From positions 5,808,001-5,872,000 of the forward strand of contig NZ_CP043311.1 in the NCBI RefSeq assembly GCF_008807375.1: a stretch of DNA of 64,000 nucleotides. Direction: 5' to 3'. Both the position numbers and the translations under genes were made by a program. Of this stretch, positions 1-64,000 are shown in pieces (within the stretch, counting starts at the first letter, position 1; each line of letters opens with the position of its first letter). The notes under the pieces are model-generated. The model did not search any database. It saw nothing but the letters and a program-made list of their open reading frames with translations, and was not told where the DNA came from. This DNA is from Pseudomonas lalkuanensis. Its GTDB lineage: Bacteria > Pseudomonadota > Gammaproteobacteria > Pseudomonadales > Pseudomonadaceae.

Positions 1-103
1 TCCAGCACTTAGTCGAGAACCTGCGATTCGGGCATGCTTGCCGTCCCGCGAGAAGAGCGATTGACTACTCTTTGAGACTGAACAGCGTGACCGAGGAGCA
101 TGC

Positions 104-1888
104 ATGTCCGCCTTTGCCTCACCCGCCCAGGATCGTTGGCTGGACCTCAACGACCTGATGCGCGAACTGGTGGCCCAGGGCCGCCTGAGCCAGGACCAGG
201 CCGAACATTGCCTGGCCATTCGCCGTAGCGCGGTGAACAACCAACAGCATCCCCTGGAGTTCCTGGCCAGCCAGCAGGTGGACGATCTCAAGCGTCCCGG
301 CAAGAAGCTGGACCTGGAAACCCTCAGCCACTGGCTGGCCGAACATGCCGGCCAGCCCTACCTGCGCATCGACCCGCTGAAGATCGACGTCGCCGCCATC
401 ACCCCGTTGATGTCCTACGCCTTCGCCCAGCGCCACAAGATCCTCGCCGTGGAGGTGAATAGCGAGGCGGTGACCATCGCCAGCGCCCAGCCCTTCGTGC
501 AGGGCTGGGAAAGCAACCTCACCCACGTGCTCAAGCGCCCGATCAAGCGCGTGGTCGCCAACCCGGTGGACATCCAGAAGTTCACCCTGGAGTTCTACCG
601 CCTGGCCAAGTCGGTCAGCGGCGCCAGCGCGGTGGACCAGAAGATCAGCGGCGTCGGCAACTTCGAGCAGTTGCTCAAGCTCGGCTCCAGCGAGCAGGAG
701 CCGGACGCCAACGACGCGCACATCGTCAACATCGTCGACTGGCTGTTCCAGTACGCCTACCAGCAGCGCGCCAGCGATATCCACATCGAACCGCGCCGCG
801 AGCAGGGCACCGTGCGTTTCCGCATCGACGGCGTACTGCACACCGTCTATCAATTCCCGCCGCAGGTCACCATGGCGGTGGTCAGCCGCCTGAAGAGCCT
901 TGGGCGGATGAACGTGGCGGAAAAGCGCAAGCCCCAGGACGGCCGGGTCAAGACCAAGACCCCGGACGGCGGCGAAGTGGAACTGCGCCTGTCGACGTTG
1001 CCCACCGCCTTCGGCGAAAAGATGGTGATGCGGATCTTCGACCCCGAAGTGCTGCTGAAAAGCTTCGACCAGCTCGGTTTCTCCCAGGATGACCTGCGCC
1101 GCTGGCAGAGCATGACCAACCAGCCCAACGGCATCATCCTGGTCACCGGCCCCACCGGCTCTGGCAAGACCACGACGCTCTACACCACGCTCAAGCAGCT
1201 GGCCACGAGCGAGGTGAACGTCTGCACCATCGAAGACCCCATCGAGATGATCGAGGGCGCCTTCAACCAGATGCAGGTGCAGCACAACATCGACCTGACC
1301 TTCGCCAGCGGCGTGCGCGCGCTGATGCGCCAGGACCCGGACATCATCATGATCGGCGAGATTCGCGATCTGGAAACCGCCGAGATGGCGATCCAGGCCG
1401 CGCTGACCGGCCACCTGGTGCTCTCCACCCTGCACACCAACGACGCCCCAAGCGCCATCACCCGCCTGCTGGAACTGGGCGTGCCCTATTACCTGCTGCG
1501 CGCCACCCTGCTCGGGGTCATGGCCCAGCGACTAGTGCGCACCCTGTGTCCGCACTGCAAGGCACCGATGGAACTGCGCGAGGAAGACTGGGCCAGCCTG
1601 ACCAAACCCTGGAGCGCGCCGCTGCCTACCGGCGCCCACCGCGCCGTTGGCTGCCTGGAATGCCGTGATACCGGCTACCGGGGCCGCGCAGGGGTGTACG
1701 AGATCATGCTGCTGTCCGACGGCATCAAACCGCTGATCACCGCCGATACCGACCTCATCGCCCTGCGCCGTGCAGCCTTCAAGGAAGGCATGCGCAGCCT
1801 GCGCCTGTCCGGCGCGCAGAAGGTCGCCTCGGGCCTGACAACCATCGAAGAAGTGCTGCGGGTCACGCCACAAAGCGAACAGAAATGA
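104..1888 (+). CDS. GspE/PulE/PilB-family secretion ATPase
   Basis: The 594-residue protein belongs to the type II secretion/type IV pilus assembly ATPase family, cytoplasmic hexamers that power pilin or pseudopilin extension. An N-terminal GspE-N-like region covers about residues 1-150. The Walker A motif GPTGSGKTT is near residue 349, an Asp-box and Walker B stretch reads [12 protein letters not shown], and a C-terminal zinc-finger-like pair of CxxC motifs (CPHC and CLEC) is typical of GspE and PilB. An RBS-like GAGGAG precedes the ATG by about 7 bases. No other secretion or pilus gene is adjacent, so its partner machine is not visible here. An orphan GspE-like ATPase occupies the equivalent place in P. 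aeruginosa as I recall it. The family call is firm; the specific system is unknown. Confidence 0.9.
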
Positions 1889-1955
1889 AATGCTTGGCGG
1901 CTGGAGCGGAGGGGCTCCAGTCACCGAGATACAGCCAGCAAAAGGAGCACATCCC

Positions 1956-2876
1956 ATGGAAATCGGCAGTGTCGTCATCCTCTTCGTCGCCCTGGCGATC
2001 GCCATCGTCTTCATGGGCTTCAAGGTCGTGCCGCAAGGCTTCGAGTGGACGGTAGAGCGCTTCGGCCGCTACACCAACACGCTCAAGCCGGGCCTGAACA
2101 TCATCGTTCCGGTGATGGACCGCATCGGCCGCAAGATCAACGTCATGGAAAGCGTGCTGGACATTCCCCCGCAGGAAGCCATCAGCGCCGACAACGCCAT
2201 CGTCACCATCGACGCCGTGTGCTTCTTCCAGGTGATCAACACCGCCCAGGCGGCCTACGAGGTCAACGACCTGGAACACGCCATCCGCAACCTGGTGATG
2301 ACCAACATCCGCACCGTGCTCGGTTCCATGGAGCTGGACGCCATGCTCAGCCAGCGCGACGCGATCAACGAACGCCTGCTGCGCACCGTGGATGAAGCCA
2401 CCGCGCCCTGGGGCATCAAGGTCACCCGTATCGAGATCAAGGACATCACCCCGCCGGTCGACCTGGTGGAAGCCATGGCGAGCCAGATGAAAGCCGAGCG
2501 TCTGAAGCGCGCCCAGGTCCTCGAAGCCGAAGGCCGGCGCCAGGCGGAAATCCTCACGGCCGAGGGCGAGAAGCAGGCGCAGATCCTCAAGGCCGAAGGC
2601 GAGCGTACCGCCGCCTTCCTGGAAGCCGAGGCCCGTGAGCGCGCCGCCCAGGCCGAAGCCGAGGCGACCCGCGTGGTGTCCGAGGCCATCGCGCACGGCA
2701 ACGTGCAGGCGGTGAACTACTTCGTCGCGCAGAAATACGTGGACGCGCTGGGCAAGCTGGCCAGCGCCAACAACAGCAAGGTGGTGCTGATGCCCCTGGA
2801 AGCCAGCCAGGTGATCGGCGCGGTGGGCGGCATCGGCGAAATCGTCCGTGCCACCTTCGACGGCAAGAAGGGCTGA
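1956..2876 (+). CDS. qmcA: SPFH/band 7 (stomatin-like) membrane protease-associated protein QmcA
   Basis: The 306-residue protein has one N-terminal membrane helix (about residues 4-22), an SPFH/band 7 domain ([14 protein letters not shown] region) and a long Ala/Glu/Lys/Arg-rich coiled coil (about residues 170-240) with repeated EAEG units. Family members form large ring assemblies in the inner membrane and modulate membrane proteases such as FtsH. The start at the ATG is chosen because AAAGGAG lies 9 bases upstream; an in-frame extension to 1890 has no such site. The gene is followed 4 bases later by an NfeD-family gene, the same qmcA-ybbJ pairing seen in E. coli, so the two proteins probably act as a complex. 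Confidence 0.9.
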
Positions 2877-2880
2877 AACG

Positions 2881-3327
2881 ATGTGGAACTACCTCCAGCA
2901 CCTGACCTACTGGGACTGGCTGGCACTCGGCACCCTCCTGCTGATCCTCGAAGTCTTCGGCGCCGGCGGCTACCTGCTGTGGATAGGCGTGGCCGCGGCC
3001 TGCGTCGGGGTGATCACCTTCATCGCCCCTGAACTGCACTGGGCCATCCAGTTCCTGCTGTTCGGCGTCCTCTCCATCCTCACCGCCGTGCTCTGGTGGC
3101 GTCGCCAGCGCAGCGCCGCGAAAGTCTCCGACCAGCCCGGCCTGAACCGGCGCGGCCAGGAGTTCGTGGGCCGCGAATTCGCCCTGCATGAAGCCATCAG
3201 CGGCGGTCGCGGCAAGATCCGCGCCGGCGATTCCGTCTGGCTGGTGTCCGGGCCGGACCTGCCGGCCGGCAGCCAGGTGCGCGTCGTCGGCCAGGATGGC
3301 GTGCTACTGAAGGTCGAACCCGTCTGA
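2881..3327 (+). CDS. NfeD-family (YbbJ-like) membrane protein
   Basis: This 148-residue short-form NfeD protein has a membrane part with two to three hydrophobic helices between about residues 14 and 78, followed by a C-terminal OB-fold domain from about residue 90 (VGREFALHEAISGGRGKIRAGD, ending VLLKVEPV). NfeD proteins are obligate partners of SPFH/stomatin proteins. The gene starts 4 bases after the qmcA-like stop, so the two are translationally coupled. The protease moiety of long NfeD proteins is absent, as in YbbJ. The function is inferred from the family and the pairing. Confidence 0.88.
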   Translation: MWNYLQHLTYWDWLALGTLLLILEVFGAGGYLLWIGVAAACVGVITFIAPELHWAIQFLLFGVLSILTAVLWWRRQRSAAKVSDQPGLNRRGQEFVGREFALHEAISGGRGKIRAGDSVWLVSGPDLPAGSQVRVVGQDGVLLKVEPV

Positions 3328-3591
3328 TCATCCCGCGCCGCGGATCGCCAGCCGGGCTTGCAGGGCCGGACCTGGTGATTGCGAAGGGAGTATCGGAATA
3401 TCGGTCACCCAGCGCCTGCGTCCGCTGCTCGCGGCGGGCGCGGGACGTGGAGACCATCGAAGGGTGCAAGCTGAAAGGCATCATCAACCGCTATCGCCGA
3501 GCGGGATCGACATGCAGCCTTGACGGCCTGCGGGGCATTCATCGAACCTGCACGCCCGTGAAGCACGCTTGCCTGTACAGCGGATGTCTGC

Positions 3592-5898
3592 ATGTCGAAG
3601 CACCACAAGATCGCCCCGCCCAAGCCTGTTCGGCGCCCTGTCTACCCGGTCCTGGCAGCCCTGCTGCTGTTGATCGGACTGGGCGTCTGGCTGTACCTCA
3701 AGGGCGGCAGCGGTACCCAGCCGGACAAACTCCCGTCCCAGGCCGGTAACCAGACCGCGAGCATGGTGGACGAAGGCCAGTGCGCCGGTTGCCATGCCCG
3801 GCAGGCGAACGACTGGCGGGGCAGCCACCACCAGCTGGCGATGCAGGAAGCCACCGACGCCAGCGTGCTGGGCGATTTCAACGACGTCACCTTCCAGGGT
3901 GAAGGCGAGACCACCCGTTTCTTCCGCAAGGAGGGCGGCTTCTGGGTCAACACCCCCGGCGCCAACGGCAAGCCGGCCGATTTCCGCGTTGCCTACGCCT
4001 TCGGCGTCGCGCCGCTGCAGCAGTACCTGATCGAGATTCCGGGCGGACGCCTGCAGGCCCTGGGCGTGGCCTGGGACGTGGACAAGCGCGCCTGGTTCCA
4101 TCTCTACCCCGGGCAGGGCGTGGACTTCCGAAATCCCCTGCACTGGAGCCGCCCGCAGCAGAACGCCAACTTCATGTGCGTGGAATGCCACACCACGGGC
4201 TTCAAGCGTAACTACGACCCCGCCGCCGATCGCTTCTCCAGCCAGTGGAACAGCCTCGGCGTCGGCTGCCAGGCCTGTCACGGCCCGGCCTCCGGCCATC
4301 TCGACTGGGCGGCGAAGAAGCTCGATGCAGCGAACGCCGGCTTCGCCATCGACCTCAGCGGCACCAACAGGATCAGGGCCGTGGAAACCTGCGCCCGCTG
4401 CCACTCCCGGCGCGCACCGCTGGACGACGGCCACCACCAGGAAAACCGCCTGATGGACGACTACCTGCCCAGCGCGCTGACCCGTGAGCTCTACGAACTG
4501 GACGGCAAGATCAAGGACGAGGTGTTCGAGTACGGCTCCTTCGCCCAGAGCCGGATGTTCGCCAAGGGCCTGCGTTGCAGCACTTGCCACAACCCTCACA
4601 GCACGGCACTCGAGGTGCCGGGCAACGGCCTCTGCCTGCAGTGCCACAACCCGTCGGGCAAGACCGGCATCTCCGGGATCGACGGCAAGGGACTGAAAGC
4701 GAAGGACTACGACAACCCCGAGCATCACCATCACCCCCAGGGGCAGGCCGGCTCGCAATGCGTGGATTGCCACATGCCGGGCAAGTCCTTCATGGTCAAC
4801 GACTATCGCCACGACCACGGCTTCACCCTGCCCAACCCGGCCCGCGCCCTGCGCCTGGGCACCTCGGATGCCTGCCTCGGCTGCCACCGCGACCAGTCGG
4901 GCGACAGGGTCGCCGAGCAGTTTCGCCTCTGGTACGGCGAGGCCAAGGCCGACGCGCCCCGCTACGACGAAAGCCTGTGGCTGATTCGCAATGGCCGTCC
5001 GGGCGCCTCGCGGGCGCTCTACCAGCAACTGGAAATCCGCGAGCTGCCGGCCATTCGCCGCGCTACCTTGCTGGCGGAACTGCCGGCCTATCCCAGCGAA
5101 CGGGCGCTCAAGGCCGCCGCACGGGACCTGACCCACCCCGCACCGCAGGTGCGCCTGGCGGCGATTCGTGCAGTCGCGGCCCTGGTGCCGCCTGAGCAGC
5201 GGCGCAATCTGCTGGCGCCCTTGCTCACCGACCCGGTGCGCGGCGTACGCATCACCGCCGCCCATGAGCTGCTGGGGCTGCGCGCCACAGGGCTGGGCAA
5301 TTACGAGAAAACCTGGGACAAGGCCATCGCGGAATACGAGGCCGTGCAACTCAAGCTGCAGGAACGCGCCGAGGCCAACCTCAACCTGGCACTGCTCTAT
5401 CAAGCCAACGGGCGCGGCGACGCCGTGGAGTCGCGCCTGCGCACCGCACTGCAGCGCGATCCGGAATTCCTGCCGGCCCTGGTCGCCCTGGTGCAGTGGC
5501 TGGATGGCAACTTCCGCTGGGAGGAAGGCCGTGCCCTGCTCGACCGGGGCCTCAAGGAACATCCCCAGTCCGCCCTGCTACAGCACGCCAACGGGCTGAT
5601 GCTGGTGCGCAAGGGCGATCTGCCGGCGGCGCTCGAGGCCTTTGCCGAAGCCGTCCGCCTGGAGCCACAGAACAGCCAGTACGACTACGTCTACGCCGTG
5701 GCCCTGCACGATAGCGGCCAGCTGGAGACGGCTTGCCATCGACTGGAAGAATTGCTCGAGCGCGACGCCGCCAACCGCGAAGCACGCCTGGCACTGATCA
5801 GCTACTGGCGCGAAGCCGGGCAGATGCAGAAGGTCCAGGCGCTGCTGGCGGAACTGGAGCAGCAGAACCCGGACGACCCGGCGCTGAGGCGGGAGTAG
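3592..5898 (+). CDS. Membrane-anchored octaheme c-type cytochrome with HEAT and TPR repeats
   Basis: The 768-residue protein has an N-terminal anchor or uncleaved signal (hydrophobic residues 18-36). Eight CXXCH heme-binding motifs begin at about residues 64, 196, 226, 267, 329, 348, 390 and 428 (CAGCH, CVECH, CQACH, CARCH, CSTCH, CLQCH, CVDCH, CLGCH). A His-rich NPEHHHHPQG lies between hemes 6 and 7. After the hemes come HEAT-like helical repeats (about residues 485-565) and tetratricopeptide repeats (about 595-765). The heme part resembles the cytochrome c554/doubled-CXXCH families of multiheme electron carriers and reductases. The protein should face the periplasm and carry electrons to or from an unknown substrate. 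No quinol dehydrogenase, maturation or terminal reductase gene is next to it. Eight-heme proteins are uncommon in pseudomonads. Confidence 0.88.
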   Translation: MSKHHKIAPPKPVRRPVYPVLAALLLLIGLGVWLYLKGGSGTQPDKLPSQAGNQTASMVDEGQCAGCHARQANDWRGSHHQLAMQEATDASVLGDFNDVTFQGEGETTRFFRKEGGFWVNTPGANGKPADFRVAYAFGVAPLQQYLIEIPGGRLQALGVAWDVDKRAWFHLYPGQGVDFRNPLHWSRPQQNANFMCVECHTTGFKRNYDPAADRFSSQWNSLGVGCQACHGPASGHLDWAAKKLDAANAGFAIDLSGTNRIRAVETCARCHSRRAPLDDGHHQENRLMDDYLPSALTRELYELDGKIKDEVFEYGSFAQSRMFAKGLRCSTCHNPHSTALEVPGNGLCLQCHNPSGKTGISGIDGKGLKAKDYDNPEHHHHPQGQAGSQCVDCHMPGKSFMVNDYRHDHGFTLPNPARALRLGTSDACLGCHRDQSGDRVAEQFRLWYGEAKADAPRYDESLWLIRNGRPGASRALYQQLEIRELPAIRRATLLAELPAYPSERALKAAARDLTHPAPQVRLAAIRAVAALVPPEQRRNLLAPLLTDPVRGVRITAAHELLGLRATGLGNYEKTWDKAIAEYEAVQLKLQERAEANLNLALLYQANGRGDAVESRLRTALQRDPEFLPALVALVQWLDGNFRWEEGRALLDRGLKEHPQSALLQHANGLMLVRKGDLPAALEAFAEAVRLEPQNSQYDYVYAVALHDSGQLETACHRLEELLERDAANREARLALISYWREAGQMQKVQALLAELEQQNPDDPALRRE

Positions 5899-6055
5899 TC
5901 GGAGCTCGTCCCTGGGAACGATCCTTGCGCCGCCAGACGCTGGTGCGCGCGGCGTACCCGACCCGTACCCGTGACCGGTGGGCGGCGAGGTTGAACTACG
6001 TCGATGGCGGCTGAATCTGATGTTCTAGGCCCACCCGTGAACGGAGTAACAGCCT

Positions 6056-6364
6056 ATGCGCACCCGCCTCTATACAGCCGCTTTCGCCCTGATCGCCGTA
6101 CCTTTCGGCTCGGCCATGGCAGACAGCGATTTCTGGCGAGACATCATTTCGTCCGGTGCCACGACCGCATCCACCTACCTCACCTTCAAGGACGACAAGC
6201 TGATAGTCGCGGCACGCGACGATGCCAGCAGCTTCGTCGCCAGCGGCGGGGAAATCCGCGGCCCCTACCTGGAAGCCGCATTGCAGCGCATTCGCAGCGA
6301 ACACCCCGACCTCAAGGCCAGCGACGCCGAACTGGCCGGTGCGATCCTGGCAACCGAAGAATGA
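6056..6364 (+). CDS. Small secreted DUF2388-family protein
   Basis: The 102-residue protein has a clear signal peptide (about residues 1-22, ending AMA before DSDF). The mature domain resembles the DUF2388 family of Pseudomonas periplasmic proteins, with the pattern S-G-A-T-T-A-S-T-Y, DDKLIVAARDDAS and a final AGAILATEE. Its function is unknown. GGAG sits 10 bases before the ATG. It is followed by a REP-like palindromic region that separates it from the convergent gcvP. Confidence 0.75.
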   Translation: MRTRLYTAAFALIAVPFGSAMADSDFWRDIISSGATTASTYLTFKDDKLIVAARDDASSFVASGGEIRGPYLEAALQRIRSEHPDLKASDAELAGAILATEE

Positions 6365-6374
6365 AGTAATGCCC

Positions 6375-6495
6375 TTCGCTCCCACAGGGCCGAACCTTGT
6401 GGGAGCGAATTCATTCGCGATCCGGCGCCGGTAGCGCGATCCTCGACCCAGCCCACGTGCACCTAACCCTTCGCGAGCAGGGCTCGCTCCTACGG
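6375..6495. repeat. REP-like extragenic palindromic repeat cluster
   Basis: The spacer between the DUF2388 gene and gcvP holds inverted repeats. CGCTCCCACA (about 6377) pairs with TTGTGGGAGCG (about 6395-6405), GAATTCATTCGCGA follows, and a GC-rich pair TCGCGAGCAGGGCTCGCTCC lies at 6471-6490. The GGAGCGAATTCATTCGCGA unit recurs twice at 40.6 kb, again between convergent genes. This is the form of Pseudomonas REP elements. Confidence 0.7.
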
Positions 6496-6509
6496 TCCTG
6501 ACTTCAGAC

Positions 6510-9386
6510 CTACTCCCGATAGTCCTCGATCGGCACGCAAGCGCAGAACAGGTTGCGGTCGCCGTAGACGTTGTCCACCCGGTTCACCGTCGGCCAGTAC
6601 TTGTGGGCGCGGGTATGCGCGGTCGGGGTGACGGCTTCCTCGATGCCGTAAGGCCGTTCCCAGTGACCGATGACATCAGCCAGGGTGTGGGGCGCACGCT
6701 TGAGTGGGTTGTCTTCGGCCGGCCAGTCGCCCGCCTGAACCTTGGCGATCTCCGCGCGAATGCTCAGCATCGCCTCGATGAAGCGGTCCAGCTCGTGTTT
6801 GTTTTCGCTTTCCGTGGGCTCGACCATCAGCGTGCCCGGTACCGGGAAGCTCATGGTCGGCGCATGGAAGCCGTAGTCCATCAGGCGCTTGGCCACGTCC
6901 TCCTCGGTAATCCCGGTTTCCGCCTTGAGCGGCCGCAGGTCGAGGATGCATTCATGGGCCACCCGCCCGTTGCGCCCGCTGTAGAGCACCGGGTAGGCGT
7001 CGCCAAGCTGCCGGGCCAGGTAGTTCGCGCTGAGGATCGCCACTTCGGTGGCATCGGCCAGCTCCGGCCCCATCATGGCGATATACATCCAGCTGATCGG
7101 CAGGATGCTCGCGCTCCCCCAGGGCGCCGCGCTGACCGCGCCGTTCTCCGGGTTCGGTCCCTTCAGCTCGATCACCGGGTGGTTGGCGACGAAGGGGGCC
7201 AGGTGCGCACGCACGCCGATCGGCCCCATGCCCGGCCCGCCACCACCGTGGGGAATGCAGAAGGTCTTGTGCAGGTTCATGTGCGAGACGTCGGCGCCGA
7301 TGTCCGCCGGACGCGCCAGGCCCACCTGGGCGTTTAGGTTGGCGCCATCCATGTACACCTGGCCGCCGTGGCTGTGGATGACCTCGCAGATTTCGCGGAT
7401 GCCCTCTTCGTACACACCATGGGTCGAGGGGTAGGTGGCCATCAGGCAGGACAGTTGGCCACCGGCGTCCTCGGCCTTGCGCTTGAGGTCTTCCAGGTCG
7501 ACGTTCCCTTCCTGGTCGCACTCGACGATGACCACCCGCATGCTCGCCATCTGCGCCGAAGCCGGATTGGTGCCGTGGGCCGAGGCGGGAATCAGGCAGA
7601 TGTTGCGATGCCCCTCGCCGCGGCTCTCGTGGTAGCGGCGGATGGCGAGCAGCCCGGCGTATTCGCCCTGGGCGCCGGAGTTGGGCTGCATGCAGATGGC
7701 GTCAAATCCGGTGATGGCACATAACCAGGACTCCAGTTCGTCGATCATCAGCTTGTAGCCGAGGGCCTGCGTGCGGGGCGCGAAGGGGTGCAGGTTGGCG
7801 AACTCCGGCCAGGTGATGGGGATCATCTCGCTGGTGGCGTTGAGCTTCATGGTGCAGGAGCCCAGCGGGATCATCGCCTGGTTCAGTGCCAGGTCCTTGT
7901 TCTCCAGCTGCTTGAGGTAACGCAGCATCTCGGTTTCGCTGTGGTGGGCGTTGAACACCGGGTGGTCGAGATAACCGCTGCTGCGGGAAAGCTCGGGCGG
8001 GATACCGGGGACCAGCACGGCTTGGTCCAGTTCGGCGACGGACAGGCCGTGGTCGGCGCCGAGGAAGATGCTGAACAGCTGATTCACTGTTTCCGCCGTG
8101 CAGGTTTCGTCGAGGCTGACCCCCAGCTTGCCGCGACCGAGGATGCGCAGGTTGACGCGCGCCGCCTTGGCCGACTCGATGATCGCCGTCTGGCTGCCGC
8201 CGACATCCAGGGTCAGGGTATCGAAGTAGTACTGGTTGTCACGCTGGACGCCCCGGCGCGCCAGGCCTTCGGCAAGGATCGCGGTGAGCCGGTGGACCCG
8301 CTGGGCGATGCGTCTCAGCCCCTCGGGGCCGTGGTAGACGGCGTAGCAGCTGGCGATGTTGGCCAGCAGCACCTGGGCCGTGCAGATGTTGGAGTTGGCC
8401 TTCTCGCGGCGGATATGCTGCTCGCGGGTCTGCAAGGCCATGCGCAGGGCGACGTTGCCGCGGGCGTCCTTGGAAACGCCGATGATCCGCCCGGGCATGG
8501 CGCGCTTGAAGTCGTCACGGGTAGCGAAGAAGGCCGCGTGAGGGCCGCCGTAGCCCATGGGCACGCCGAAGCGCTGGGCCGAGCCGAACACCACGTCCGC
8601 CCCCAGCTCGCCGGGTGGGGTGAGCACCAGCAGGCTGAGCAGGTCGGCGCCGACGCAGGCGAGCGCCTGCTGGCCATGCAGGTGCTGGATGAGCGGGCGC
8701 AGGTCGCGGATCTCGCCGTGGGTATCCGGGTACTGCAGCAGCGCGCCGAATACCTGGTGCTGCGCCAGGTTATCCACATGGTCCAACACCAGGTCGAAGC
8801 CAAAGGCCTGGGCCCGGGTCTGCACCACGGAAATGGTCTGCGGGTGGCAATCCTCGTCGACGAAGAACAGGTTGCTCTTGGACTTCGCCACGCGCTTGGC
8901 GAGCGCCATGGCTTCGGCGGCGGCGGTGGCTTCATCGAGCAGGGACGCACTGGCGAGGTCGAGACCGGTGAGGTCGATGGTCAGTTGCTGGAAGTTCAGC
9001 AGCGCTTCCAGCCGCCCCTGGGCGATCTCCGGCTGGTAGGGTGTGTAGGCGGTGTACCAACCGGGATTTTCCAGCACGTTGCGCAGGATCACCGTGGGCG
9101 TGATGGTGCCGTAGTAGCCCATGCCGATCAGGCTGGTCCACAGCTGGTTCTGGTCGGCGTAGCCGCGCAGCTTGGCCAGGGCCTGCTGTTCGTCCAGCGC
9201 CGCCGGCAGCTCAAGAGGGCGATTGAGGCGGATCGCCGGCGGTACCGTCTGCACGATCAGCTCATCGAGGCTGTCGAGGCCCATGGCCTCAAGCATGGCC
9301 CGCTGCTCCGCTTCGTCCGGCCCCAGATGGCGGCGGAGGAAGGCATCGGGCTGTTGGAGCTGGGACAGCGAGGGCATCTGGGACAT
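6510..9386 (-). CDS. gcvP: Glycine dehydrogenase (decarboxylating), glycine cleavage P protein
   Basis: The P protein decarboxylates glycine and transfers the aminomethyl group to the lipoyl arm of GcvH. At 958 residues it has the normal length for the single-chain form. The PLP-binding lysine lies in the motif [16 protein letters not shown] near residue 705, and the N-terminal DAFLRRHLG signature is intact. The start is the ATG at 9386 ([10 protein letters not shown]), preceded by GAGGTTCTGCCC; the open frame continues upstream without an RBS. It is the third gene of gcvT-gcvH-gcvP, but a strong stem-loop with a T-run lies between gcvH and this gene, so its expression may depend on readthrough. 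Confidence 0.97.
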
Positions 9387-9416
9387 GGGCAGAACCTCGT
9401 TTGGCCGCATCGAAAA

Positions 9417-9447
9417 ACAAAAAGCCTCGACTAGCGAGGCTTTTTGA
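9417..9447 (-). terminator. Rho-independent terminator-like hairpin between gcvH and gcvP
   Basis: AAAAAGCCTCG pairs with CGAGGCTTTTT around an ACTAG loop, giving an 11-bp stem with a run of T on the minus-strand transcript. It lies just after the gcvH stop and about 32 bases before the gcvP start, so it would reduce gcvP transcription relative to gcvT and gcvH. Confidence 0.8.
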
Positions 9448-9462
9448 AGGATAGCGGGTGAA

Positions 9463-9852
9463 TCAGCTATCGGCGTCGGCAGCTGCCTTGTAGGCGGCGG
9501 CATCGAGCAGTTTGTCCAGCTCGGCAACGTCGCTCGGCTTGAGCTTGAAGAACCAGGAACCGTACGGATCGCTGTTGACGCTCTCGGGGGCATCGCTGAC
9601 GCCTTCGTTCACGGCAATCACTTCACCGCCGATCGGCGCGTAGATGTCGGAAGCGGCCTTCACCGATTCCACCACGCCGGCTTCCTGACCAGCGGCCAGG
9701 GTCTTGCCGACTTCCGGCAGTTCGACGAAGACCACGTCGCCCAGGGCTTCCTGGGCATGGTCGGTGATGCCCACGGTAACGGTGCCATCGGCTTCCAGAC
9801 GGGCCCACTCGTGGCTGGGGGCGTAACGCAGTTCAGCGGGGATGTTGCTCAT
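9463..9852 (-). CDS. gcvH: Glycine cleavage system H protein (lipoyl carrier)
   Basis: This 129-residue lipoyl carrier shuttles the aminomethyl intermediate between GcvP and GcvT. The lipoylated lysine is Lys65 in the motif VESVKAASD, and the family signature HEWAR...VGITDHAQE is present near residues 14-35. Its length is the family norm. It sits 43 bases downstream of gcvT on the same strand and is followed by a terminator-like hairpin. Confidence 0.97.
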
Positions 9853-9895
9853 GTCGAATTCCTCAGAGACTGTGGCGGATGGCCCGCCTGCAAAT

Positions 9896-10978
9896 TTAGA
9901 TCAAGGCTTTGCCATTGCGCACGAAGTTCGGCCGCACGATGCGTACCGGGAACCACTTGCCGCGGATTTCCACTTCGGCACGCTCGCCGGCGGCCATCGG
10001 CAGCCGCGCCATGGCGATGGATTTGTTCAGGGTCGGGGAGAAACTGCCACTGGTGATCTCGCCCTCGCCCACGCCCTCCACCCGCACCACCTGGTGGGCG
10101 CGCAGCACACCGCGCTCTTCCAGCACCAGGCCGACCAGTTTGCTGGCCACGCCGGCGGCGCGTTCTGCTTCGAGGGCCTGACGGCCGATGAAGTCACGGG
10201 TTTCGGGTTCCCAGGCGACGGTCCAGGCCATGTTGGACACCAACGGAGAAGCCTCTTCGCTCATGTCCTGGCCATAGAGGTTCATGCCGGCCTCCAGGCG
10301 CAGGGTGTCGCGGGCGCCCAGGCCGATGGGGGCGATGCCGGCGCCCACCAGTTCGTTGAAGAAGCCGGCGGCCTGATCGGCGGGGAGCATGATCTCCAGG
10401 CCGTCTTCGCCGGTGTAGCCAGTGCGGGCGACGAACCAGTCGCCGTCAGGCAGGCCCTGGAAGGGTTTCAGTTCGTGGATCAGCGCCGCTCGCTCAGTGC
10501 TCACCAGCTCGGCCACCTTGCTGCGTGCGCTGGGGCCCTGGATGGCCAGCACGGCCAGGTCGGCACGTTCGTCGAGCCGGACCTCGAAGCCCTGGCTGTG
10601 GGCCTGCATCCAGGCCAGGTCCTTGTCGCGGGTGGCGGCATTGACCACCAGGCGATAGCCGGAGCCGGTGAGGTAGACGATCAGGTCGTCGATCACCCCG
10701 CCCTGCTCATTGAGCATGGCGCTGTACAGGGCCTTGCCCGGGGTTTGCAGGCGCTCGACATCGTTGGCCAGCAGATACTGGAGCCAGGCCTTGGCCTGGG
10801 CACCGGACACGTCCACCACGGTCATGTGGGAGACATCGAAGACGCCGCAGTCGCGGCGCACCTGATGGTGTTCCTCGACCTGGGAGCCGTAGTGCAGCGG
10901 CATGTCCCAGCCGCCGAAATCGACCATCTTGGCTCCCAGCGCCAGGTGCTGGTCGTGCAATGGAGTGCGCTGTCCCAT
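9896..10978 (-). CDS. gcvT: Aminomethyltransferase, glycine cleavage T protein
   Basis: The 360-residue T protein releases ammonia and makes 5,10-methylene-tetrahydrofolate from the aminomethyl group on GcvH. The N-terminus ([22 protein letters not shown]) and [12 protein letters not shown] are diagnostic of the GCV_T folate-binding domain, and [11 protein letters not shown] is the conserved central motif. AAGGAGAAACCC directly precedes the ATG. It is the first gene of the operon. No glycine riboswitch is recognisable in the 219 bases upstream; only a weak -10-like TACAAT (complement of 11073-11078) was seen. Confidence 0.97.
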
Positions 10979-11197
10979 GGGTTTCTCCTTCCGGGCTTGG
11001 CGAGGATGCGGCGGGCCTTGGGCGCGGGATCATCCGCTGCCGCAGCAGGGTAGGCCGCAACGAATGGCGCGCATTGTAGCCGCAAGGTCGGGCACTGGAC
11101 ACTCCGGCTGGCAGTCAGCGAAAAGTGTGGTCGCGCATTAGCAAATTGCCATCGCGCCCTGCCCACTCCGGGCTCGCCGCCCCTTCTCCCACCGCGT

Positions 11198-12817
11198 TCA
11201 GTGGCCGATCCGTCGTGCCGAACGGCGTATCAGGCCGATCACCGGCAGCAGGCCGACCAGCACCAGCGTCAGGGCCGGCAATGCGGCGCGGGCCCATTCC
11301 CCTTCACTGGTCATTTCGAAGATGCGCACAGCCAGGGTGTCCCAGCCGAAGGGGCGCATCAGCAGGGTGGCGGGCATTTCCTTGAGGACATCGACGAACA
11401 CCAGCAGCGCGGCGCTCAAGGTGCCGGGCACCAGCAGCGGCAGGTAGACGCGGAAGAACAGCGCCGGGCCACCGACGCCGAGGCTGCGGGAAGCCTCCGG
11501 CAGCGACGGACGGATGCGCGCCAGGCCGTTCTCCAGCGGACCGTAGGCCACCGCCATGAAGCGCACCAGGTAGGCCAGCAGCAGCGCGCCGAGGCTGCCC
11601 AGCAGTAGCGGCTTGCCGGCACCGCCGAGCCAGCTGGACAGCGGGATTACCAGGTGTTTGTCGAGGTAGCTGAACGCGAGCATGAGGGACACCGCCAGCA
11701 CCGAGCCCGGCAGCGCATAGCCGAGGTTGGCCAGGCCGACTGCAGCGCGCACCGGCCGGGCGGGCGCCAGGCGGCGGGAGAAGGCCAGCAGCAGCGCCAC
11801 ACAGACGGTGAGCAGTGCAGCCATGCCGCCGAGGTAGAGGGTGTGCAGGATCAACCCGGCATAGCGCTCGTCGAGGTCGAAGCGGCCGCGCTGCCAGAAC
11901 CACACCAGCAGTTGCAGGATCGGAATGACGAAGGCACAGGCGAATACCAGGGAGCACCAGAAGGTCGCCGCCAGCGCCTTGATCCCGTGCAGGTGGTAGA
12001 GCGCCTTGCCCCGGGGCCGCTCGCTGGCCGGGCGGCTGGCGCCACGGGCGCGGCGCTCGCCATAGAGCACCAGGCAGACGCCGAGCAGCAGCAGGCTGGC
12101 CAGCTGGGCGGCGCTGGAGAGGCTGAAGAAGCCGTACCAGGTCTTGTAGATGGCGGTGGTGAAGGTGTCGAAGTTGAACACCGCCACGGCGCCGAAGTCC
12201 GCCAGGGTCTCCATGACCGCCAGGGCCAGGCCGGCGCCGATGGCCGGTCGCGCCATGGGCAGGGCGACCCGCCAGAACGCCTGCCAGGGTGATTGTCCGA
12301 GAACCCGGGCGGCTTCCATCAGCCCCTTGCCCTGGGCCAGGAACGCGGCGCGGGCCAGCAAGTAGACGTAGGGATAGAAGACCAGCACCAGCACCGTGAT
12401 CACCCCGCCTGTCGAGCGCACCCGCGGCAACCGCAAGCCGCTGCCGAACCACTCGCGGAGCAGGGTCTGCACCGGGCCGGAGAAATCGAACAGGCCGATG
12501 AAGACGAAGGCCAGCACGTAGGCCGGTACGGCAAAGGGCAACATCAACGCCCAGTCCAGCCAGCGCCGGCCGGGGAACTCGCAGAGGCTGGTGAGCCAGG
12601 CCAGGCTGACGCCGATCACGGTCACGCCCACCGACACGCCAGTGACCAGCACCAGGGTGTTGCCCAGCAGGCGCGGCATCTGGGTGTCCCAGAGATGGGA
12701 CCAGATTTCCCCGTCCACTTCGCCCCAGGACAGCAGCAGGACGCTCAGGGGCAGCAGAACCAGGAAGGCGACGGCAAAGCTGATGGGATACCAGCGGCGC
12801 TGGGCGGGATGGGCCAC
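11198..12817 (-). CDS. Fused two-domain ferric-iron ABC transporter permease (FbpB/HitB type)
   Basis: The 539-residue inner-membrane protein has about twelve hydrophobic segments and two internal BPD-transport domains. Each carries an EAA loop: EAARVLGQSPWQAFWRVALP in the first half and EASRSLGVGGPALFFRVYLP in the second. This is the FbpB/SfuB/HitB arrangement for Fe(III) uptake. It lies 73 bases downstream of the iron-binding protein gene on the same strand. No ATP-binding subunit is adjacent, so the ATPase must be encoded elsewhere or shared. Confidence 0.9.
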   Translation of the reverse strand: MAHPAQRRWYPISFAVAFLVLLPLSVLLLSWGEVDGEIWSHLWDTQMPRLLGNTLVLVTGVSVGVTVIGVSLAWLTSLCEFPGRRWLDWALMLPFAVPAYVLAFVFIGLFDFSGPVQTLLREWFGSGLRLPRVRSTGGVITVLVLVFYPYVYLLARAAFLAQGKGLMEAARVLGQSPWQAFWRVALPMARPAIGAGLALAVMETLADFGAVAVFNFDTFTTAIYKTWYGFFSLSSAAQLASLLLLGVCLVLYGERRARGASRPASERPRGKALYHLHGIKALAATFWCSLVFACAFVIPILQLLVWFWQRGRFDLDERYAGLILHTLYLGGMAALLTVCVALLLAFSRRLAPARPVRAAVGLANLGYALPGSVLAVSLMLAFSYLDKHLVIPLSSWLGGAGKPLLLGSLGALLLAYLVRFMAVAYGPLENGLARIRPSLPEASRSLGVGGPALFFRVYLPLLVPGTLSAALLVFVDVLKEMPATLLMRPFGWDTLAVRIFEMTSEGEWARAALPALTLVLVGLLPVIGLIRRSARRIGH

Positions 12818-12890
12818 GCAAACCTCTCGGGGATCGAAACAGGACGCCCCGGACTGGCCGGGGCGTCGAGTATAGCGGCAGAGCGGCGGA

Positions 12891-13892
12891 TCAGTTCCAG
12901 CCGACGCGGTCCATCATCTTGATGGCCTCGGCCTGGCGCTTGCCGGCCACTTCCACCGGGATGGTGTCGGCCTTGAAACTGCCCCAGGCGGCGACTTCAT
13001 CCGACGGCTTGACCTTCGGGTTGGCCGGGAATTCCTGGTTGATGCCCGCGAACAGGCTCTGCGCCTCGTCGGTGGTCATCCACTCCACCAGGGCCTTGGC
13101 GGCCTCTGGATGCGGCGCGTGCCTGGTCAGGCCGACGCCCGACAGGTTGACGTGCACGCCGCGGTCAGCCTGGTTCGGCCAGAAGATCTTCACCCGCAGC
13201 TCCGGGTTTTCCTTGTGCAGGCGGCCGTAGTAGTAAGTGTTGACGATGCCCACGTCGCACTGGCCGGCATCCACCGCCTGGATCACGGCGTTATCGTCGG
13301 CGAAGACGTCGGTGGCCAGGTTGTTCACCCAGCCCTGGAGGATTTCCTCGGTCTTGGCCGCGCCATGGGTTTCGATCAGGGTCGCGGTCAGCGACTGGTT
13401 GTAGACCTTCTTCGCGGTACGCAGGCAGAGGCGGCCTTCCCAGTTCTTGTCGGCCAGCGCCTCGTAGGTGGAGAGCTCTTCCGGCTTCACCCGCTCGGTG
13501 GAGTAGACGATGGTCCGCGCACGCAGCGACAGGCCGGTCCAGGCGTGGCTGCCGGCGCGGTACTGGGGCGGGATGTTGCTGTCGATCAACGGCGAAGTGA
13601 AGGGCTGCAGGATGCCCATCTGCTCGGCCTGCCAGAGGTTGCCGGCGTCGACGGTGAGCAGCAGGTCGGCTACGCCGTTCTCCCCTTCGGCCTTGATCCG
13701 CTGCATCAGCGGAGCTTCCTTGTCGGTGATGAACTTGATCTGCACGCCGGTCTTGGCGGTGTAGGCATCGAAGACCGGCTTGATCAGCTCGTCGATCCGC
13801 GAGGAGTAGACCACCACTTCATCGGCAGCCTGGGCCGAAACAGCGGCGGCGGACAGCGCCAGGAGCGCGAAAAGGGACTTACGTACCCGCAT
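12891..13892 (-). CDS. Periplasmic Fe(III)-binding protein of an ABC transporter (FbpA/FutA type)
   Basis: The 333-residue protein has a signal peptide (about residues 1-22, cleaved after AQA). The mature start [21 protein letters not shown] is typical of ferric-binding FbpA/FutA proteins. The NTYYYGRL stretch supplies the conserved adjacent tyrosines that coordinate Fe(III) in this family. The start is the ATG at 13892 ([10 protein letters not shown]), because it opens the signal peptide; an upstream in-frame start adds 15 unlikely residues. The permease follows it. A Fur-box-like sequence lies 31-49 bases upstream. Confidence 0.9.
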
Positions 13893-13922
13893 TGCAGGAG
13901 CCTCTTGTGATGTCGACGAAGG

Positions 13923-13941
13923 CTGAATGATAGTCAACCTC
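13923..13941 (-). promoter_or_regulatory. Candidate Fur box upstream of the Fe(III)-binding protein gene
   Basis: A 19-base stretch containing GAATGATAGTCA matches 12 of 19 positions of the classical Fur consensus by eye. It lies 31-49 bases before the start of a ferric-iron binding protein gene, the expected place for iron repression. This is inference from motif and context only. Confidence 0.4.
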
Positions 13942-14015
13942 AGTTGTGAACTCTAAGGGTTTATATGTCGGGGTATGTATTTAGGGGACTATGTGCACGA
14001 TTCTGCGAGCTGGAG

Positions 14016-14147
14016 AAGAACAAGGCGAAAATGGCCGAGGACGCGGAGTTTACGATTGTAAATGAGCAGTACTCACTTTGTTCGCCCTCCGGGCCGCGCT
14101 GAAGCGCGTTAGCCGCAAGCGGCTTCCAAAGCCTTTTTCAACGCAGT
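14016..14147. repeat. Intergenic repeat with TTTAC-N4-GTAAA palindrome (copy 1)
   Basis: The 277-base gap between the iron-binding protein and ubiI genes holds a structured segment. GCGGAGTTTACGATTGTAAA continues to TGAGCA at 14043-14068, with a TTTAC/GTAAA inverted repeat. It is followed by the small hairpins GCGC-TGAA-GCGC and AGCCGC-AAGC-GGCT, and ends with TTTTTCAACGCAG. The core recurs at 30183-30208 with 24 of 26 bases identical. No gene is seen in the segment. Confidence 0.6.
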
Positions 14148-14169
14148 TATTCCGACGCGCAGCTAATCG

Positions 14170-15390
14170 TCAGGCGCGCGCCAGGTCCGGTAGATCCCCG
14201 GAAAGTCCCAGCGCCTGGCGCACGAAAAGCGCCTTGGCCTCGGGCATGCCGTCGACCCATTTCAGGCCACTGTTGCGCAGCCAGCGCAGGGGCAGTGGGT
14301 CGGCCTGGAACAGCCGCTCGAAACCTTCCATCGCTGCCATCATCGCCAGGTTGTGGGGCATGCGCCGACGCTCGAAGCGGCCCAGCACGCGCTCGTCGGC
14401 CAGACGCTCGCCACGTGCATTGGCATGCAGCAGGACTTCGGCCAGCACCGCCGCATCGAGGAAGCCGAGATTGACCCCCTGCCCCGCCAGCGGATGGATG
14501 GTGTGGGCGGCATCACCGATCAGGGCCAGGCCTTCTTCCACGTAGCGCTTGGCGTGTCGCTGGCGCAGCGGGATGCACAGGCGCGGATCGGCGCCGAGCA
14601 CCTCGCCCAGGCGCCATTCGAATGCCCGGCCGAGTTCGTTGCAGAAGGCGGTATCGTCCAGCGCCATCAGGCGTTCGGCCTCGGCCGGGGTCACCGACCA
14701 GACAATGGAGCACCAGTGCTCGCCATCCCGCTCCAGGGGCAGGAAGGCCAGCGGGCCGTCATCGGTGAAACGCTGCCAGGCGGTGCTCTGGTGCGGTTCG
14801 GCACAGCGCACGCTGGTGACGATGGCGTGGTGCAGGTAATCCCACTCGCGGGTGGCGCAACCGGCCAGGCGGCGCACCGCGGAGTTGGCGCCGTCGGCGG
14901 CGACCACCAGCGGCGTGCGCAGTTCGCGGCCGTCCACCAGGGTCAGCAGCCAGTCGTCGCCGGAGCGGCGCAGGCGTTCCAGGCGCGCACCGGGCATCAG
15001 GCCGATACCGCTGTCGTGCAGCGGCTCCATCAGCGCGTCCTGGACCACACGGTTCTCGACGATGTGGCCGAGCACCTCGGCATGCACGCTGGAGGCGGAG
15101 AAATGGATCTGCCCGGTACCGGAGCCGTCCCAGACACGCATTTCGGAATAGGGGCTGCTGCGCCGCGCGAGCACACCCGGCCAGGCGCCCAGGCGCAGGA
15201 GGATGCGCTGGCTGGCGGCGGACAGGGCACTGACGCGCGGCTCGAAGGCCGCGGCCGGGTCGAATGGCTTGACGCTGAGCGGGCTGCCGTCGATCAGCAG
15301 GATGTCCAGGCCGCTGTCCTTCAGCGCCAGGGCCAGTGCACTGCCGACCATGCCGGCGCCCACGATGATCAGATCCGCGCGCAATTCCAT
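14170..15390 (-). CDS. ubiI: UbiI/VisC-type FAD-dependent ubiquinone-biosynthesis hydroxylase
   Basis: The 406-residue flavoprotein monooxygenase belongs to the UbiH/UbiF/VisC family. The dinucleotide-binding motif VGAGMVG starts near residue 11, the second FAD motif GDAAHTIHPLAGQGVNLG lies near residue 285, and FTDDGPLAFLPL is typical of ubiquinone hydroxylases. UbiI hydroxylates C5 of the polyprenylphenol ring. The gene is last in a minus-strand set ygfB-pepP-ubiH-ubiI, the arrangement also known in E. coli. The choice of UbiI over UbiF rests on this context. Confidence 0.88.
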   Translation of the reverse strand: MELRADLIIVGAGMVGSALALALKDSGLDILLIDGSPLSVKPFDPAAAFEPRVSALSAASQRILLRLGAWPGVLARRSSPYSEMRVWDGSGTGQIHFSASSVHAEVLGHIVENRVVQDALMEPLHDSGIGLMPGARLERLRRSGDDWLLTLVDGRELRTPLVVAADGANSAVRRLAGCATREWDYLHHAIVTSVRCAEPHQSTAWQRFTDDGPLAFLPLERDGEHWCSIVWSVTPAEAERLMALDDTAFCNELGRAFEWRLGEVLGADPRLCIPLRQRHAKRYVEEGLALIGDAAHTIHPLAGQGVNLGFLDAAVLAEVLLHANARGERLADERVLGRFERRRMPHNLAMMAAMEGFERLFQADPLPLRWLRNSGLKWVDGMPEAKALFVRQALGLSGDLPDLARA

Positions 15391-15435
15391 ATCAGGCCTT
15401 GAGGCTCCCTGTATGTCCGTTCGAGGCTCGCCCGG

Positions 15436-16620
15436 TCAATCCGGACGAGTGCCCAGGCCCATGGCCTGGCGGGCGAACCAGCGCTTGGCAGGCGGCAGCA
15501 GGTCGAGGCCGAGCAGGCCCAGGTTGCGTCCGGCGGCCAGCAGAGGCTCGGCGTTGGAGAAAAGGCGGGTCACCTGGTCGGAGAAGCCCACCGTGAGGTT
15601 CTGGTCCAGGCGCTGGCGCTGCAGGTAACCCTGCAGGGTGGCGAAGTCGCCCGGCAACCGGTCGCTGGCCAGCAGCGCCTCGGCCAGGGCCTGGGCGTCG
15701 CGCAGCGACAGGTTGTAGCCCTGGCCGGCGATGGGGTGCAGGCTGTGGGCGGCGTTGCCCAGCACCACAAGGTTGGAGCGCACCTGTTCTTCGGCTTCCA
15801 CCAGTTCCAGCGGATAGAGGTGGCGCGCGCCGACCTGCTGGAAAGCCCCCAGGCGATAACCGAAGGTTGCCTGGAGTTCGTCGAGGAATCGCCGTTCGTC
15901 CAGTCGAGCCAGGCGTTCGGCGTCGTCGCCAGGGCGGCTCCAGATCAGCGCACAGCGATTCTCCGGCAGCGGCAGCAGGGCCATCGGGCCGTCATCGGTG
16001 AAGCGTTCGAAGGCCTGGCCACGATGGGCTTCCAGCGGGCTGACGTTGGCGATCAGCGCGGTCTGCTGGTAGGGAGTGCGGCGCACGCCGATGCCCAGTT
16101 GTTCGCGCAGGCCGGAGCGACCGCCATCGGCGAGCACGGCGAGGTCGCAGTCGAGCTGGGTCTCGTCGTTCAGGGTCAGGCGGTAGCCACCCTCCAGGGC
16201 CTGCATGCCGACCACTTCGGCCGGGCAGTGCCAGGTCACCACGTCCTCGTCCAGGGCCTGCCAGAGGCACTGGCCGAGCCAGGCGTTCTCCACCACGTAG
16301 CCCAATGCAGGCACACCCTCTTCCAGGGCCGAGAGACGGGCGGCGCCGAAGCGTCCGCGATCGGAGACGTGGATCTGCAGGATGGGCTCGGCGCGCTGGG
16401 CGATGGTCTGCCAGAGGCCGTGGCGCTCGTAGATCCGCCGGCTGCCGAAGGACAGCGCGGAGGAACGGGCATCGTAGCTGGGCTGGAAGCTGTTGCCGGG
16501 GGCGAAGGGTTCGATCAGGACGATCTTCCAACCCCGCGCCCGGGCACCTTCCTGCAGCGCCAGCGCGAGGCTGGCGCCGACCAGTCCGCCGCCGATGATT
16601 GCGACTTGGCTGTGATGCAT
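15436..16620 (-). CDS. ubiH: 2-octaprenyl-6-methoxyphenol hydroxylase
   Basis: This 394-residue FAD-dependent hydroxylase is the UbiH partner of UbiI and hydroxylates C6 of the ubiquinone precursor ring. The N-terminal VAIIGGGLVGASLA motif binds FAD, and a second FAD site reads GNAAHSLHPIAGQGYNL, where the usual GD is GN, a feature of UbiH proteins. FTDDGPMALLPL is the family motif. Its start lies one base from the pepP stop, so the genes are cotranscribed. Confidence 0.93.
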   Translation of the reverse strand: MHHSQVAIIGGGLVGASLALALQEGARARGWKIVLIEPFAPGNSFQPSYDARSSALSFGSRRIYERHGLWQTIAQRAEPILQIHVSDRGRFGAARLSALEEGVPALGYVVENAWLGQCLWQALDEDVVTWHCPAEVVGMQALEGGYRLTLNDETQLDCDLAVLADGGRSGLREQLGIGVRRTPYQQTALIANVSPLEAHRGQAFERFTDDGPMALLPLPENRCALIWSRPGDDAERLARLDERRFLDELQATFGYRLGAFQQVGARHLYPLELVEAEEQVRSNLVVLGNAAHSLHPIAGQGYNLSLRDAQALAEALLASDRLPGDFATLQGYLQRQRLDQNLTVGFSDQVTRLFSNAEPLLAAGRNLGLLGLDLLPPAKRWFARQAMGLGTRPD

Positions 16621-16621
16621 G

Positions 16622-17956
16622 TCAGGCGGCCTGGCTGCGCGCAGCGGCCATCAGCGCCTCGATTTCGTCCACGGTCTTGGGTACGCCGCCGGTGAGGATT
16701 TCGCAGCCGGTCCTGGTCACCACCACATCGTCCTCGATGCGCACGCCGATACCACGCCACTTCTTCGCCACATCCTGGTTGTCGGCGCCGATATAGATGC
16801 CGGGCTCGACGGTCATCGCCATGCCGGGCTCCAGCACGCGCCACTCGCCGCCGACCTTGTATTCGCCGACGTCGTGCACGTCCATCCCCAACCAGTGGCC
16901 GGCGCGGTGCATATAGAAGGCCTTGTAGGCTTCGGAAGCGATCAGTTCATCGACATCGCCCTTGAGCAGGCCAAGCTCCACCAGTCCGGCGGTGATGACT
17001 CGAACGGTGGCCTCATGGGCTTCGTTCCAGTGCTTGCCGGGGGCGATTTCGAGGAAGGCGGCTTCCTGGGATTTCAGCACCAGCTCGTAGATGGCCTTCT
17101 GCTCGGGGCTGAAGCGGCCGCTGACCGGGAAGGTACGGGTGATGTCGCTGGCGTAGCAGTCGAGCTCGCAGGCGGCGTCGATCAGCACCAGGTCGCCATC
17201 CTTCAGGGGCGCGTCGTTCTCGCGGTAGTGCAGGATGCAGGCGTTCTTGCCGGCGGCGACGATGGAGCCGTAGGCCGGCATCTTCGCGCCGCCTTTGCGG
17301 AATTCATATTCCAGCTCGGCTTCCAGGTGGTATTCGTACAACCCGGCGCGGGAGGCTTGCATGGCACGCACATGGGCACGTGCGGACACCTCGGCGGCCT
17401 CGCGCATGACTTTCACTTCCGCCGCCGACTTGTACAGGCGCATGTCGTGCAGCAGGTGATCGAGCGCGACGAATTCCTTGGGCGGCTGGGCGCCCTGGCG
17501 GGCCTTGGAGCGGATGGTGTTGACCCACTCCATCAGGTGCTGGTCGAACTCGGTGTTGGTGCCGATGGAGTAGTAGACGCGGCTGCGCCCTTCGATCAGG
17601 CCGGGGAGGATGTCGTCGATATCCCCGATGGGGAATGCGTCGTCGGCACCGAAGTCGCGGATGGCGCCTTCCTGGCCGGCGCGCAGGCCGTCCCAGAGTT
17701 CACGCTCCGGATCGCGCTCGCGGCAGAACAGCACGTACTCGCCATGCTCGCGGCCGGGAATCAGCACCAGCACCGCTTCCGGCTCGGGGAAGCCGCTGAG
17801 GTACTGGAAGTCGCTGTCCTGGCGATAGACGTGCTCGACGTCGCGATTGCGGATATGCACGGGCGCGGCGGGCAGGATGGCGATGCTGTTGGCTTCCATC
17901 TGCGCCATCAGCGCCTTGCGGCGACGGGCGTATTCGGCCTTGGGGATACGGGTCAT
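16622..17956 (-). CDS. pepP: Xaa-Pro aminopeptidase P
   Basis: This 444-residue dinuclear Mn(II) metallopeptidase removes N-terminal residues preceding proline. The creatinase-like N-domain is followed by a pita-bread catalytic domain whose metal ligands are visible: the aspartates in CELDCYASDITRTFPVSG, the histidine in GHWLGMDVHDVGEY, and the glutamates in MTVEPGIYIG and GVRIEDDVVVT. The start at 17956 (MTRIPKAEYARR) is supported by AAGGAG about 8 bases upstream. The gene lies between ygfB and ubiH in a conserved operon. Confidence 0.95.
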   Translation of the reverse strand: MTRIPKAEYARRRKALMAQMEANSIAILPAAPVHIRNRDVEHVYRQDSDFQYLSGFPEPEAVLVLIPGREHGEYVLFCRERDPERELWDGLRAGQEGAIRDFGADDAFPIGDIDDILPGLIEGRSRVYYSIGTNTEFDQHLMEWVNTIRSKARQGAQPPKEFVALDHLLHDMRLYKSAAEVKVMREAAEVSARAHVRAMQASRAGLYEYHLEAELEYEFRKGGAKMPAYGSIVAAGKNACILHYRENDAPLKDGDLVLIDAACELDCYASDITRTFPVSGRFSPEQKAIYELVLKSQEAAFLEIAPGKHWNEAHEATVRVITAGLVELGLLKGDVDELIASEAYKAFYMHRAGHWLGMDVHDVGEYKVGGEWRVLEPGMAMTVEPGIYIGADNQDVAKKWRGIGVRIEDDVVVTRTGCEILTGGVPKTVDEIEALMAAARSQAA

Positions 17957-17995
17957 TCGCGCTCCTTCAGGGCGGGCAGGTGCCCGCCACAAGGG

Positions 17996-18550
17996 TCAAT
18001 GCAACGAGGGTTTGGCAGCTGGCGCGGCGGGCTTGGCGCACTCGGCGAAGAGCAGCAGGGGCGCCACGCGCAAGTATTCCATCACTTCCATATAGTCGCT
18101 CTCGCCGTCGTCGGAGTCTTCCAGGGCGCTCTGCACCTGGGCGATCGAGGCGAGGTCCTGGAGCACTTCCACGGCCTCGCCGGACAGCGCGCCCTCACGG
18201 GCGGTCAGGCCGAAGCCACCGAGGAAGCCCTGGCACCACTGGCCAAGGGCGGCGGCGCGCTCGGCCAGCGGCGCGTCGTCGCTGGGCAGCAGCAGGACCA
18301 CGGCCATCTCGGTGCCGGTCAGCTCGCTCTTGACCATTTCCTGCAGGCCGATCAGGGCCTGGCGCAGGCTGTCCTGGGGGGCGCTGCCAAGCAGTTCCTC
18401 GACGTCGACCAGCCAGGGCTCTGGCTCGAAACCGGCACCGGCGCAGCTGCGGCCGAGCAGCATGCCATGCAGTTCGGCGGGGGAAACCGGCTGGCCGGAG
18501 GTGGCCAGAAGCGCGGCGAAAGCGTTGTAGGGAGAATTCGAACTGGACAT
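17996..18550 (-). CDS. ygfB: UPF0149/YgfB family protein
   Basis: This 184-residue acidic YgfB/UPF0149 protein shows the family pattern: [14 protein letters not shown] near residue 22, [10 protein letters not shown] in the middle, and [18 protein letters not shown] near the C-terminus. The start at 18550 ([11 protein letters not shown]) fits the family; the longer frame upstream runs through the divergent promoter region. It is first in the ygfB-pepP-ubiH-ubiI operon and diverges from the zapA locus. Confidence 0.92.
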
Positions 18551-18694
18551 AAGGGTGGCTAGGCGCCAGAAGGCGCAATCACTAGAATGACGGCCTCGTA
18601 TCCTAGCAGCCTGGCGCCCTGAAGGCAGCATTGGCCGCCCGGCCACGACGCCCTATCTGCGTACCTGCGACAATTCGCACCGGCAGTTATGGGT

Positions 18695-18723
18695 TTGACC
18701 CTTCCTCGCGTCGATCCTATATA
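18695..18723 (+). promoter_or_regulatory. Strong sigma-70 promoter for the zapB-like/zapA operon
   Basis: TTGACC (18695-18700) and TATATA (18718-18723) are separated by exactly 17 bases, ending 32 bases before the first start codon. This is a near-consensus housekeeping promoter. Confidence 0.8.
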
Positions 18724-18755
18724 GTCCCGGTCACTCCTCACCAAGTAGACAGCCC

Positions 18756-18965
18756 ATGGAAGACGCCGAACTGCATGCACTGACAGCCAAGCTGGAACTG
18801 CTGATCCAGCGCGTCGAGCAGCTCAAGGCCCAGAACCGGCTCCTGCTTGCCAGCGAGAAGGCCTGGCGTGAAGAACGCGCTCATCTGATCGAAAAGAACG
18901 AAATGGCCCGGCTCAAGGTCGAAGCGATGATTTCGCGCCTGAAAGCCCTGGAGCAGGATTCATGA
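18756..18965 (+). CDS. Small ZapB-like coiled-coil protein (TIGR02449 family)
   Basis: The 69-residue protein is almost entirely a predicted coiled coil, with heptad-like Leu spacing (LTAKLELLIQRVEQL, later KVEAMISRLKALE). It resembles the TIGR02449 family found immediately upstream of zapA in gammaproteobacteria. Its stop overlaps the zapA start by 4 bases, so the two are coupled. A role near the FtsZ ring, as for ZapB, is inferred from shape and location. Confidence 0.85.
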   Translation: MEDAELHALTAKLELLIQRVEQLKAQNRLLLASEKAWREERAHLIEKNEMARLKVEAMISRLKALEQDS

Positions 18966-19276
18966 CCCAGTCCAACACCGTCACCGTCCAAATCCTCGAT
19001 AAGGAATACTGCATCGCCTGTCCCGCCGACGAGCGCGCCAACCTGGAAAGCGCCGCCCGTTACCTGGACGGGAAGATGCGCGAGATCCGTTCCAGCGGGA
19101 AAGTCATCGGCGCCGACCGCATCGCCGTGATGGCTGCGCTGAACATTACCCACGACCTGCTGCACAAGCAGCAGCGCCTGGACCAGGAAGCCACGTCCAC
19201 CCGCGAGCGGGTACGTGACCTGCTCGAGCGCGTCGACCACGCCCTGGCCGCCGATCCGGACGCACAGCAGGCCTGA
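18962..19276 (+). CDS. zapA: Cell division protein ZapA
   Basis: The 104-residue ZapA binds FtsZ and bundles protofilaments at the division septum. The N-terminal VTVQILDKEYCIACPADERANLE region forms the globular head, and the remainder is a long helix. The conserved AARYLDGKMREIR and AVMAALNITHDLL segments are present. It overlaps the upstream coiled-coil gene by 4 bases and is followed by 6S RNA, a conserved neighbourhood. Confidence 0.95.
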   Translation: MTQSNTVTVQILDKEYCIACPADERANLESAARYLDGKMREIRSSGKVIGADRIAVMAALNITHDLLHKQQRLDQEATSTRERVRDLLERVDHALAADPDAQQA

Positions 19277-19366
19277 GCATCGCCCGGCCGCGGCAGAGTG
19301 ACACTCCTTGGCGTTTTTTGACGCAGCCGGACCGACGCACAGCAGTTTCCTGAACGGTTCTTGGGG

Positions 19367-19372
19367 TATACT
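19367..19372 (+). promoter_or_regulatory. -10 element of the 6S RNA promoter
   Basis: TATACT lies 7-8 bases before the expected 5' end of 6S RNA. The matching -35 is poor (around TTTCC at 19346-19350). Confidence 0.6.
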
Positions 19373-19379
19373 CGCCGCC

Positions 19380-19559
19380 AGCTCCCTGGTGTGTTGGCCA
19401 GTCGGTGATGTCCCTGAGCCGATAAATGCAACCACGGGGGTTGCAAGTTGAGGCCGGTGTGCATGTCCGCCTGACGGAAAGCCTTAACGCCTCCTGCAGC
19501 CTCCACCTTGAACTTTCGGGTTCAAGGGCTAACCCGACAGCGGCACGACCGGGGAGTCT
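19380..19559 (+). ncRNA. ssrS: 6S RNA
   Basis: The roughly 180-base segment carries the sequence marks of Pseudomonas 6S RNA: a 5' CTCCCTGGTGTGTTGGCCAG, an internal CCTTGAACTTTCGGGTTCAA hairpin, and a 3' CAGCGGCACGACCGGGGAG whose end pairs with the 5' CTCCC. 6S RNA binds the sigma-70 holoenzyme and mimics an open promoter. It lies between zapA and the 5-formyl-THF cyclo-ligase gene, the standard location. The ends are estimates from the closing stem. Confidence 0.92.
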
Positions 19560-19568
19560 AATTTCTTC

Positions 19569-20165
19569 ATGATCTGCGCCGGATCCCACTCCCGCCAGAG
19601 CCTGCGCCGCCTGCTCCGCCAGGCCCGTCGCGCACTCACCCCCCTCCAGCAGAAACAGGCCGCCAAGGCCCTGTACCGCCAGCTCGCGCAGGATCCACTA
19701 TTCCGCCGCGCGCGGCATGTCGCCCTCTACCTGCCCACCAACGGCGAGATCGATCCGCGCCCGCTGCTGCGCGAAGCCCAGCGCCGGGGCAAGCGTGCCT
19801 ACCTGCCGGTGCTCAACGCCTGGCCACGGGAAAAGATGGTGTTCCAGCGCCTGCTGCCGGGGGAACGGCTGCAGAAGAACCGCTTCCGCATCCTCGAGCC
19901 GCGCGCCAACCAGGCGCAGCAACGCAAGGTCTGGGCACTGGACCTGGTCATGATGCCCCTGGTGGGCTTCGATGAGTTCGGCGGACGACTGGGGATGGGC
20001 GGCGGTTTCTACGACCGCAGCCTGGCTTACCTGGCACGCCGCCGCCAATGGCGTAAACCGACCCTGCTGGGCCTCGCGCACGAATGCCAGAAAGTGGACA
20101 GGCTGGAACTGGCCAGCTGGGACGTGGCCCTGCAGGCGACCGTGACGGACAGAGGCTGGTATTGA
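19569..20165 (+). CDS. fau: 5-formyltetrahydrofolate cyclo-ligase
   Basis: The 198-residue enzyme converts 5-formyl-THF to 5,10-methenyl-THF using ATP. The signature GFDEFGGRLGMGGGFYDR (near residue 137) binds nucleotide and folate, and the N-terminal LRRLLRQARRAL resembles the conserved basic motif. The start lies about 10 bases past the 6S RNA 3' end, as in other proteobacteria, where both can be made from one precursor transcript. Confidence 0.93.
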   Translation: MICAGSHSRQSLRRLLRQARRALTPLQQKQAAKALYRQLAQDPLFRRARHVALYLPTNGEIDPRPLLREAQRRGKRAYLPVLNAWPREKMVFQRLLPGERLQKNRFRILEPRANQAQQRKVWALDLVMMPLVGFDEFGGRLGMGGGFYDRSLAYLARRRQWRKPTLLGLAHECQKVDRLELASWDVALQATVTDRGWY

Positions 20166-20177
20166 GCAGGCTGACAG

Positions 20178-20202
20178 CGGCACCGCGATCCTTGCGGTGC
20201 CG
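20178..20202. terminator. Hairpin between convergent genes
   Basis: CGGCACCGC and GCGGTGCCG form a perfect 9-bp stem with a 7-base loop, placed between the cyclo-ligase stop and the convergent 43-residue ORF. There is no T-run, so a bidirectional structural end is more likely than an efficient intrinsic terminator. Confidence 0.5.
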
Positions 20203-20214
20203 GTCGGGATAGGA

Positions 20215-20346
20215 TCAGGGTTGTTGGGTCAGATTGACGGGCGCGCTGCTCTGGCGTTCCCACAGGCTCTGCGTGTAACCGGTGGTAACCACACCCAGGC
20301 CAAAAATGATGACCAATACCCAGAGGATGTCTGGCTTGCGTTTCAT
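20215..20346 (-). CDS. 43-residue single-pass membrane peptide
   Basis: The ATG at 20346 is preceded by a good RBS (GGGGGAGG about 6 bases upstream). The frame encodes MKRKPDILWVLVIIFGLGV followed by TTGYTQSLWERQ and a polar tail. One transmembrane helix (about residues 8-25) with a basic N-terminus predicts N-in orientation. I do not recognise the family by name. A small protein is expected in this position in pseudomonads, between the cyclo-ligase and EVE genes. Confidence 0.65.
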   Translation of the reverse strand: MKRKPDILWVLVIIFGLGVVTTGYTQSLWERQSSAPVNLTQQP

Positions 20347-20551
20347 CGATTGCCTCCCCCTTGCAGGCAAACTTCGCGCGATGACCGATGGCGAATTGTT
20401 GTTCTGGTTTTGACCGTACGGCGGCAGCAGCTTAAAGCGCGGCATTTTCCGGCAACGTGAGCTAACACGCAATTTATGACGCCAACCGGCTGTCGGCCAG
20501 ACTCCAAGCTTGGAAGCCCCAATTAAGGACGAACGTACAGGAGCAAAGTTC

Positions 20552-21001
<450 letters not shown>

Positions 21002-21052
21002 GTCGGACATGGCCCTGTGCTATGACGAAGGGGAATTCCCCAGAGCGTCCCC

Positions 21053-22897
21053 ATGTCGCATTCTCATCCCGCCTGGCTGGTCCGAACGACACTCGCCCTG
21101 CTCTTCCTGGCGCTGTGCGGCACCAGCCTGCTGCTCTGGAAACAGATGGAAAATGCCCAGCAGGAGCGCATCCGCGACCGCGTCGGCTACCAGGCTCGCG
21201 CTCTGGCCGCCGAACTGGAAAACAACCTGGTGGATGAAGTCGAGGGCCTGCGCCGCATGGCCCTGCTGTGGAACCATCAGGACCGGATTCCGCGTGACCA
21301 ATGGACCCTGGAAGCCAACTTCGCCCTCGAGCACTTTCCCGGCTACCAGTCCATCCAGTGGATGGGCGCCGACCTGCGCATGCGCTGGGTACTGCCCGAG
21401 AAGGGCAACGAGGCGGCGATCGGCTTCCGCCTGACCCGCAACCACCCCAACTTCAACCTCGCCATGCAGGCCAAGGCCAGTGGCGAGGCGCAGCTGTCCA
21501 ACAGCTTCCCCCTGGTCCAGGGCGGCCGCGGTTTCGTGCTCTACACCCCCCTGTACATCAAGGATGAACAGAGCGACCACACCTTCGACGGCTTCCTCCA
21601 GGGCGTGTTTCGCGTCGAGCCGCTGATGGACGCACTCCTCGCCAGCCTCGACAACCGCGACTTCAGCGTGCAGCTACTGGAATCCGGCCAATCCATCTAC
21701 CAGCAGGATCAGCCGGAAAGCCTGACCCCGCTCAGCCAGCGCGTACCCCTGCACCTGCTCAACAACAGCAACTTCGCCCTGCAGCTCTCACCCACCCGCA
21801 AACTGGTGGAACAGCTCAGCTCGCCCCTGCCCCAGGTGCTGCTCGGTGCCAGCCTGCTCACCAGCCTGCTGCTGGTCGCCGCCCTCGCCCTGGCTCTTGA
21901 GAATGCCCGCCGCGCCAGCGCCCTGCAGGAGGGTTATCGGCGCCTGAATGATGAAGTCAGCCAGCGCGAACATGCCGAGCAGGACCTGAACGAAAGCCGC
22001 GAGCGCTTGCAACTGGTCCTCGACCTGACTGACTTCAGCCAGGATGGCCTGTTCATCTTCGACCTCGCCAGCCGCGAGATCCTGCACATGAACCGGGCCA
22101 CCCACGCCAGCCTCGGCTACAGCGCCGAAGCCTTCCGCCACTTGCTGAAGGAGGACCCGGAGCAACTGCTGCCCGGCTTCCACAGCTGGCTGGAACTGGT
22201 ACGCCAGGCCCGTCGGGATGGCGACTCGGGCATCTTCCAGCGCGAGATGCGCCGCGCCGACGACAGCCTCCAGGCAGCGGAAATCAGCGCCCAGCTGGTG
22301 AGCCTGAACGGCCGTGACTACCTGATCGGCGTCTCCCGCGACAATCGCGAACGCCTGGAACTGGAAGCGCGCCTGCAGCGGCTGTCCCAACAGGATGGCC
22401 TGACCGGCCTGTACAACCGCCGCTACTTCGACCGCCAGCTGAATGGCGAATGGCGCCGCCTGCGCCGCCTCGGCGCGCCACTGGCGCTGCTGATGCTGGA
22501 TGTGGATCACTTCAAGGCATTCAACGACCGGCTTGGCCACCAGGCCGGTGACGACGCCCTGAGACGGGTCGCCCAGGCCCTGCAGCAGAGCCTGCAACGC
22601 GAAGGCGATGTGGCCTGCCGTTATGGCGGCGAGGAGTTCGCCATCATCCTCGCCAATACCGCCGAAGACGGCGCGCGGCATGTGGCGGAGCGGGTGATGG
22701 CGCAGGTGGCGGAGCTGGACATCGAACATCCCGCCAGCCCGGAGGGGCGGCTGACCCTGAGCATCGGCATCGCAATCTCAGACCCGGCCCGCGAGGACCA
22801 GCCCGACAGCCTGGTATCACGCAGTGACGCCGCGCTCTACCGGGCGAAACGCGAAGGACGCAATCGAACCTGCCTGTGGGAGAAGGCTCAGGGCTGA
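21053..22897 (+). CDS. Membrane-bound PAS-GGDEF diguanylate cyclase with periplasmic sensor domain
   Basis: The 614-residue protein should synthesise cyclic di-GMP. Membrane helices at about residues 10-29 and 262-285 enclose a roughly 230-residue periplasmic sensor that looks like a CHASE domain (HFPGYQSIQWMGADLRMRWV). A PAS domain follows (about 325-440), then a GGDEF domain. The active site is GGEEF at about residues 525-529, and an RxxD product-inhibition site (REGD, about 516-519) lies five residues before it, so an active, feedback-regulated cyclase is expected. Its last codons overlap the convergent FliL-like gene by 10 bases. Confidence 0.92.
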   Translation: MSHSHPAWLVRTTLALLFLALCGTSLLLWKQMENAQQERIRDRVGYQARALAAELENNLVDEVEGLRRMALLWNHQDRIPRDQWTLEANFALEHFPGYQSIQWMGADLRMRWVLPEKGNEAAIGFRLTRNHPNFNLAMQAKASGEAQLSNSFPLVQGGRGFVLYTPLYIKDEQSDHTFDGFLQGVFRVEPLMDALLASLDNRDFSVQLLESGQSIYQQDQPESLTPLSQRVPLHLLNNSNFALQLSPTRKLVEQLSSPLPQVLLGASLLTSLLLVAALALALENARRASALQEGYRRLNDEVSQREHAEQDLNESRERLQLVLDLTDFSQDGLFIFDLASREILHMNRATHASLGYSAEAFRHLLKEDPEQLLPGFHSWLELVRQARRDGDSGIFQREMRRADDSLQAAEISAQLVSLNGRDYLIGVSRDNRERLELEARLQRLSQQDGLTGLYNRRYFDRQLNGEWRRLRRLGAPLALLMLDVDHFKAFNDRLGHQAGDDALRRVAQALQQSLQREGDVACRYGGEEFAIILANTAEDGARHVAERVMAQVAELDIEHPASPEGRLTLSIGIAISDPAREDQPDSLVSRSDAALYRAKREGRNRTCLWEKAQG

Positions 22898-23295
22898 ATG
22901 ATCAGGTTGTTGAACAGCAGGTCGTCCACCAGGGGGGCGCCTTCCTCGCCGTGCAAGACCTGCTGCACCTGCTTGAGGGCTTCCTGGCGCAGCTTTTCCT
23001 TGGAATCGGACGAGTTCAGGGTCTCGTCAGTCTGCTGGGAGAAGAGCATCACCAGCTGGTTGCGGATCAGCGGCTCATGGCGCGTGACCTTTTCCTCCGC
23101 CTCAGGCCCGGTGACCCGCAGGGAGATGTCGGCCTTGTAGTACTTCAGGCGCGGACCCGGTCCATAGTTGCCTACCAGGGACGGCACCAGGTCGATATAG
23201 GCGACCTTGGGCGCCTCGCCTTCCTTGGCCTCCTCTTCGGCCATCACCAGCAGAGGGAGGGTCAGGGCCAGCAGCATTGCAGTCAGTCTTTTCAC
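22888..23295 (-). CDS. FliL-like flagellar basal body-associated family protein
   Basis: The protein of about 135 residues has an N-terminal signal or anchor (MKRLTAMLLALTLPLLVMA) and a FliL-like domain: VAYIDLVPSLVGNYGPG, LKYYKADISLRV, then RHEPLIRNQLVMLFSQQT and EALKQVQQVL. FliL modulates stator function at the flagellar motor, but this paralogue lies outside flagellar operons. The GTG at 23295 is chosen because GAGG lies 8-11 bases upstream and it opens a clean signal peptide. Starts at 23304 (ATG) and 23313 (GTG) are possible. Confidence 0.8.
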   Translation of the reverse strand: MKRLTAMLLALTLPLLVMAEEEAKEGEAPKVAYIDLVPSLVGNYGPGPRLKYYKADISLRVTGPEAEEKVTRHEPLIRNQLVMLFSQQTDETLNSSDSKEKLRQEALKQVQQVLHGEEGAPLVDDLLFNNLIIQP

Positions 23296-23470
23296 CGGGA
23301 TCATCCTCAGCACGAATGGCGCCTAGCATAGCCACAGGCGCGGCCGCCCCCAAGACCTCCGTTTATGCAGCTCCATCAGGCCCGGCCATGCTGATTGACC
23401 CCCGGTGCCCCCCACCTACACTGCAAGGCCACATGCCCGGGGCCAGCGCCCCAAGCCAAGGAGCTCCGCG

Positions 23471-24448
23471 ATGAAAGCCGTCCTGTGCAAAGCCTTCGGT
23501 CCCGCCGACACCCTGGTGCTGGAGGAAGTCGCCAGCCCCGAACCCAAGAAGAATGAAATCCTGATCGATGTGCATGCCGCCGCGGTCAACTTCCCCGACA
23601 CCCTGATCATCGAAGGCAAGTACCAGTTCAAGCCCCCCTTCCCCTTCTCCCCGGGCGGCGAGGCGGCTGGCGTCGTGGCGGCAGTGGGCGAGAAGGTCAG
23701 CCACCTCAAGCCCGGCGACCGGGTGATGGCGCTGACTGGCTGGGGGAGCTTCGCCGAGCAGGTGGCGGTGCCGTCCTATAACGTGATGCCGATTCCCAAG
23801 GGCATCGACTTCAACTCCGCCGCCGCCTTCGGCATGACCTACGGCACCTCGATGCACGCCCTGAAACAGCGCGCCAACCTGCAGCCCGGCGAAACCCTGC
23901 TGGTGCTCGGCGCTTCCGGTGGCGTGGGCCTCGCGGCAGTGGAAATCGGCAAGGCCATGGGCGCCCGGGTGATCGCCGCCGCCAGCAGCGCGGAGAAGCT
24001 TGAAGTGGCGAAGGCCGCCGGCGCCGATGCGCTGATCAACTACAGCGAGGAGAACCTCAAGGATCGCGTCAAGGAACTCACCGGCGGCCAGGGCGCCGAC
24101 GTGATCTACGACCCGGTCGGCGGCGACCTGTTCGATGCCGCCATGCGCTCGATCAACTGGAATGGCCGCCTGCTGGTGGTGGGTTTCGCCAGCGGCCGCA
24201 TCCCCGAGCTGCCGGTGAACCTCGCGCTGCTCAAGGGGGCTTCGGTGGTCGGCGTATTCTGGGGCTCCTTCGCCCAGCGCCAGCCCCAGGACAACCTGGC
24301 CAACTTCCAGCAGCTGTTCGCCTGGTACGCCGAAGGCAAGCTCAAGCCGCTGGTATCCCAGACCTTCCCGCTGGAACGCGCCGCCGACGCCATCAATGCC
24401 CTGGCCACGCGCCAGGCCGTAGGCAAGGTCGTGGTCGAAGTCCGCTGA
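23471..24448 (+). CDS. NADPH:quinone oxidoreductase (zinc-independent MDR family)
   Basis: The 325-residue medium-chain reductase starts MKAVLCKAFGPADTLVLEE. It has the GroES-like N-domain motif FSPGGEAAGVV and the nucleotide-binding loop GASGGVGLAAVEIGKAMGA near residue 150. The zinc ligands of alcohol dehydrogenases are absent, which puts it in the quinone oxidoreductase branch. AAGGAG lies 8 bases before the ATG. A strong bidirectional terminator follows. Confidence 0.9.
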   Translation: MKAVLCKAFGPADTLVLEEVASPEPKKNEILIDVHAAAVNFPDTLIIEGKYQFKPPFPFSPGGEAAGVVAAVGEKVSHLKPGDRVMALTGWGSFAEQVAVPSYNVMPIPKGIDFNSAAAFGMTYGTSMHALKQRANLQPGETLLVLGASGGVGLAAVEIGKAMGARVIAAASSAEKLEVAKAAGADALINYSEENLKDRVKELTGGQGADVIYDPVGGDLFDAAMRSINWNGRLLVVGFASGRIPELPVNLALLKGASVVGVFWGSFAQRQPQDNLANFQQLFAWYAEGKLKPLVSQTFPLERAADAINALATRQAVGKVVVEVR

Positions 24449-24470
24449 TTGCTGGCTCCTGCCAAAACTC

Positions 24471-24497
24471 AAAAGCCCCGCTCTGGCGGGGCTTTTT
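24471..24497. terminator. Bidirectional intrinsic terminator
   Basis: AAAAGCCCCGC-TCTG-GCGGGGCTTTTT forms a GC-rich stem flanked by A and T runs. It serves the plus-strand quinone oxidoreductase and the end of the convergent minus-strand malonate block. Confidence 0.9.
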
Positions 24498-24562
24498 GTG
24501 GGCAGCGGCTGCGCGGTTTCCCTCTCCAGGCAGGGAGAGGGAGCGGAATCGAACCCGAGGCC

Positions 24563-26086
24563 TCAGTTGTACAGCGACTTGAACCGCTCGCGCAGCACGT
24601 TCTTCTGCACCTTGCCCATTACATTGCGTGGTAGCGCGTCGACCACCATCACCCGCTTGGGCTGCTTGAAGCGCGCCAGCTTGCCGTCCAGGGCGGCGAG
24701 GATTTCCGCCTCGCTCGGCGCGTGATCCCTGGTGGCCACCAGCACGGCGGTGACGCCTTCGCCGAAGTCCGGGTGCGGCACGCCGATCACCGCCGATTCG
24801 GCCACGCCCGGCAGGGTATCGAGGATCTGCTCCAGCTCCTTCGGGTACACGTTGTAGCCGCCGCTGATGATCATGTCCTTGCTGCGGCCGACGATCTGCA
24901 CGTAGCCCTTGTCGTCGATGAAGCCGATGTCGCCGGTCATGAAATAGCCGTCGGCGCGCAACTCCTCGGCGGTCTTCTCCGGCATGCGCCAGTAACCCTG
25001 GAACACGTTCGGCCCGCGTACCTCGATCATCCCCGGCTCGCCCTGCGGCAGCACAGTGGGCTCAGACTGGCCGGGATCGGTGATGCGCAACTCGACGCCC
25101 GGCAACGGGAAGCCGACGGTGCCGGCGATACGCTCGCCCTCCAGCGGGTTGGAGGTGTTCATGCCGGTCTCGGTCATGCCGTAGCGCTCGAGGATCGCCA
25201 TGCCGGTGCGCTCGGAGAAGGCGCGGTGGGTCTCGGCGGTAAGCGGCGCGGAGCCGGAGATGAACAGGCGCATGTGCGCCACCGCCTCGCGGGTCAGGCC
25301 GCTCTGGTCGAGCAGGCGGGTATAGAAGGTCGGCACGCCCATCAGCAGATTCACCTGCGGCAGCAGGCGGAGGATTTCAGCGGCGTCGAACTTGGCGAGG
25401 AACAGCATCGATCCGCCCGCCATCAGCAGGCTGTTGATGGCCACGAACAGGCCGTGGATGTGGAAGATCGGCAGCGCGTGGAGCAGCCAGTCGGAGGGGC
25501 TGATCTGCCAGGACTGCACCAGCGCGAGGGCATTGGAGACCAGGTTGCCGTGGCTGATCATCGCGCCCTTGGAGCGCCCGGTGGTACCGGAGGTGTAGAG
25601 GATCGCGGCGAGGTCGGTCGAGGCACGCGGCACGTCGACGAAGCGGCCCGGCTTGCCATGCACCGCATCCATCAGCGACCCGTCGCCGGCGTCACCCAGG
25701 GTCGCCACGCGGGCTACGCCGCTGGCTTGGGCCAACTCGCGGGCTTGCGCGTCGAAGGCCGGCGCACAGACGAACAGCGATGGCTCGGCATCGTCGAGGA
25801 AGTAGCGCAGCTCTTCGCCCGTATAACCGCTGTTGAGTGGCAGGTACACCGCGCCGACGCGCAGCACGGCGAGGTAGAGCATCACCGTCTCGGGGCTTTT
25901 GTCGACCTGCACGGCAACGCGGTCGCCCGGCTGCACGCCGAGCTCAACCAGCGCGTGGGCGAACTGCGAGGTGCTGCGCAGCATGTCGGCATAGCTGTAG
26001 CCGCCGCCCTCGGGCGTGCGGATGAAGGGTTTGGAAAGGTCGCTGGGCAGGTGTTTGCCGACTTCGGCGAAAAGGCTCTGGTTCAT
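24563..26086 (-). CDS. matB: Malonyl-CoA synthetase (MatB-type acyl-CoA ligase)
   Basis: The 507-residue adenylate-forming enzyme activates malonate with ATP and CoA. The P-loop-like motif LYTSGTTGRSKGAM is near residue 165, the YGMTETGMNTSNPLEGER motif matches MatB proteins, and the C-terminal lid carries GRSKDMIISGGYNVYPKE and the catalytic lysine in LPRNVMGKVQKN. It is last in a minus-strand set, 9 bases after the malonyl-CoA decarboxylase gene. This pairing supports malonate as substrate over other short dicarboxylates. Confidence 0.9.
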   Translation of the reverse strand: MNQSLFAEVGKHLPSDLSKPFIRTPEGGGYSYADMLRSTSQFAHALVELGVQPGDRVAVQVDKSPETVMLYLAVLRVGAVYLPLNSGYTGEELRYFLDDAEPSLFVCAPAFDAQARELAQASGVARVATLGDAGDGSLMDAVHGKPGRFVDVPRASTDLAAILYTSGTTGRSKGAMISHGNLVSNALALVQSWQISPSDWLLHALPIFHIHGLFVAINSLLMAGGSMLFLAKFDAAEILRLLPQVNLLMGVPTFYTRLLDQSGLTREAVAHMRLFISGSAPLTAETHRAFSERTGMAILERYGMTETGMNTSNPLEGERIAGTVGFPLPGVELRITDPGQSEPTVLPQGEPGMIEVRGPNVFQGYWRMPEKTAEELRADGYFMTGDIGFIDDKGYVQIVGRSKDMIISGGYNVYPKELEQILDTLPGVAESAVIGVPHPDFGEGVTAVLVATRDHAPSEAEILAALDGKLARFKQPKRVMVVDALPRNVMGKVQKNVLRERFKSLYN

Positions 26087-26095
26087 GGGGAGGTC

Positions 26096-27415
26096 CTAGC
26101 GTTTTGTTTTCGCTGACAGGGTCGCGAGCTTGCGCACCTCCGGGGAGGCCGCAACCGCGCCCTGGTTGGCGTAGGCTTCGTGGTTCTTTTCGATCTGGCG
26201 CAGTTCGTAGCGGTAATTGACCATCAGCCCGGCGGCCTGGCGCAGGCCGCTGACGGAGAGGTCGCCGCGCCAGTTCAGGCGTTCCAGGCGGGCGCCGTTG
26301 CCCAGGTGGAAGCGCGCCACTGGGTCCAGCGGCAAACCGGCACCGTTCTTGGCGTGCAGGAAGTATTCGGCGGCCAGCGCCAGCAGCGGCTGCTCGGTGC
26401 GCGGCGGTGGCGGTGCGTCGGGCTTGAGGGCCTTGAGCAGCTCGGCCGCCGCCGCGCCCAGTTGCGGGTCATCACCCAGGCCGTCGAGCCAGCGACGCAA
26501 GCCGGGTACCGGCGACAGAGTGACGTAATGGCGCAGGCCGGGAATTTCCCGCGCCAGTTCTTCCACCACCTGCTTGATCAGGAAGTTGCCGAAGGAAATG
26601 CCGCGCAGGCCGTCCTGGCAGTTGCTGATGGAGTAGAACACCGCGGTGTCCGGTTCTTCCGCAGGTTGCGCCCCGGAGCCAGGCTCGAGAATGTCTGCAA
26701 TCGCGCCGGGCATGGCGCGGGTAAGCGCCACCTCGACGAAGATCAGCGGCTCGTCAGCCAGCGCCGGGTGGAAAAAGGCGAAGCAGCGACGATCCGCCGG
26801 CTGCAGGCGACCGCGCAGGTCGTCCCAGTCCTTGATGGCGTGGACGGCTTCATACTTGATGATCTTTTCTAGGATCGACGCCGGAGTCGACCAGTCGATG
26901 CGCCGCAACACCAGGAAACCGCGGTTGAACCAGGACGCCAGCAAATGCTGCAGGTCGTGGTCCACCGCCGTCAGTTCAGGCCTGGCCTTCAGCTCCTGCA
27001 GCAACAGACGGCGCATGGCGATCAGCTCGGCGGTGCCGCCGGGCGCCTGGTTCAAGCGGCGGAACAGCTCCTGGCGCGGCGGCTCGCTGGCCTGGAACAG
27101 CGCCGTGGTATTGGCCGACGACGGGTCGTCGAGGTAACGCTGGCAGGCTTCGGCCAGCGCATCGTGAGGCGGCGCGAAGTCCTTGAGCAGGATGTCGAAG
27201 AAGGCCTTCTGCTGAGCCTCCGGGCAGTCGCGGTAGGCACACAGCACCTGCCGCGCCAACGCTACGCCCGAGGCTTCACCATGGCTGGAAATCAGCTTGT
27301 GGCAAGCCTGCGCCAGCGCCTGGGCATTGCCCGGTGCCGGCTCGCGCGACTCCAGCAATTGCCGGCCCCGCTCGGTGATGCTTTGCAGAAGACCCTGGAA
27401 GAAGCTGGTGTTCAT
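26096..27415 (-). CDS. matA: Malonyl-CoA decarboxylase
   Basis: The 439-residue protein decarboxylates malonyl-CoA to acetyl-CoA. It has the helical N-domain and a GNAT-like catalytic C-domain. The motif YSISNCQDGLRGISFGNF (near residue 260) is diagnostic for the family, the catalytic His-Tyr region FHLGNGARLERLNW is present, and VNYRYEL lies near the C-terminus. With the adjacent MatB it completes malonate to acetyl-CoA. It starts 23 bases downstream of the amidase stop. Confidence 0.93.
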   Translation of the reverse strand: MNTSFFQGLLQSITERGRQLLESREPAPGNAQALAQACHKLISSHGEASGVALARQVLCAYRDCPEAQQKAFFDILLKDFAPPHDALAEACQRYLDDPSSANTTALFQASEPPRQELFRRLNQAPGGTAELIAMRRLLLQELKARPELTAVDHDLQHLLASWFNRGFLVLRRIDWSTPASILEKIIKYEAVHAIKDWDDLRGRLQPADRRCFAFFHPALADEPLIFVEVALTRAMPGAIADILEPGSGAQPAEEPDTAVFYSISNCQDGLRGISFGNFLIKQVVEELAREIPGLRHYVTLSPVPGLRRWLDGLGDDPQLGAAAAELLKALKPDAPPPPRTEQPLLALAAEYFLHAKNGAGLPLDPVARFHLGNGARLERLNWRGDLSVSGLRQAAGLMVNYRYELRQIEKNHEAYANQGAVAASPEVRKLATLSAKTKR

Positions 27416-27438
27416 GCGTCACCCCTTCTGGCGAATGT

Positions 27439-28899
27439 TCAGTCCCGAGCGAGCAGCGGCGGCGGGCAGCGCGGGTACCAGTGCGAAGCCTGCTCATAGG
27501 CGTGGGCCAGCTGCAGCACGGCCATGTCGGCCTGGTGCTTGCCGATGATCTGGATGCCCATGGGCAGCCCCTGTTCATTGAAGCCCACCGGAACGTTGGC
27601 CACCGGGCAACCGGACAGGGTGGCCGGGATGACCACTTCCATCCAGCGGTGGTAGGTGTCCATCGACTTTCCAGCGATCTCTTTCGGCCAATCCCAGGTC
27701 TTGTCGAACGGGAACACCTGGGCGCTGGGCAGCAGCAGGTAGTCGTAGCGTTCGAACAGTGTGTTGATGGCGCGGTACCAGTCGCTGCGCGCGGCGGAGG
27801 CGCGGAACACGTCCATGGCCGAGAGTTTCAGGCCGTTCTCCACTTCCCAGATGGCCTCGGGCTTGAGCAGCTCGCACTTGGCCGGGTCGGCGTAGGCGGC
27901 GCCCAGGGAGCCGGCGACCATCCAGTGGCGCAGGGTGCGCCAGGTATCCCACAGGCGCTCAGCGGAAAAGCCCAGCGCGGTGTCCTCGACGCGGCAGCCA
28001 ATGGCCTGGAAATCGGCGAAGGATTTGCGGCACAGCTCCAGCACGCCGCGCTCCATCGGCAGGTGGCCGCCCAGGTCGCCCAGCCAGCCCAGACGCGCGC
28101 CCTTGAAGTCGCGCGCAAGATTGCCGGCGAACTGTTCGCCGCTTTCGGCGATGGACAGCGGCGCGCGGGCGTCGCCACCGGCCTGCACTGAAAGCAACAG
28201 CGCCACGTCGCGCACGCTGCGGCCCATTGGGCCTTCGTAGCCGAGCTGGTCGATGAACAGGTCGGCGCTGTCGTCGAAGGGCACGCGCCCCTGGGACGGA
28301 CGGAAGCCGACGATGTTGTTGTACGCCGCCGGGTTGCGCAGCGAGCCCATCATGTCGCTGCCGTCGGCCACCGGGACCATCTGCAGCGCCAGCGCCGCAG
28401 CCGCGCCGCCACTGCTACCGCCGGCGGTGCGCTCCGGTGCGTAGGCGCAGCCGGTGGCGCCGAAGATCGGGTTGTAGCTGTGCGAACCCAGGCCGAATTC
28501 CGGGGTGTTGGTCTTGCCGATCAGCACGGCGCCGGCTGCCTTGATGCGCTCGACCATGATGCCGTCGCGCTCGGGCACGTAGTCGCGGAACAGCGGCGAG
28601 CCGAGGGTGGTGCGAATGCCCTTCGTCAGAGACAGGTCCTTGATGGCGTGCGGCAGGCCGTGCATCCAGCCGCGATACTCGCCGCGCGCCAGTTCGGCGT
28701 CTCGCTGGTCGGCCTCGGCCAGCAGCTGCTCTTCAGGCTGCAGGCTGATGATGGCGTTGACCTTCGGGTTGTAGCGCTCGATCTGCGCCAGGTGGGCCTG
28801 CATGACTTCTCGGCAGGAGATCTGGCGCAGGCGGATGAGTTCGGCCAGTTCATGGGCCTGGAGCTGGACGAGTTCGTTGTTGTGCTTGTACTGGCTCAT
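27439..28899 (-). CDS. Amidase-signature hydrolase linked to malonate metabolism
   Basis: The 486-residue amidase-signature enzyme has a visible Ser-cisSer-Lys triad: Lys87 in HAIKDL, Ser162 in GGSSGG and Ser186 in SDMMGSLRNPA. The 24-residue gap between the two serines matches malonamidase E2 and FAAH. The usual GGS before the nucleophile reads MGS here. The start at 28899 (MSQYKHNNEL) follows GAAGG. It sits between a polyamine-type binding protein and malonyl-CoA decarboxylase, so a plausible role is cleavage of a malonyl amide (malonamate- or ureidomalonate-like) to malonate. This is inference; the family covers many amides. Confidence 0.82.
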   Translation of the reverse strand: MSQYKHNNELVQLQAHELAELIRLRQISCREVMQAHLAQIERYNPKVNAIISLQPEEQLLAEADQRDAELARGEYRGWMHGLPHAIKDLSLTKGIRTTLGSPLFRDYVPERDGIMVERIKAAGAVLIGKTNTPEFGLGSHSYNPIFGATGCAYAPERTAGGSSGGAAAALALQMVPVADGSDMMGSLRNPAAYNNIVGFRPSQGRVPFDDSADLFIDQLGYEGPMGRSVRDVALLLSVQAGGDARAPLSIAESGEQFAGNLARDFKGARLGWLGDLGGHLPMERGVLELCRKSFADFQAIGCRVEDTALGFSAERLWDTWRTLRHWMVAGSLGAAYADPAKCELLKPEAIWEVENGLKLSAMDVFRASAARSDWYRAINTLFERYDYLLLPSAQVFPFDKTWDWPKEIAGKSMDTYHRWMEVVIPATLSGCPVANVPVGFNEQGLPMGIQIIGKHQADMAVLQLAHAYEQASHWYPRCPPPLLARD

Positions 28900-28958
28900 G
28901 GAGCGCGGCCTTCTTTCATCGGGGCTTGCGCTTTGCGGCAAGCCTGAGTCGGGTTCAG

Positions 28959-28981
28959 CGACCCCGCCCGCAGGCGGGGCT
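28959..28981. terminator. GC hairpin between binding-protein and amidase genes
   Basis: CCCCGCC-CGCA-GGCGGGG (28962-28979) forms a 7-bp GC stem in the 164-base gap that separates the importer genes from the catabolic genes. On the minus strand no T-run follows, so it may attenuate or stabilise the message instead of fully terminating it. Confidence 0.45.
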
Positions 28982-29063
28982 TGTTGCGTTCTTCAGGCCG
29001 AGCGATGCCGCTGCGCCGAGACGGCGCAGGCGCGCATCGCCATGCCGTGTTCCCTCGAGGGAA

Positions 29064-30101
29064 TCAGCGCATCAGGTTGGTCCAGATACGGTCGGCCAGG
29101 CGGATCGCGCCTTCGCCGCAGGTCTTGCTGAACACCACCTTGGTGCCCTCGGGGATGTGCAGTTCCGGCGCATCCTTGAGGCTGGCATCGAGGAAGGGTT
29201 CCACGCCCCTGATCGGGCTCTGGTGCTTGAGGAAGTTCTGGGTCATCGCCGCGTTTTCCGGCTGGCTGAGGAAGGCGATGAACTTCTTCGCGTTCTCCGG
29301 GTTCTTCGCACCGGCGGGGATCACCAGGTTGTCCACCCAGGCCATCACGCCCTCTTTCGGGTAGAGGTACTTCAGGCTGGATTTCATCTCACGCGCACGC
29401 ATCGACGAGCCGCCCCAGAACATCGACATGTCGACTTCGCCCGAGGCCAGGTTCTCGCGGATCGAACCAGCCTTGGAGCTGTAGGTCTTCACGAAGCCCT
29501 TCTGGTTCTTCAGCAGGGTCAGCACCTGTTGCATCTGCTTGGGATCCTCGCTGCACAGCGGGATGCCAAGGTACAGGCTGGCGGTGTCGATCACCTCGCT
29601 GGAGGAGTCGAACATGTTGATCCTGCCCTGCAGCTCCTTGGGCGGAGTGAACAGCACCGAGTAGCTGTCGGCCGGGCCGCTGTACCTGGCGCTGTCGAGC
29701 ACGACGCTGGTGGTGCCCCAGATGAAGGGCACGGCATAGGCGCCTTCCGGGTCCCAGGTGGGTTTCTTCAGGTTGTCTTCGATGTTCGCGTAGTACGGCT
29801 GGTTGACCGGATCGAAGCGCTCCAGCAGCTTCTCCTGGATCAGGATCGGCACGAACTGGTGGGAGGGGATGGCCACGTCGTAACCAGTGCCGCCCTGCTT
29901 GAGCTTGGCCAGCAGCGTTTCGTTGGAATCGTAGGAATCCACGGTCACCTTGATGCCGGTTTCCTTCTCGAACTTCTCCAGGATCGGCGGCGAGAAGTAG
30001 CCGCTCCAGCTCACCACGTTGAGTTGTTCGGCGGCGTGCGCGTTGGTGACGGCCAGGCCCAACGTCAGCGTGGCCCCTACAGCAGCGATCAGTTTGCTCA
30101 T
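29064..30101 (-). CDS. Periplasmic binding protein of a spermidine/putrescine-type ABC importer
   Basis: The 345-residue PotD/PotF-family protein has a signal peptide (residues 1-23, ending AHA). The mature start EQLNVVSWSGYFSPPILEKFEKETGIKV is characteristic of the family, and later segments (YDVAIPSHQFVP, PFIWGTTSVV, MFWGGSSMRA) line the ligand cleft. The acidic residues that bind polyamines in PotD are not clearly retained by eye, so the ligand may be different. It is cotranscribed with its permeases and an amidase. CGGAG lies about 8 bases before the ATG. Confidence 0.88.
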   Translation of the reverse strand: MSKLIAAVGATLTLGLAVTNAHAAEQLNVVSWSGYFSPPILEKFEKETGIKVTVDSYDSNETLLAKLKQGGTGYDVAIPSHQFVPILIQEKLLERFDPVNQPYYANIEDNLKKPTWDPEGAYAVPFIWGTTSVVLDSARYSGPADSYSVLFTPPKELQGRINMFDSSSEVIDTASLYLGIPLCSEDPKQMQQVLTLLKNQKGFVKTYSSKAGSIRENLASGEVDMSMFWGGSSMRAREMKSSLKYLYPKEGVMAWVDNLVIPAGAKNPENAKKFIAFLSQPENAAMTQNFLKHQSPIRGVEPFLDASLKDAPELHIPEGTKVVFSKTCGEGAIRLADRIWTNLMR

Positions 30102-30159
30102 CTTCTACTCCGGTATGTGGGCGGAGAGTCCGTTCAAGGTCTGATCGAGCGCAGCCCAG

Positions 30160-30225
30160 ACTAGGCGGAAGCAGTTGAGAAAGCGCAGTTTACGACTGTA
30201 AATGAGCATTTCGAGACGGCATCCA
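30160..30225. repeat. Intergenic repeat with TTTAC-N4-GTAAA palindrome (copy 2)
   Basis: GCGCAGTTTACGACTGTAAA continues to TGAGCA at 30183-30208, matching the copy at 14043-14068 in 24 of 26 positions. The flanking GGCGGAAG and a trailing CAACG also resemble copy 1 but are more diverged. It lies about 80-105 bases upstream of the binding-protein start. Confidence 0.6.
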
Positions 30226-30265
30226 ACGACGTATGGGCAAGCTCGGACAGGCATGGGACGGGCTC

Positions 30266-31075
30266 TCAGGCTTTCTTCTTGCCAAGCAGGTACGACAGGG
30301 TTACGAACAGCACGGAAACGCCGAGGATCAGGGTCGAGACTGCGTTCACATCGGGTGTCACACCCATGCGCAGCAGGCCGAAGATGAAGATCGGCAAGGT
30401 GGTGGTGCCGGCCTGGGAGACCATCATCGAGATCACGAAGTTATCCAGCGAGACGATGAAGGCCAGCATCAGCCCGGAGACGATCCCCGGCGTCAGCAGC
30501 GGCAGGGTGACCTTGCGGAAGGTCCGCCAGGGGCCGGCGTAGAGGTCGGCGGCGGCCTGCTCCAGGGACAGGTCCATATCGTTCAGCCGTGCGCGGATCG
30601 GCAGGTAGGCGAACGGGATGCAGAACACCGTATGGGCGATGATCAGGTTGCCGTAGCCCAGCGACAGGCCGAGGGTGGAGAACAGCGCCAGGGTGGCGAC
30701 GCCGACCACGATCTCGGGCAGTACCAGCGGCAGCATGATCGCCCCCATGGACAGGCGCATGCCTTTGAACCTGGCCCCGCGCGAGGTGCCCAGCGCGGCC
30801 AGGGTGGCGATCGCCGTGGCGACCACGCTGGCGCACACGGCGATCAGCAGGCTGTTGCCGGCGGCCTGGCGCAGCGCCTGGTTGGCGAACGCGGCGCGGT
30901 ACCAGTCGAGGCTGAAGCCGGTCCACACGGTGGCGGACTGGTTGGCGTTGAACGAGAGCACCACCAGCACCACGATGGGCGCGTAGAGGTACAGGTAGAA
31001 CAGGAAACTCAGCGCGCCGAAACCACGGAAATCCTGTACGCCCAGACGGCGTTTGCTCAGCAGCGACAGCATCAT
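30266..31075 (-). CDS. ABC importer permease, PotC-like
   Basis: The 269-residue inner-membrane permease has about six helices and an EAA loop (EQAAADLYAGPWRTFRKVTLP) typical of the second permease of polyamine-type importers. Its start overlaps the PotB-like gene stop by 4 bases, so the subunits are translationally coupled. Confidence 0.9.
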   Translation of the reverse strand: MMLSLLSKRRLGVQDFRGFGALSFLFYLYLYAPIVVLVVLSFNANQSATVWTGFSLDWYRAAFANQALRQAAGNSLLIAVCASVVATAIATLAALGTSRGARFKGMRLSMGAIMLPLVLPEIVVGVATLALFSTLGLSLGYGNLIIAHTVFCIPFAYLPIRARLNDMDLSLEQAAADLYAGPWRTFRKVTLPLLTPGIVSGLMLAFIVSLDNFVISMMVSQAGTTTLPIFIFGLLRMGVTPDVNAVSTLILGVSVLFVTLSYLLGKKKA

Positions 31076-31998
31076 TCACCTCCCCGGGCGATGCGCAGGC
31101 GCTCGGCGCGCATCGCGTAGAACATCAGTACCAGCATCACCGCGGCCATCAGCACCAGCGACAGCGCCGCGCCGAAGGGCCAGTTCCGCGCATCGCTGAA
31201 CTGCCGGAAGATCAGGTTGCCGAGCATCATCTTGGTGCCGCCGCCGAGCAGCTCGGGAGCGATCATCGCGCCGAGGCAAGGCACGAAGGTGAGGATGGCG
31301 CCGGCGAGAATCCCCGGCCGGGCGATGGGCAGCACCACCTTGCGCAGGGTGCGGATGCGCCCGGCGTAGAGGTCCTGGGCGGCTTCGAGCAGGCGCATGT
31401 CCATCTTCTCCAGGGTTGCGTAGATCGGCAGGACCACAAAGGGCGCGTAGGTGTAGACCAGGCCCAGCAGCACGGCGCCGTCTGTGTACAGCAGGTTCAA
31501 CGGCTGGTGGATCACGCCCAGGCTCATCAGCGTGCCGTTGACGACGCCGGTGCCGCGCAGCAGCAGGATCCAGGCGTAGGTGCGGATCAGCAGGTTGGCC
31601 CAGAACGGCACGGTGATCAGGAAGATCAGCAGGCCGCGACGATGCGCCGGCTGCATCGCCAGCCACACAGCCACCGGGAAGCCCACCGCCAGGGTGATCG
31701 CCGTGGTCGCGGCGGCGATGCCGATGGAACGCAACGCGATCGTCAGGTAGGAGTCGGCGAAAGCCAGGCTGTCGTCCAGTTGGCGCTCGAACAGCAGTGA
31801 GACGTAGGCCTCGGTGCTGAAGTGCTGGTTCACGCCGCCGTAGGGGTTGGCCTGCATCAGCGAATAGCCGACCACGATGAAGATCGGCACGATCAGGAAC
31901 AGCCCGATGGAGAGCAGCGCGGGCGACACGCCGAGGAAGCTGTGCAGCGCCTTGCGCCGCTCCAGCGAATTGCCGGCGGTTGTGGATAACTGGTTCAT
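31072..31998 (-). CDS. ABC importer permease, PotB-like
   Basis: The 308-residue permease has about six to seven helices and an EAA loop (EAAQDLYAGRIRTLRKVVLP). It forms the channel with the PotC-like partner. The ATG at 31998 is taken as start because GGGGGTGAG precedes it; a GTG at 32004 is in frame. It starts 12 bases after the ATPase stop. Confidence 0.9.
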   Translation of the reverse strand: MNQLSTTAGNSLERRKALHSFLGVSPALLSIGLFLIVPIFIVVGYSLMQANPYGGVNQHFSTEAYVSLLFERQLDDSLAFADSYLTIALRSIGIAAATTAITLAVGFPVAVWLAMQPAHRRGLLIFLITVPFWANLLIRTYAWILLLRGTGVVNGTLMSLGVIHQPLNLLYTDGAVLLGLVYTYAPFVVLPIYATLEKMDMRLLEAAQDLYAGRIRTLRKVVLPIARPGILAGAILTFVPCLGAMIAPELLGGGTKMMLGNLIFRQFSDARNWPFGAALSLVLMAAVMLVLMFYAMRAERLRIARGGE

Positions 31999-32010
31999 GC
32001 TCACCCCCGC

Positions 32011-33129
32011 TCAGTCCACCAGGACGCTGGCGCTGCCCTTCTCGAACAGCAGCCCGGCGCGCTGCCCGGCCACCAGGCGCTGACGCTGGCCGGCACTGTT
32101 GGGCGCACGGACAGTCAGCTTGCCGCCGTCACGCAGCGCCACCTGATATTGCAGGTCGGTGCCGAGGTAGATCTGCGCGACGATGCTGCATGGCACGGCG
32201 GACGGCGTGTCCTCGGCCACCAGTTGCAGGCGCTCGGGGCGGATCGACAAGGTGACCTCAGCACCGACCTCCAGGCCCTCGCGGATGCCGGCCTCGATCA
32301 GCTGGTCGCCGGCGATGCGGTAGTGCGCGCGCTCATCAATGAAGTGCTCGACGCGGGCGGGAAGGAAGTTGGTCTCACCGATGAAGTCGGCTACGAAGCG
32401 GTTACGCGGACGCTCGTAGATTTCGTCCGGACGGCCGACCTGCTGCACCTCGCCCTCGGAGAGCACGGCGATGCGGTCGGACATGGTGAGCGCTTCTTCC
32501 TGGTCGTGGGTGACGAAGATGAAGGTGATGCCGGTCTTGGCCTGGATCGCCTTCAGCTCCTCACGCATGGCCTGGCGCAGCTTGAGGTCGAGCGCGGAGA
32601 GCGGCTCGTCCAGCAGCAGCACCTTGGGATGCGGCGCCAGGGCGCGGGCCAGGGCGACGCGCTGTTGCTGGCCGCCGGAGAGCTGCGTCGGCTTGCGCTG
32701 GGCGAAGCGCTCCATCTGCACCAGGGCGAGCATTTCACGCACGCGCTCAGCGACCTCCGCCCTGCCCATGCGCTTGCCCATCGGGTGGGATTCCAGGCCG
32801 AAGGCCAGGTTTTCGGCAATGCTCATGTGCGGGAACAGCGCATAGTGCTGGAACACCGTATTAACCGGGCGCTCGAAGGGCGGTCGGTCGGCGATGTTCT
32901 CGCCGTACAGGCGGATTTCCCCGCTGGTGGGGAACTCGAAGCCGGCGATCATGCGCAGGAGGGTGGTCTTGCCACAGCCGGAGGGGCCGAGCAGGGTGAA
33001 GAATTCGTTGTCGCGGATGTCCAGGTCGACGCATTTCAGCGCCACGGGACCACTGGCCGGATCGCCGTAAACCTTGCGCACGGAGCGGATCGAAACCGCT
33101 GCCGTCTGCAGGCTGTGCAGGGCACTCAT
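32011..33129 (-). CDS. ABC importer ATP-binding protein, PotA-like
   Basis: The 372-residue ATPase has Walker A GPSGCGKTT near residue 49, signature LSGGQQQRVALARAL, Walker B LLLDEPLSALD and the H-loop VTHDQEEA. A C-terminal TOBE domain (about residues 285-370) is typical of PotA/FbpC-type importers. It is the first gene of the seven-gene minus-strand block and diverges from a LysR gene, the arrangement of a regulated catabolic operon. Confidence 0.92.
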   Translation of the reverse strand: MSALHSLQTAAVSIRSVRKVYGDPASGPVALKCVDLDIRDNEFFTLLGPSGCGKTTLLRMIAGFEFPTSGEIRLYGENIADRPPFERPVNTVFQHYALFPHMSIAENLAFGLESHPMGKRMGRAEVAERVREMLALVQMERFAQRKPTQLSGGQQQRVALARALAPHPKVLLLDEPLSALDLKLRQAMREELKAIQAKTGITFIFVTHDQEEALTMSDRIAVLSEGEVQQVGRPDEIYERPRNRFVADFIGETNFLPARVEHFIDERAHYRIAGDQLIEAGIREGLEVGAEVTLSIRPERLQLVAEDTPSAVPCSIVAQIYLGTDLQYQVALRDGGKLTVRAPNSAGQRQRLVAGQRAGLLFEKGSASVLVD

Positions 33130-33275
33130 GTGAAACCTCCGGTTCCTTCCCCGCGGGTGGGCGGGGGGTCTTGTAGTTGTTCTGGCAGGACTAGAGAAAC
33201 GCCGGATGCAGCGCTGGCCGTGTTATCGGCTCCTATTGTCGTGGTGCTGCTGAGGCGGATATTCGGAGAAAGGTG

Positions 33276-33294
33276 ATTGAGCGAAAAGCTCAAT
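33276..33294. promoter_or_regulatory. Palindromic candidate LysR operator (ATTGAGC-N5-GCTCAAT)
   Basis: A perfect 7-7 inverted repeat with a GAAAA spacer lies 53-71 bases before the LysR start, inside the divergent intergenic region. It fits the T-N11-A layout of LysR-type binding sites. TTGAGC within it plus TACATT (33300-33305), 17 bases later, could be the regulator's own promoter, implying autoregulation. Confidence 0.6.
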
Positions 33295-33346
33295 TTTCTT
33301 ACATTCGATATTAAAAAAACTAACAGCACTCACCGAGGCCCAGGCC

Positions 33347-34255
33347 ATGTCCATCCAGCGCCTTCCACCGCTCAATGCCGTCCGCGCTTTCGAGGCCGCC
33401 GCCCGGCTGGGCAGTTATGTCGCAGCCTCCAAGGCCCTGCACGTGACCCAGCCAGCCATCGGCCGCCACGTGAAGCTGCTGGAGGACTGGCTGGGCGTGC
33501 AGTTGTTCGAGCGCACGCCGCGCGGGGTGAGCCTGACGCCAGCCGGGCAGCGCTACTACGCGAAGATATCCACGGCCTTGCAGCAAATCGCCGACGCCGG
33601 CTTTGAGCTGGCTCCTGGCGGCACTGCACGCTGGCTGAAGATCATGGTGGTGCCCGCCTTCGCCAAGCGCTGGCTGATGCCGCGCCTGGAATCCCTGCGC
33701 CAGCAGCGACCGGGGATGAAGGTGGCGGTGGAACCCAACCCGACTTTCACTGAAGTGGACGGCAAGACCGCCGACCTGGGCATCGTCTACGGTCTGCCGG
33801 GTATCTACTCACAGTGCCACAGCACGCTGATCCGTCCGACGGTGTTCCCGGTATGCTCGCCGTCCTACCTGGCCGAACACGGCACGCTGAGCAGTGTGGA
33901 AGAGCTCGCACGGCACAAGCTGATCCACGTGGACGATGGAGAATGGTGGAACCTCTGGCTGTCCACTGTCGGCCTTTCGCTGCGGGTGAGTTCGGACGTG
34001 CTCTACGTCAGCAATGACCACGCGCTGTCGATGGCCGAGTCCGGCCACGGTATCGCCCTGGCCAATGCGGTGCTGGTGAAGCACCAATTGGCCGCCGGCA
34101 CCCTGGTGCGCCCGCTGGCGGAAGAGGTCCAGTTGGAGAGCTACCAGCTGCTGCTGCCCCCGGGGCCGGTGAGCGCCGATGTGGAGTGGTTCGAAGGCTG
34201 GATCCGCGCGGCGCTGCAGGAGGAGTTCGCAGCGCCAACGCATTCAGCCGGCTAA
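33347..34255 (+). CDS. LysR-family transcriptional regulator (GcvA-like)
   Basis: The 302-residue regulator has the GcvA-subgroup N-terminus RLPPLNAVRAFEAAARLGSY and a winged helix-turn-helix (AASKALHVTQPAIGRHVKLLE), then a periplasmic-binding-like effector domain from about residue 93. It is divergent from the importer-amidase-malonate block with 217 bases between, the standard position of a local activator. The effector is unknown; malonate or the imported amide is a reasonable guess. Confidence 0.9.
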   Translation: MSIQRLPPLNAVRAFEAAARLGSYVAASKALHVTQPAIGRHVKLLEDWLGVQLFERTPRGVSLTPAGQRYYAKISTALQQIADAGFELAPGGTARWLKIMVVPAFAKRWLMPRLESLRQQRPGMKVAVEPNPTFTEVDGKTADLGIVYGLPGIYSQCHSTLIRPTVFPVCSPSYLAEHGTLSSVEELARHKLIHVDDGEWWNLWLSTVGLSLRVSSDVLYVSNDHALSMAESGHGIALANAVLVKHQLAAGTLVRPLAEEVQLESYQLLLPPGPVSADVEWFEGWIRAALQEEFAAPTHSAG

Positions 34256-34290
34256 GCGGCGAGGTGCCCCAGCGCCCCCAGGCGGCTTAA

Positions 34291-35259
34291 TCAGCCACGC
34301 GGGGCGTAGGCGAATACGTCGGCGCGCATCTGGTGGGCATCCATCCCGGCCGCAACCAGCGCATCCAGGGTGGCGTACACCATCGCCGGTGAGCCGCTGG
34401 CGTAGACGTGCAACTGCTTGAGGTCCGGGAAGTCTTCACACACCGCTTCATGCAGCAGGCCACGACGGCCCCGCCAATCACAGGGGTCGCTGACGACCTT
34501 GTGCAGGAGCAGGTTTTCCAGGCCCTGCCAGTCTTTCCAATGGAGCAGCTCGTAGAAGTCGTCCGGCTGGCGCACGCCCCAATACAAGTGCACCGGATGT
34601 TTGAAGCCGGTGGCGCGGCAGTGTTCGATCAGGCTGTGCATCTGTCCCATGCCGGTACCGGCGGCGATCAACACCAGCGGACCGTCCGGCAACTCCGCCA
34701 GGTGGGTATCGCCGAAGGGCATCTTCACCCTGGCGATGCCGGTGCGCTGGAGTTGCGCGAGCAGTGCCCTGGCGCTGTTTTCACGGCCGAGGATGTGCAG
34801 TTCGATTTCGCGCCCGGCACTCGGCGCCGAGGCAATGGAGAAGGCCGAAGACTCGCCATCGTCGCGCTCGATCAGCAGGTACTGCCCGGCGTGATAGCGC
34901 GGCGGCTTGCCGGCTGGCGCGCGCAGGCGCACGCGCCAGACATCGCCGCCCACTTCCACGCATTCGCTGACCTGGCAGCTCATGTCGCGCACCGGCAGCT
35001 CGCCCGGGGCCAGCACGCCGTCCCAGTGCAGCACGCAGTCTTCCAGGGGCTCGGCCAGGCAGGTGAACAGCTCACCCTGGCTCAGCTCGGCGCCGTTCTG
35101 GCGTACCCGCCCCTCCACCAGCAGGGCCGCGCAAACATGGCAGTTCCCGTTGCGGCAGCTTTGCGGGCACTCGTAGCCGAGCCGGCGCGCCGCATCCAGG
35201 ATGCGCTCGTTGGGAGCCGTCTGGATGACCGCGCCGGAAGGTTGCAGGGTGACACGCAT
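34291..35259 (-). CDS. 2Fe-2S ferredoxin-NAD(P)H reductase fusion (CDP-6-deoxy-glucoseen reductase-like)
   Basis: The 322-residue protein combines an N-terminal plant-type ferredoxin domain (Cys31, Cys35, Cys40 and Cys43 in ECPQSCRNGNCHVC, Cys67) with an FAD domain (SSAFSIASAP) and an NAD(P) domain (LIAAGTGMGQM). It should pass electrons from NAD(P)H through FAD to the iron-sulfur centre. Its ATG shares one base with the ubiD stop codon, so the two are coupled, and a role in supplying electrons or flavin near ubiquinone synthesis is possible. The CDP-sugar name is inherited from the family and not supported by context. Confidence 0.85.
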   Translation of the reverse strand: MRVTLQPSGAVIQTAPNERILDAARRLGYECPQSCRNGNCHVCAALLVEGRVRQNGAELSQGELFTCLAEPLEDCVLHWDGVLAPGELPVRDMSCQVSECVEVGGDVWRVRLRAPAGKPPRYHAGQYLLIERDDGESSAFSIASAPSAGREIELHILGRENSARALLAQLQRTGIARVKMPFGDTHLAELPDGPLVLIAAGTGMGQMHSLIEHCRATGFKHPVHLYWGVRQPDDFYELLHWKDWQGLENLLLHKVVSDPCDWRGRRGLLHEAVCEDFPDLKQLHVYASGSPAMVYATLDALVAAGMDAHQMRADVFAYAPRG

Positions 35260-36725
35260 CAATCGATTCCCAGAGAAGACCAGAGCTCATCGACGCGGCG
35301 CTTGACCGCTTCGTCCTGGACGATCACCCGGCCCCATTCGCGGTTGGTCTCGCCCGGCCACTTGTGGGTGGCGTCCAGGCCCATCTTCGAACCGAGGCCG
35401 GAGATGGGCGAAGCGAAGTCCAGGTAGTCGATCGGCGTGTTGTCGATCATCACCGTGTCACGCTTTGGGTCCATGCGCGTGGTAATGGCCCAGATCACAT
35501 CGTTCCAGTCCCGCGCATTGACGTCGTCGTCGGTGACTATGACGAACTTGGTGTACATGAACTGTCGCAGGAACGACCAGACACCCAGCATTACGCGCTT
35601 GGCGTGGCCCGGGTACTGCTTCTTCATGGTCACCACCGCCATCCGGTAGGAGCAGCCCTCCGGCGGCAGGTAGAAGTCGACGATCTCGGGGAACTGCTTC
35701 TGCAGTATGGGCACGAAGACTTCGTTCAGCGCCACGCCGAGGATGGCCGGCTCATCCGGCGGCCGGCCGGTATAGGTGCTGTGGTAGATCGGCTTTTGCC
35801 GGCGGGTGATGCGCTCCACGGTGAACACCGGGAAGCTGTCCACCTCGTTGTAGTAGCCGGTGTGGTCGCCGTAAGGGCCTTCATCGGCCATTTCGCCAGG
35901 GTGGATCACCCCTTCGAGGACGATTTCGGCACTGGCTGGCACCTGCAGGTCGCTGCCGATGCACTTCACCAGTTCGGTGCGGTTGTCCCGCAGCAGGCCG
36001 GCGAAGGCGTACTCGGACAGGGTGTCCGGTACCGGGGTCACGGCGCCGAGGATGGTCGCCGGATCGGCCCCCAGGGCCACCGCCACGGGGAAAGGCTCGC
36101 CCGGGTGCTTCGCGCACCACTCGCGGTAGTCCAGCGCGCCGCCCCGATGGCTCAGCCAACGCATGATGACCTTGTTGCGGCCGATCACCTGCTGGCGATA
36201 GATGCCGAGGTTCTGCCGCTCCTTGTTCGGGCCACGGGTGACGGTCAGGCCCCAGGTGATCAGCGGGGCGACATCGCCCGGCCAGCAGGTCTGCACCGGC
36301 AGCCTGGTGAGGTCGACGTCGTCGCCCTCCTCCACCACTTCCTGGCAGGGGCCATCCTTGAGCACCTTGGGCGCCATGGCGATGACCTTCTTGAAGATGG
36401 GCAGCTTGGACCAGGCGTCCTTCAGGCCCTTGGGCGGCTCGGGCTCCTTGAGGAAGGCCAGCAGCTTGCCGATCTCGCGCAGCTCGCCGACATCCTCGGC
36501 GCCCATTCCCAGGGCCACGCGCCCGGGGGTGCCGAAGAGGTTGCCGAGCACCGGGATATCGAAGCCGGTGGGCTTTTCGAAAAGCAGCGCCGGTCCCTGC
36601 TTGCGCAAGGTGCGGTCGCAGATTTCGGTCATTTCCAGCACAGGCGAAACCGGAGTGGCGATGCGCTTGAGCTCGCCACGCTGTTCCAGGCCACTGATGA
36701 ATTCGCGCAGATCGCGATACTGCAT
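35259..36725 (-). CDS. ubiD: 4-hydroxy-3-polyprenylbenzoate decarboxylase
   Basis: The 488-residue prenylated-FMN enzyme decarboxylates the ubiquinone precursor. It has [22 protein letters not shown] at the N-terminus, the conserved [24 protein letters not shown] central motif, and [17 protein letters not shown] near the cofactor site. The ATG at 36725 matches the family start and length; the longer frame upstream is not supported. A terminator lies between rho and this gene. UbiX, which makes the cofactor, is not in the window. Confidence 0.95.
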
Positions 36726-36815
36726 GCTTGAGCCTCTCAGGGCGTGCAGGTCGGGGCGCAAAGTTTAGCGCCGAACTGGGTTATTCAGAAGAACAAAGGG
36801 CCAGTGCAGAAACGC

Positions 36816-36840
36816 AAAAGCCGGGTTTCCCCGGCCTTTG
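36816..36840 (-). terminator. Intrinsic terminator downstream of rho
   Basis: GCCGGG-GAAA-CCCGGC followed by TTTTGCG on the minus strand, 16 bases after the rho stop, extended by AAAG/CTTT pairing. Confidence 0.85.
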
Positions 36841-36855
36841 CGGCACATCCAAGAC

Positions 36856-38115
<1,260 letters not shown>

Positions 38116-38303
38116 AGGAATGACGTTGGTAGAAAAGAAGAAGGGAAAGCGTTGAGCTTTTTAGGCCGCGCCGCAAAGAAGGCGACAGGATCGCTGTGCT
38201 TATTCGAATTAGGAGTGCGTCGGCGACGGCGTGGAGGGCTGCAAGAACGAGCAGCGGTCCGAATGTAACACCGGCGCAACGGGGAGTCTAGTGCAGTTCA
38301 ATG

Positions 38304-38331
38304 AAAAAGCCCCGCATTTCGCGGGGCTTTT
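38304..38331 (-). terminator. Intrinsic terminator downstream of trxA
   Basis: GCCCCGC-N5-GCGGGGC with a TTTTT run on the minus strand, about 50 bases past the trxA stop. Confidence 0.88.
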
Positions 38332-38379
38332 CCGGGACGCTTCGGATGCTGTTCCGGCGGCACGGGAGGCCGCGCGGAA

Positions 38380-38706
38380 TCAGATGTTGGCGTCGAGGAA
38401 GGCGGCCAGCTGGGACTTGGACAGGGCGCCTACCTTGGTGGCTTCGACGTTGCCGTTCTTGAACAGCATCAGGGTCGGGATGCCACGCACGCCATACTTC
38501 GGCGGAGTGTCCTGGTTCTCGTCGATGTTCAGCTTGCAGACTTTCAGTTTGCCCTGGTAGTCCTTGGCGATTTCGTCGAGGACCGGAGCAATCATCTTGC
38601 AGGGACCGCACCACTCGGCCCAGTAGTCGACCAGCACCGCGCCGTCGGCCTTGAGCACGTCCTGCTCGAAGCTGGCATCAGAGACGTTGGTGATGAATTC
38701 GCTCAT
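38380..38706 (-). CDS. trxA: Thioredoxin 1
   Basis: The 108-residue cytoplasmic thioredoxin has the redox site WCGPC with Cys33 and Cys36, the cis-Pro in [10 protein letters not shown] and the buried Asp region. The start at 38706 ([10 protein letters not shown]) gives the standard length; the upstream frame is not needed. It lies upstream of rho on the same strand, a conserved gammaproteobacterial pair. Confidence 0.98.
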
Positions 38707-39068
38707 GGAAGGATCTCTCCGTGTTCGGAAGCAAAAAAGTGGAGCCATCATATCCCGGCTTTCCAGGGACCGAAAGCCGGTGGTGATTGAGCTTTGCTAT
38801 GGCGACATCGGGCAAAACTGATGGATGCAGCCGCCGGCGTCAATCCGGCTACCGATCAGGATGCCGGGCCGGCGGACATTCGGAACCGGCAACGCGCGAC
38901 TGTCATATCCCACCTATAGTGTGGACAGCCAGTCATTCGCCAAAGAAAGGCGCATCCATCCCACCGCTCCAGGCTCGCGCCACATTGGTACGGACGTACC
39001 TCTATTCGCATTGGCTCGACCGGACAACCGTGGCAGGATTGCGCGGTTCAGCCTCGAGACCCGAAACC
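38707..39068. other. Divergent intergenic region trxA-ppx
   Basis: These 362 bases between trxA and ppx carry no supported gene. An open frame continues upstream of ppx but has no family support. CTGTCAT (38900-38906) followed four bases later by CACCTAT looks like a partial Pho box (first half perfect, second half 3 of 7), with TATAGT at 38915-38920. It could drive ppx or respond to phosphate, but the match is weak. Confidence 0.5.
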
Positions 39069-40571
39069 ATGCCGCAAAAGCCTGCCGAAATCCCGTCCCT
39101 GATCGCCGCCATCGACCTAGGATCGAACAGCTTCCACATGGTGGTAGCCAAGGTCGACCATGGTGAGATCCGCATCCTGGAACGGCTCGGCGACAAGGTC
39201 CAGTTGGCAGCCGGCCTGGACGAAGAACGCAACCTCAGCGAAGAGTCCATGCTGCGCGGCCTCGAATGCCTGCGCCGCTTTGCCCAGATGATCGCCGGCC
39301 TGCCGGAAGGCGCGGTGCGCATCGTCGGCACCAACGCCCTGCGCGAGGCGCACAACCGCGCCGAATTCATCCGCCGCGCCGAGGAAATCCTCGAGCATCC
39401 GGTGGAAGTCATCTCCGGCCGCGAGGAAGCGCGCCTGATCTATCTGGGCGTCTCCCATACCCTGCCGGACACACCCGGCCGTCGCCTGGTGGCGGACATC
39501 GGTGGCGGCAGTACCGAATTCATCATCGGCCAGCGTTTCGAATCGCAACTGCGGGAAAGCCTGCAGATGGGCTGCGTCAGTTACACCCAGCGCTACTTCC
39601 GCGACGGCAAGGTCACCCCGGCGCGCTATGCGCAGGCCTACACTGCCGCGCGCCTGGAGCTGATGGGCATCGAGTACAGCCTGCGCCGCCTCGGCTGGCA
39701 GGAGGCCGTCGGCGCCTCCGGCACCATCCGCGCCGTCGGCCTGGCAATCCAGGCCGCGGGGCTCGGCAACGGCGAGATCAACCCCGAGGGGTTGGCCTGG
39801 CTCAAGCGCAAGCTGTTCAAGCTCGGCGATGTGGAAAAGCTCGACCTGGACGGCATCAAGCCGGACCGCCGCCCGATTTTCCCGGCCGGCCTGGCGATTA
39901 CCGAAGCCATCTTCGAGGCCCTTGATCTCACACGAATGACCCATTCCGAAGGCGCCCTGCGCGAAGGCGTGCTCTACGACCTGCTGGGACGCCACCACCA
40001 CGAGGACGTTCGCGAGCGCACCCTGAGTGCGTTGATGGAGCGCTGCCACGTGGACCTGGAGCAAGCCGCACGGGTCGAAGCCAAGGCACTGGCCGCCCTG
40101 GAACAGGTCGCCACCAGTTGGGGGCTGGATGATGACTGGCACCGCGACCTGCTGCTGTGGGGGGCGCGCGTGCATGAAATCGGCATGGACATCGCCCACT
40201 ACCACTATCACAAGCACGGCGCCTACCTGATCGAGCACTCGGACCTGGCCGGTTTCTCCCGTCAGGACCAGCTGATGCTGGCCCTCCTGGTGCGCGGCCA
40301 CCGCCGCAACATCCCCAAGGACCGCTTCGCCGAATTCGGCGAGGAAGGCGTGAAGCTGCTGCGCCTTTGCGTGCTGCTGCGCTTCGCCATCCTCTTCCAC
40401 CACATCCGTGGCACGTCCGCCATGCCCAGGGTGAAGTTGAGCGCCTCGAACAATACGCTCGAGGTGCGGTTCCCTGAAGGCTGGCTGGAAGCCAACCCGT
40501 TGACCCAGGCCGACTTCGAGCAGGAAGCCGGGTGGCTTAAGCGCATCGAGTTCGAGCTGAAGGTGAGCTGA
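39069..40571 (+). CDS. ppx: Exopolyphosphatase
   Basis: The 500-residue Ppx/GppA-family enzyme hydrolyses terminal phosphate from polyphosphate. The ASKHA nucleotide-fold motifs [13 protein letters not shown] (near residue 13) and [14 protein letters not shown] (near residue 142) are intact, and the C-terminal HD-like helical region includes [15 protein letters not shown]. The ATG at 39069 ([11 protein letters not shown]) is chosen from the family start. It is convergent with ppk across REP-like palindromes and a terminator. Confidence 0.95.
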
Positions 40572-40576
40572 AACCT

Positions 40577-40675
40577 GTAGGAGCGAATTCATTCGCGAAG
40601 GACAGCGCAGCTGTCCGTTGCTCCAGTCCCACGACGGTCCTTCGGACCGTTTCGCGAATGAATTCGCTCCCAAGA
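40577..40675. repeat. REP-like inverted pair between ppx and ppk
   Basis: GGAGCGAATTCATTCGCGA (40581-40599) recurs in opposite orientation as TTCGCGAATGAATTCGCTCC (40651-40670). Small hairpins GACAGCGCAGCTGTC and ACGGTCCTTCGGACCGT lie between. The same unit is present near 6.4 kb. This is a mirrored REP doublet. Confidence 0.8.
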
Positions 40676-40694
40676 GAGTTCAGGTTCAAATGAA

Positions 40695-40720
40695 GACGGG
40701 GCACTCAGGCCCCGTTTTTC
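40695..40720 (+). terminator. Intrinsic terminator after ppx
   Basis: ACGGGGC-N6-GCCCCGT followed by TTTTTC on the plus strand. It lies just before the ppk stop and may also stop minus-strand transcripts. Confidence 0.8.
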
Positions 40721-40730
40721 GTTGGTGCGC

Positions 40731-42956
40731 TCAGCGTGCGCTGATCGGCGGGTTGGTCAGTTTGTCCAGCAAGGTAGCCTGGGCGTTGCGCGAGTTCTGG
40801 TTGCCGCTCGGGCTGTTGCGCAGGTAGCGGCCGTCCGGCTGCAGCACCCAGCTCTGGGTGTTGTCGCTGATGTAGGCCTCGAGCTCTTTCTTCACGCGGG
40901 TCAGCAGTTTCTTGCCTTCCACCGGGAAGCAGGTCTCGACGCGCATGTCGAGGTTGCGCTCCATCCAGTCGGCACTGGAGAGGTACATCTTCTCGTCGCC
41001 GCCATTGAGGAAGTAGTAGATCCGGCTGTGTTCGAGGAAGCGGCCGATGATCGAGCGCACCTGGATGTTGTGTGACACGCCGGGGATGCCCGGGCGCAGG
41101 CAGCACATGCCACGGACCACGAGGTCGATGCGCACGCCGCTCTGGCTGGCCTTGTACAAAGCACGGATGACCTTGGGATCGGTCAGCGCGTTGACCTTGA
41201 CCATGATGTGCGCCGGCTTTCCTTCGCTGGCGTGCTGGGCCTCGCGGGCGATCATGTCGAGCAGCGTCTTCTTCAGGGTGAAGGGCGCGTGCAGCAGCTT
41301 CTTCATGCGCAGCGTCTTGCCCATGCCGATCAGCTGGTTGAACAGCTTGTGCAGGTCCTCGCAGAGCGCATCGTCGGCGGTGAGCATGCTGTAGTCGGTG
41401 TACAGGCGCGCGTTGCCGGCGTGGTAGTTACCCGTGCCCAGGTGGGCATAGCGGCGCAGCTCGCCGTTCTCGCGACGCAGGATCAGCATCATCTTGGCGT
41501 GGGTCTTGAAGCCCACCACGCCGTAGATCACCACGGCGCCTGCCTGCTGCAGGCGGCTCGCCAGCTGCAGGTTGGATTCCTCGTCGAAACGCGCACGCAG
41601 CTCGATCACCGCGGTGACCTCCTTGCCGTTACGCGCTGCTTCCACCAGGGAGTCGACGATCTCGGAGTTGGCACCGGCGCGGTAGAGGGTCTGCTTGATC
41701 GCCAGGACGTTCGGGTCCTTGGCGGCCTGGCGCAGGAAGTCCACTACAGGAGTGAAGGATTCGAAGGGGTGCAGCAGCAGGATGTCCTGCTTGCCCACCA
41801 CGCTGAACAGGTTCTCGGCCTTCTGCAGCAGCTTGGGGATCACCGGGGTGAAGGACGGGTGCTGCAGCTCCGGATGGCTTTCCAGGCCGGTAATGCTGAA
41901 CAGGCGGGTCAGGTTCACCGGGCCGTTGACCTGGTAAAGCTCGCTCTCGCCCAGGTTGAACTGCTTGAGCAGGTAGTCAGAGAGGTTCTTCGGGCAGGTA
42001 TCCGCCACTTCCAGGCGTACCGCGTCGCCGTAGCGGCGCGAGAACAGTTCGCCGCGCAGCGCGCGGGCGAGGTCGTCGACATCTTCGGTGTCCACCGAGA
42101 GGTCGGCGTTGCGGGTCAGGCGGAACTGGTAGCAACCCTTCACCTTCATGCCGGGGAACAGGTCGTCGGCATGGGCATGGATCATCGAGGACAGGAAGAC
42201 GAAGTTGTCCCCCGGACCGCCGATGTCCTCGGGCACGCGGATGACGCGCGGCAACAGGCGCGGTGCCGGGATGATCGCCAGGCCGGAATCGCGGCCGAAG
42301 GCGTCGACGCCTTCCAGTTCGACGATGAAGTTCAGGCTCTTGTTCACCAGCAGCGGGAAGGGGTGAGTCGGATCCAGGCCGATGGGGGTGATGATCGGCG
42401 CGATCTCGTCACGGAAGTAACGACGCACCCAGGCCTTCAGCTTGGCGGTCCAGTAGCGGCGGCGAATGAAGTTGACCTGGTGCTTGGCCAGTTCCGGCAA
42501 CAGGATGTCGTTGAGGATGTTGTACTGGCGGTGGACCTGCTCGTGCACCACTTCGCTGATGCGCGCCATGGCCTGATGCGGCAGCAGGCCGTCGGCACCG
42601 GCTTGTTCACGGGCGAAGGTGATCTGCTTCTTCAGGCCTGCGACACGGATCTCGAAGAACTCGTCGAGGTTGCTGGAAAAGATCAGCAGGAACTTCAGAC
42701 GTTCGAGCAGCGGATAGGACTCATCCAGCGCCTGCTCCAGCACGCGGATGTTGAACTGCAACTGGGACAGTTCGCGGTGGATGTACAGGCTGCTGTCATC
42801 CAGGCTCGGCACCATCAGCGGCGCCGGCACAGGAGCCGTGGCGGCAGGCACCGCATCGACGGCGGGGACCTCGGGGGCCGGCGGAGCCACCGGAATTTCG
42901 GTGGCCTCCTTCAGGGGTTCGAGCAAAGCGCTGGGATTGAGTCCTTCAGTGTTCAT
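40731..42956 (-). CDS. ppk1: Polyphosphate kinase 1
   Basis: The 741-residue PPK1 reversibly makes polyphosphate from ATP. The autophosphorylated histidine is about His486 in GFKTHAKMMLILRR, followed by GTGNYH. The N, head and two PLD-like C domains have normal size, but about 50 Pro/Ala-rich residues (APPAPEVPAVDAVPAAT) precede the conserved LYIHRELSQLQFN start; E. coli PPK lacks this tail, while Pseudomonas PPKs carry a longer N-terminus. It sits 20 bases downstream of hemB. Confidence 0.97.
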   Translation of the reverse strand: MNTEGLNPSALLEPLKEATEIPVAPPAPEVPAVDAVPAATAPVPAPLMVPSLDDSSLYIHRELSQLQFNIRVLEQALDESYPLLERLKFLLIFSSNLDEFFEIRVAGLKKQITFAREQAGADGLLPHQAMARISEVVHEQVHRQYNILNDILLPELAKHQVNFIRRRYWTAKLKAWVRRYFRDEIAPIITPIGLDPTHPFPLLVNKSLNFIVELEGVDAFGRDSGLAIIPAPRLLPRVIRVPEDIGGPGDNFVFLSSMIHAHADDLFPGMKVKGCYQFRLTRNADLSVDTEDVDDLARALRGELFSRRYGDAVRLEVADTCPKNLSDYLLKQFNLGESELYQVNGPVNLTRLFSITGLESHPELQHPSFTPVIPKLLQKAENLFSVVGKQDILLLHPFESFTPVVDFLRQAAKDPNVLAIKQTLYRAGANSEIVDSLVEAARNGKEVTAVIELRARFDEESNLQLASRLQQAGAVVIYGVVGFKTHAKMMLILRRENGELRRYAHLGTGNYHAGNARLYTDYSMLTADDALCEDLHKLFNQLIGMGKTLRMKKLLHAPFTLKKTLLDMIAREAQHASEGKPAHIMVKVNALTDPKVIRALYKASQSGVRIDLVVRGMCCLRPGIPGVSHNIQVRSIIGRFLEHSRIYYFLNGGDEKMYLSSADWMERNLDMRVETCFPVEGKKLLTRVKKELEAYISDNTQSWVLQPDGRYLRNSPSGNQNSRNAQATLLDKLTNPPISAR

Positions 42957-42976
42957 CTGCAGTTCCTGGGGGGAGA

Positions 42977-44041
<1,065 letters not shown>

Positions 44042-44212
44042 TTATGACCGAATGGCAACAATCCGCGACAGCGACCCGAGGTCGCGTCGACCGCTGGGGA
44101 GGGAGATGGACATTGTCCGCGGTCAATCTGATGGCATTCGGCACCGGTCGGAGCTTTTCCCGGCGCGCCATCCCGGTTAGGCTGCGCGTTCATTTCGCTG
44201 CGCACCCCAACC

Positions 44213-44773
44213 ATGCTGCAACAATTTCTCCAGGATTTCGGCTACTTCGCCCTCTTCCTCGGCACCTTCTTCGAGGGTGAGACGATCCTGGTCCTGGCCG
44301 GCTTTCTTGCCTTCCGGGGCTATATGGACATCAACGCCGTGGTGGCCACGGCGTTCTTCGGCAGCTATGCCGGCGACCAGCTCTGGTACTACCTGGGCCG
44401 CCACAAGGGCCGGCAGATACTGTCCCGCAAACCACGCTGGCAGGCCATGGGCGACCGCGCCCTGGCGCACATCCGCCGCCACCCGGACATCTGGGTCCTG
44501 AGTTTCCGCTTCGTCTACGGCCTGCGCACCGTGATGCCGGTGGCCATCGGCCTGTCCGGCTACCCGCCGCTGCGCTACCTGATCCTCAACGGCATCGGCG
44601 CCCTGATCTGGGCCCTGGCCCTGGGCTTCGCCGCCTTCCACTTCGGCGCCGTCCTCGAAGGCATGCTCGGCAACCTCAAGCGCTACGAGCTGATGGTCCT
44701 CGGCGGCCTGCTGGCCATCGGCGGCCTCCTCTGGCTGAGGCGCCGCCTGCGCAACAACGGTCGGAAAGCCTGA
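44213..44773 (+). CDS. DedA-family membrane protein
   Basis: The 186-residue protein has four to five hydrophobic segments. The DedA/SNARE-associated motifs FFEGETILVLAGFLA and GDQLWYYLGRHKGR are followed by the conserved RFVYGLRTVMPVAIGLSGYP stretch. DedA proteins support membrane homeostasis and probably move lipids or carriers. Its stop abuts the stop of the convergent desaturase gene with no spacer. Confidence 0.9.
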   Translation: MLQQFLQDFGYFALFLGTFFEGETILVLAGFLAFRGYMDINAVVATAFFGSYAGDQLWYYLGRHKGRQILSRKPRWQAMGDRALAHIRRHPDIWVLSFRFVYGLRTVMPVAIGLSGYPPLRYLILNGIGALIWALALGFAAFHFGAVLEGMLGNLKRYELMVLGGLLAIGGLLWLRRRLRNNGRKA

Positions 44774-46009
44774 TCAGACGGCCAGCGCCGCCTCGCGGCG
44801 CGGCAGGCCGAACAGCGCCAGCAGACTGACCAGGCTGTACAGCCCCAGCAGTCCCCACCCCATCGCCCCCATCGGCAGCAGCCCGAGTGCCGCCCCCGCC
44901 CAGAGCGCCGGCCAGTTCAGCGCCAGCCGCGCCAGCTCCAGCCAGCGTGTCCATGGGCGGTTCTCCATCCAGGTACCGATCACGTAGAGGCCCAAGGCCA
45001 TCCACGCCCAGGCCAGCCAGAGCCCGGCGAGCGACGCCTTGTCGCCGGTACCCAGCAGCCAGGTGCCGGCCACCACGTAGAGGGTGAACTGCAGCCCGGC
45101 GTACCACTTGTGCGCAAGGTCCAGGGGCACCTCGAACTTGATGAAGCGCGACAGGTCGGGCTTGGCCTGTGGATAACGCTCGGCCACGTCCGCCGGACGC
45201 CAGCCGGTGCGCATGAACCAGATGCGCAGCTTGTCCCAGCGGGTTTCGGCGCGCACCGCGTCGCGCCAGAGCTGCACGTAGAACTGCAGGTTGGCCCAGA
45301 GCGGGTTCCAGCTGGCCAGCGGCGTGGTCACGCCGAAGATCACCGGTTCTTCGTCCAGCTCCTCCTGAAAGGTGCCGAACAGGCGGTCCCAGAGGATGAA
45401 CACACCACCGTAGTTGCGATCCATGTACACCGGGTTCTGCGCATGATGGACGCGATGGTTGGACGGGGTGATGAAGATCCACTCCAGCCAGCCGAGCTTG
45501 GGCACATGACGGGTATGCACCCAGAACTGGTAGAGCAGGTTCAGCGCACCGACGGTGAAGAACACCAGCGGTGGCACGCCGGCGATGGCCATCGGCAGGT
45601 AGAAGATCCAGCCGAACAGGAAGCCCGTGCTGGTCTGGCGCAGGGCGGTGGAGAGGTTGTACTCCTCACTCTGGTGATGCACCGAATGGGCCGCCCAGAG
45701 CACGTTGCGCTCATGACCCAGGCGGTGGTTCCAGTAGTAGCAGAAGTCATAGAACACGAAGGCCAGCAGCCACACCCAAAGGCTGCTGGCGGACATGCCG
45801 AAAAGCGCCAGGTGCTGCCAGGCAAAGGTGTAAGTCAGCAGCCCCACCACCTTGGTCAGCAGGCCGCTGGTGGTCGACAGCACCCCGGCGCTCAGGCTGT
45901 TCAGGGTATCGGCGGTGCGATAGCTGCTCGTTCCGCGCAGGCGGTCGGCGATCAGTTCGACGCCGATCAGCAGGAAGAAGAAAGGCACGGCATAAAGGAC
46001 ATAGTTCAT
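44774..46009 (-). CDS. Fatty acid hydroxylase/sterol desaturase superfamily membrane protein
   Basis: The 411-residue integral membrane di-iron enzyme has three histidine boxes: His95-His99 (HRLGH), His108-His112 (HSVHH) and His185-His189 (HRVHH). Hydrophobic segments flank the core, and about four extra helices occupy residues 300-405. Related enzymes hydroxylate or desaturate fatty acids, sterols or carotenoids; the alkylglycerol-monooxygenase subgroup has similar extra helices. The substrate is not evident from neighbours. Confidence 0.88.
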   Translation of the reverse strand: MNYVLYAVPFFFLLIGVELIADRLRGTSSYRTADTLNSLSAGVLSTTSGLLTKVVGLLTYTFAWQHLALFGMSASSLWVWLLAFVFYDFCYYWNHRLGHERNVLWAAHSVHHQSEEYNLSTALRQTSTGFLFGWIFYLPMAIAGVPPLVFFTVGALNLLYQFWVHTRHVPKLGWLEWIFITPSNHRVHHAQNPVYMDRNYGGVFILWDRLFGTFQEELDEEPVIFGVTTPLASWNPLWANLQFYVQLWRDAVRAETRWDKLRIWFMRTGWRPADVAERYPQAKPDLSRFIKFEVPLDLAHKWYAGLQFTLYVVAGTWLLGTGDKASLAGLWLAWAWMALGLYVIGTWMENRPWTRWLELARLALNWPALWAGAALGLLPMGAMGWGLLGLYSLVSLLALFGLPRREAALAV

Positions 46010-46229
46010 GGGGCAGCCTTGTCGTCGTTCTTGTCCGGTGACCCACAGGCGCCGAAGGGAGGTGGCGCGGTGCTCGCGGCCCGATTCCCCGGCCTGCTAG
46101 GATTGCTCGTCAGGGTCTGTCCGAACGCCGCCGCGCTGGTGGCCTTCGTCCAGTACCCGGGATGCTACTCTCGCAGCCGGCCTTCCCCCGCGGCATGGCG
46201 TGCCAACCCAAGCGGCATATGACGACAGC

Positions 46230-47060
46230 ATGCGCAAACTCCTGAAACCCGCCCTGATCGCCCTGCTCCTCCTGGCCTGCGCGGCCTTGCTCGGACTCTA
46301 TCCCTATCGCGCTGCGCTGCTGCCGCAGACCGCCGACCTGCCAGCGGCAGAGCAGCGCCTGGCGCCTCACCTCAGTCTGTTCACCCCGGACGGCACCGGC
46401 CCCTTCCCCACCGTGCTGGTATTCCACGGCTGCAGCGGCCAGAGCGCGCTGTTCATGCGCAACGTGAAAAGCTGGCTGCTGCCCGCCGGCTACGCCGTGA
46501 TCTTCGTCGACAGCCACGCCGCACGCGGCATCGAGGACTGGCGGCCGGTGTGCGACGGCAAACGCCTGTGGGGCAATGAACGCGCCATCGACGTCTACGC
46601 CGCCCTGGCGCTGGCACGGCACAATCCGGCCATCGATAGCAGCAGGCTGGCGCTGCTCGGTTACTCCCACGGTGGCTGGACCATCCTCGACGCACTCTCC
46701 TACGACGGCAGCGCCGGCCACGGATTCCCGGCCACCGGCAAGGGCGCGCTGGCCGGCGTGCGCGGCGTGATCACCTATTACCCTTACTGCGGCTTCCCCG
46801 CCCACCTGCGCGACGGCCTCGGACACGACGCTCCCGTGCTGATGTTCCTCGGCGGCAAGGACCACGTCACCGACCACCAGCAATGCCTTTCGGCCCTCGA
46901 CCACCTCACTGGCGAGCGCCTGGAACTGGTGCAGTACGGCAATGCCGACCACGTCTTCGACCAGCGCAGCGACCTGAATACCTACCAACCCGGACCGGCC
47001 CAGGATGCCCAGCAACGCGCCCTGGCGTTCCTGCGCGAGAACCTCGGACCGGCCCAATGA
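46230..47060 (+). CDS. Membrane-anchored alpha/beta hydrolase (dienelactone hydrolase family)
   Basis: The 276-residue protein has an N-terminal signal or anchor (about residues 7-25). The oxyanion segment VLVFHGCSGQS, nucleophile elbow GYSHGG, an aspartate in LGGKDHVTD and the catalytic histidine in NADHVFD are in the order of the DLH-type hydrolase fold. It probably acts in the periplasm. The start at 46230 places the basic MRKLLKP before the hydrophobic helix. It is followed 13 bases later by elbB. Confidence 0.82.
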   Translation: MRKLLKPALIALLLLACAALLGLYPYRAALLPQTADLPAAEQRLAPHLSLFTPDGTGPFPTVLVFHGCSGQSALFMRNVKSWLLPAGYAVIFVDSHAARGIEDWRPVCDGKRLWGNERAIDVYAALALARHNPAIDSSRLALLGYSHGGWTILDALSYDGSAGHGFPATGKGALAGVRGVITYYPYCGFPAHLRDGLGHDAPVLMFLGGKDHVTDHQQCLSALDHLTGERLELVQYGNADHVFDQRSDLNTYQPGPAQDAQQRALAFLRENLGPAQ

Positions 47061-47073
47061 CCTGGAGATGTCC

Positions 47074-47730
47074 ATGACCAAGAAAGTTGCCGTGATCCTG
47101 TCCGGCTGTGGCGTTTACGACGGCGCGGAGATCCACGAGAGCGTGATCACCCTGCTGCGCCTGGACCAGCGCGGCGCCAAGGTCCAGTGCTTCGCCCCGA
47201 ACATCGCGCAGCACCACGTGATCAACCACACCACCGGCGAAGAGATGCCGGAAAGCCGCAACGTGCTGGTGGAGTCGGCGCGCATCGCCCGCGGCGAAAT
47301 CAAGGATGTTCGTGAACTGGCCGCCGCCGACTTCGACGCCCTGATCGTTCCCGGTGGCTTCGGCGCGGCGAAGAACCTCTCCGACTTCGCCATCAGCGGC
47401 GCCAACTGCATCGTGCAGCCCGACGTACTGGCCGCGGCCCGTGGCTTCGCCGAAGCCGGCAAGCCGGTAGGGCTGATCTGCATCGCTCCGGCGCTGGCGG
47501 CGAAGATCTACGGCGAAGGCGTGACCTGCACCATCGGCAACGATGCCGGCACCGCCGCTGCCCTGGCCGAGATGGGCGCCCAGCACGTGGATTGCGTGGT
47601 CGCCGAAATCGTCGAAGACCACAAGCGCAAGCTGGTGACCACCCCGGCCTACATGCTGGCGCAATCCATCAGCGAGGCCGCCGCCGGCATCTACAAGCTG
47701 GTGGACCGGGTGCTGGAACTGGCCCACTGA
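47074..47730 (+). CDS. elbB: ElbB/GatD-like glyoxalase (DJ-1/PfpI superfamily)
   Basis: The 218-residue ElbB-family protein starts KKVAVILSGCGVYDGAEIHE and includes ALIVPGGFGAAKNLSDFA and the nucleophile-elbow region PVGLICIAP with its conserved cysteine. ElbB shows glyoxalase activity and is historically linked to isoprenoid synthesis. The start has CTGGAG about 6 bases upstream. Confidence 0.92.
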   Translation: MTKKVAVILSGCGVYDGAEIHESVITLLRLDQRGAKVQCFAPNIAQHHVINHTTGEEMPESRNVLVESARIARGEIKDVRELAAADFDALIVPGGFGAAKNLSDFAISGANCIVQPDVLAAARGFAEAGKPVGLICIAPALAAKIYGEGVTCTIGNDAGTAAALAEMGAQHVDCVVAEIVEDHKRKLVTTPAYMLAQSISEAAAGIYKLVDRVLELAH

Positions 47731-47864
47731 TGTCCCCGAGCGGGCGGCTCCGGCCGCCCGCTTCGTGCCAATCCGGCCAATCCGCCCGCCTCTCCGGCCC
47801 TCCCCCTTGGCACCTTTGCCGCAACTGGGGCAGCGTCGGGCCATCGACGCTCGCAGGAGGCGCC

Positions 47865-48335
47865 ATGAGCCAGACCGACTTCATCCTCACCCCGGAACTG
47901 CAACAGGCCGTTGCCGGGTTCTTCGAACGCATTCCCTTCAATCGCGTGCTCGGCATCCAGCTCGGCGAGATGACCACCGAGAAGGTGGTGATGCACCTGC
48001 CGATGAAGGACGAACTGATCGGCAACTTCGTCCACGGCATCCTCCATGGCGGCGTGATATCCAGCCTGCTCGACGTGGTCGGCGGCGCCATGGCGCTGAT
48101 CGGCGCCTTCGAACGGCACCAGCACTTATCCACAGCCGAACGCATGGCACGGCTGTCCAAGCTCGGCACCATCGACCTGCGCATCGACTACCTGCGCCCC
48201 GGCCGGGGCCAGCACTTCACCGCCACCGCCGTGCTGCTGCGTTCGGGCAACAAGGTCGCGGTGGTGCGTTCGGAACTGCACGCCGACGACGGCACCCTGG
48301 TGGCGGTGGGCACCGGCACTTACCTCTGCGGTTGA
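47865..48335 (+). CDS. Hotdog-fold acyl-CoA thioesterase (PaaI/YigI-like)
   Basis: The 156-residue hotdog protein has the active-site region NFVHGILHGGVISSLLDVVGG and a C-terminal ELHADDGTLVAVGTGTYL. Family members hydrolyse acyl- or aryl-CoA. AGGAGG lies 4 bases before the ATG, a strong RBS. The substrate is unknown; the gene stands alone after elbB. Confidence 0.88.
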   Translation: MSQTDFILTPELQQAVAGFFERIPFNRVLGIQLGEMTTEKVVMHLPMKDELIGNFVHGILHGGVISSLLDVVGGAMALIGAFERHQHLSTAERMARLSKLGTIDLRIDYLRPGRGQHFTATAVLLRSGNKVAVVRSELHADDGTLVAVGTGTYLCG

Positions 48336-48461
48336 GCGTCCGGGCACAGACGGCCGCCCGACATCCCGTTGCGGCTGGGTACCGCCGGCCAGATCAACGC
48401 CACCACCCAGCCCCATGCGGTGACCCGAGCAGACACCAGCGGCCGAGCTGCAGCCTGTGCG

Positions 48462-48914
48462 CTAGCCCCGGCTCAGCTTCGTCAGCAGCCGGTCCAGGGA
48501 ATTGGAGAAGGCCTGCCGCTCCCGGTCGCCATAGGCCGCCTGGCCACCGCCCATCTGGCCCTGGTCGCGCAGGTCGGTGAGCAGGTTGCGCACCGCCAGC
48601 CGCTCGCCCATGTTGCGCTCGTCGAACTCGCGACCGCGCGGGTCGAGCGCCGCCACGCCCTTCTTCACCAGCCGATCGGCCAGCGGTACATCGCTGCAGA
48701 TCACCAGCTCGCCGGGCACGGCGTTCTCCACCAGGTAGTCATCGGCCGCGTCCGGGCCGCTGGGCACCACCACCAGGCGCACGCAGGCGAAGGCCGGCTT
48801 GACCTGACCCTGCCCGGCCACCAGCACCACCTCGAACTTGCGCTTCAAGGCGAACTTGATCACCAGGTCCTTGGCCGCCCGGGGGCAGGCATCGGCATCG
48901 ATCCAGACGCGCAT
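48462..48914 (-). CDS. yaiI: UPF0178/YaiI family protein
   Basis: The 150-residue protein has the family start MRVWIDADACPRAAKDLV, the central VVPSGPDAADDYLVENAVPGE and a final DLRDQG segment. UPF0178 proteins have a PIN-like metal site of aspartates; the function is unknown. The start at 48914 gives the usual family length. It lies past a terminator that ends the FTR1 gene on the same strand. Confidence 0.9.
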   Translation of the reverse strand: MRVWIDADACPRAAKDLVIKFALKRKFEVVLVAGQGQVKPAFACVRLVVVPSGPDAADDYLVENAVPGELVICSDVPLADRLVKKGVAALDPRGREFDERNMGERLAVRNLLTDLRDQGQMGGGQAAYGDRERQAFSNSLDRLLTKLSRG

Positions 48915-48935
48915 GGGATAGCTTCCGCAGATAGG

Positions 48936-48966
48936 AAAAAGGGCGAGGAGTTTACACCCCTCGCCC
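48936..48966 (-). terminator. Intrinsic terminator after the FTR1 gene
   Basis: GGGCGAGG-N10-CCTCGCCC with TTTTT on the minus strand, just past the FTR1-family stop. Confidence 0.82.
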
Positions 48967-48971
48967 TCCAT

Positions 48972-50861
48972 TCAGGCTTGCACCGCGTCGCGCTCGCGCA
49001 ACCAGCTGCGGCCGTAGAGCGCAGCGATGGCCAGCAGCGCGAGGCCCTGGGCCGACAGGGTGTAGGCATCGGGATGTATGCCCAGCCAGTCGAACTCGAA
49101 GAACGGCACGGGGCGAGTGCCCAGTACGCCAGCTTCCTGCAGTGCCGCCACACCATGGCCGGCGAACACCACCGACAAGGCGCAGAGCAGGATGGCGTTG
49201 GCGGTGAAGAAGGTGCCCAGCGGCAGCTTCGCCGAACCGCGCAGGATGACCCAGGCCAGCCCCACCAGCAGCACCAGTGCGCTCACCGCGCCAGCGATGA
49301 CCATGCCATGGCCAGCCGGACCGGCCTGCAGCCACAGGGTTTCGTAGAAGAGGATCACTTCGAACAGCTCGCGGTACACCGAGAAGAACGCGAGGGTCGC
49401 GAAGCCGAAACGGCCACTGCTGCCGAGCAGGTGTTCCTTGATGTAGCTCTGCCAGGCGGCGGCGTGGCGGCGGTCGTGCATCCACACACCGAGCCAGAGC
49501 ACCATCACGCAGGCGAACAGCGCGGTGAAACCCTCCATCAGCTCGCGCTGGGCACCGCCGACGTCGATCAGGAACGCTGCCACCGCCCAGGTGGCGAAGC
49601 CGGCCACGATGGCCAGGCCCCAGCCGACGTGTACGCTGCGCACCGCACTCTCCTGGCCGGTCTTGCGCAGGAAGGCGAGAATCGCGGCCAACACGAGGAT
49701 GGCTTCGAGGCCTTCACGCAGCAGGATGAGCAGACTGGAGATGAAGCTCAGCGAGCCGCTCAGGCCGTCGCCGCCCAGGAGTTCGGCGGACTTTTCCAGT
49801 TCCGCCTTGGCGTGTTCCAGCAACTGCGCGACCTGGCCGACCGACTGGCGATCCTGCAGGGCCTGCCGGTAGGCCATCAACGCGCGCTCGGTGGTCTTGC
49901 GCTGCACGGCATCGAGGTTGTCGAGCGAGCTTTCCACCAGTTCGAAACCTTCCAGGTAGGCTGCCACCGAGAGGTCATAGGCCTGATCGGCGTCGCCGTC
50001 TCGATAGGCCTTGAGGCTCTGCTCCAGGGTGGAACGGGTATGGGCGATCAACTCGCTGGGCCCGCGCTGCTGGATCGGCGGCTGGGCGCGCTGGGCGCGG
50101 AACAGCGCCTGGGCTGCGGCGCCCTGGCTGATGCCCACTTCTTCCGGCGTGCGGCCAGCCAGCTCTCCAAGTGGGATGGCCTTGCCCTTCACCGACGGGT
50201 CGGCGCTGAAGCCGGCGATGTAGCTGGCCAGGTCCCAGCGCTGACGGTCGTCCAACTGGTCGGCGAAGGCCGGCATGTCGGTGCCTTCCACGCCCAGTCC
50301 GAGGGTGTTGTAGAGGTCGTAGAGGCTCATCCGGTCCATCCGCGCCTGGTCGCGCAGATTGGCCGGCGGCGGCTCCAGGCCCATGCCCGCGGGGCCGTCA
50401 CCGGCGCCGGTGTCGCCATGGCAGACGCTGCAATGCTGGGCATAGAGCGGCGCGCCACGGGCGGGGTCGGGCGTGATGAGCGGGGCCTGGCTGACCTCGT
50501 AGGTCGCTGCCAGCCGGGTGGCCAGTTGGCGGGCCTGACGGGCCACGCTGGCGCCATCCTGCTTGCCTTCGACGGCCTGGTGCAGGCTGGCGACGCCCTG
50601 CTCCAGTTCCTTCTGGCCGTCACGGGCCGGCAGGGCAACGATCAGCGCCTGCAGGGCGCCGAGGAATTCGATCTGTTCGCGGTATTCGCTGGCGTCGATG
50701 ACCTTGCCATCGACCACGGTGGCCGGGTAGTCGGCACCGATGTAGCTGAGCAAGTGCAGGGCCTGGGCGGCGCCTTCGGTCTGGTCGGCCATCAGGCCGA
50801 AGCTGCAGACCAGCATCAGCGGCATCAGGAGCCAGCTGAGCAATCTCGGAATGGGGAACAT
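48972..50861 (-). CDS. Cytochrome c-FTR1 fusion iron permease (EfeU-like)
   Basis: The 629-residue membrane protein begins with a signal peptide (about residues 1-25) and a helical region. A single-heme cytochrome c domain follows, with CSVCH near residue 144 and a distal methionine candidate in GTDMPAFADQL, then a C-terminal FTR1 permease with about seven helices. The two iron-exchange RExxE motifs are REGLEAILV and RELFEVILF. The fusion suggests that ferrous iron is oxidised by the attached heme or its partner before import. No EfeO or EfeB gene is adjacent. Confidence 0.9.
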   Translation of the reverse strand: MFPIPRLLSWLLMPLMLVCSFGLMADQTEGAAQALHLLSYIGADYPATVVDGKVIDASEYREQIEFLGALQALIVALPARDGQKELEQGVASLHQAVEGKQDGASVARQARQLATRLAATYEVSQAPLITPDPARGAPLYAQHCSVCHGDTGAGDGPAGMGLEPPPANLRDQARMDRMSLYDLYNTLGLGVEGTDMPAFADQLDDRQRWDLASYIAGFSADPSVKGKAIPLGELAGRTPEEVGISQGAAAQALFRAQRAQPPIQQRGPSELIAHTRSTLEQSLKAYRDGDADQAYDLSVAAYLEGFELVESSLDNLDAVQRKTTERALMAYRQALQDRQSVGQVAQLLEHAKAELEKSAELLGGDGLSGSLSFISSLLILLREGLEAILVLAAILAFLRKTGQESAVRSVHVGWGLAIVAGFATWAVAAFLIDVGGAQRELMEGFTALFACVMVLWLGVWMHDRRHAAAWQSYIKEHLLGSSGRFGFATLAFFSVYRELFEVILFYETLWLQAGPAGHGMVIAGAVSALVLLVGLAWVILRGSAKLPLGTFFTANAILLCALSVVFAGHGVAALQEAGVLGTRPVPFFEFDWLGIHPDAYTLSAQGLALLAIAALYGRSWLRERDAVQA

Positions 50862-50865
50862 GAGT

Positions 50866-50885
50866 CAATCTCAAATGAGAATGGG
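50866..50885. promoter_or_regulatory. Palindrome (TCTCA-AA-TGAGA) before the iron permease gene
   Basis: TCTCAAATGAGA (50869-50880) is a perfect inverted repeat about 8 bases upstream of the FTR1-gene ATG. Its AATGAGAAT resembles half of a Fur box (about 9 of 19 consensus positions). Iron control is plausible from the gene, but the motif is weak. Confidence 0.3.
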
Positions 50886-51073
50886 GAAGCGAATTGTTAC
50901 CGTCCTAACGATCCAGCTCAACCCCGGATGCCCACCCGGATTGCGGCGGTTTGTCGCAAGGGATCCCTGAAGGCCGCATGAGTGCTGGCCTTCGGCTCAA
51001 CTGCTGAATGCTGGAAGCAGACCGCAGGAAGAAGATTTCCGACGGAACAGAGCCGGCGGCGCCGGCTCCGGGG

Positions 51074-51706
51074 TCACACCGGTGCGCGGCGGACGGTGGC
51101 CAGCAGCGCTGCCGCACCCACGAACAGGGCGGCAAAACCGCGGTTCATCACCCGTTGCTGGCGCGGTGTTCGCAGCAGGCGCAGGACACGGGCGGCGAGC
51201 CCGGTGTAGCCGGCCATCACGATCAGGTCGACAGTGATCATGGTCACACCCATCACCAGGTACTGCTCTACCAGCGGTGCATGGGGGTCAATGAACTGCG
51301 GCAGGACGGCGAGCATGAAGACGATCGCCTTGGGGTTGCTGAAATTCACCAGGAAACCGCGCAACACCAGGGTCAGCGGGCGGCCGATGGGACGCTCGGC
51401 GGCATTGTCGGCCATGTCGCTGGGCAGCGCCTTCCACTGCTTGACCGCGAGGTAGACCAGGTAGACCACACCGAACCACTTGATCAGGCTGAACGCCAGG
51501 GCGGAGGTGGCGAGGATGGCGCCGACGCCGGCGGCAACGATGGCGATCTGCAGGGCAAGGCCGATCTGCAAACCGAGCGCGTTCCAGTAGCCACGCAGGA
51601 AACCGTACTGCAGCCCGGAGGACATGGAGGCGATGGCACCGGCACCCGGTGAAAGGCTGATCACCCAGCAGGCAACCAGGAAAGCGAGCCAGGTCTGGAG
51701 CGCCAT
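51074..51706 (-). CDS. LysE/RhtB-family amino acid exporter
   Basis: The 210-residue inner-membrane protein has about six helices. WLAFLVACWVISLSPGAGAI and NFSNPKAIVFMLAVLPQFI are the conserved LysE-family segments. Members export amino acids or homoserine derivatives. The start at 51706 (MALQTWLAF) is preceded by CGAGGT. It lies after the terminator of the mscS unit and is probably transcribed on its own. Confidence 0.88.
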   Translation of the reverse strand: MALQTWLAFLVACWVISLSPGAGAIASMSSGLQYGFLRGYWNALGLQIGLALQIAIVAAGVGAILATSALAFSLIKWFGVVYLVYLAVKQWKALPSDMADNAAERPIGRPLTLVLRGFLVNFSNPKAIVFMLAVLPQFIDPHAPLVEQYLVMGVTMITVDLIVMAGYTGLAARVLRLLRTPRQQRVMNRGFAALFVGAAALLATVRRAPV

Positions 51707-51723
51707 GGCAGATACCTCGGAAA

Positions 51724-51755
51724 CGAAAAGGGGCAGGCCGCAGAGCCTACCCCTT
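51724..51755 (-). terminator. Intrinsic terminator after mscS
   Basis: AAGGGG-x-AGGC pairs with GCCT-x-CCCCTT around a short loop, followed by TTTTCG on the minus strand. Confidence 0.75.
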
Positions 51756-51778
51756 CGCCCGGGCACTGCACAGTACCG

Positions 51779-52317
51779 TCAGCGCCAGCGGCGCACCGCC
51801 TTCTGGAAGAACAGGCTGTTGGGCACCTGCACCATGGCGCCGACGTTGTCTTCGCTGAGGTCTTCCAGGGTGGTGTAGAACAGGTTGATGGCGATCACCC
51901 TGCCCTTCACGCCCGGCTTGTCGGCGCTTTCGATCACTTCGACCTTGTCGCCCATGCGGAAAGGGCCGAGGGAGAAGATCAGCACCGCGCAGAACATGTT
52001 GGAGAGCACGCTCCAGATGGCGAAGAACGCCACCGCGGCCACGGCGGCGAAACCGGTCAGGGCAGTCCAGAGCACCTCGGCCGACACACCGAAGCGCTCC
52101 AGCACCAGCATGAAGGCGCTGCCGAGGATCATCCAGCGCAAGAGGCCGCGTAGCGGCAGCATCAGCTCCGGAGGCAGCTGTGGATAACGCACGCCGAGGC
52201 GGGTGATGCCGCGGGTGACGATGCGCTGCACCAGCCAGGCCAGCAGCACGATCAGCAGCACCTGGGCGGTACGGATCAGCGGCTCGCTCCAGGCCATCAG
52301 GAGTTGCAGGTCATCCA

Positions 52318-52318
<1 letters not shown>
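51779..52318 (-). CDS. Small MscS-family mechanosensitive channel
   Basis: The 179-residue MscS-type protein has three membrane helices (about residues 15-35, 58-76, 85-115). The pore helix is AAVAAVAFFAIWSVLSNMFCAV, and the following beta domain holds PFRMGDKVEV and a final MVQVPNSLFFQKAV. The C-terminal cage domain is missing, so it is a short member. Its start codon overlaps the stop of the upstream ABC-F gene by one base. Confidence 0.88.
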
Positions 52319-54228
<1,910 letters not shown>

Positions 54229-54278
54229 GATGGCGGCGGAGTTTATCAGCTTCGTCGCCCTGTCGCCCGAGGAGCACC

Positions 54279-54743
54279 ATGCCTTCAGACCTGTGGACTT
54301 TCGCCCTGCGCCTGTATACCGAACCCGGTGTCGAACAGGCCTGCCTGCATCTTCAGGAGGGCGGTGGCGATGTCTGCCTGTTGCTCACGGCCTGCTGGCT
54401 GGGGCGGCGCGGCGCCGCCTTCGACGCTTCCCGCCTGGACAACCTGCTGCGCGTTTGCGAGCCGTGGCAGGAAGAAGTGGTGAAGCCGTTGCGCACACTG
54501 CGCCAGAACTGGCGCGCCCAAGCTCAGGACGACCCGGCGCTGGCCGGCTTGCGGGAGCAGATCAAGGCGCTGGAACTGGAAGCCGAACGCAAGCTGCTGG
54601 CGCGTCTGGAGAGCACCGCGGATGGCTGGGCGGAAGGTGGGGTGGAGCAGGTGGAGAACTGGCTGCTGGGCTGCTGCCCAGCGCGGGAAGCAGCGGACCG
54701 CGACGCGCTCGATCTGTTGCGCGCCGCGGCCCTGGCGCTTTAG
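54279..54743 (+). CDS. TIGR02444 family (DUF2390) protein
   Basis: This 154-residue alpha-helical, mostly soluble protein has the family start LWTFALRLYTEPGVEQACL, followed by LLTACWLG and a WRAQ segment. The function is unknown. It diverges from yheS with 50 bases between starts, and its stop overlaps the convergent algP stop by 4 bases. Confidence 0.8.
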   Translation: MPSDLWTFALRLYTEPGVEQACLHLQEGGGDVCLLLTACWLGRRGAAFDASRLDNLLRVCEPWQEEVVKPLRTLRQNWRAQAQDDPALAGLREQIKALELEAERKLLARLESTADGWAEGGVEQVENWLLGCCPAREAADRDALDLLRAAALAL

Positions 54744-55942
54744 TTCGACGGCGAGGTCGGAGCGGCACCATTGCTGCTGGCCGGAGCCACGCTGGCGACC
54801 GGTGCGGTGGCCGGAACGGCCGGAGCAACAGCGGCAGCCGGGGTCGCGGCGGCAGGCTTGGCGGCCGGGACTGGTGCCGGAGCTGCGGGCTTCGCGGCAG
54901 CGGGCTTGGCCGGAGCGGCCTTCTTCACTGCCGGCTTGGCGGCCGGTTTCTTCGCAGCGGGCTTGGCGGCAGCTGCAGGCTTGGCGGCAGTCGCGGCAGG
55001 CTTGGCTGCGGCAACGGGCTTCACAGCGGCTGCTGGCTTGGCTGCAGGTTTGGCAGCAGGCTTCGCGGCGACCTTGGCAGCGGGTTTCGCAGCCGGTTTC
55101 GAGGCTGGCTTCGCAGCAGCCTTGGCGGCAGCGGCAGGTTTCGCGGCGGCCGATTTCGCAGCAGGTTTGGCTGCCGCGGATTTAGCAGCCGGCTTCGCGG
55201 CGGCCTTGGCGGCCGGCTTGGCAGCGGGCTTCGCAGCAGGTTTCGCGGCAACCTTGGCAGCGGGTTTGGCAGCAGCGGCTGGCTTCGCGGCAGTCGGTTT
55301 CGCAGCCGGCTTGGCGGCAACCGATTTAGCGGCAGGCTTCGCCGCGGGCTTGGTTGCGACTTTGGCAGCAGGCTTGGCGGCGACCTTGGCAGCGGGCTTC
55401 GCGGCAGGCTTGGCTGCGGCGACCTTGGCAACAGGCTTGGCCGCCGGTTTCGCGGCGGGCTTGGCCGCGGCCCTGGCAGTCGGTTTTGCCGCAGGTTTCG
55501 CAGCAGGCTTAGCGGCAGGCTTGGCCACGGCGGGTTTGGCTTCGCGGGAGGTCAGGGCCTTGCTGGCGGCCTCACGCACTTTGCCTACGCCCTGGGCGAG
55601 CTTCAGGCTCTCCTGGGAGTCACGCTTGAGCTGGGCGATGTAGGTGCGGGTCTCGGCCTGACGATTCTTCAGGGTCTCGAGCAGCGCTTCGAGTTCACCG
55701 ATGCTGGCCTTGGCCTTGGCTTGCGCCTTGGCTTTGCCAGCCTTGGCGGCATCCTGCAGCTTGGTGCGCGCGGCGTGCAGTTTTTCCTGGCTCTTGCCAC
55801 GCTGCTTCTCCAGTTTGGTCAGCAGCTTTTCAGCGTCGACCGAAGCTTGGGCGCAGGCTTTTTCGAGGTGTTCGAGCAGGCTGTGGGAAAGCTGATGCAA
55901 CAGGTGCAGCGGGGTGCTTACGGGCTTCTTCTTGGCCGACAT
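54740..55942 (-). CDS. algP: Alginate regulatory histone H1-like protein AlgP (AlgR3)
   Basis: The protein of about 400 residues has an N-terminal coiled-coil region (residues about 10-150, EHLEKACAQASVDAEKLL and following) and a Lys/Pro/Ala tail made of KPAA and KPAAK units (about residues 150-385). The tail resembles histone H1 and is thought to bind DNA near alginate promoters. The start at 55942 (MSAKKKPVSTPLHLL) follows CAGGAGG. The DNA repeats in the tail are prone to slippage, a known source of AlgP variants. It lies next to algQ, as in P. aeruginosa. Confidence 0.95.
   Translation of the reverse strand: MSAKKKPVSTPLHLLHQLSHSLLEHLEKACAQASVDAEKLLTKLEKQRGKSQEKLHAARTKLQDAAKAGKAKAQAKAKASIGELEALLETLKNRQAETRTYIAQLKRDSQESLKLAQGVGKVREAASKALTSREAKPAVAKPAAKPAAKPAAKPTARAAAKPAAKPAAKPVAKVAAAKPAAKPAAKVAAKPAAKVATKPAAKPAAKSVAAKPAAKPTAAKPAAAAKPAAKVAAKPAAKPAAKPAAKAAAKPAAKSAAAKPAAKSAAAKPAAAAKAAAKPASKPAAKPAAKVAAKPAAKPAAKPAAAVKPVAAAKPAATAAKPAAAAKPAAKKPAAKPAVKKAAPAKPAAAKPAAPAPVPAAKPAAATPAAAVAPAVPATAPVASVAPASSNGAAPTSPSN
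54830..55530. repeat. algP: Tandem KPAA-coding repeat within algP
   Basis: About 700 bases of imperfect 12-base units (GCAGCGGGCTTG-like on the plus strand) encode the KPAA tail. Synonymous variation among units is high, but many adjacent units are near-identical, giving substrate for recombination and slippage. Confidence 0.9.
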
Positions 55943-56196
55943 GGTATGCCTCCTGGCGGGCGTTATTTGGCCCATACTAGTCGCCTGTTTCGCGAGTCGC
56001 CAGAGGCCGCGCAATTCCGCCCGCCAGGGCCTTGCGACTGATCGCCGGTGCAAGGTCTCAAGAGTGCGATCCAGACCTGGACCTGCGAGGTCGGGAAACC
56101 CTCTTTGCACCGACAGCCGCACATTGCCGCAATAGCTCTGGAATCAGGTTCCCAGCGAGTCTCAACACCCTGATTCCAGCGCCGTCAGGACAGCGA

Positions 56197-56667
56197 TCAG
56201 GCCGGTTGCGAGGCCTGGCCCTGATGGGCGTTGTGCAGCACTTCGATCAGGCAGTCTTCCAGCTCGAAGCGTTCGTGAAGCAGTTGCCCGAGATTCTTCA
56301 ATTCGCTAGTCAGGCAGAGGTCACGGCAATCGCCGTTGTCGCAGCGGTCGTTGAACGCCAGGGCAACTTCGGTGATGGCTTCGATACGTGGATAGATTTG
56401 CTTGGCGAGGTCGAGGCCGCGTTGGTCGCCAAACGCTTTCGCCTCATTGAGCAATTGCTCGTAGACCTCGAAGTGCCCTGCGGAAACATAGTCCAGCAGG
56501 ACCTCACAGAACCTTTGCAGCCCTTCTGCGTTGGCGCTGGGGGCTTGTGGTTTGTCGCTCAGCGAGCTGTATACGCGGACCAGCTCATGGCGCTCCTGCA
56601 GCCAGCGGTCGATCAGCTGGTGCACGCCACCCCAACGTTCCTGAGCGTTCTGGCAACTTTCGAGCAT
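56197..56667 (-). CDS. algQ: Anti-sigma-70 regulator Rsd/AlgQ
   Basis: This 156-residue Rsd/AlgQ-family protein binds sigma-70 domain 4 and frees core RNA polymerase for alternative sigma factors. The N-terminus [24 protein letters not shown] and the central HFEVYEQLL are family marks. GAGGT lies about 9 bases before the ATG. It is cotranscribed or clustered with algP and affects alginate and polyphosphate or nucleoside diphosphate kinase levels in P. aeruginosa. Confidence 0.95.
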
Positions 56668-56992
56668 GGTGACGACCTCACTTCCCTAATTCGGTAATGC
56701 CGTTATACGTCCGCTCCGAGACGGTTTTTTGTCGACCGGTGCAAGATCTTGGGAAGACACCACCAAAACGGCAATATTCCGGCGGCGCGTGCGGGCCAGA
56801 TTATGCCCGCCGGGCAGTGCCATCAAGGCGCTTGCAGGAAAAAATTCATACGAGCGTTTAATCGACAGGCCGCGGCCCGTCTGGCCGGAGTCGTCTGGCC
56901 GACGCGGCGAATTGGCGCAGTGAACGAAGGGCAGGAAAAAGGCGGGAAAGCTCAACGATAGGGCGCATGGCAGGCCATGCGCCCTGGGGGTT
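56668..56992. other. Intergenic region dsbB-algQ
   Basis: These 325 bases between dsbB and algQ hold no supported gene. A perfect 11-bp hairpin GGGCGCATGGC/GCCATGCGCCC (56961-56984) after the dsbB stop is probably its terminator. TATAAC (complement of about 56711-56716) could be a -10 for algQ, but no convincing -35 was found. Confidence 0.55.
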
Positions 56993-57484
56993 TCAAGCGC
57001 GACGCAGCAGCTGATAGAGCGAGAACAGGATGCAGCCGGCGAAGGCCAGCAGGCTCCATTCGGGAATGCTCATGCCGAAGAGAGTCCAGGTCACAGCCGC
57101 GCAGTCGGCGGTGCCATGGAGCATGGTCTTGACGATCTGCAGGAAGGGCCACGCCTCGATCATGTAATCGAAACTCGGCAGGCAGGCGGGCAACTGGTCC
57201 GCCGGCACGCTCTGCAACCAGATCTGGCGACCGGCGAAACCCGCGCCACCTGCAGAGAAGAGCAAGGCCAGCACAGCGTAGATGCGTCGCCCGGTCCGCT
57301 CGGGACCATGGATCGCGGCGATCAGGCAGACGATGCCGAAGGCGATGATGAAGACGCGCTGCACGATGCACAGCGGGCAGGGTTCGAGACCCAGGGCGTG
57401 TTCGAGGTATAGCGCGCCGCCCATGACGGCAACGCAACCGAGGAAGGCGAACAGGAAGAGTGAACGCGGGCTTGCCAGGGACAT
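56993..57484 (-). CDS. dsbB: Disulfide bond formation protein B (DsbB/DsbH)
   Basis: The 163-residue inner-membrane protein passes electrons from DsbA to ubiquinone. Four helices and both periplasmic cysteine pairs are visible: Cys36-Cys39 (CPLC) and Cys101-Cys128. The spacing fits the family. It lies between algQ and the heme cluster, as recalled for P. aeruginosa dsbH. Confidence 0.93.
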   Translation of the reverse strand: MSLASPRSLFLFAFLGCVAVMGGALYLEHALGLEPCPLCIVQRVFIIAFGIVCLIAAIHGPERTGRRIYAVLALLFSAGGAGFAGRQIWLQSVPADQLPACLPSFDYMIEAWPFLQIVKTMLHGTADCAAVTWTLFGMSIPEWSLLAFAGCILFSLYQLLRRA

Positions 57485-57593
57485 GGCGGCTCCGTTGGGT
57501 TATCAGGAAGGGCGTTACGGTAGTGGAAAGCGCCTTGGGCTTTCAAGGCGACCGACTAGGCTGGATGAGGTTGCCTATCCGGAGAACACCGCC

Positions 57594-58673
57594 ATGTGTC
57601 GGCTACTCATGCTTGCCCTGCTCCTGCTATCCGGAGTGGCCAACGCCGCGTTGCCCCTGGAGCGTATCCGGTTGCCCGAGGGGTTTCGCATCACGCTGTT
57701 GAGCGACCAGGTGCCCGATGCCCGGGAAATGACCTGGGGTGAGCGCGGCACGCTCTTCGTCGGCAGCAACGCGGCGGGCGCGGTCTATGCGCTCGACCCG
57801 GTCAGCGGCAAGGTCCGCACCATCGCCAGCGGCCTACAGCTTCCAGTTGGCGTGGCCTACAAGGGAGGTGACCTTTACGTCTCCGCAGTCAGCCGGGTCC
57901 TGCGCCTGCGCGACATAGAGTCGCGACTGGATTCACCACCCAGGCCTGAAGTGGTGCTTGCCGGTCTGCCACGGGAAACCCATCACGGCTGGAAGTTCAT
58001 CGCCTTCGGTCCCGACGGCAAGCTCTACGTGCCGATCGGAGCGCCCTGCAATGTCTGCGCTGAAGACCCCGACCTCTATGCCGCCATACACCGCATGAAC
58101 GCCGATGGCAGTGGCATGGAGCTGGTCGCGCGCGGAGTGCGCAATACGGTGGGATTCGACTGGCACCCGCAAACCGGCGAACTCTGGTTCACCGACAACG
58201 GTCGCGACCTGATGGGCGACGACGTGCCCGACTGCGAGCTGAATCGCCTGGAGAAGGTCGGTCAGCATTTCGGCTTTCCCTACTGCCATGCCGGCGACGT
58301 GGCCGACCCGAAATTCTCCCAGCGACCCTGCAGCGAATTCGTCGCCCCCGTGGCGAAGCTGGGTCCGCACGTGGCACCGCTCGGAGTGCGCTTCTACACC
58401 GGTGAGCAGTTCCCCGCCGAATACCGCAACAACCTGTTCATTGCCGAGCACGGCTCGTGGAACCGCAGCGAGAAGATCGGTTACCGGATCAAGCGGGTCG
58501 AGCTCAACCCCGACGGCAGCCTGAAACGCCAGCGCGTGTTCGCCGAGGGCTGGCTGGAAGACGGCGATGTCTGGGGACGTCCGGCGGATGTGCTGGTGAC
58601 GCCGGACGGCGCCCTGCTGGTGAGCGATGACTATGCCGGAGCCATCTACCGCATCGACTACGTGGGCAAGTGA
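57594..58673 (+). CDS. Secreted PQQ-dependent sugar dehydrogenase (sorbosone dehydrogenase family)
   Basis: The 359-residue protein has a signal peptide (about residues 1-20, ending ANA) and a six-bladed beta-propeller of the soluble glucose/sorbosone dehydrogenase family. Motifs include ETHHGWKFIAFGPDGKLYVPIGAPCN, RNTVGFDWHP, ELWFTDNGRD and GDVWGRPADV, which lie at PQQ and calcium sites. It would oxidise a sugar or other aldose in the periplasm. It is on the plus strand between minus-strand dsbB and hemY, which suggests a later insertion. The substrate is unknown. Confidence 0.88.
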   Translation: MCRLLMLALLLLSGVANAALPLERIRLPEGFRITLLSDQVPDAREMTWGERGTLFVGSNAAGAVYALDPVSGKVRTIASGLQLPVGVAYKGGDLYVSAVSRVLRLRDIESRLDSPPRPEVVLAGLPRETHHGWKFIAFGPDGKLYVPIGAPCNVCAEDPDLYAAIHRMNADGSGMELVARGVRNTVGFDWHPQTGELWFTDNGRDLMGDDVPDCELNRLEKVGQHFGFPYCHAGDVADPKFSQRPCSEFVAPVAKLGPHVAPLGVRFYTGEQFPAEYRNNLFIAEHGSWNRSEKIGYRIKRVELNPDGSLKRQRVFAEGWLEDGDVWGRPADVLVTPDGALLVSDDYAGAIYRIDYVGK

Positions 58674-58691
58674 CCCCGCAACGCGGCAATG

Positions 58692-58720
58692 AAAAAGGCC
58701 CGGGACTTCCCGGGCCTTTC
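58692..58720. terminator. Bidirectional intrinsic terminator
   Basis: GGCCCGGG-ACTT-CCCGGGCC flanked by AAAAA and TTT. It ends both the plus-strand dehydrogenase and the minus-strand hem cluster. Confidence 0.88.
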
Positions 58721-58724
58721 TGCA

Positions 58725-59975
58725 TCAGGCGATCTTCTCGGCCGGCAGGGGCAAGGCCGGCAGACGCTGGTCGAGCAGGCCGAGGCCTTCCTGGAACAGC
58801 TGGTTGCTGCGCTCCACTTCGCCCATCTGCGCCAGCAGGCGAGCGAGTTCGGCACAGGTTTCAGGGTCACGCCGGAAGCTCAGGCTGCTCTCGAAGTACT
58901 CCCGCGCCTTGCCCCAGAGACGGTTGCGCAGGCACAGGCGGCCAAGGGTGAGCAACAGCGCAGCGTCACTGGCATGCTCCTTCAGCCAGCCCTCAGCCGT
59001 CTGCAGCTGGCGAGCCGGGTCGCGGCCACGCAGCAGGCCGTAGAAACGCACCAGGGCCTCGTCGTAGCCGCGCTTGATGGCGCCACGTACGGACTCCTCG
59101 GCTTCTTCCTCGGCACCCAGGCGATGCAGTTGTTCGGCAAAGGCCAGCACCAGGCGAGGCTCGTTGCGCTGGGCGGACGAGAGTTGCTGCCAGGCGCGGG
59201 TCAGGGGCTGCAGTGCGGTTTCGCCCTCGTTCAGTCCTTCTTCGCCTGCCTGGTGCAGACGGGCGCTCCAGACGCGCAACTCGAGTTCGGCCAGCCGGCC
59301 TTCGGGCAGGGCCTTCTCCTTGCGCAGAGTCGGCAGCAGGCCGACCAGTGCTGCCCAGTCTCCCCGCACTTCATGCACGTGGAGCAACTGACGCAGCACC
59401 TGATGGTGACGCGGATGGCGCTCGTGCACGGCCTTGAGGGTTTCCAGCGCGGCGGCCGAGTCGCCACGATCCAATTGCAGCTCGGCATGGGCCAGGGCGA
59501 TGGCCAGCTCGGCCTGGGGCTGGCGTTCCAGCGCACGCTCCAGCAGTTGCTCGGCTTCTTCGGTCTGGCCGATCTTCTGCGCAGCGCGGGCCGCACCCAG
59601 GTAATAGATCAGCGGCTGCGGATCACCTTCGGCAGCGCGCTTGAGATGGCGCAGCGCGCGGGCCCAGCGGCCTTCGGCGAGATCCAGCAGCCCCTGCTCG
59701 GAGGCCAGCCGCGCGCGGCGCCGGGCATTGCGCCGCGACCAGGGATTGACCACGCCGCCGGACACCGCCACCAGCCGCAGCAGGTAGCGCAGGACCACGA
59801 ACAGCAGCCAGAGGAACGCCAGCAGCGCCAGGGTCGCCCAGAGCGTGGACTCGTAGCGGAAGCCCTTGTAGGCCACCAGCACGTAGCCCTTGTGCTGGGC
59901 GACAGCCAAGCCGATGAGGGTGGCGGCGGTACCGATTACCGCGAGGATCAGCAGGACCTTGAGCAGGCGTTTCAT
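58725..59975 (-). CDS. hemY: HemY protein (TPR membrane protein of the heme cluster)
   Basis: The 416-residue protein has two N-terminal membrane helices (about residues 5-25 and 43-65) followed by a helical TPR-rich soluble domain to the end. It starts MKRLLKVLLILAVIG, as expected for proteobacterial HemY (not the protoporphyrinogen oxidase of the same name). The function is accessory to heme synthesis and not defined. Its start overlaps the hemX stop by 4 bases. Confidence 0.92.
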   Translation of the reverse strand: MKRLLKVLLILAVIGTAATLIGLAVAQHKGYVLVAYKGFRYESTLWATLALLAFLWLLFVVLRYLLRLVAVSGGVVNPWSRRNARRRARLASEQGLLDLAEGRWARALRHLKRAAEGDPQPLIYYLGAARAAQKIGQTEEAEQLLERALERQPQAELAIALAHAELQLDRGDSAAALETLKAVHERHPRHHQVLRQLLHVHEVRGDWAALVGLLPTLRKEKALPEGRLAELELRVWSARLHQAGEEGLNEGETALQPLTRAWQQLSSAQRNEPRLVLAFAEQLHRLGAEEEAEESVRGAIKRGYDEALVRFYGLLRGRDPARQLQTAEGWLKEHASDAALLLTLGRLCLRNRLWGKAREYFESSLSFRRDPETCAELARLLAQMGEVERSNQLFQEGLGLLDQRLPALPLPAEKIA

Positions 59976-61105
59976 TGGCCGGCCTCCTTGGCCGGCTCGG
60001 CGGCGACCGGCGCCTCGGATTCCGCCGCGGCCGCGCCCGGAGTGCGCCGCAGGTAGGCCTGCAGGGCGCTCAGCGCCGGTGTGAGATCAGGCGCCTGGAC
60101 TTCCACCGGCTGACCGGCGAGTTCGTCGAGACGGGCGAGCAGCGCGCGGCTGTCCGGATTCTCTTGGTTGAAGTGGCCGTTCAGCACTTCACGGGCCTGG
60201 CGCAGGGACTGTTGGTAGACCTGGGTCTGCCCATGCAGCGCGCCCCATTGCGCCTGCTCCAGGGCCAGCGACAGGGCAAGGCGGACCTGGGAAAGACTCT
60301 GCCCGGCCAGCAGCGGCTTGATGTCCTGGCTGGCGTCCAGCTGGATGCGGAAGTAGTGCGAGAGCTTCTCCAGCCACTCGGCCCAGGCGCTGCCACCGTC
60401 GCCTTCGGCGGCCATGTCCATCAGCACGCCACCCTTGTCCTCGAAGGCCGGCACCAGCGGGTTGAGCTGGGCTGCCTGCTCGCGCAGCGCGCCGAGCTGG
60501 AGGAACAGGCCGGTGCGATCCGGCTGCTCGGTGCTGCGCAGGGCGGCAAGGCTCTTCGCCAGTTGCTCGCGGGCGGCATAGGCGCCGGGATCGTCCTGCT
60601 CGCGAAGGATGTCGTCGGCGGCCTGTACCAGGGCGCTCGCACTGTGGATATCCTGCAGCGCGGAGAGGCGCAGGCTGGCCAGGCGCAACAGGTGCTCCGC
60701 CTCGGCCAGGCGCCAGTCCTTGCGGCTGGCGCCGAGGATGGTCTCCAGGCGCTGGCGCAGCTGTTGCTGATCGCCCTGCAGGTCCACCAGCAGACGGCGG
60801 CGCTCGTCCAGTTCGGCGGCGCTGGGCAGTGCTTCCAGGCGCTGGGTGAGTTGTTGTTCACGCTGAGCCAGGGCGCGGGTCTGGCCACGGGCATCCTCGA
60901 CCATGCTCAGTTGCTGCTGGTCGCGGCTTTCCAGCGTGCGCACCTGCCAGAGGCCCCAGCTACCCACGGCGATGCCGGCGGCGCCCAGCAGCAGGGCGAA
61001 CAGCGCCAGGCCGTTGCCCCTTGGAGCAGGCGTGGCGCTGGCGGGGGTCACGGGTTCGGCGGCTAGAGTGTGTTGCTCTTGTTTCGGGGCTTCTGCTTCG
61101 CTCAC
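59972..61105 (-). CDS. hemX: HemX, uroporphyrinogen-III C-methyltransferase-like membrane protein
   Basis: The 377-residue protein has one membrane helix (about residues 35-55) and a long periplasmic helical domain. The family pattern SLRQAREVLNGHFN and ALSALQAYL is seen. Despite the name, methyltransferase motifs are absent. The start is the GTG at 61105 (encoding SEAEAPKQ after the initiator), preceded by AAGGAT; no good ATG is near. It couples to hemY by a 4-base overlap. Confidence 0.88.
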   Translation of the reverse strand: MSEAEAPKQEQHTLAAEPVTPASATPAPRGNGLALFALLLGAAGIAVGSWGLWQVRTLESRDQQQLSMVEDARGQTRALAQREQQLTQRLEALPSAAELDERRRLLVDLQGDQQQLRQRLETILGASRKDWRLAEAEHLLRLASLRLSALQDIHSASALVQAADDILREQDDPGAYAAREQLAKSLAALRSTEQPDRTGLFLQLGALREQAAQLNPLVPAFEDKGGVLMDMAAEGDGGSAWAEWLEKLSHYFRIQLDASQDIKPLLAGQSLSQVRLALSLALEQAQWGALHGQTQVYQQSLRQAREVLNGHFNQENPDSRALLARLDELAGQPVEVQAPDLTPALSALQAYLRRTPGAAAAESEAPVAAEPAKEAGQ

Positions 61106-61121
61106 GTATCCATCCTTCGCA

Positions 61122-61892
61122 TCAGTGGGCCGGCGCCGGATACTGCCTGAGCGCCGCCAGCAAGGCCGCGGCACTGGCGCCACGACAATCCACAACATTC
61201 TTCACGCCCGCCTCCGCGGCCTGCTCGGCCACCCGCGGGCTGGGTACGAACAGGGTCAGGCGGGCCAACTCGGGCCAGGCGTCGCCCGCCAGGCGCTGGA
61301 GGTTCTCCAGGCCCTGGCCACTGCTGACCACCAGACCATTCAGGCGTTCCGACTCGACGCGGCGCGCCAGGGTGCCCGCCGGGTAGTCCGGCTGACAGCG
61401 CCGATAGAGTTCCAGATAGTCGACCGCGACGCCTTGGCCGCGCAAGCGCTCGGCGAGGAATTCTCGGCCACCTTCGCCACGCATGATCAGCAGCCTGGGA
61501 TCGGGTACGGAAAGCGCTTCGGCCAGTTGCGGCAGCGCCAGCAAGGCCTCGCTGTCGTCACCCTCCGCGGGCCAGGCCGTCGGCAGGCCGTACCCTTCGA
61601 GCAGGGCACCGGTGGCCGCGCCAACGCTGAACCAGCGCTGGTCGGCAGGCGGCTGCGGCCAGTAGCGATCGAGCAGGTCGAGGCCGAGGCGCGCCGCCGG
61701 CTTGCTGACCACCACCACCGCGCAGTAGCGATCAAGTTCGAGGATGATGCCACGCTGCTCGGGCGTCTCCTCGATGGGTTCGATGGCCAGCAGCGGCAGG
61801 CTGCTGCAGAACACCTGCTGCTCGGCCAGGGTCGCGGCCAGGGCTTCGCACTCCTCGGCGGGGCGCGTCAGCAGCAACCGCCAGGCCGTCAC
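61122..61892 (-). CDS. hemD: Uroporphyrinogen-III synthase
   Basis: The 256-residue HemD closes hydroxymethylbilane to uroporphyrinogen III. Its two-domain fold shows weakly conserved motifs: [13 protein letters not shown] at the start, [12 protein letters not shown], and [12 protein letters not shown] with [10 protein letters not shown] at the end. The start overlaps the hemC stop by 4 bases, so synthesis of the two consecutive enzymes is coupled. Confidence 0.95.
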
Positions 61893-62827
61893 GGGTGACC
61901 GGCCTCGCCGTAGACGGCCTTGAGGATGTCGCCGGCGCCCTGCTTCAGCAGCTCATCGGCAACCTTCACGCCCAGTGCTTCGGCGTCGGCGGAAGCGGCA
62001 CGGCCTTCGGCACGCAGCAATTTGCCGCCATTGGGCTCACCGACCAGGCCACGCAGCCAAAGCTGTTCGCCTTCGAGGATGGCGTAGCAGGCGATGGGCA
62101 CCTGGCAGCCACCGTTCAGGTGCTTGTTCAGGGCGCGCTCGGCGATGACGCGCAGGGCGGTCGCCTGGTGATGCAGGGGCGCCAGCAGGGCGTGGATTTC
62201 GCTGTCCGCGGTGCGGCACTCGATGCCCACGGCACCCTGGCCGCCAGCCGGCAGGCTGTCTTCGACGCTGATGGAGGAACGGATGCGGCCCTCGAAACCC
62301 AGGCGGATCAGGCCGGCGGCGGCGAGGATGATGGCGTCGTACTCACCGGCATCCAGCTTGGCCAGGCGGGTATTCACGTTGCCACGCAGGAACTGGATCT
62401 TCAGGTCCGGCCGACGAGCCAGGAGCTGGGCCTGGCGACGAAGGCTGGAGGTGCCGACCACGCTGCCGGCAGGCAGGGCGTCGAGGCTGTCGAAACGATT
62501 GGAGACGAAGGCGTCGCGCGGGTCTTCACGCTCGCAGATGCAATACAGGCCGAGACCTTCGGGGAAGTCCATGGGCACGTCCTTCATGGAGTGCACGGCG
62601 ATGTCGGCCTCGTTCTCCAGCAGGGCGGTTTCCAGCTCCTTCACGAACAGCCCCTTGCCGCCGATCTTCGCCAGCGGCGCGTCGAGCAGCTTGTCGCCCT
62701 TGCTGACCATCGGCACCAAGCTGACCCTGATACCGGGGTGCGCTTCTTCAAGACGGGCTTTGACGAATTCGGCCTGCCACAGGGCCAGGGCACTCTTGCG
62801 GGTGGCGATGCGGATCTCGCGGGACAT
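61889..62827 (-). CDS. hemC: Porphobilinogen deaminase (hydroxymethylbilane synthase)
   Basis: The 312-residue enzyme polymerises four porphobilinogens. The dipyrromethane cofactor cysteine lies in [10 protein letters not shown], and the N-terminal [16 protein letters not shown] plus [13 protein letters not shown] are active-site motifs. ATG 62827 is chosen since GGAAGTG precedes it; GTG at 62833 is also in frame. It heads the hemC-hemD-hemX-hemY cluster and sits downstream of algR on the same strand. Confidence 0.96.
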
Positions 62828-62941
62828 GATCACTTCCGGAAACGGTAATGCCCGGAATCATAACAGGCCCACGCACTGCCAGGGCGCAGGCGGATGTCGC
62901 GCAGCGACACGGTTTGTCGAAGAAACGCGGCGCAAACGGAA

Positions 62942-62960
62942 CGGGCCGACTGACGGCCCG
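62942..62960 (-). terminator. Hairpin directly after the algR stop codon
   Basis: CGGGCC-N7-GGCCCG abuts the algR stop; on the minus strand the 3' side is followed by TTCCGTTTG. It probably separates algR from hemC transcription, but the T-run is weak. Confidence 0.5.
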
Positions 62961-63707
62961 CTACAGATTGTTCATCAGCTTCCGCACACCGGCCACGTGG
63001 CGGCGGCTGACGGTCAGGGCCTCGCCGTTCATACCCTTGAGGTAGAGCTGGAAGTGGCCCAACGGGGTGCGCTGCAACCGCTCGATGCGCTCGCGGGCCA
63101 CCAGAGCATTACGGTGGATGCGTACGAAACGGTCGCCGAACTCGTCTTCCAGCGCCTTGAGCGGCTCATCCAGCAGCACCTCGCCATGCTCATGGCGCAA
63201 GGTCACGTACTTGTGGTCGGCGATGAAGAAGATCACCTGGTCCAGGGGGATCAGCTCGATGCCTTTCCGGGTTCGGGCGCTGATGTGACTTCGGGGACCG
63301 CTCCCGCTGACCGCAGCAGGACGGGTCAGCGCAGCGAGTTGCACACGGTTGGGGCGCTCGGCCTTCTTCAGCGCTTCGGCCAGGGACTCGGAGCGCACGG
63401 GTTTGACCAGGTAACCCACGGCACTGACCTGGAAGGCCTCCAGGGCGAATTCGTCGTGGGCCGTGCAGAAGATCACCGCCGGCGGCGCCTCGCGTTCGCA
63501 TAGCCTGGCGGCCACCTGCAACCCGTCCAGGCCGGGCATTCGAATGTCGAGCAGAACGACATCCGGCTTGAGGCTGTCGATCAGGGTGAGCGCCTCCTCG
63601 CCATTGCTGGCGGCAGGCTCCAGTACTCGGTACCCCTCGAGGTCGCCGACCAGGCGGCTGAGGCGCTCGCGGGCTAGGGGTTCATCGTCGACGATCAGGA
63701 CATTCAT
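62961..63707 (-). CDS. algR: LytTR-type response regulator AlgR
   Basis: The 248-residue regulator has a receiver domain (MNVLIVDDEPLARERL) with phospho-acceptor Asp54 in VVLLDIRMPG and a LytTR DNA-binding domain from about residue 140 (IELIPLDQVIFFIADHKYV). It controls alginate, type IV pili and hydrogen cyanide genes in P. aeruginosa. The start at 63707 gives the normal family length and overlaps the algZ stop by 4 bases. Confidence 0.97.
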   Translation of the reverse strand: MNVLIVDDEPLARERLSRLVGDLEGYRVLEPAASNGEEALTLIDSLKPDVVLLDIRMPGLDGLQVAARLCEREAPPAVIFCTAHDEFALEAFQVSAVGYLVKPVRSESLAEALKKAERPNRVQLAALTRPAAVSGSGPRSHISARTRKGIELIPLDQVIFFIADHKYVTLRHEHGEVLLDEPLKALEDEFGDRFVRIHRNALVARERIERLQRTPLGHFQLYLKGMNGEALTVSRRHVAGVRKLMNNL

Positions 63708-64000
63708 ATCGCACGGGCTTCCTGCGTGAGTCTCGCACAAGGATAGCGTAGACAGGTGAAGTGGCGGCCGTCACGGCGCTCCACGCTGAGACTTGCCCGC
63801 GGCCCGAAAAGTGCCGTCAGGCGCGCGTCGATATTGCGCAGAGCCTGCTGGGTTCCTCGCGAGGGCGACTGCCCCTGGACCTCTTCGTAAGGATTGCTCA
63901 CGCAGAGGCGGAACATGCCATCGCGATAATCCGCTTCGATTCTTACCAGCCCCCCCTCGATGCGCGGCTGGATGCCATGTATCAGGGCGTTCTCCAGCAA
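63704..64000 (-). CDS. algZ: Sensor kinase AlgZ/FimS (C-terminal part only)
   Basis: The last 98 codons of the AlgZ/FimS membrane sensor are present; the gene continues past the window edge. The ATP-binding N-box segment LENALIHGIQPRIEGG is visible, followed by a region that lacks the classical glycine boxes, as is typical of this LytS-like histidine kinase family. It partners AlgR. Confidence 0.9.
   Translation of the reverse strand: MLENALIHGIQPRIEGGLVRIEADYRDGMFRLCVSNPYEEVQGQSPSRGTQQALRNIDARLTALFGPRASLSVERRDGRHFTCLRYPCARLTQEARAI

Follow-up and report, generated by a model that had tools for sequence, protein, structure and literature searches.

A polyamine-type importer and an amidase-signature hydrolase encoded with malonate catabolism genes in Pseudomonas lalkuanensis

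Organisation of the locus

The window (the whole stretch of P. lalkuanensis DNA that was analysed, 64,000 nucleotides) carries seven minus-strand genes, encoding a PotABC-type importer, a binding protein, an amidase, malonyl-CoA decarboxylase (MCD) and malonyl-CoA synthetase (MatB), that face a plus-strand LysR gene. An earlier note had described this arrangement from the open reading frames, and coordinates and Pfam matches confirm all eight genes and their strands, each with a Pfam match above the curated cut-off. The features are as follows.

24471..24492, minus strand: terminator-like hairpin GCCCCGC-CAGA-GCGGGGC-TTTT, 3′ of MatB, read in the sequence
24563..26086, minus strand: malonyl-CoA synthetase (MatB); NF005702 malonyl-CoA synthase, 802.7 bits (cut-off 558); Pfam AMP-binding
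26096..27415, minus strand: malonyl-CoA decarboxylase (MCD/MatA); PF05292, 329.5 bits (cut-off 23.2); PF17408, 90.7 bits, over cut-off
27439..28899, minus strand: amidase-signature hydrolase (PRK07486 type); PF01425, 285.8 bits; NF005686, 809.6 bits (cut-off 465)
29064..30101, minus strand: periplasmic solute-binding protein of the PotD/PotF kind; PF13416, 108.3 bits
30266..31075, minus strand: ABC permease, PotC-like; PF00528, 37.7 bits (cut-off 26.4); PotC model, 228.7 bits, below its cut-off of 326
31072..32004, minus strand: ABC permease, PotB-like, GTG start; PF00528, 40.9 bits (cut-off 26.4); PotB model, 218.8 bits, below its cut-off of 348
32011..33129, minus strand: ABC ATPase, PotA-like; PF00005 and PF08402; TIGR01187 polyamine ABC ATPase, 368.2 bits (cut-off 355.6)
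33307..33327, minus strand: probable LysR operator, in the divergent LysR–PotA intergenic region
33347..34255, plus strand: divergent LysR-type regulator, GcvA-like; PF00126 and PF03466; GcvA model, 239.9 bits, below its cut-off of 288

The amidase and MCD genes are separated by 23 bp and the MCD and MatB genes by 9 bp, and the MCD gene is the only match to PF05292 in the genome. A pattern scan for terminators listed the hairpin near 24471..24492 on the plus strand only, and gave 3 terminator-like sites against a shuffle mean of 4.9. The genome has no match to mdcA (TIGR01110); in a search limited to the MadM and MatC_N families it has no dedicated malonate carrier either, the MatC_N control being silent.

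The probable operator is a palindrome close to GCTGTTA-N7-TAACAGC. It scores 11–14 of 14 positions in all 93 intergenic regions compared (12 in the window), against 7–10 in one letter shuffle of each. A pattern derived from it has a single exact match in the genome, at its own site, with two more at 3 mismatches; the reversed-pattern control gave 1. Upstream of mdcA all 22 loci, including the two described below in which mdc adjoins this gene set, score only 7–9 of 14, the level of the shuffles, and the idea that the LysR regulon includes mdc was rejected for this reason. The divergent LysR protein would control a single locus through the palindrome.

The amidase and the importer

The amidase open reading frame extends to a TTG codon at 28941 (27439–28941); ATG 28899 is the likelier start, since the resulting protein of about 486 residues matches the length of most close homologues. 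The PF01425 match, with a lysine and two serines at the triad positions, places the enzyme in the amidase signature family. Lys86, Ser161 and Ser185 (numbered as in the first row of the alignment) are invariant across the 21 aligned sequences and, assigned by motif, presumably form the Lys-cisSer-Ser triad of that family. A predicted structure has a mean pLDDT of 71.5, with low confidence at approximately residues 130–162 and 178–191, where both serines lie, and a Foldseek search with this model returned the amidase-signature fold again and nothing further. Among solved structures in the PDB an aryl acylamidase comes closest to it (E 1.2e-59). Malonamidase E2 aligns over one stretch (query residues 78–247, 170 residues, E 9e-19) and its best row is outranked by 39 distinct PDB sequences, making it, by sequence, a distant relative only.

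The PotA-type ATPase, two permeases and PotD/PotF-type binding protein, encoded in one operon, make up a PotABCD importer at the level of gene family. Among its components the ATPase alone passes the cut-off of a polyamine subfamily; the binding protein, whose relatives in the PDB are polyamine-binding proteins, falls far below the polyamine equivalog cut-offs (171.7 of 582 for PotD). Of the acids that bind the amine in PotD, which we take to be Glu36, Glu171 and Asp257, one is lost and two are retained. The Glu36 position (34 here) is occupied by Gly in all 75 Pseudomonas binding proteins examined and in the four other amidase-linked ones, and is acidic in the binding protein of a Kiloniellales locus (L176) and in six plasmid relatives. 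The 171 position is Glu in 34 and Asp in 41 of the Pseudomonas proteins, that of 257 is Asp in 74 and Glu in one, and Trp229, Trp255 and the acids at 257 and 169 are kept in all 75. A structure predicted for the binding protein has a mean pLDDT of 61.9. Replacement of Glu36 by Gly throughout the Pseudomonas proteins makes a polyamine an unlikely ligand, and we conclude that the importer probably carries something else. The description of the importer as polyamine-type thus holds for its family, not for its ligand.

The substrate might nevertheless be an N-acyl polyamine or diamine whose acyl group is malonyl, a variant of the acetylpolyamine importer-plus-deacylase pairs and a special case of the malonyl amide proposed below. 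The PotD/PotF kind of importer fits this idea, as do the conserved tryptophans and acids, and the surroundings of related importers offer some parallels: the L176 binding protein, 51% identical, is followed by an open reading frame that looks HDAC-like by eye, and agmatine or amine-oxidase genes lie beside 2 of 6 related plasmid-borne importers. The Gly at position 34 of the amidase-linked proteins, where L176 and the plasmid relatives have an acid, argues the other way, and malonylputrescine, malonylspermidine and malonylagmatine were not found in the literature among the matches listed. We regard such a substrate as unlikely.

Distribution and linkage to malonate decarboxylation

An amidase orthologue is present in 45 of 298 genomes of the family. 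MCD occurs in 24 of these, always directly beside the amidase gene and on the same strand (24/24); the complete order of the genes was read for 14 of the 24, the window and 13 others. Since the other 21 genomes have no MCD, the seven genes do not form a single conserved unit, and their broad conservation was rejected; the expectation that amidase and importer would accompany matA and matB elsewhere is borne out in about half of the amidase genomes. We conclude from gene order that the conserved core is LysR, PotABC, the binding protein and the amidase, to which the MCD–MatB pair is an attachment. Ventosimonas has the core without LysR, and has no mdcA, MCD or MadM. A core locus (L174) was also seen in P. 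fluorescens FW300-N2E3. Two Paraburkholderia loci (L170 and L173) encode the importer and an amidase of 34–35% identity in genomes without MCD, mdc having been searched for in the fetched flanks only. An amidase search across the class found 2 of 369 genomes, the window's own counted, and is too sparse to use.

The gene mdcA is present in 20 of the 21 amidase genomes without MCD, against 3 of the 24 with it; within the 45, MCD and Mdc are nearly mutually exclusive. A route for malonate decarboxylation is present in 44 of the 45, compared with 136 of the 253 genomes without the orthologue (one-sided Fisher p 5e-10, uncorrected for kinship). Co-occurrence counts of this kind are inflated by shared ancestry.

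Two species, P. aeruginosa PA7 and Pseudomonas sp. 6D_7.1_Bac1, have an mdc operon immediately behind the LysR gene of the core (mdcA, B, D, E and H and MadM were looked for and identified). The two linked operons stand apart in the Mdc tree, each grouping with unlinked operons of other species, and the two mdc-linked rows stand apart in the amidase tree (two changes). Most simply, therefore, mdc would have joined the core twice, separately; an old linkage lost many times is a less simple alternative. Under random placement the probability of finding mdcA within 10 kb in at least two of the 23 genomes with both genes is about 0.0025. In addition, an alphaproteobacterial MAG (Rhodobacteraceae) encodes PotABC, the binding protein, an amidase 34% identical to that of the window, MCD and MatB in the same order.

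The malonate route in 44 of 45 genomes, the two mdc linkages and the gene order in the MAG together make it likely that the amidase yields malonate. The earlier note had proposed this product, with malonamidase E2 as a precedent; the proposal gains from the joining of the core both to MCD–MatB, in one part of Pseudomonas and in the MAG, and to the non-homologous mdc; the precedent has proved distant. Two unrelated pathways might instead share the locus, the importer and amidase taking up and cleaving an amide for nitrogen and the MCD–MatB pair, downstream in one clade, serving malonate or malonyl-CoA turnover. Consistent with this, neither MCD nor mdc lies inside the fetched flanks of 63 of 80 named core loci, nearly half of the amidase genomes have no MCD, and the palindrome is absent before mdcA. 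Such a reading has difficulty in explaining mdc operons beside the core's LysR gene in two distant species, given the low probability under random placement, and the seven-gene order of the MAG, and we consider it doubtful.

The distribution of carriers raises another alternative, in which the importer stands in for a missing carrier and takes up free malonate, or some other dicarboxylate, with a side role for the amidase. None of the 21 genomes that have MCD but lack mdcA contains MadM, the same search being positive in 23 of the 45 amidase genomes; MatC_N was found in none of 22 genomes searched, Ventosimonas included, a weaker result because the control gave no match either. In PA7 and 6D_7.1_Bac1, however, the mdc operon next to the importer still contains MadM-type carrier genes, so that the importer is no carrier replacement there. 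The two acidic pocket positions that are retained are ill-suited to a dianion, and an amidase gene accompanies the binding protein gene in 79 of 80 named loci. Transport of free malonate is thus, in our judgement, very improbable.

Proposed pathway and known systems

We consider it likely, with a probability of roughly two in three, that the operon specifies an inducible uptake and hydrolysis pathway for a small malonyl amide. From their families, the PotABC importer and binding protein would bring this compound into the cell; the repeated genomic coupling to malonate decarboxylation suggests that the amidase would then cut the amide bond, giving malonate and ammonia or an amine. In the clade of the window MatB would convert malonate to malonyl-CoA, and MCD would convert this to acetyl-CoA, as expected for these families, and in relatives the Mdc complex would act in place of both. 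Rather than a free polyamine, the substrate is most likely to be malonamate or a small amine or amino acid carrying an N-malonyl group.

A scan of flanking genes in Pseudomonas found no amine pathway. In Paraburkholderia L170 an aminotransferase gene (PRK06105 model) lies 24 bp 3′ of the amidase gene, and there is none at this position in its relative L173.

Plants store excess ACC and D-amino acids as N-malonyl conjugates, and Fusarium disposes of benzoxazolinone-derived aminophenol in the same form. It is tempting, if rather speculative, to suppose that plant and soil pseudomonads harvest such conjugates, importing them, releasing malonate and burning it by whichever malonate system is present. 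Were this so, and were the released amine ACC, the bacterium would reopen a pool of plant ethylene precursor regarded as inactivated. The proposed pathway would also point to malonyl amides as an overlooked source of carbon or nitrogen.

Among known systems the MatA-MatB(-MatC) genes of rhizobia are similar in that neighbouring genes on one strand encode an MCD and a malonyl-CoA synthetase belonging to the same families; of the plasmid-borne MCDs, the 40 listed of 238 records come from rhizobia and their kin at 54–56% identity, with one record outside this listing at 60–80%. The present locus differs in having no MatC_N match (control silent), in the importer and amidase upstream, and in a LysR protein instead of the GntR-type MatR. 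Malonamidase E2 of Bradyrhizobium has a catalytic Lys-Ser-Ser and shares the amidase signature family, but is distant in sequence. Acetylpolyamine amidohydrolases with polyamine-type importers are a known kind of unit in which, similarly, an acylated compound is imported by way of a PotD/PotF-like binding protein and deacylated in the cell. Their deacylase is Zn-dependent and HDAC-like and releases acetate, whereas an amidase-signature enzyme would here release malonate; L176 also retains the acid at the PotD 36 position.

The counterpart of the core in P. aeruginosa would be PA0202–PA0205, near PA0208 (mdcA); the locus was read directly in PA7, and in PAO1 the gene set probably spans PA0202–PA0207. 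PA0202 is tabulated as an amidase, PA0203 as a binding protein and PA0204 as a permease (PMC5605626), PA0203 and PA0205 stand under polyamine transport in a review table (PMC9397018), and malonate decarboxylase is driven by the PA0208 (mdcA) promoter (PMC9765613); the relevant passages of PMC5605626 and PMC9765613 give family names and no further function for PA0202–PA0205. None of the terms looked for occurs in the text of a P. aeruginosa study that deals with malonate (PMC11419262), and no paper on this gene combination as a system was found among the matches listed. Mdc, a biotin-independent system (mdcABCDEGHLM), decarboxylates malonate in Pseudomonas and is described as distinct from MCD (PMC5534430); it adjoins the same importer–amidase–LysR core in two species, and its mdcA is absent from the window genome. 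An importer–amidase front end on malonate catabolism appears to be a new variant, with a function predicted from gene families and gene order. It would give a testable function to a Pseudomonas gene set otherwise labelled as a polyamine importer and an amidase (45 of 298 family genomes, and PA7), and would place two non-homologous malonate routes, MCD–MatB and Mdc, behind one conserved apparatus for uptake and hydrolysis.

Gene set and its modularity

The earlier note had described eight genes here, and profile matches recover all of them: MatB (malonyl-CoA synthetase), MCD (malonyl-CoA decarboxylase), the amidase, a binding protein, two permeases and an ATPase on the minus strand, and LysR on the plus strand. 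The operon is real, with spacings of 23 bp between amidase and MCD and 9 bp between MCD and MatB, and the amidase probably starts at the ATG at 28899 rather than the TTG at 28941. A hairpin with TTTT can be read 3' of MatB; a pattern scan gave no promoter-like sites, and its terminator-like sites did not exceed those in shuffles, so that a terminator after MatB is a sequence reading only. The host is a 6.06 Mb single-contig Pseudomonas genome, and the closest rows in the amidase tree are P. pseudonitroreducens and kin. Two further features lie within or beside the operon:

28960-28985: GC-rich inverted repeat, GCCCCGCC..GGGCGGGG, in the 164 bp from the binding-protein stop to the amidase ATG
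34294-36761: UbiD and ferredoxin-type reductase genes, beyond LysR

The repeat has no T run and is perhaps an RNA-processing stem. The UbiD and reductase genes also lie beyond LysR in all 13 Pseudomonas loci with MCD among the best 80 relatives, and in three loci without it (L106, L149 and L167); they are probably old neighbours outside the unit.

The gene set is modular. The PotABC importer, binding protein and amidase are retained in all of the first 15 relative loci read and LysR in 14, being missing in Ventosimonas, with MCD and MatB downstream in just four. A scan of named genomes by binding-protein alignment, in which the best 80 of 523 relatives were retained, gave MCD and MatB in 14, the unrelated malonate decarboxylase system (mdc) in two and neither, within the fetched flanks, in 63; in one (L176) no amidase was seen. 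Among 298 genomes of the family, 45 carry an amidase orthologue under a threshold of E 1e-215, which was chosen to exclude 61–66% paralogues; MCD is present in 26, and mdcA in 158 above the model cut-off (166 at E 0.001).

Such paralogues occur in several other searched genomes of the genus. The window's own genome carries a second amidase of the family (L047, G000:C1:4793513-4794934), 62% identical to the operon amidase and neighboured by DUF1302, DUF1329 and Macro-domain genes. The same kind of amidase is paired with another importer at L050 8015-11730 (G007), where a family member of 44% identity has as neighbours an IclR gene and an MFS symporter whose best model, TIGR00883, scores under its cut-off. 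The core, comprising LysR, importer, binding protein and amidase, is also carried by P. fluorescens FW300-N2E3 (L174), for which public transposon-fitness data probably exist.

Malonate routes and the mdc operon

The co-occurrence of all seven minus-strand genes, which the earlier note suggested checking, holds in part: MCD adjoins the amidase in 24 of the 45 orthologue genomes and is lacking from 21. Of these 21, 20 have mdcA, the exception being Ventosimonas (G019), so that a route for malonate decarboxylation is present in 44 of 45 orthologue genomes but in 136 of the remaining 253 (one-sided Fisher p 5e-10, inflated by kinship and uncorrected for it). Only three of the 24 genomes with MCD also have mdcA. 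The remaining two MCD genomes, G228 and G292, have no amidase orthologue at E 1e-215. In G292, from another genus, a 40% MCD (L093 8944-10386) belongs to an unrelated cluster that also contains genes for aldehyde dehydrogenase, hydroxybutyryl-CoA dehydrogenase and, by model match, an AraC-like regulator. The amidase product is likely malonate. We put at about two in three the probability of the whole reading, in which a small malonyl amide is imported, the amidase releases malonate and the malonate is decarboxylated.

In Pseudomonas sp. 6D_7.1_Bac1 (G285) and P. aeruginosa PA7 (G151), mdcA and further mdc genes follow the core's LysR on the same strand. Among the genes looked for, mdc A, B, D, E and H and the carrier gene MadM were identified in both, and MadL in PA7. 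A tree built on five Mdc proteins (22 loci) places the PA7 operon in a group with the operons of G162, G186 and G190 (label 100); the 6D_7.1 operon is grouped with the operons of six genomes from the same genus, g14 (label 87, 67 inside). In all of these other genomes a long distance separates mdc from the core, or the two are on different contigs. The two mdc-linked rows require two changes in the amidase tree (87 distinct rows). The linkage is most simply read as having arisen by two separate joinings. That a single linked block was transferred is unlikely; an ancient linkage, since lost many times, is conceivable, and under either history mdc and the core have been neighbours in distant lineages. 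In P. aeruginosa PAO1, PA0202-PA0207 presumably adjoin mdcA. A table in PMC5605626 names PA0202 as amidase, PA0203 as binding protein and PA0204 as permease, and PMC9765613 has the PA0208 promoter driving malonate decarboxylase.

A palindrome near GCTGTTA-N7-TAACAGC is present in 93 of 93 LysR-PotA intergenic regions, some species being counted twice, with 11-14 of 14 positions matched vs 7-10 in one letter shuffle of each region. The derived pattern has a single exact match in the genome, at this locus, and two with three mismatches; a reversed-pattern control gave one match. The palindrome was found upstream of mdcA in none of 22 loci, linked loci included, and membership of mdc in the regulon is therefore unsupported.

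Relatives outside the genus

The operon's gene order, from PotABC through binding protein, amidase and MCD to MatB, recurs in a Rhodobacteraceae MAG (L175), with identities of 56% for the binding protein, 34% for the amidase, 49% for MCD and 58% for MatB, which is cut by the contig end. A regulator there matches an IclR-type model. The MAG's amidase stands on a very long branch of the tree, so that a further separate assembly is no more than possible. Paraburkholderia (L170, L173) and Rudaea (L171) combine the importer with a 34–40% amidase, and no MCD was found in the L170 and L173 genomes. In Paraburkholderia domus (L170 11205-14054) an aminotransferase (PRK06105 model) lies 24 bp past the amidase, which itself accompanies the importer, and is a possible hint to the amine released; the upstream divergent ORF appears IclR-like by eye. 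In Kiloniellales (L176 2504-4703; binding protein 51%) a relative of the importer is followed by an ORF that by eye resembles an HDAC-type deacylase, and this looks like an importer-plus-deacylase pair of different chemistry.

Binding protein, substrate and known systems

Solved relatives assign the binding protein to the PotD/PotF kind. We take PotD Glu36, 171 and 257 as amine-binding positions, mapped here by relation to solved structures of this kind and by alignment. All 75 Pseudomonas binding proteins compared, and the four other amidase-linked ones (L170, L171, L173 and L175), carry Gly in place of Glu36. L176 has Asp there, and each of the six plasmid relatives examined, out of 20 plasmid matches, has an acidic residue. 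By their labels, the genes around these six include ones for agmatine, amine oxidase and carnitine, and none of the amidase-signature family. Positions 171 and 257 are acidic in 75 of 75 at each. From these residues, one amine site appears lost and another kept, which would fit a carboxamide such as malonamate, or a one-amine conjugate, and a polyamine less so.

Alignment shows the residues of the catalytic triad in the amidase. Of 118 loci readable by pattern (23 more were unreadable), 113 have the motif SDMMGSLRNPA; the five exceptions are the distant loci L050, L170, L171, L173 and L175. Known malonyl amides include the conjugates that plants form from ACC and from D-amino acids (PMC7432710) and the N-(2-hydroxyphenyl)malonamic acid that Fusarium makes from 2-aminophenol (PMC4542470); sequence features favour none of malonyl-ACC, malonyl-D-amino acids or the Fusarium product. 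The parts are known, in a combination for which no functional study was found among the papers listed, with most subscription journals outside that search. The window amidase's nearest solved relative is aryl acylamidase, and it is distant from malonamidase E2.
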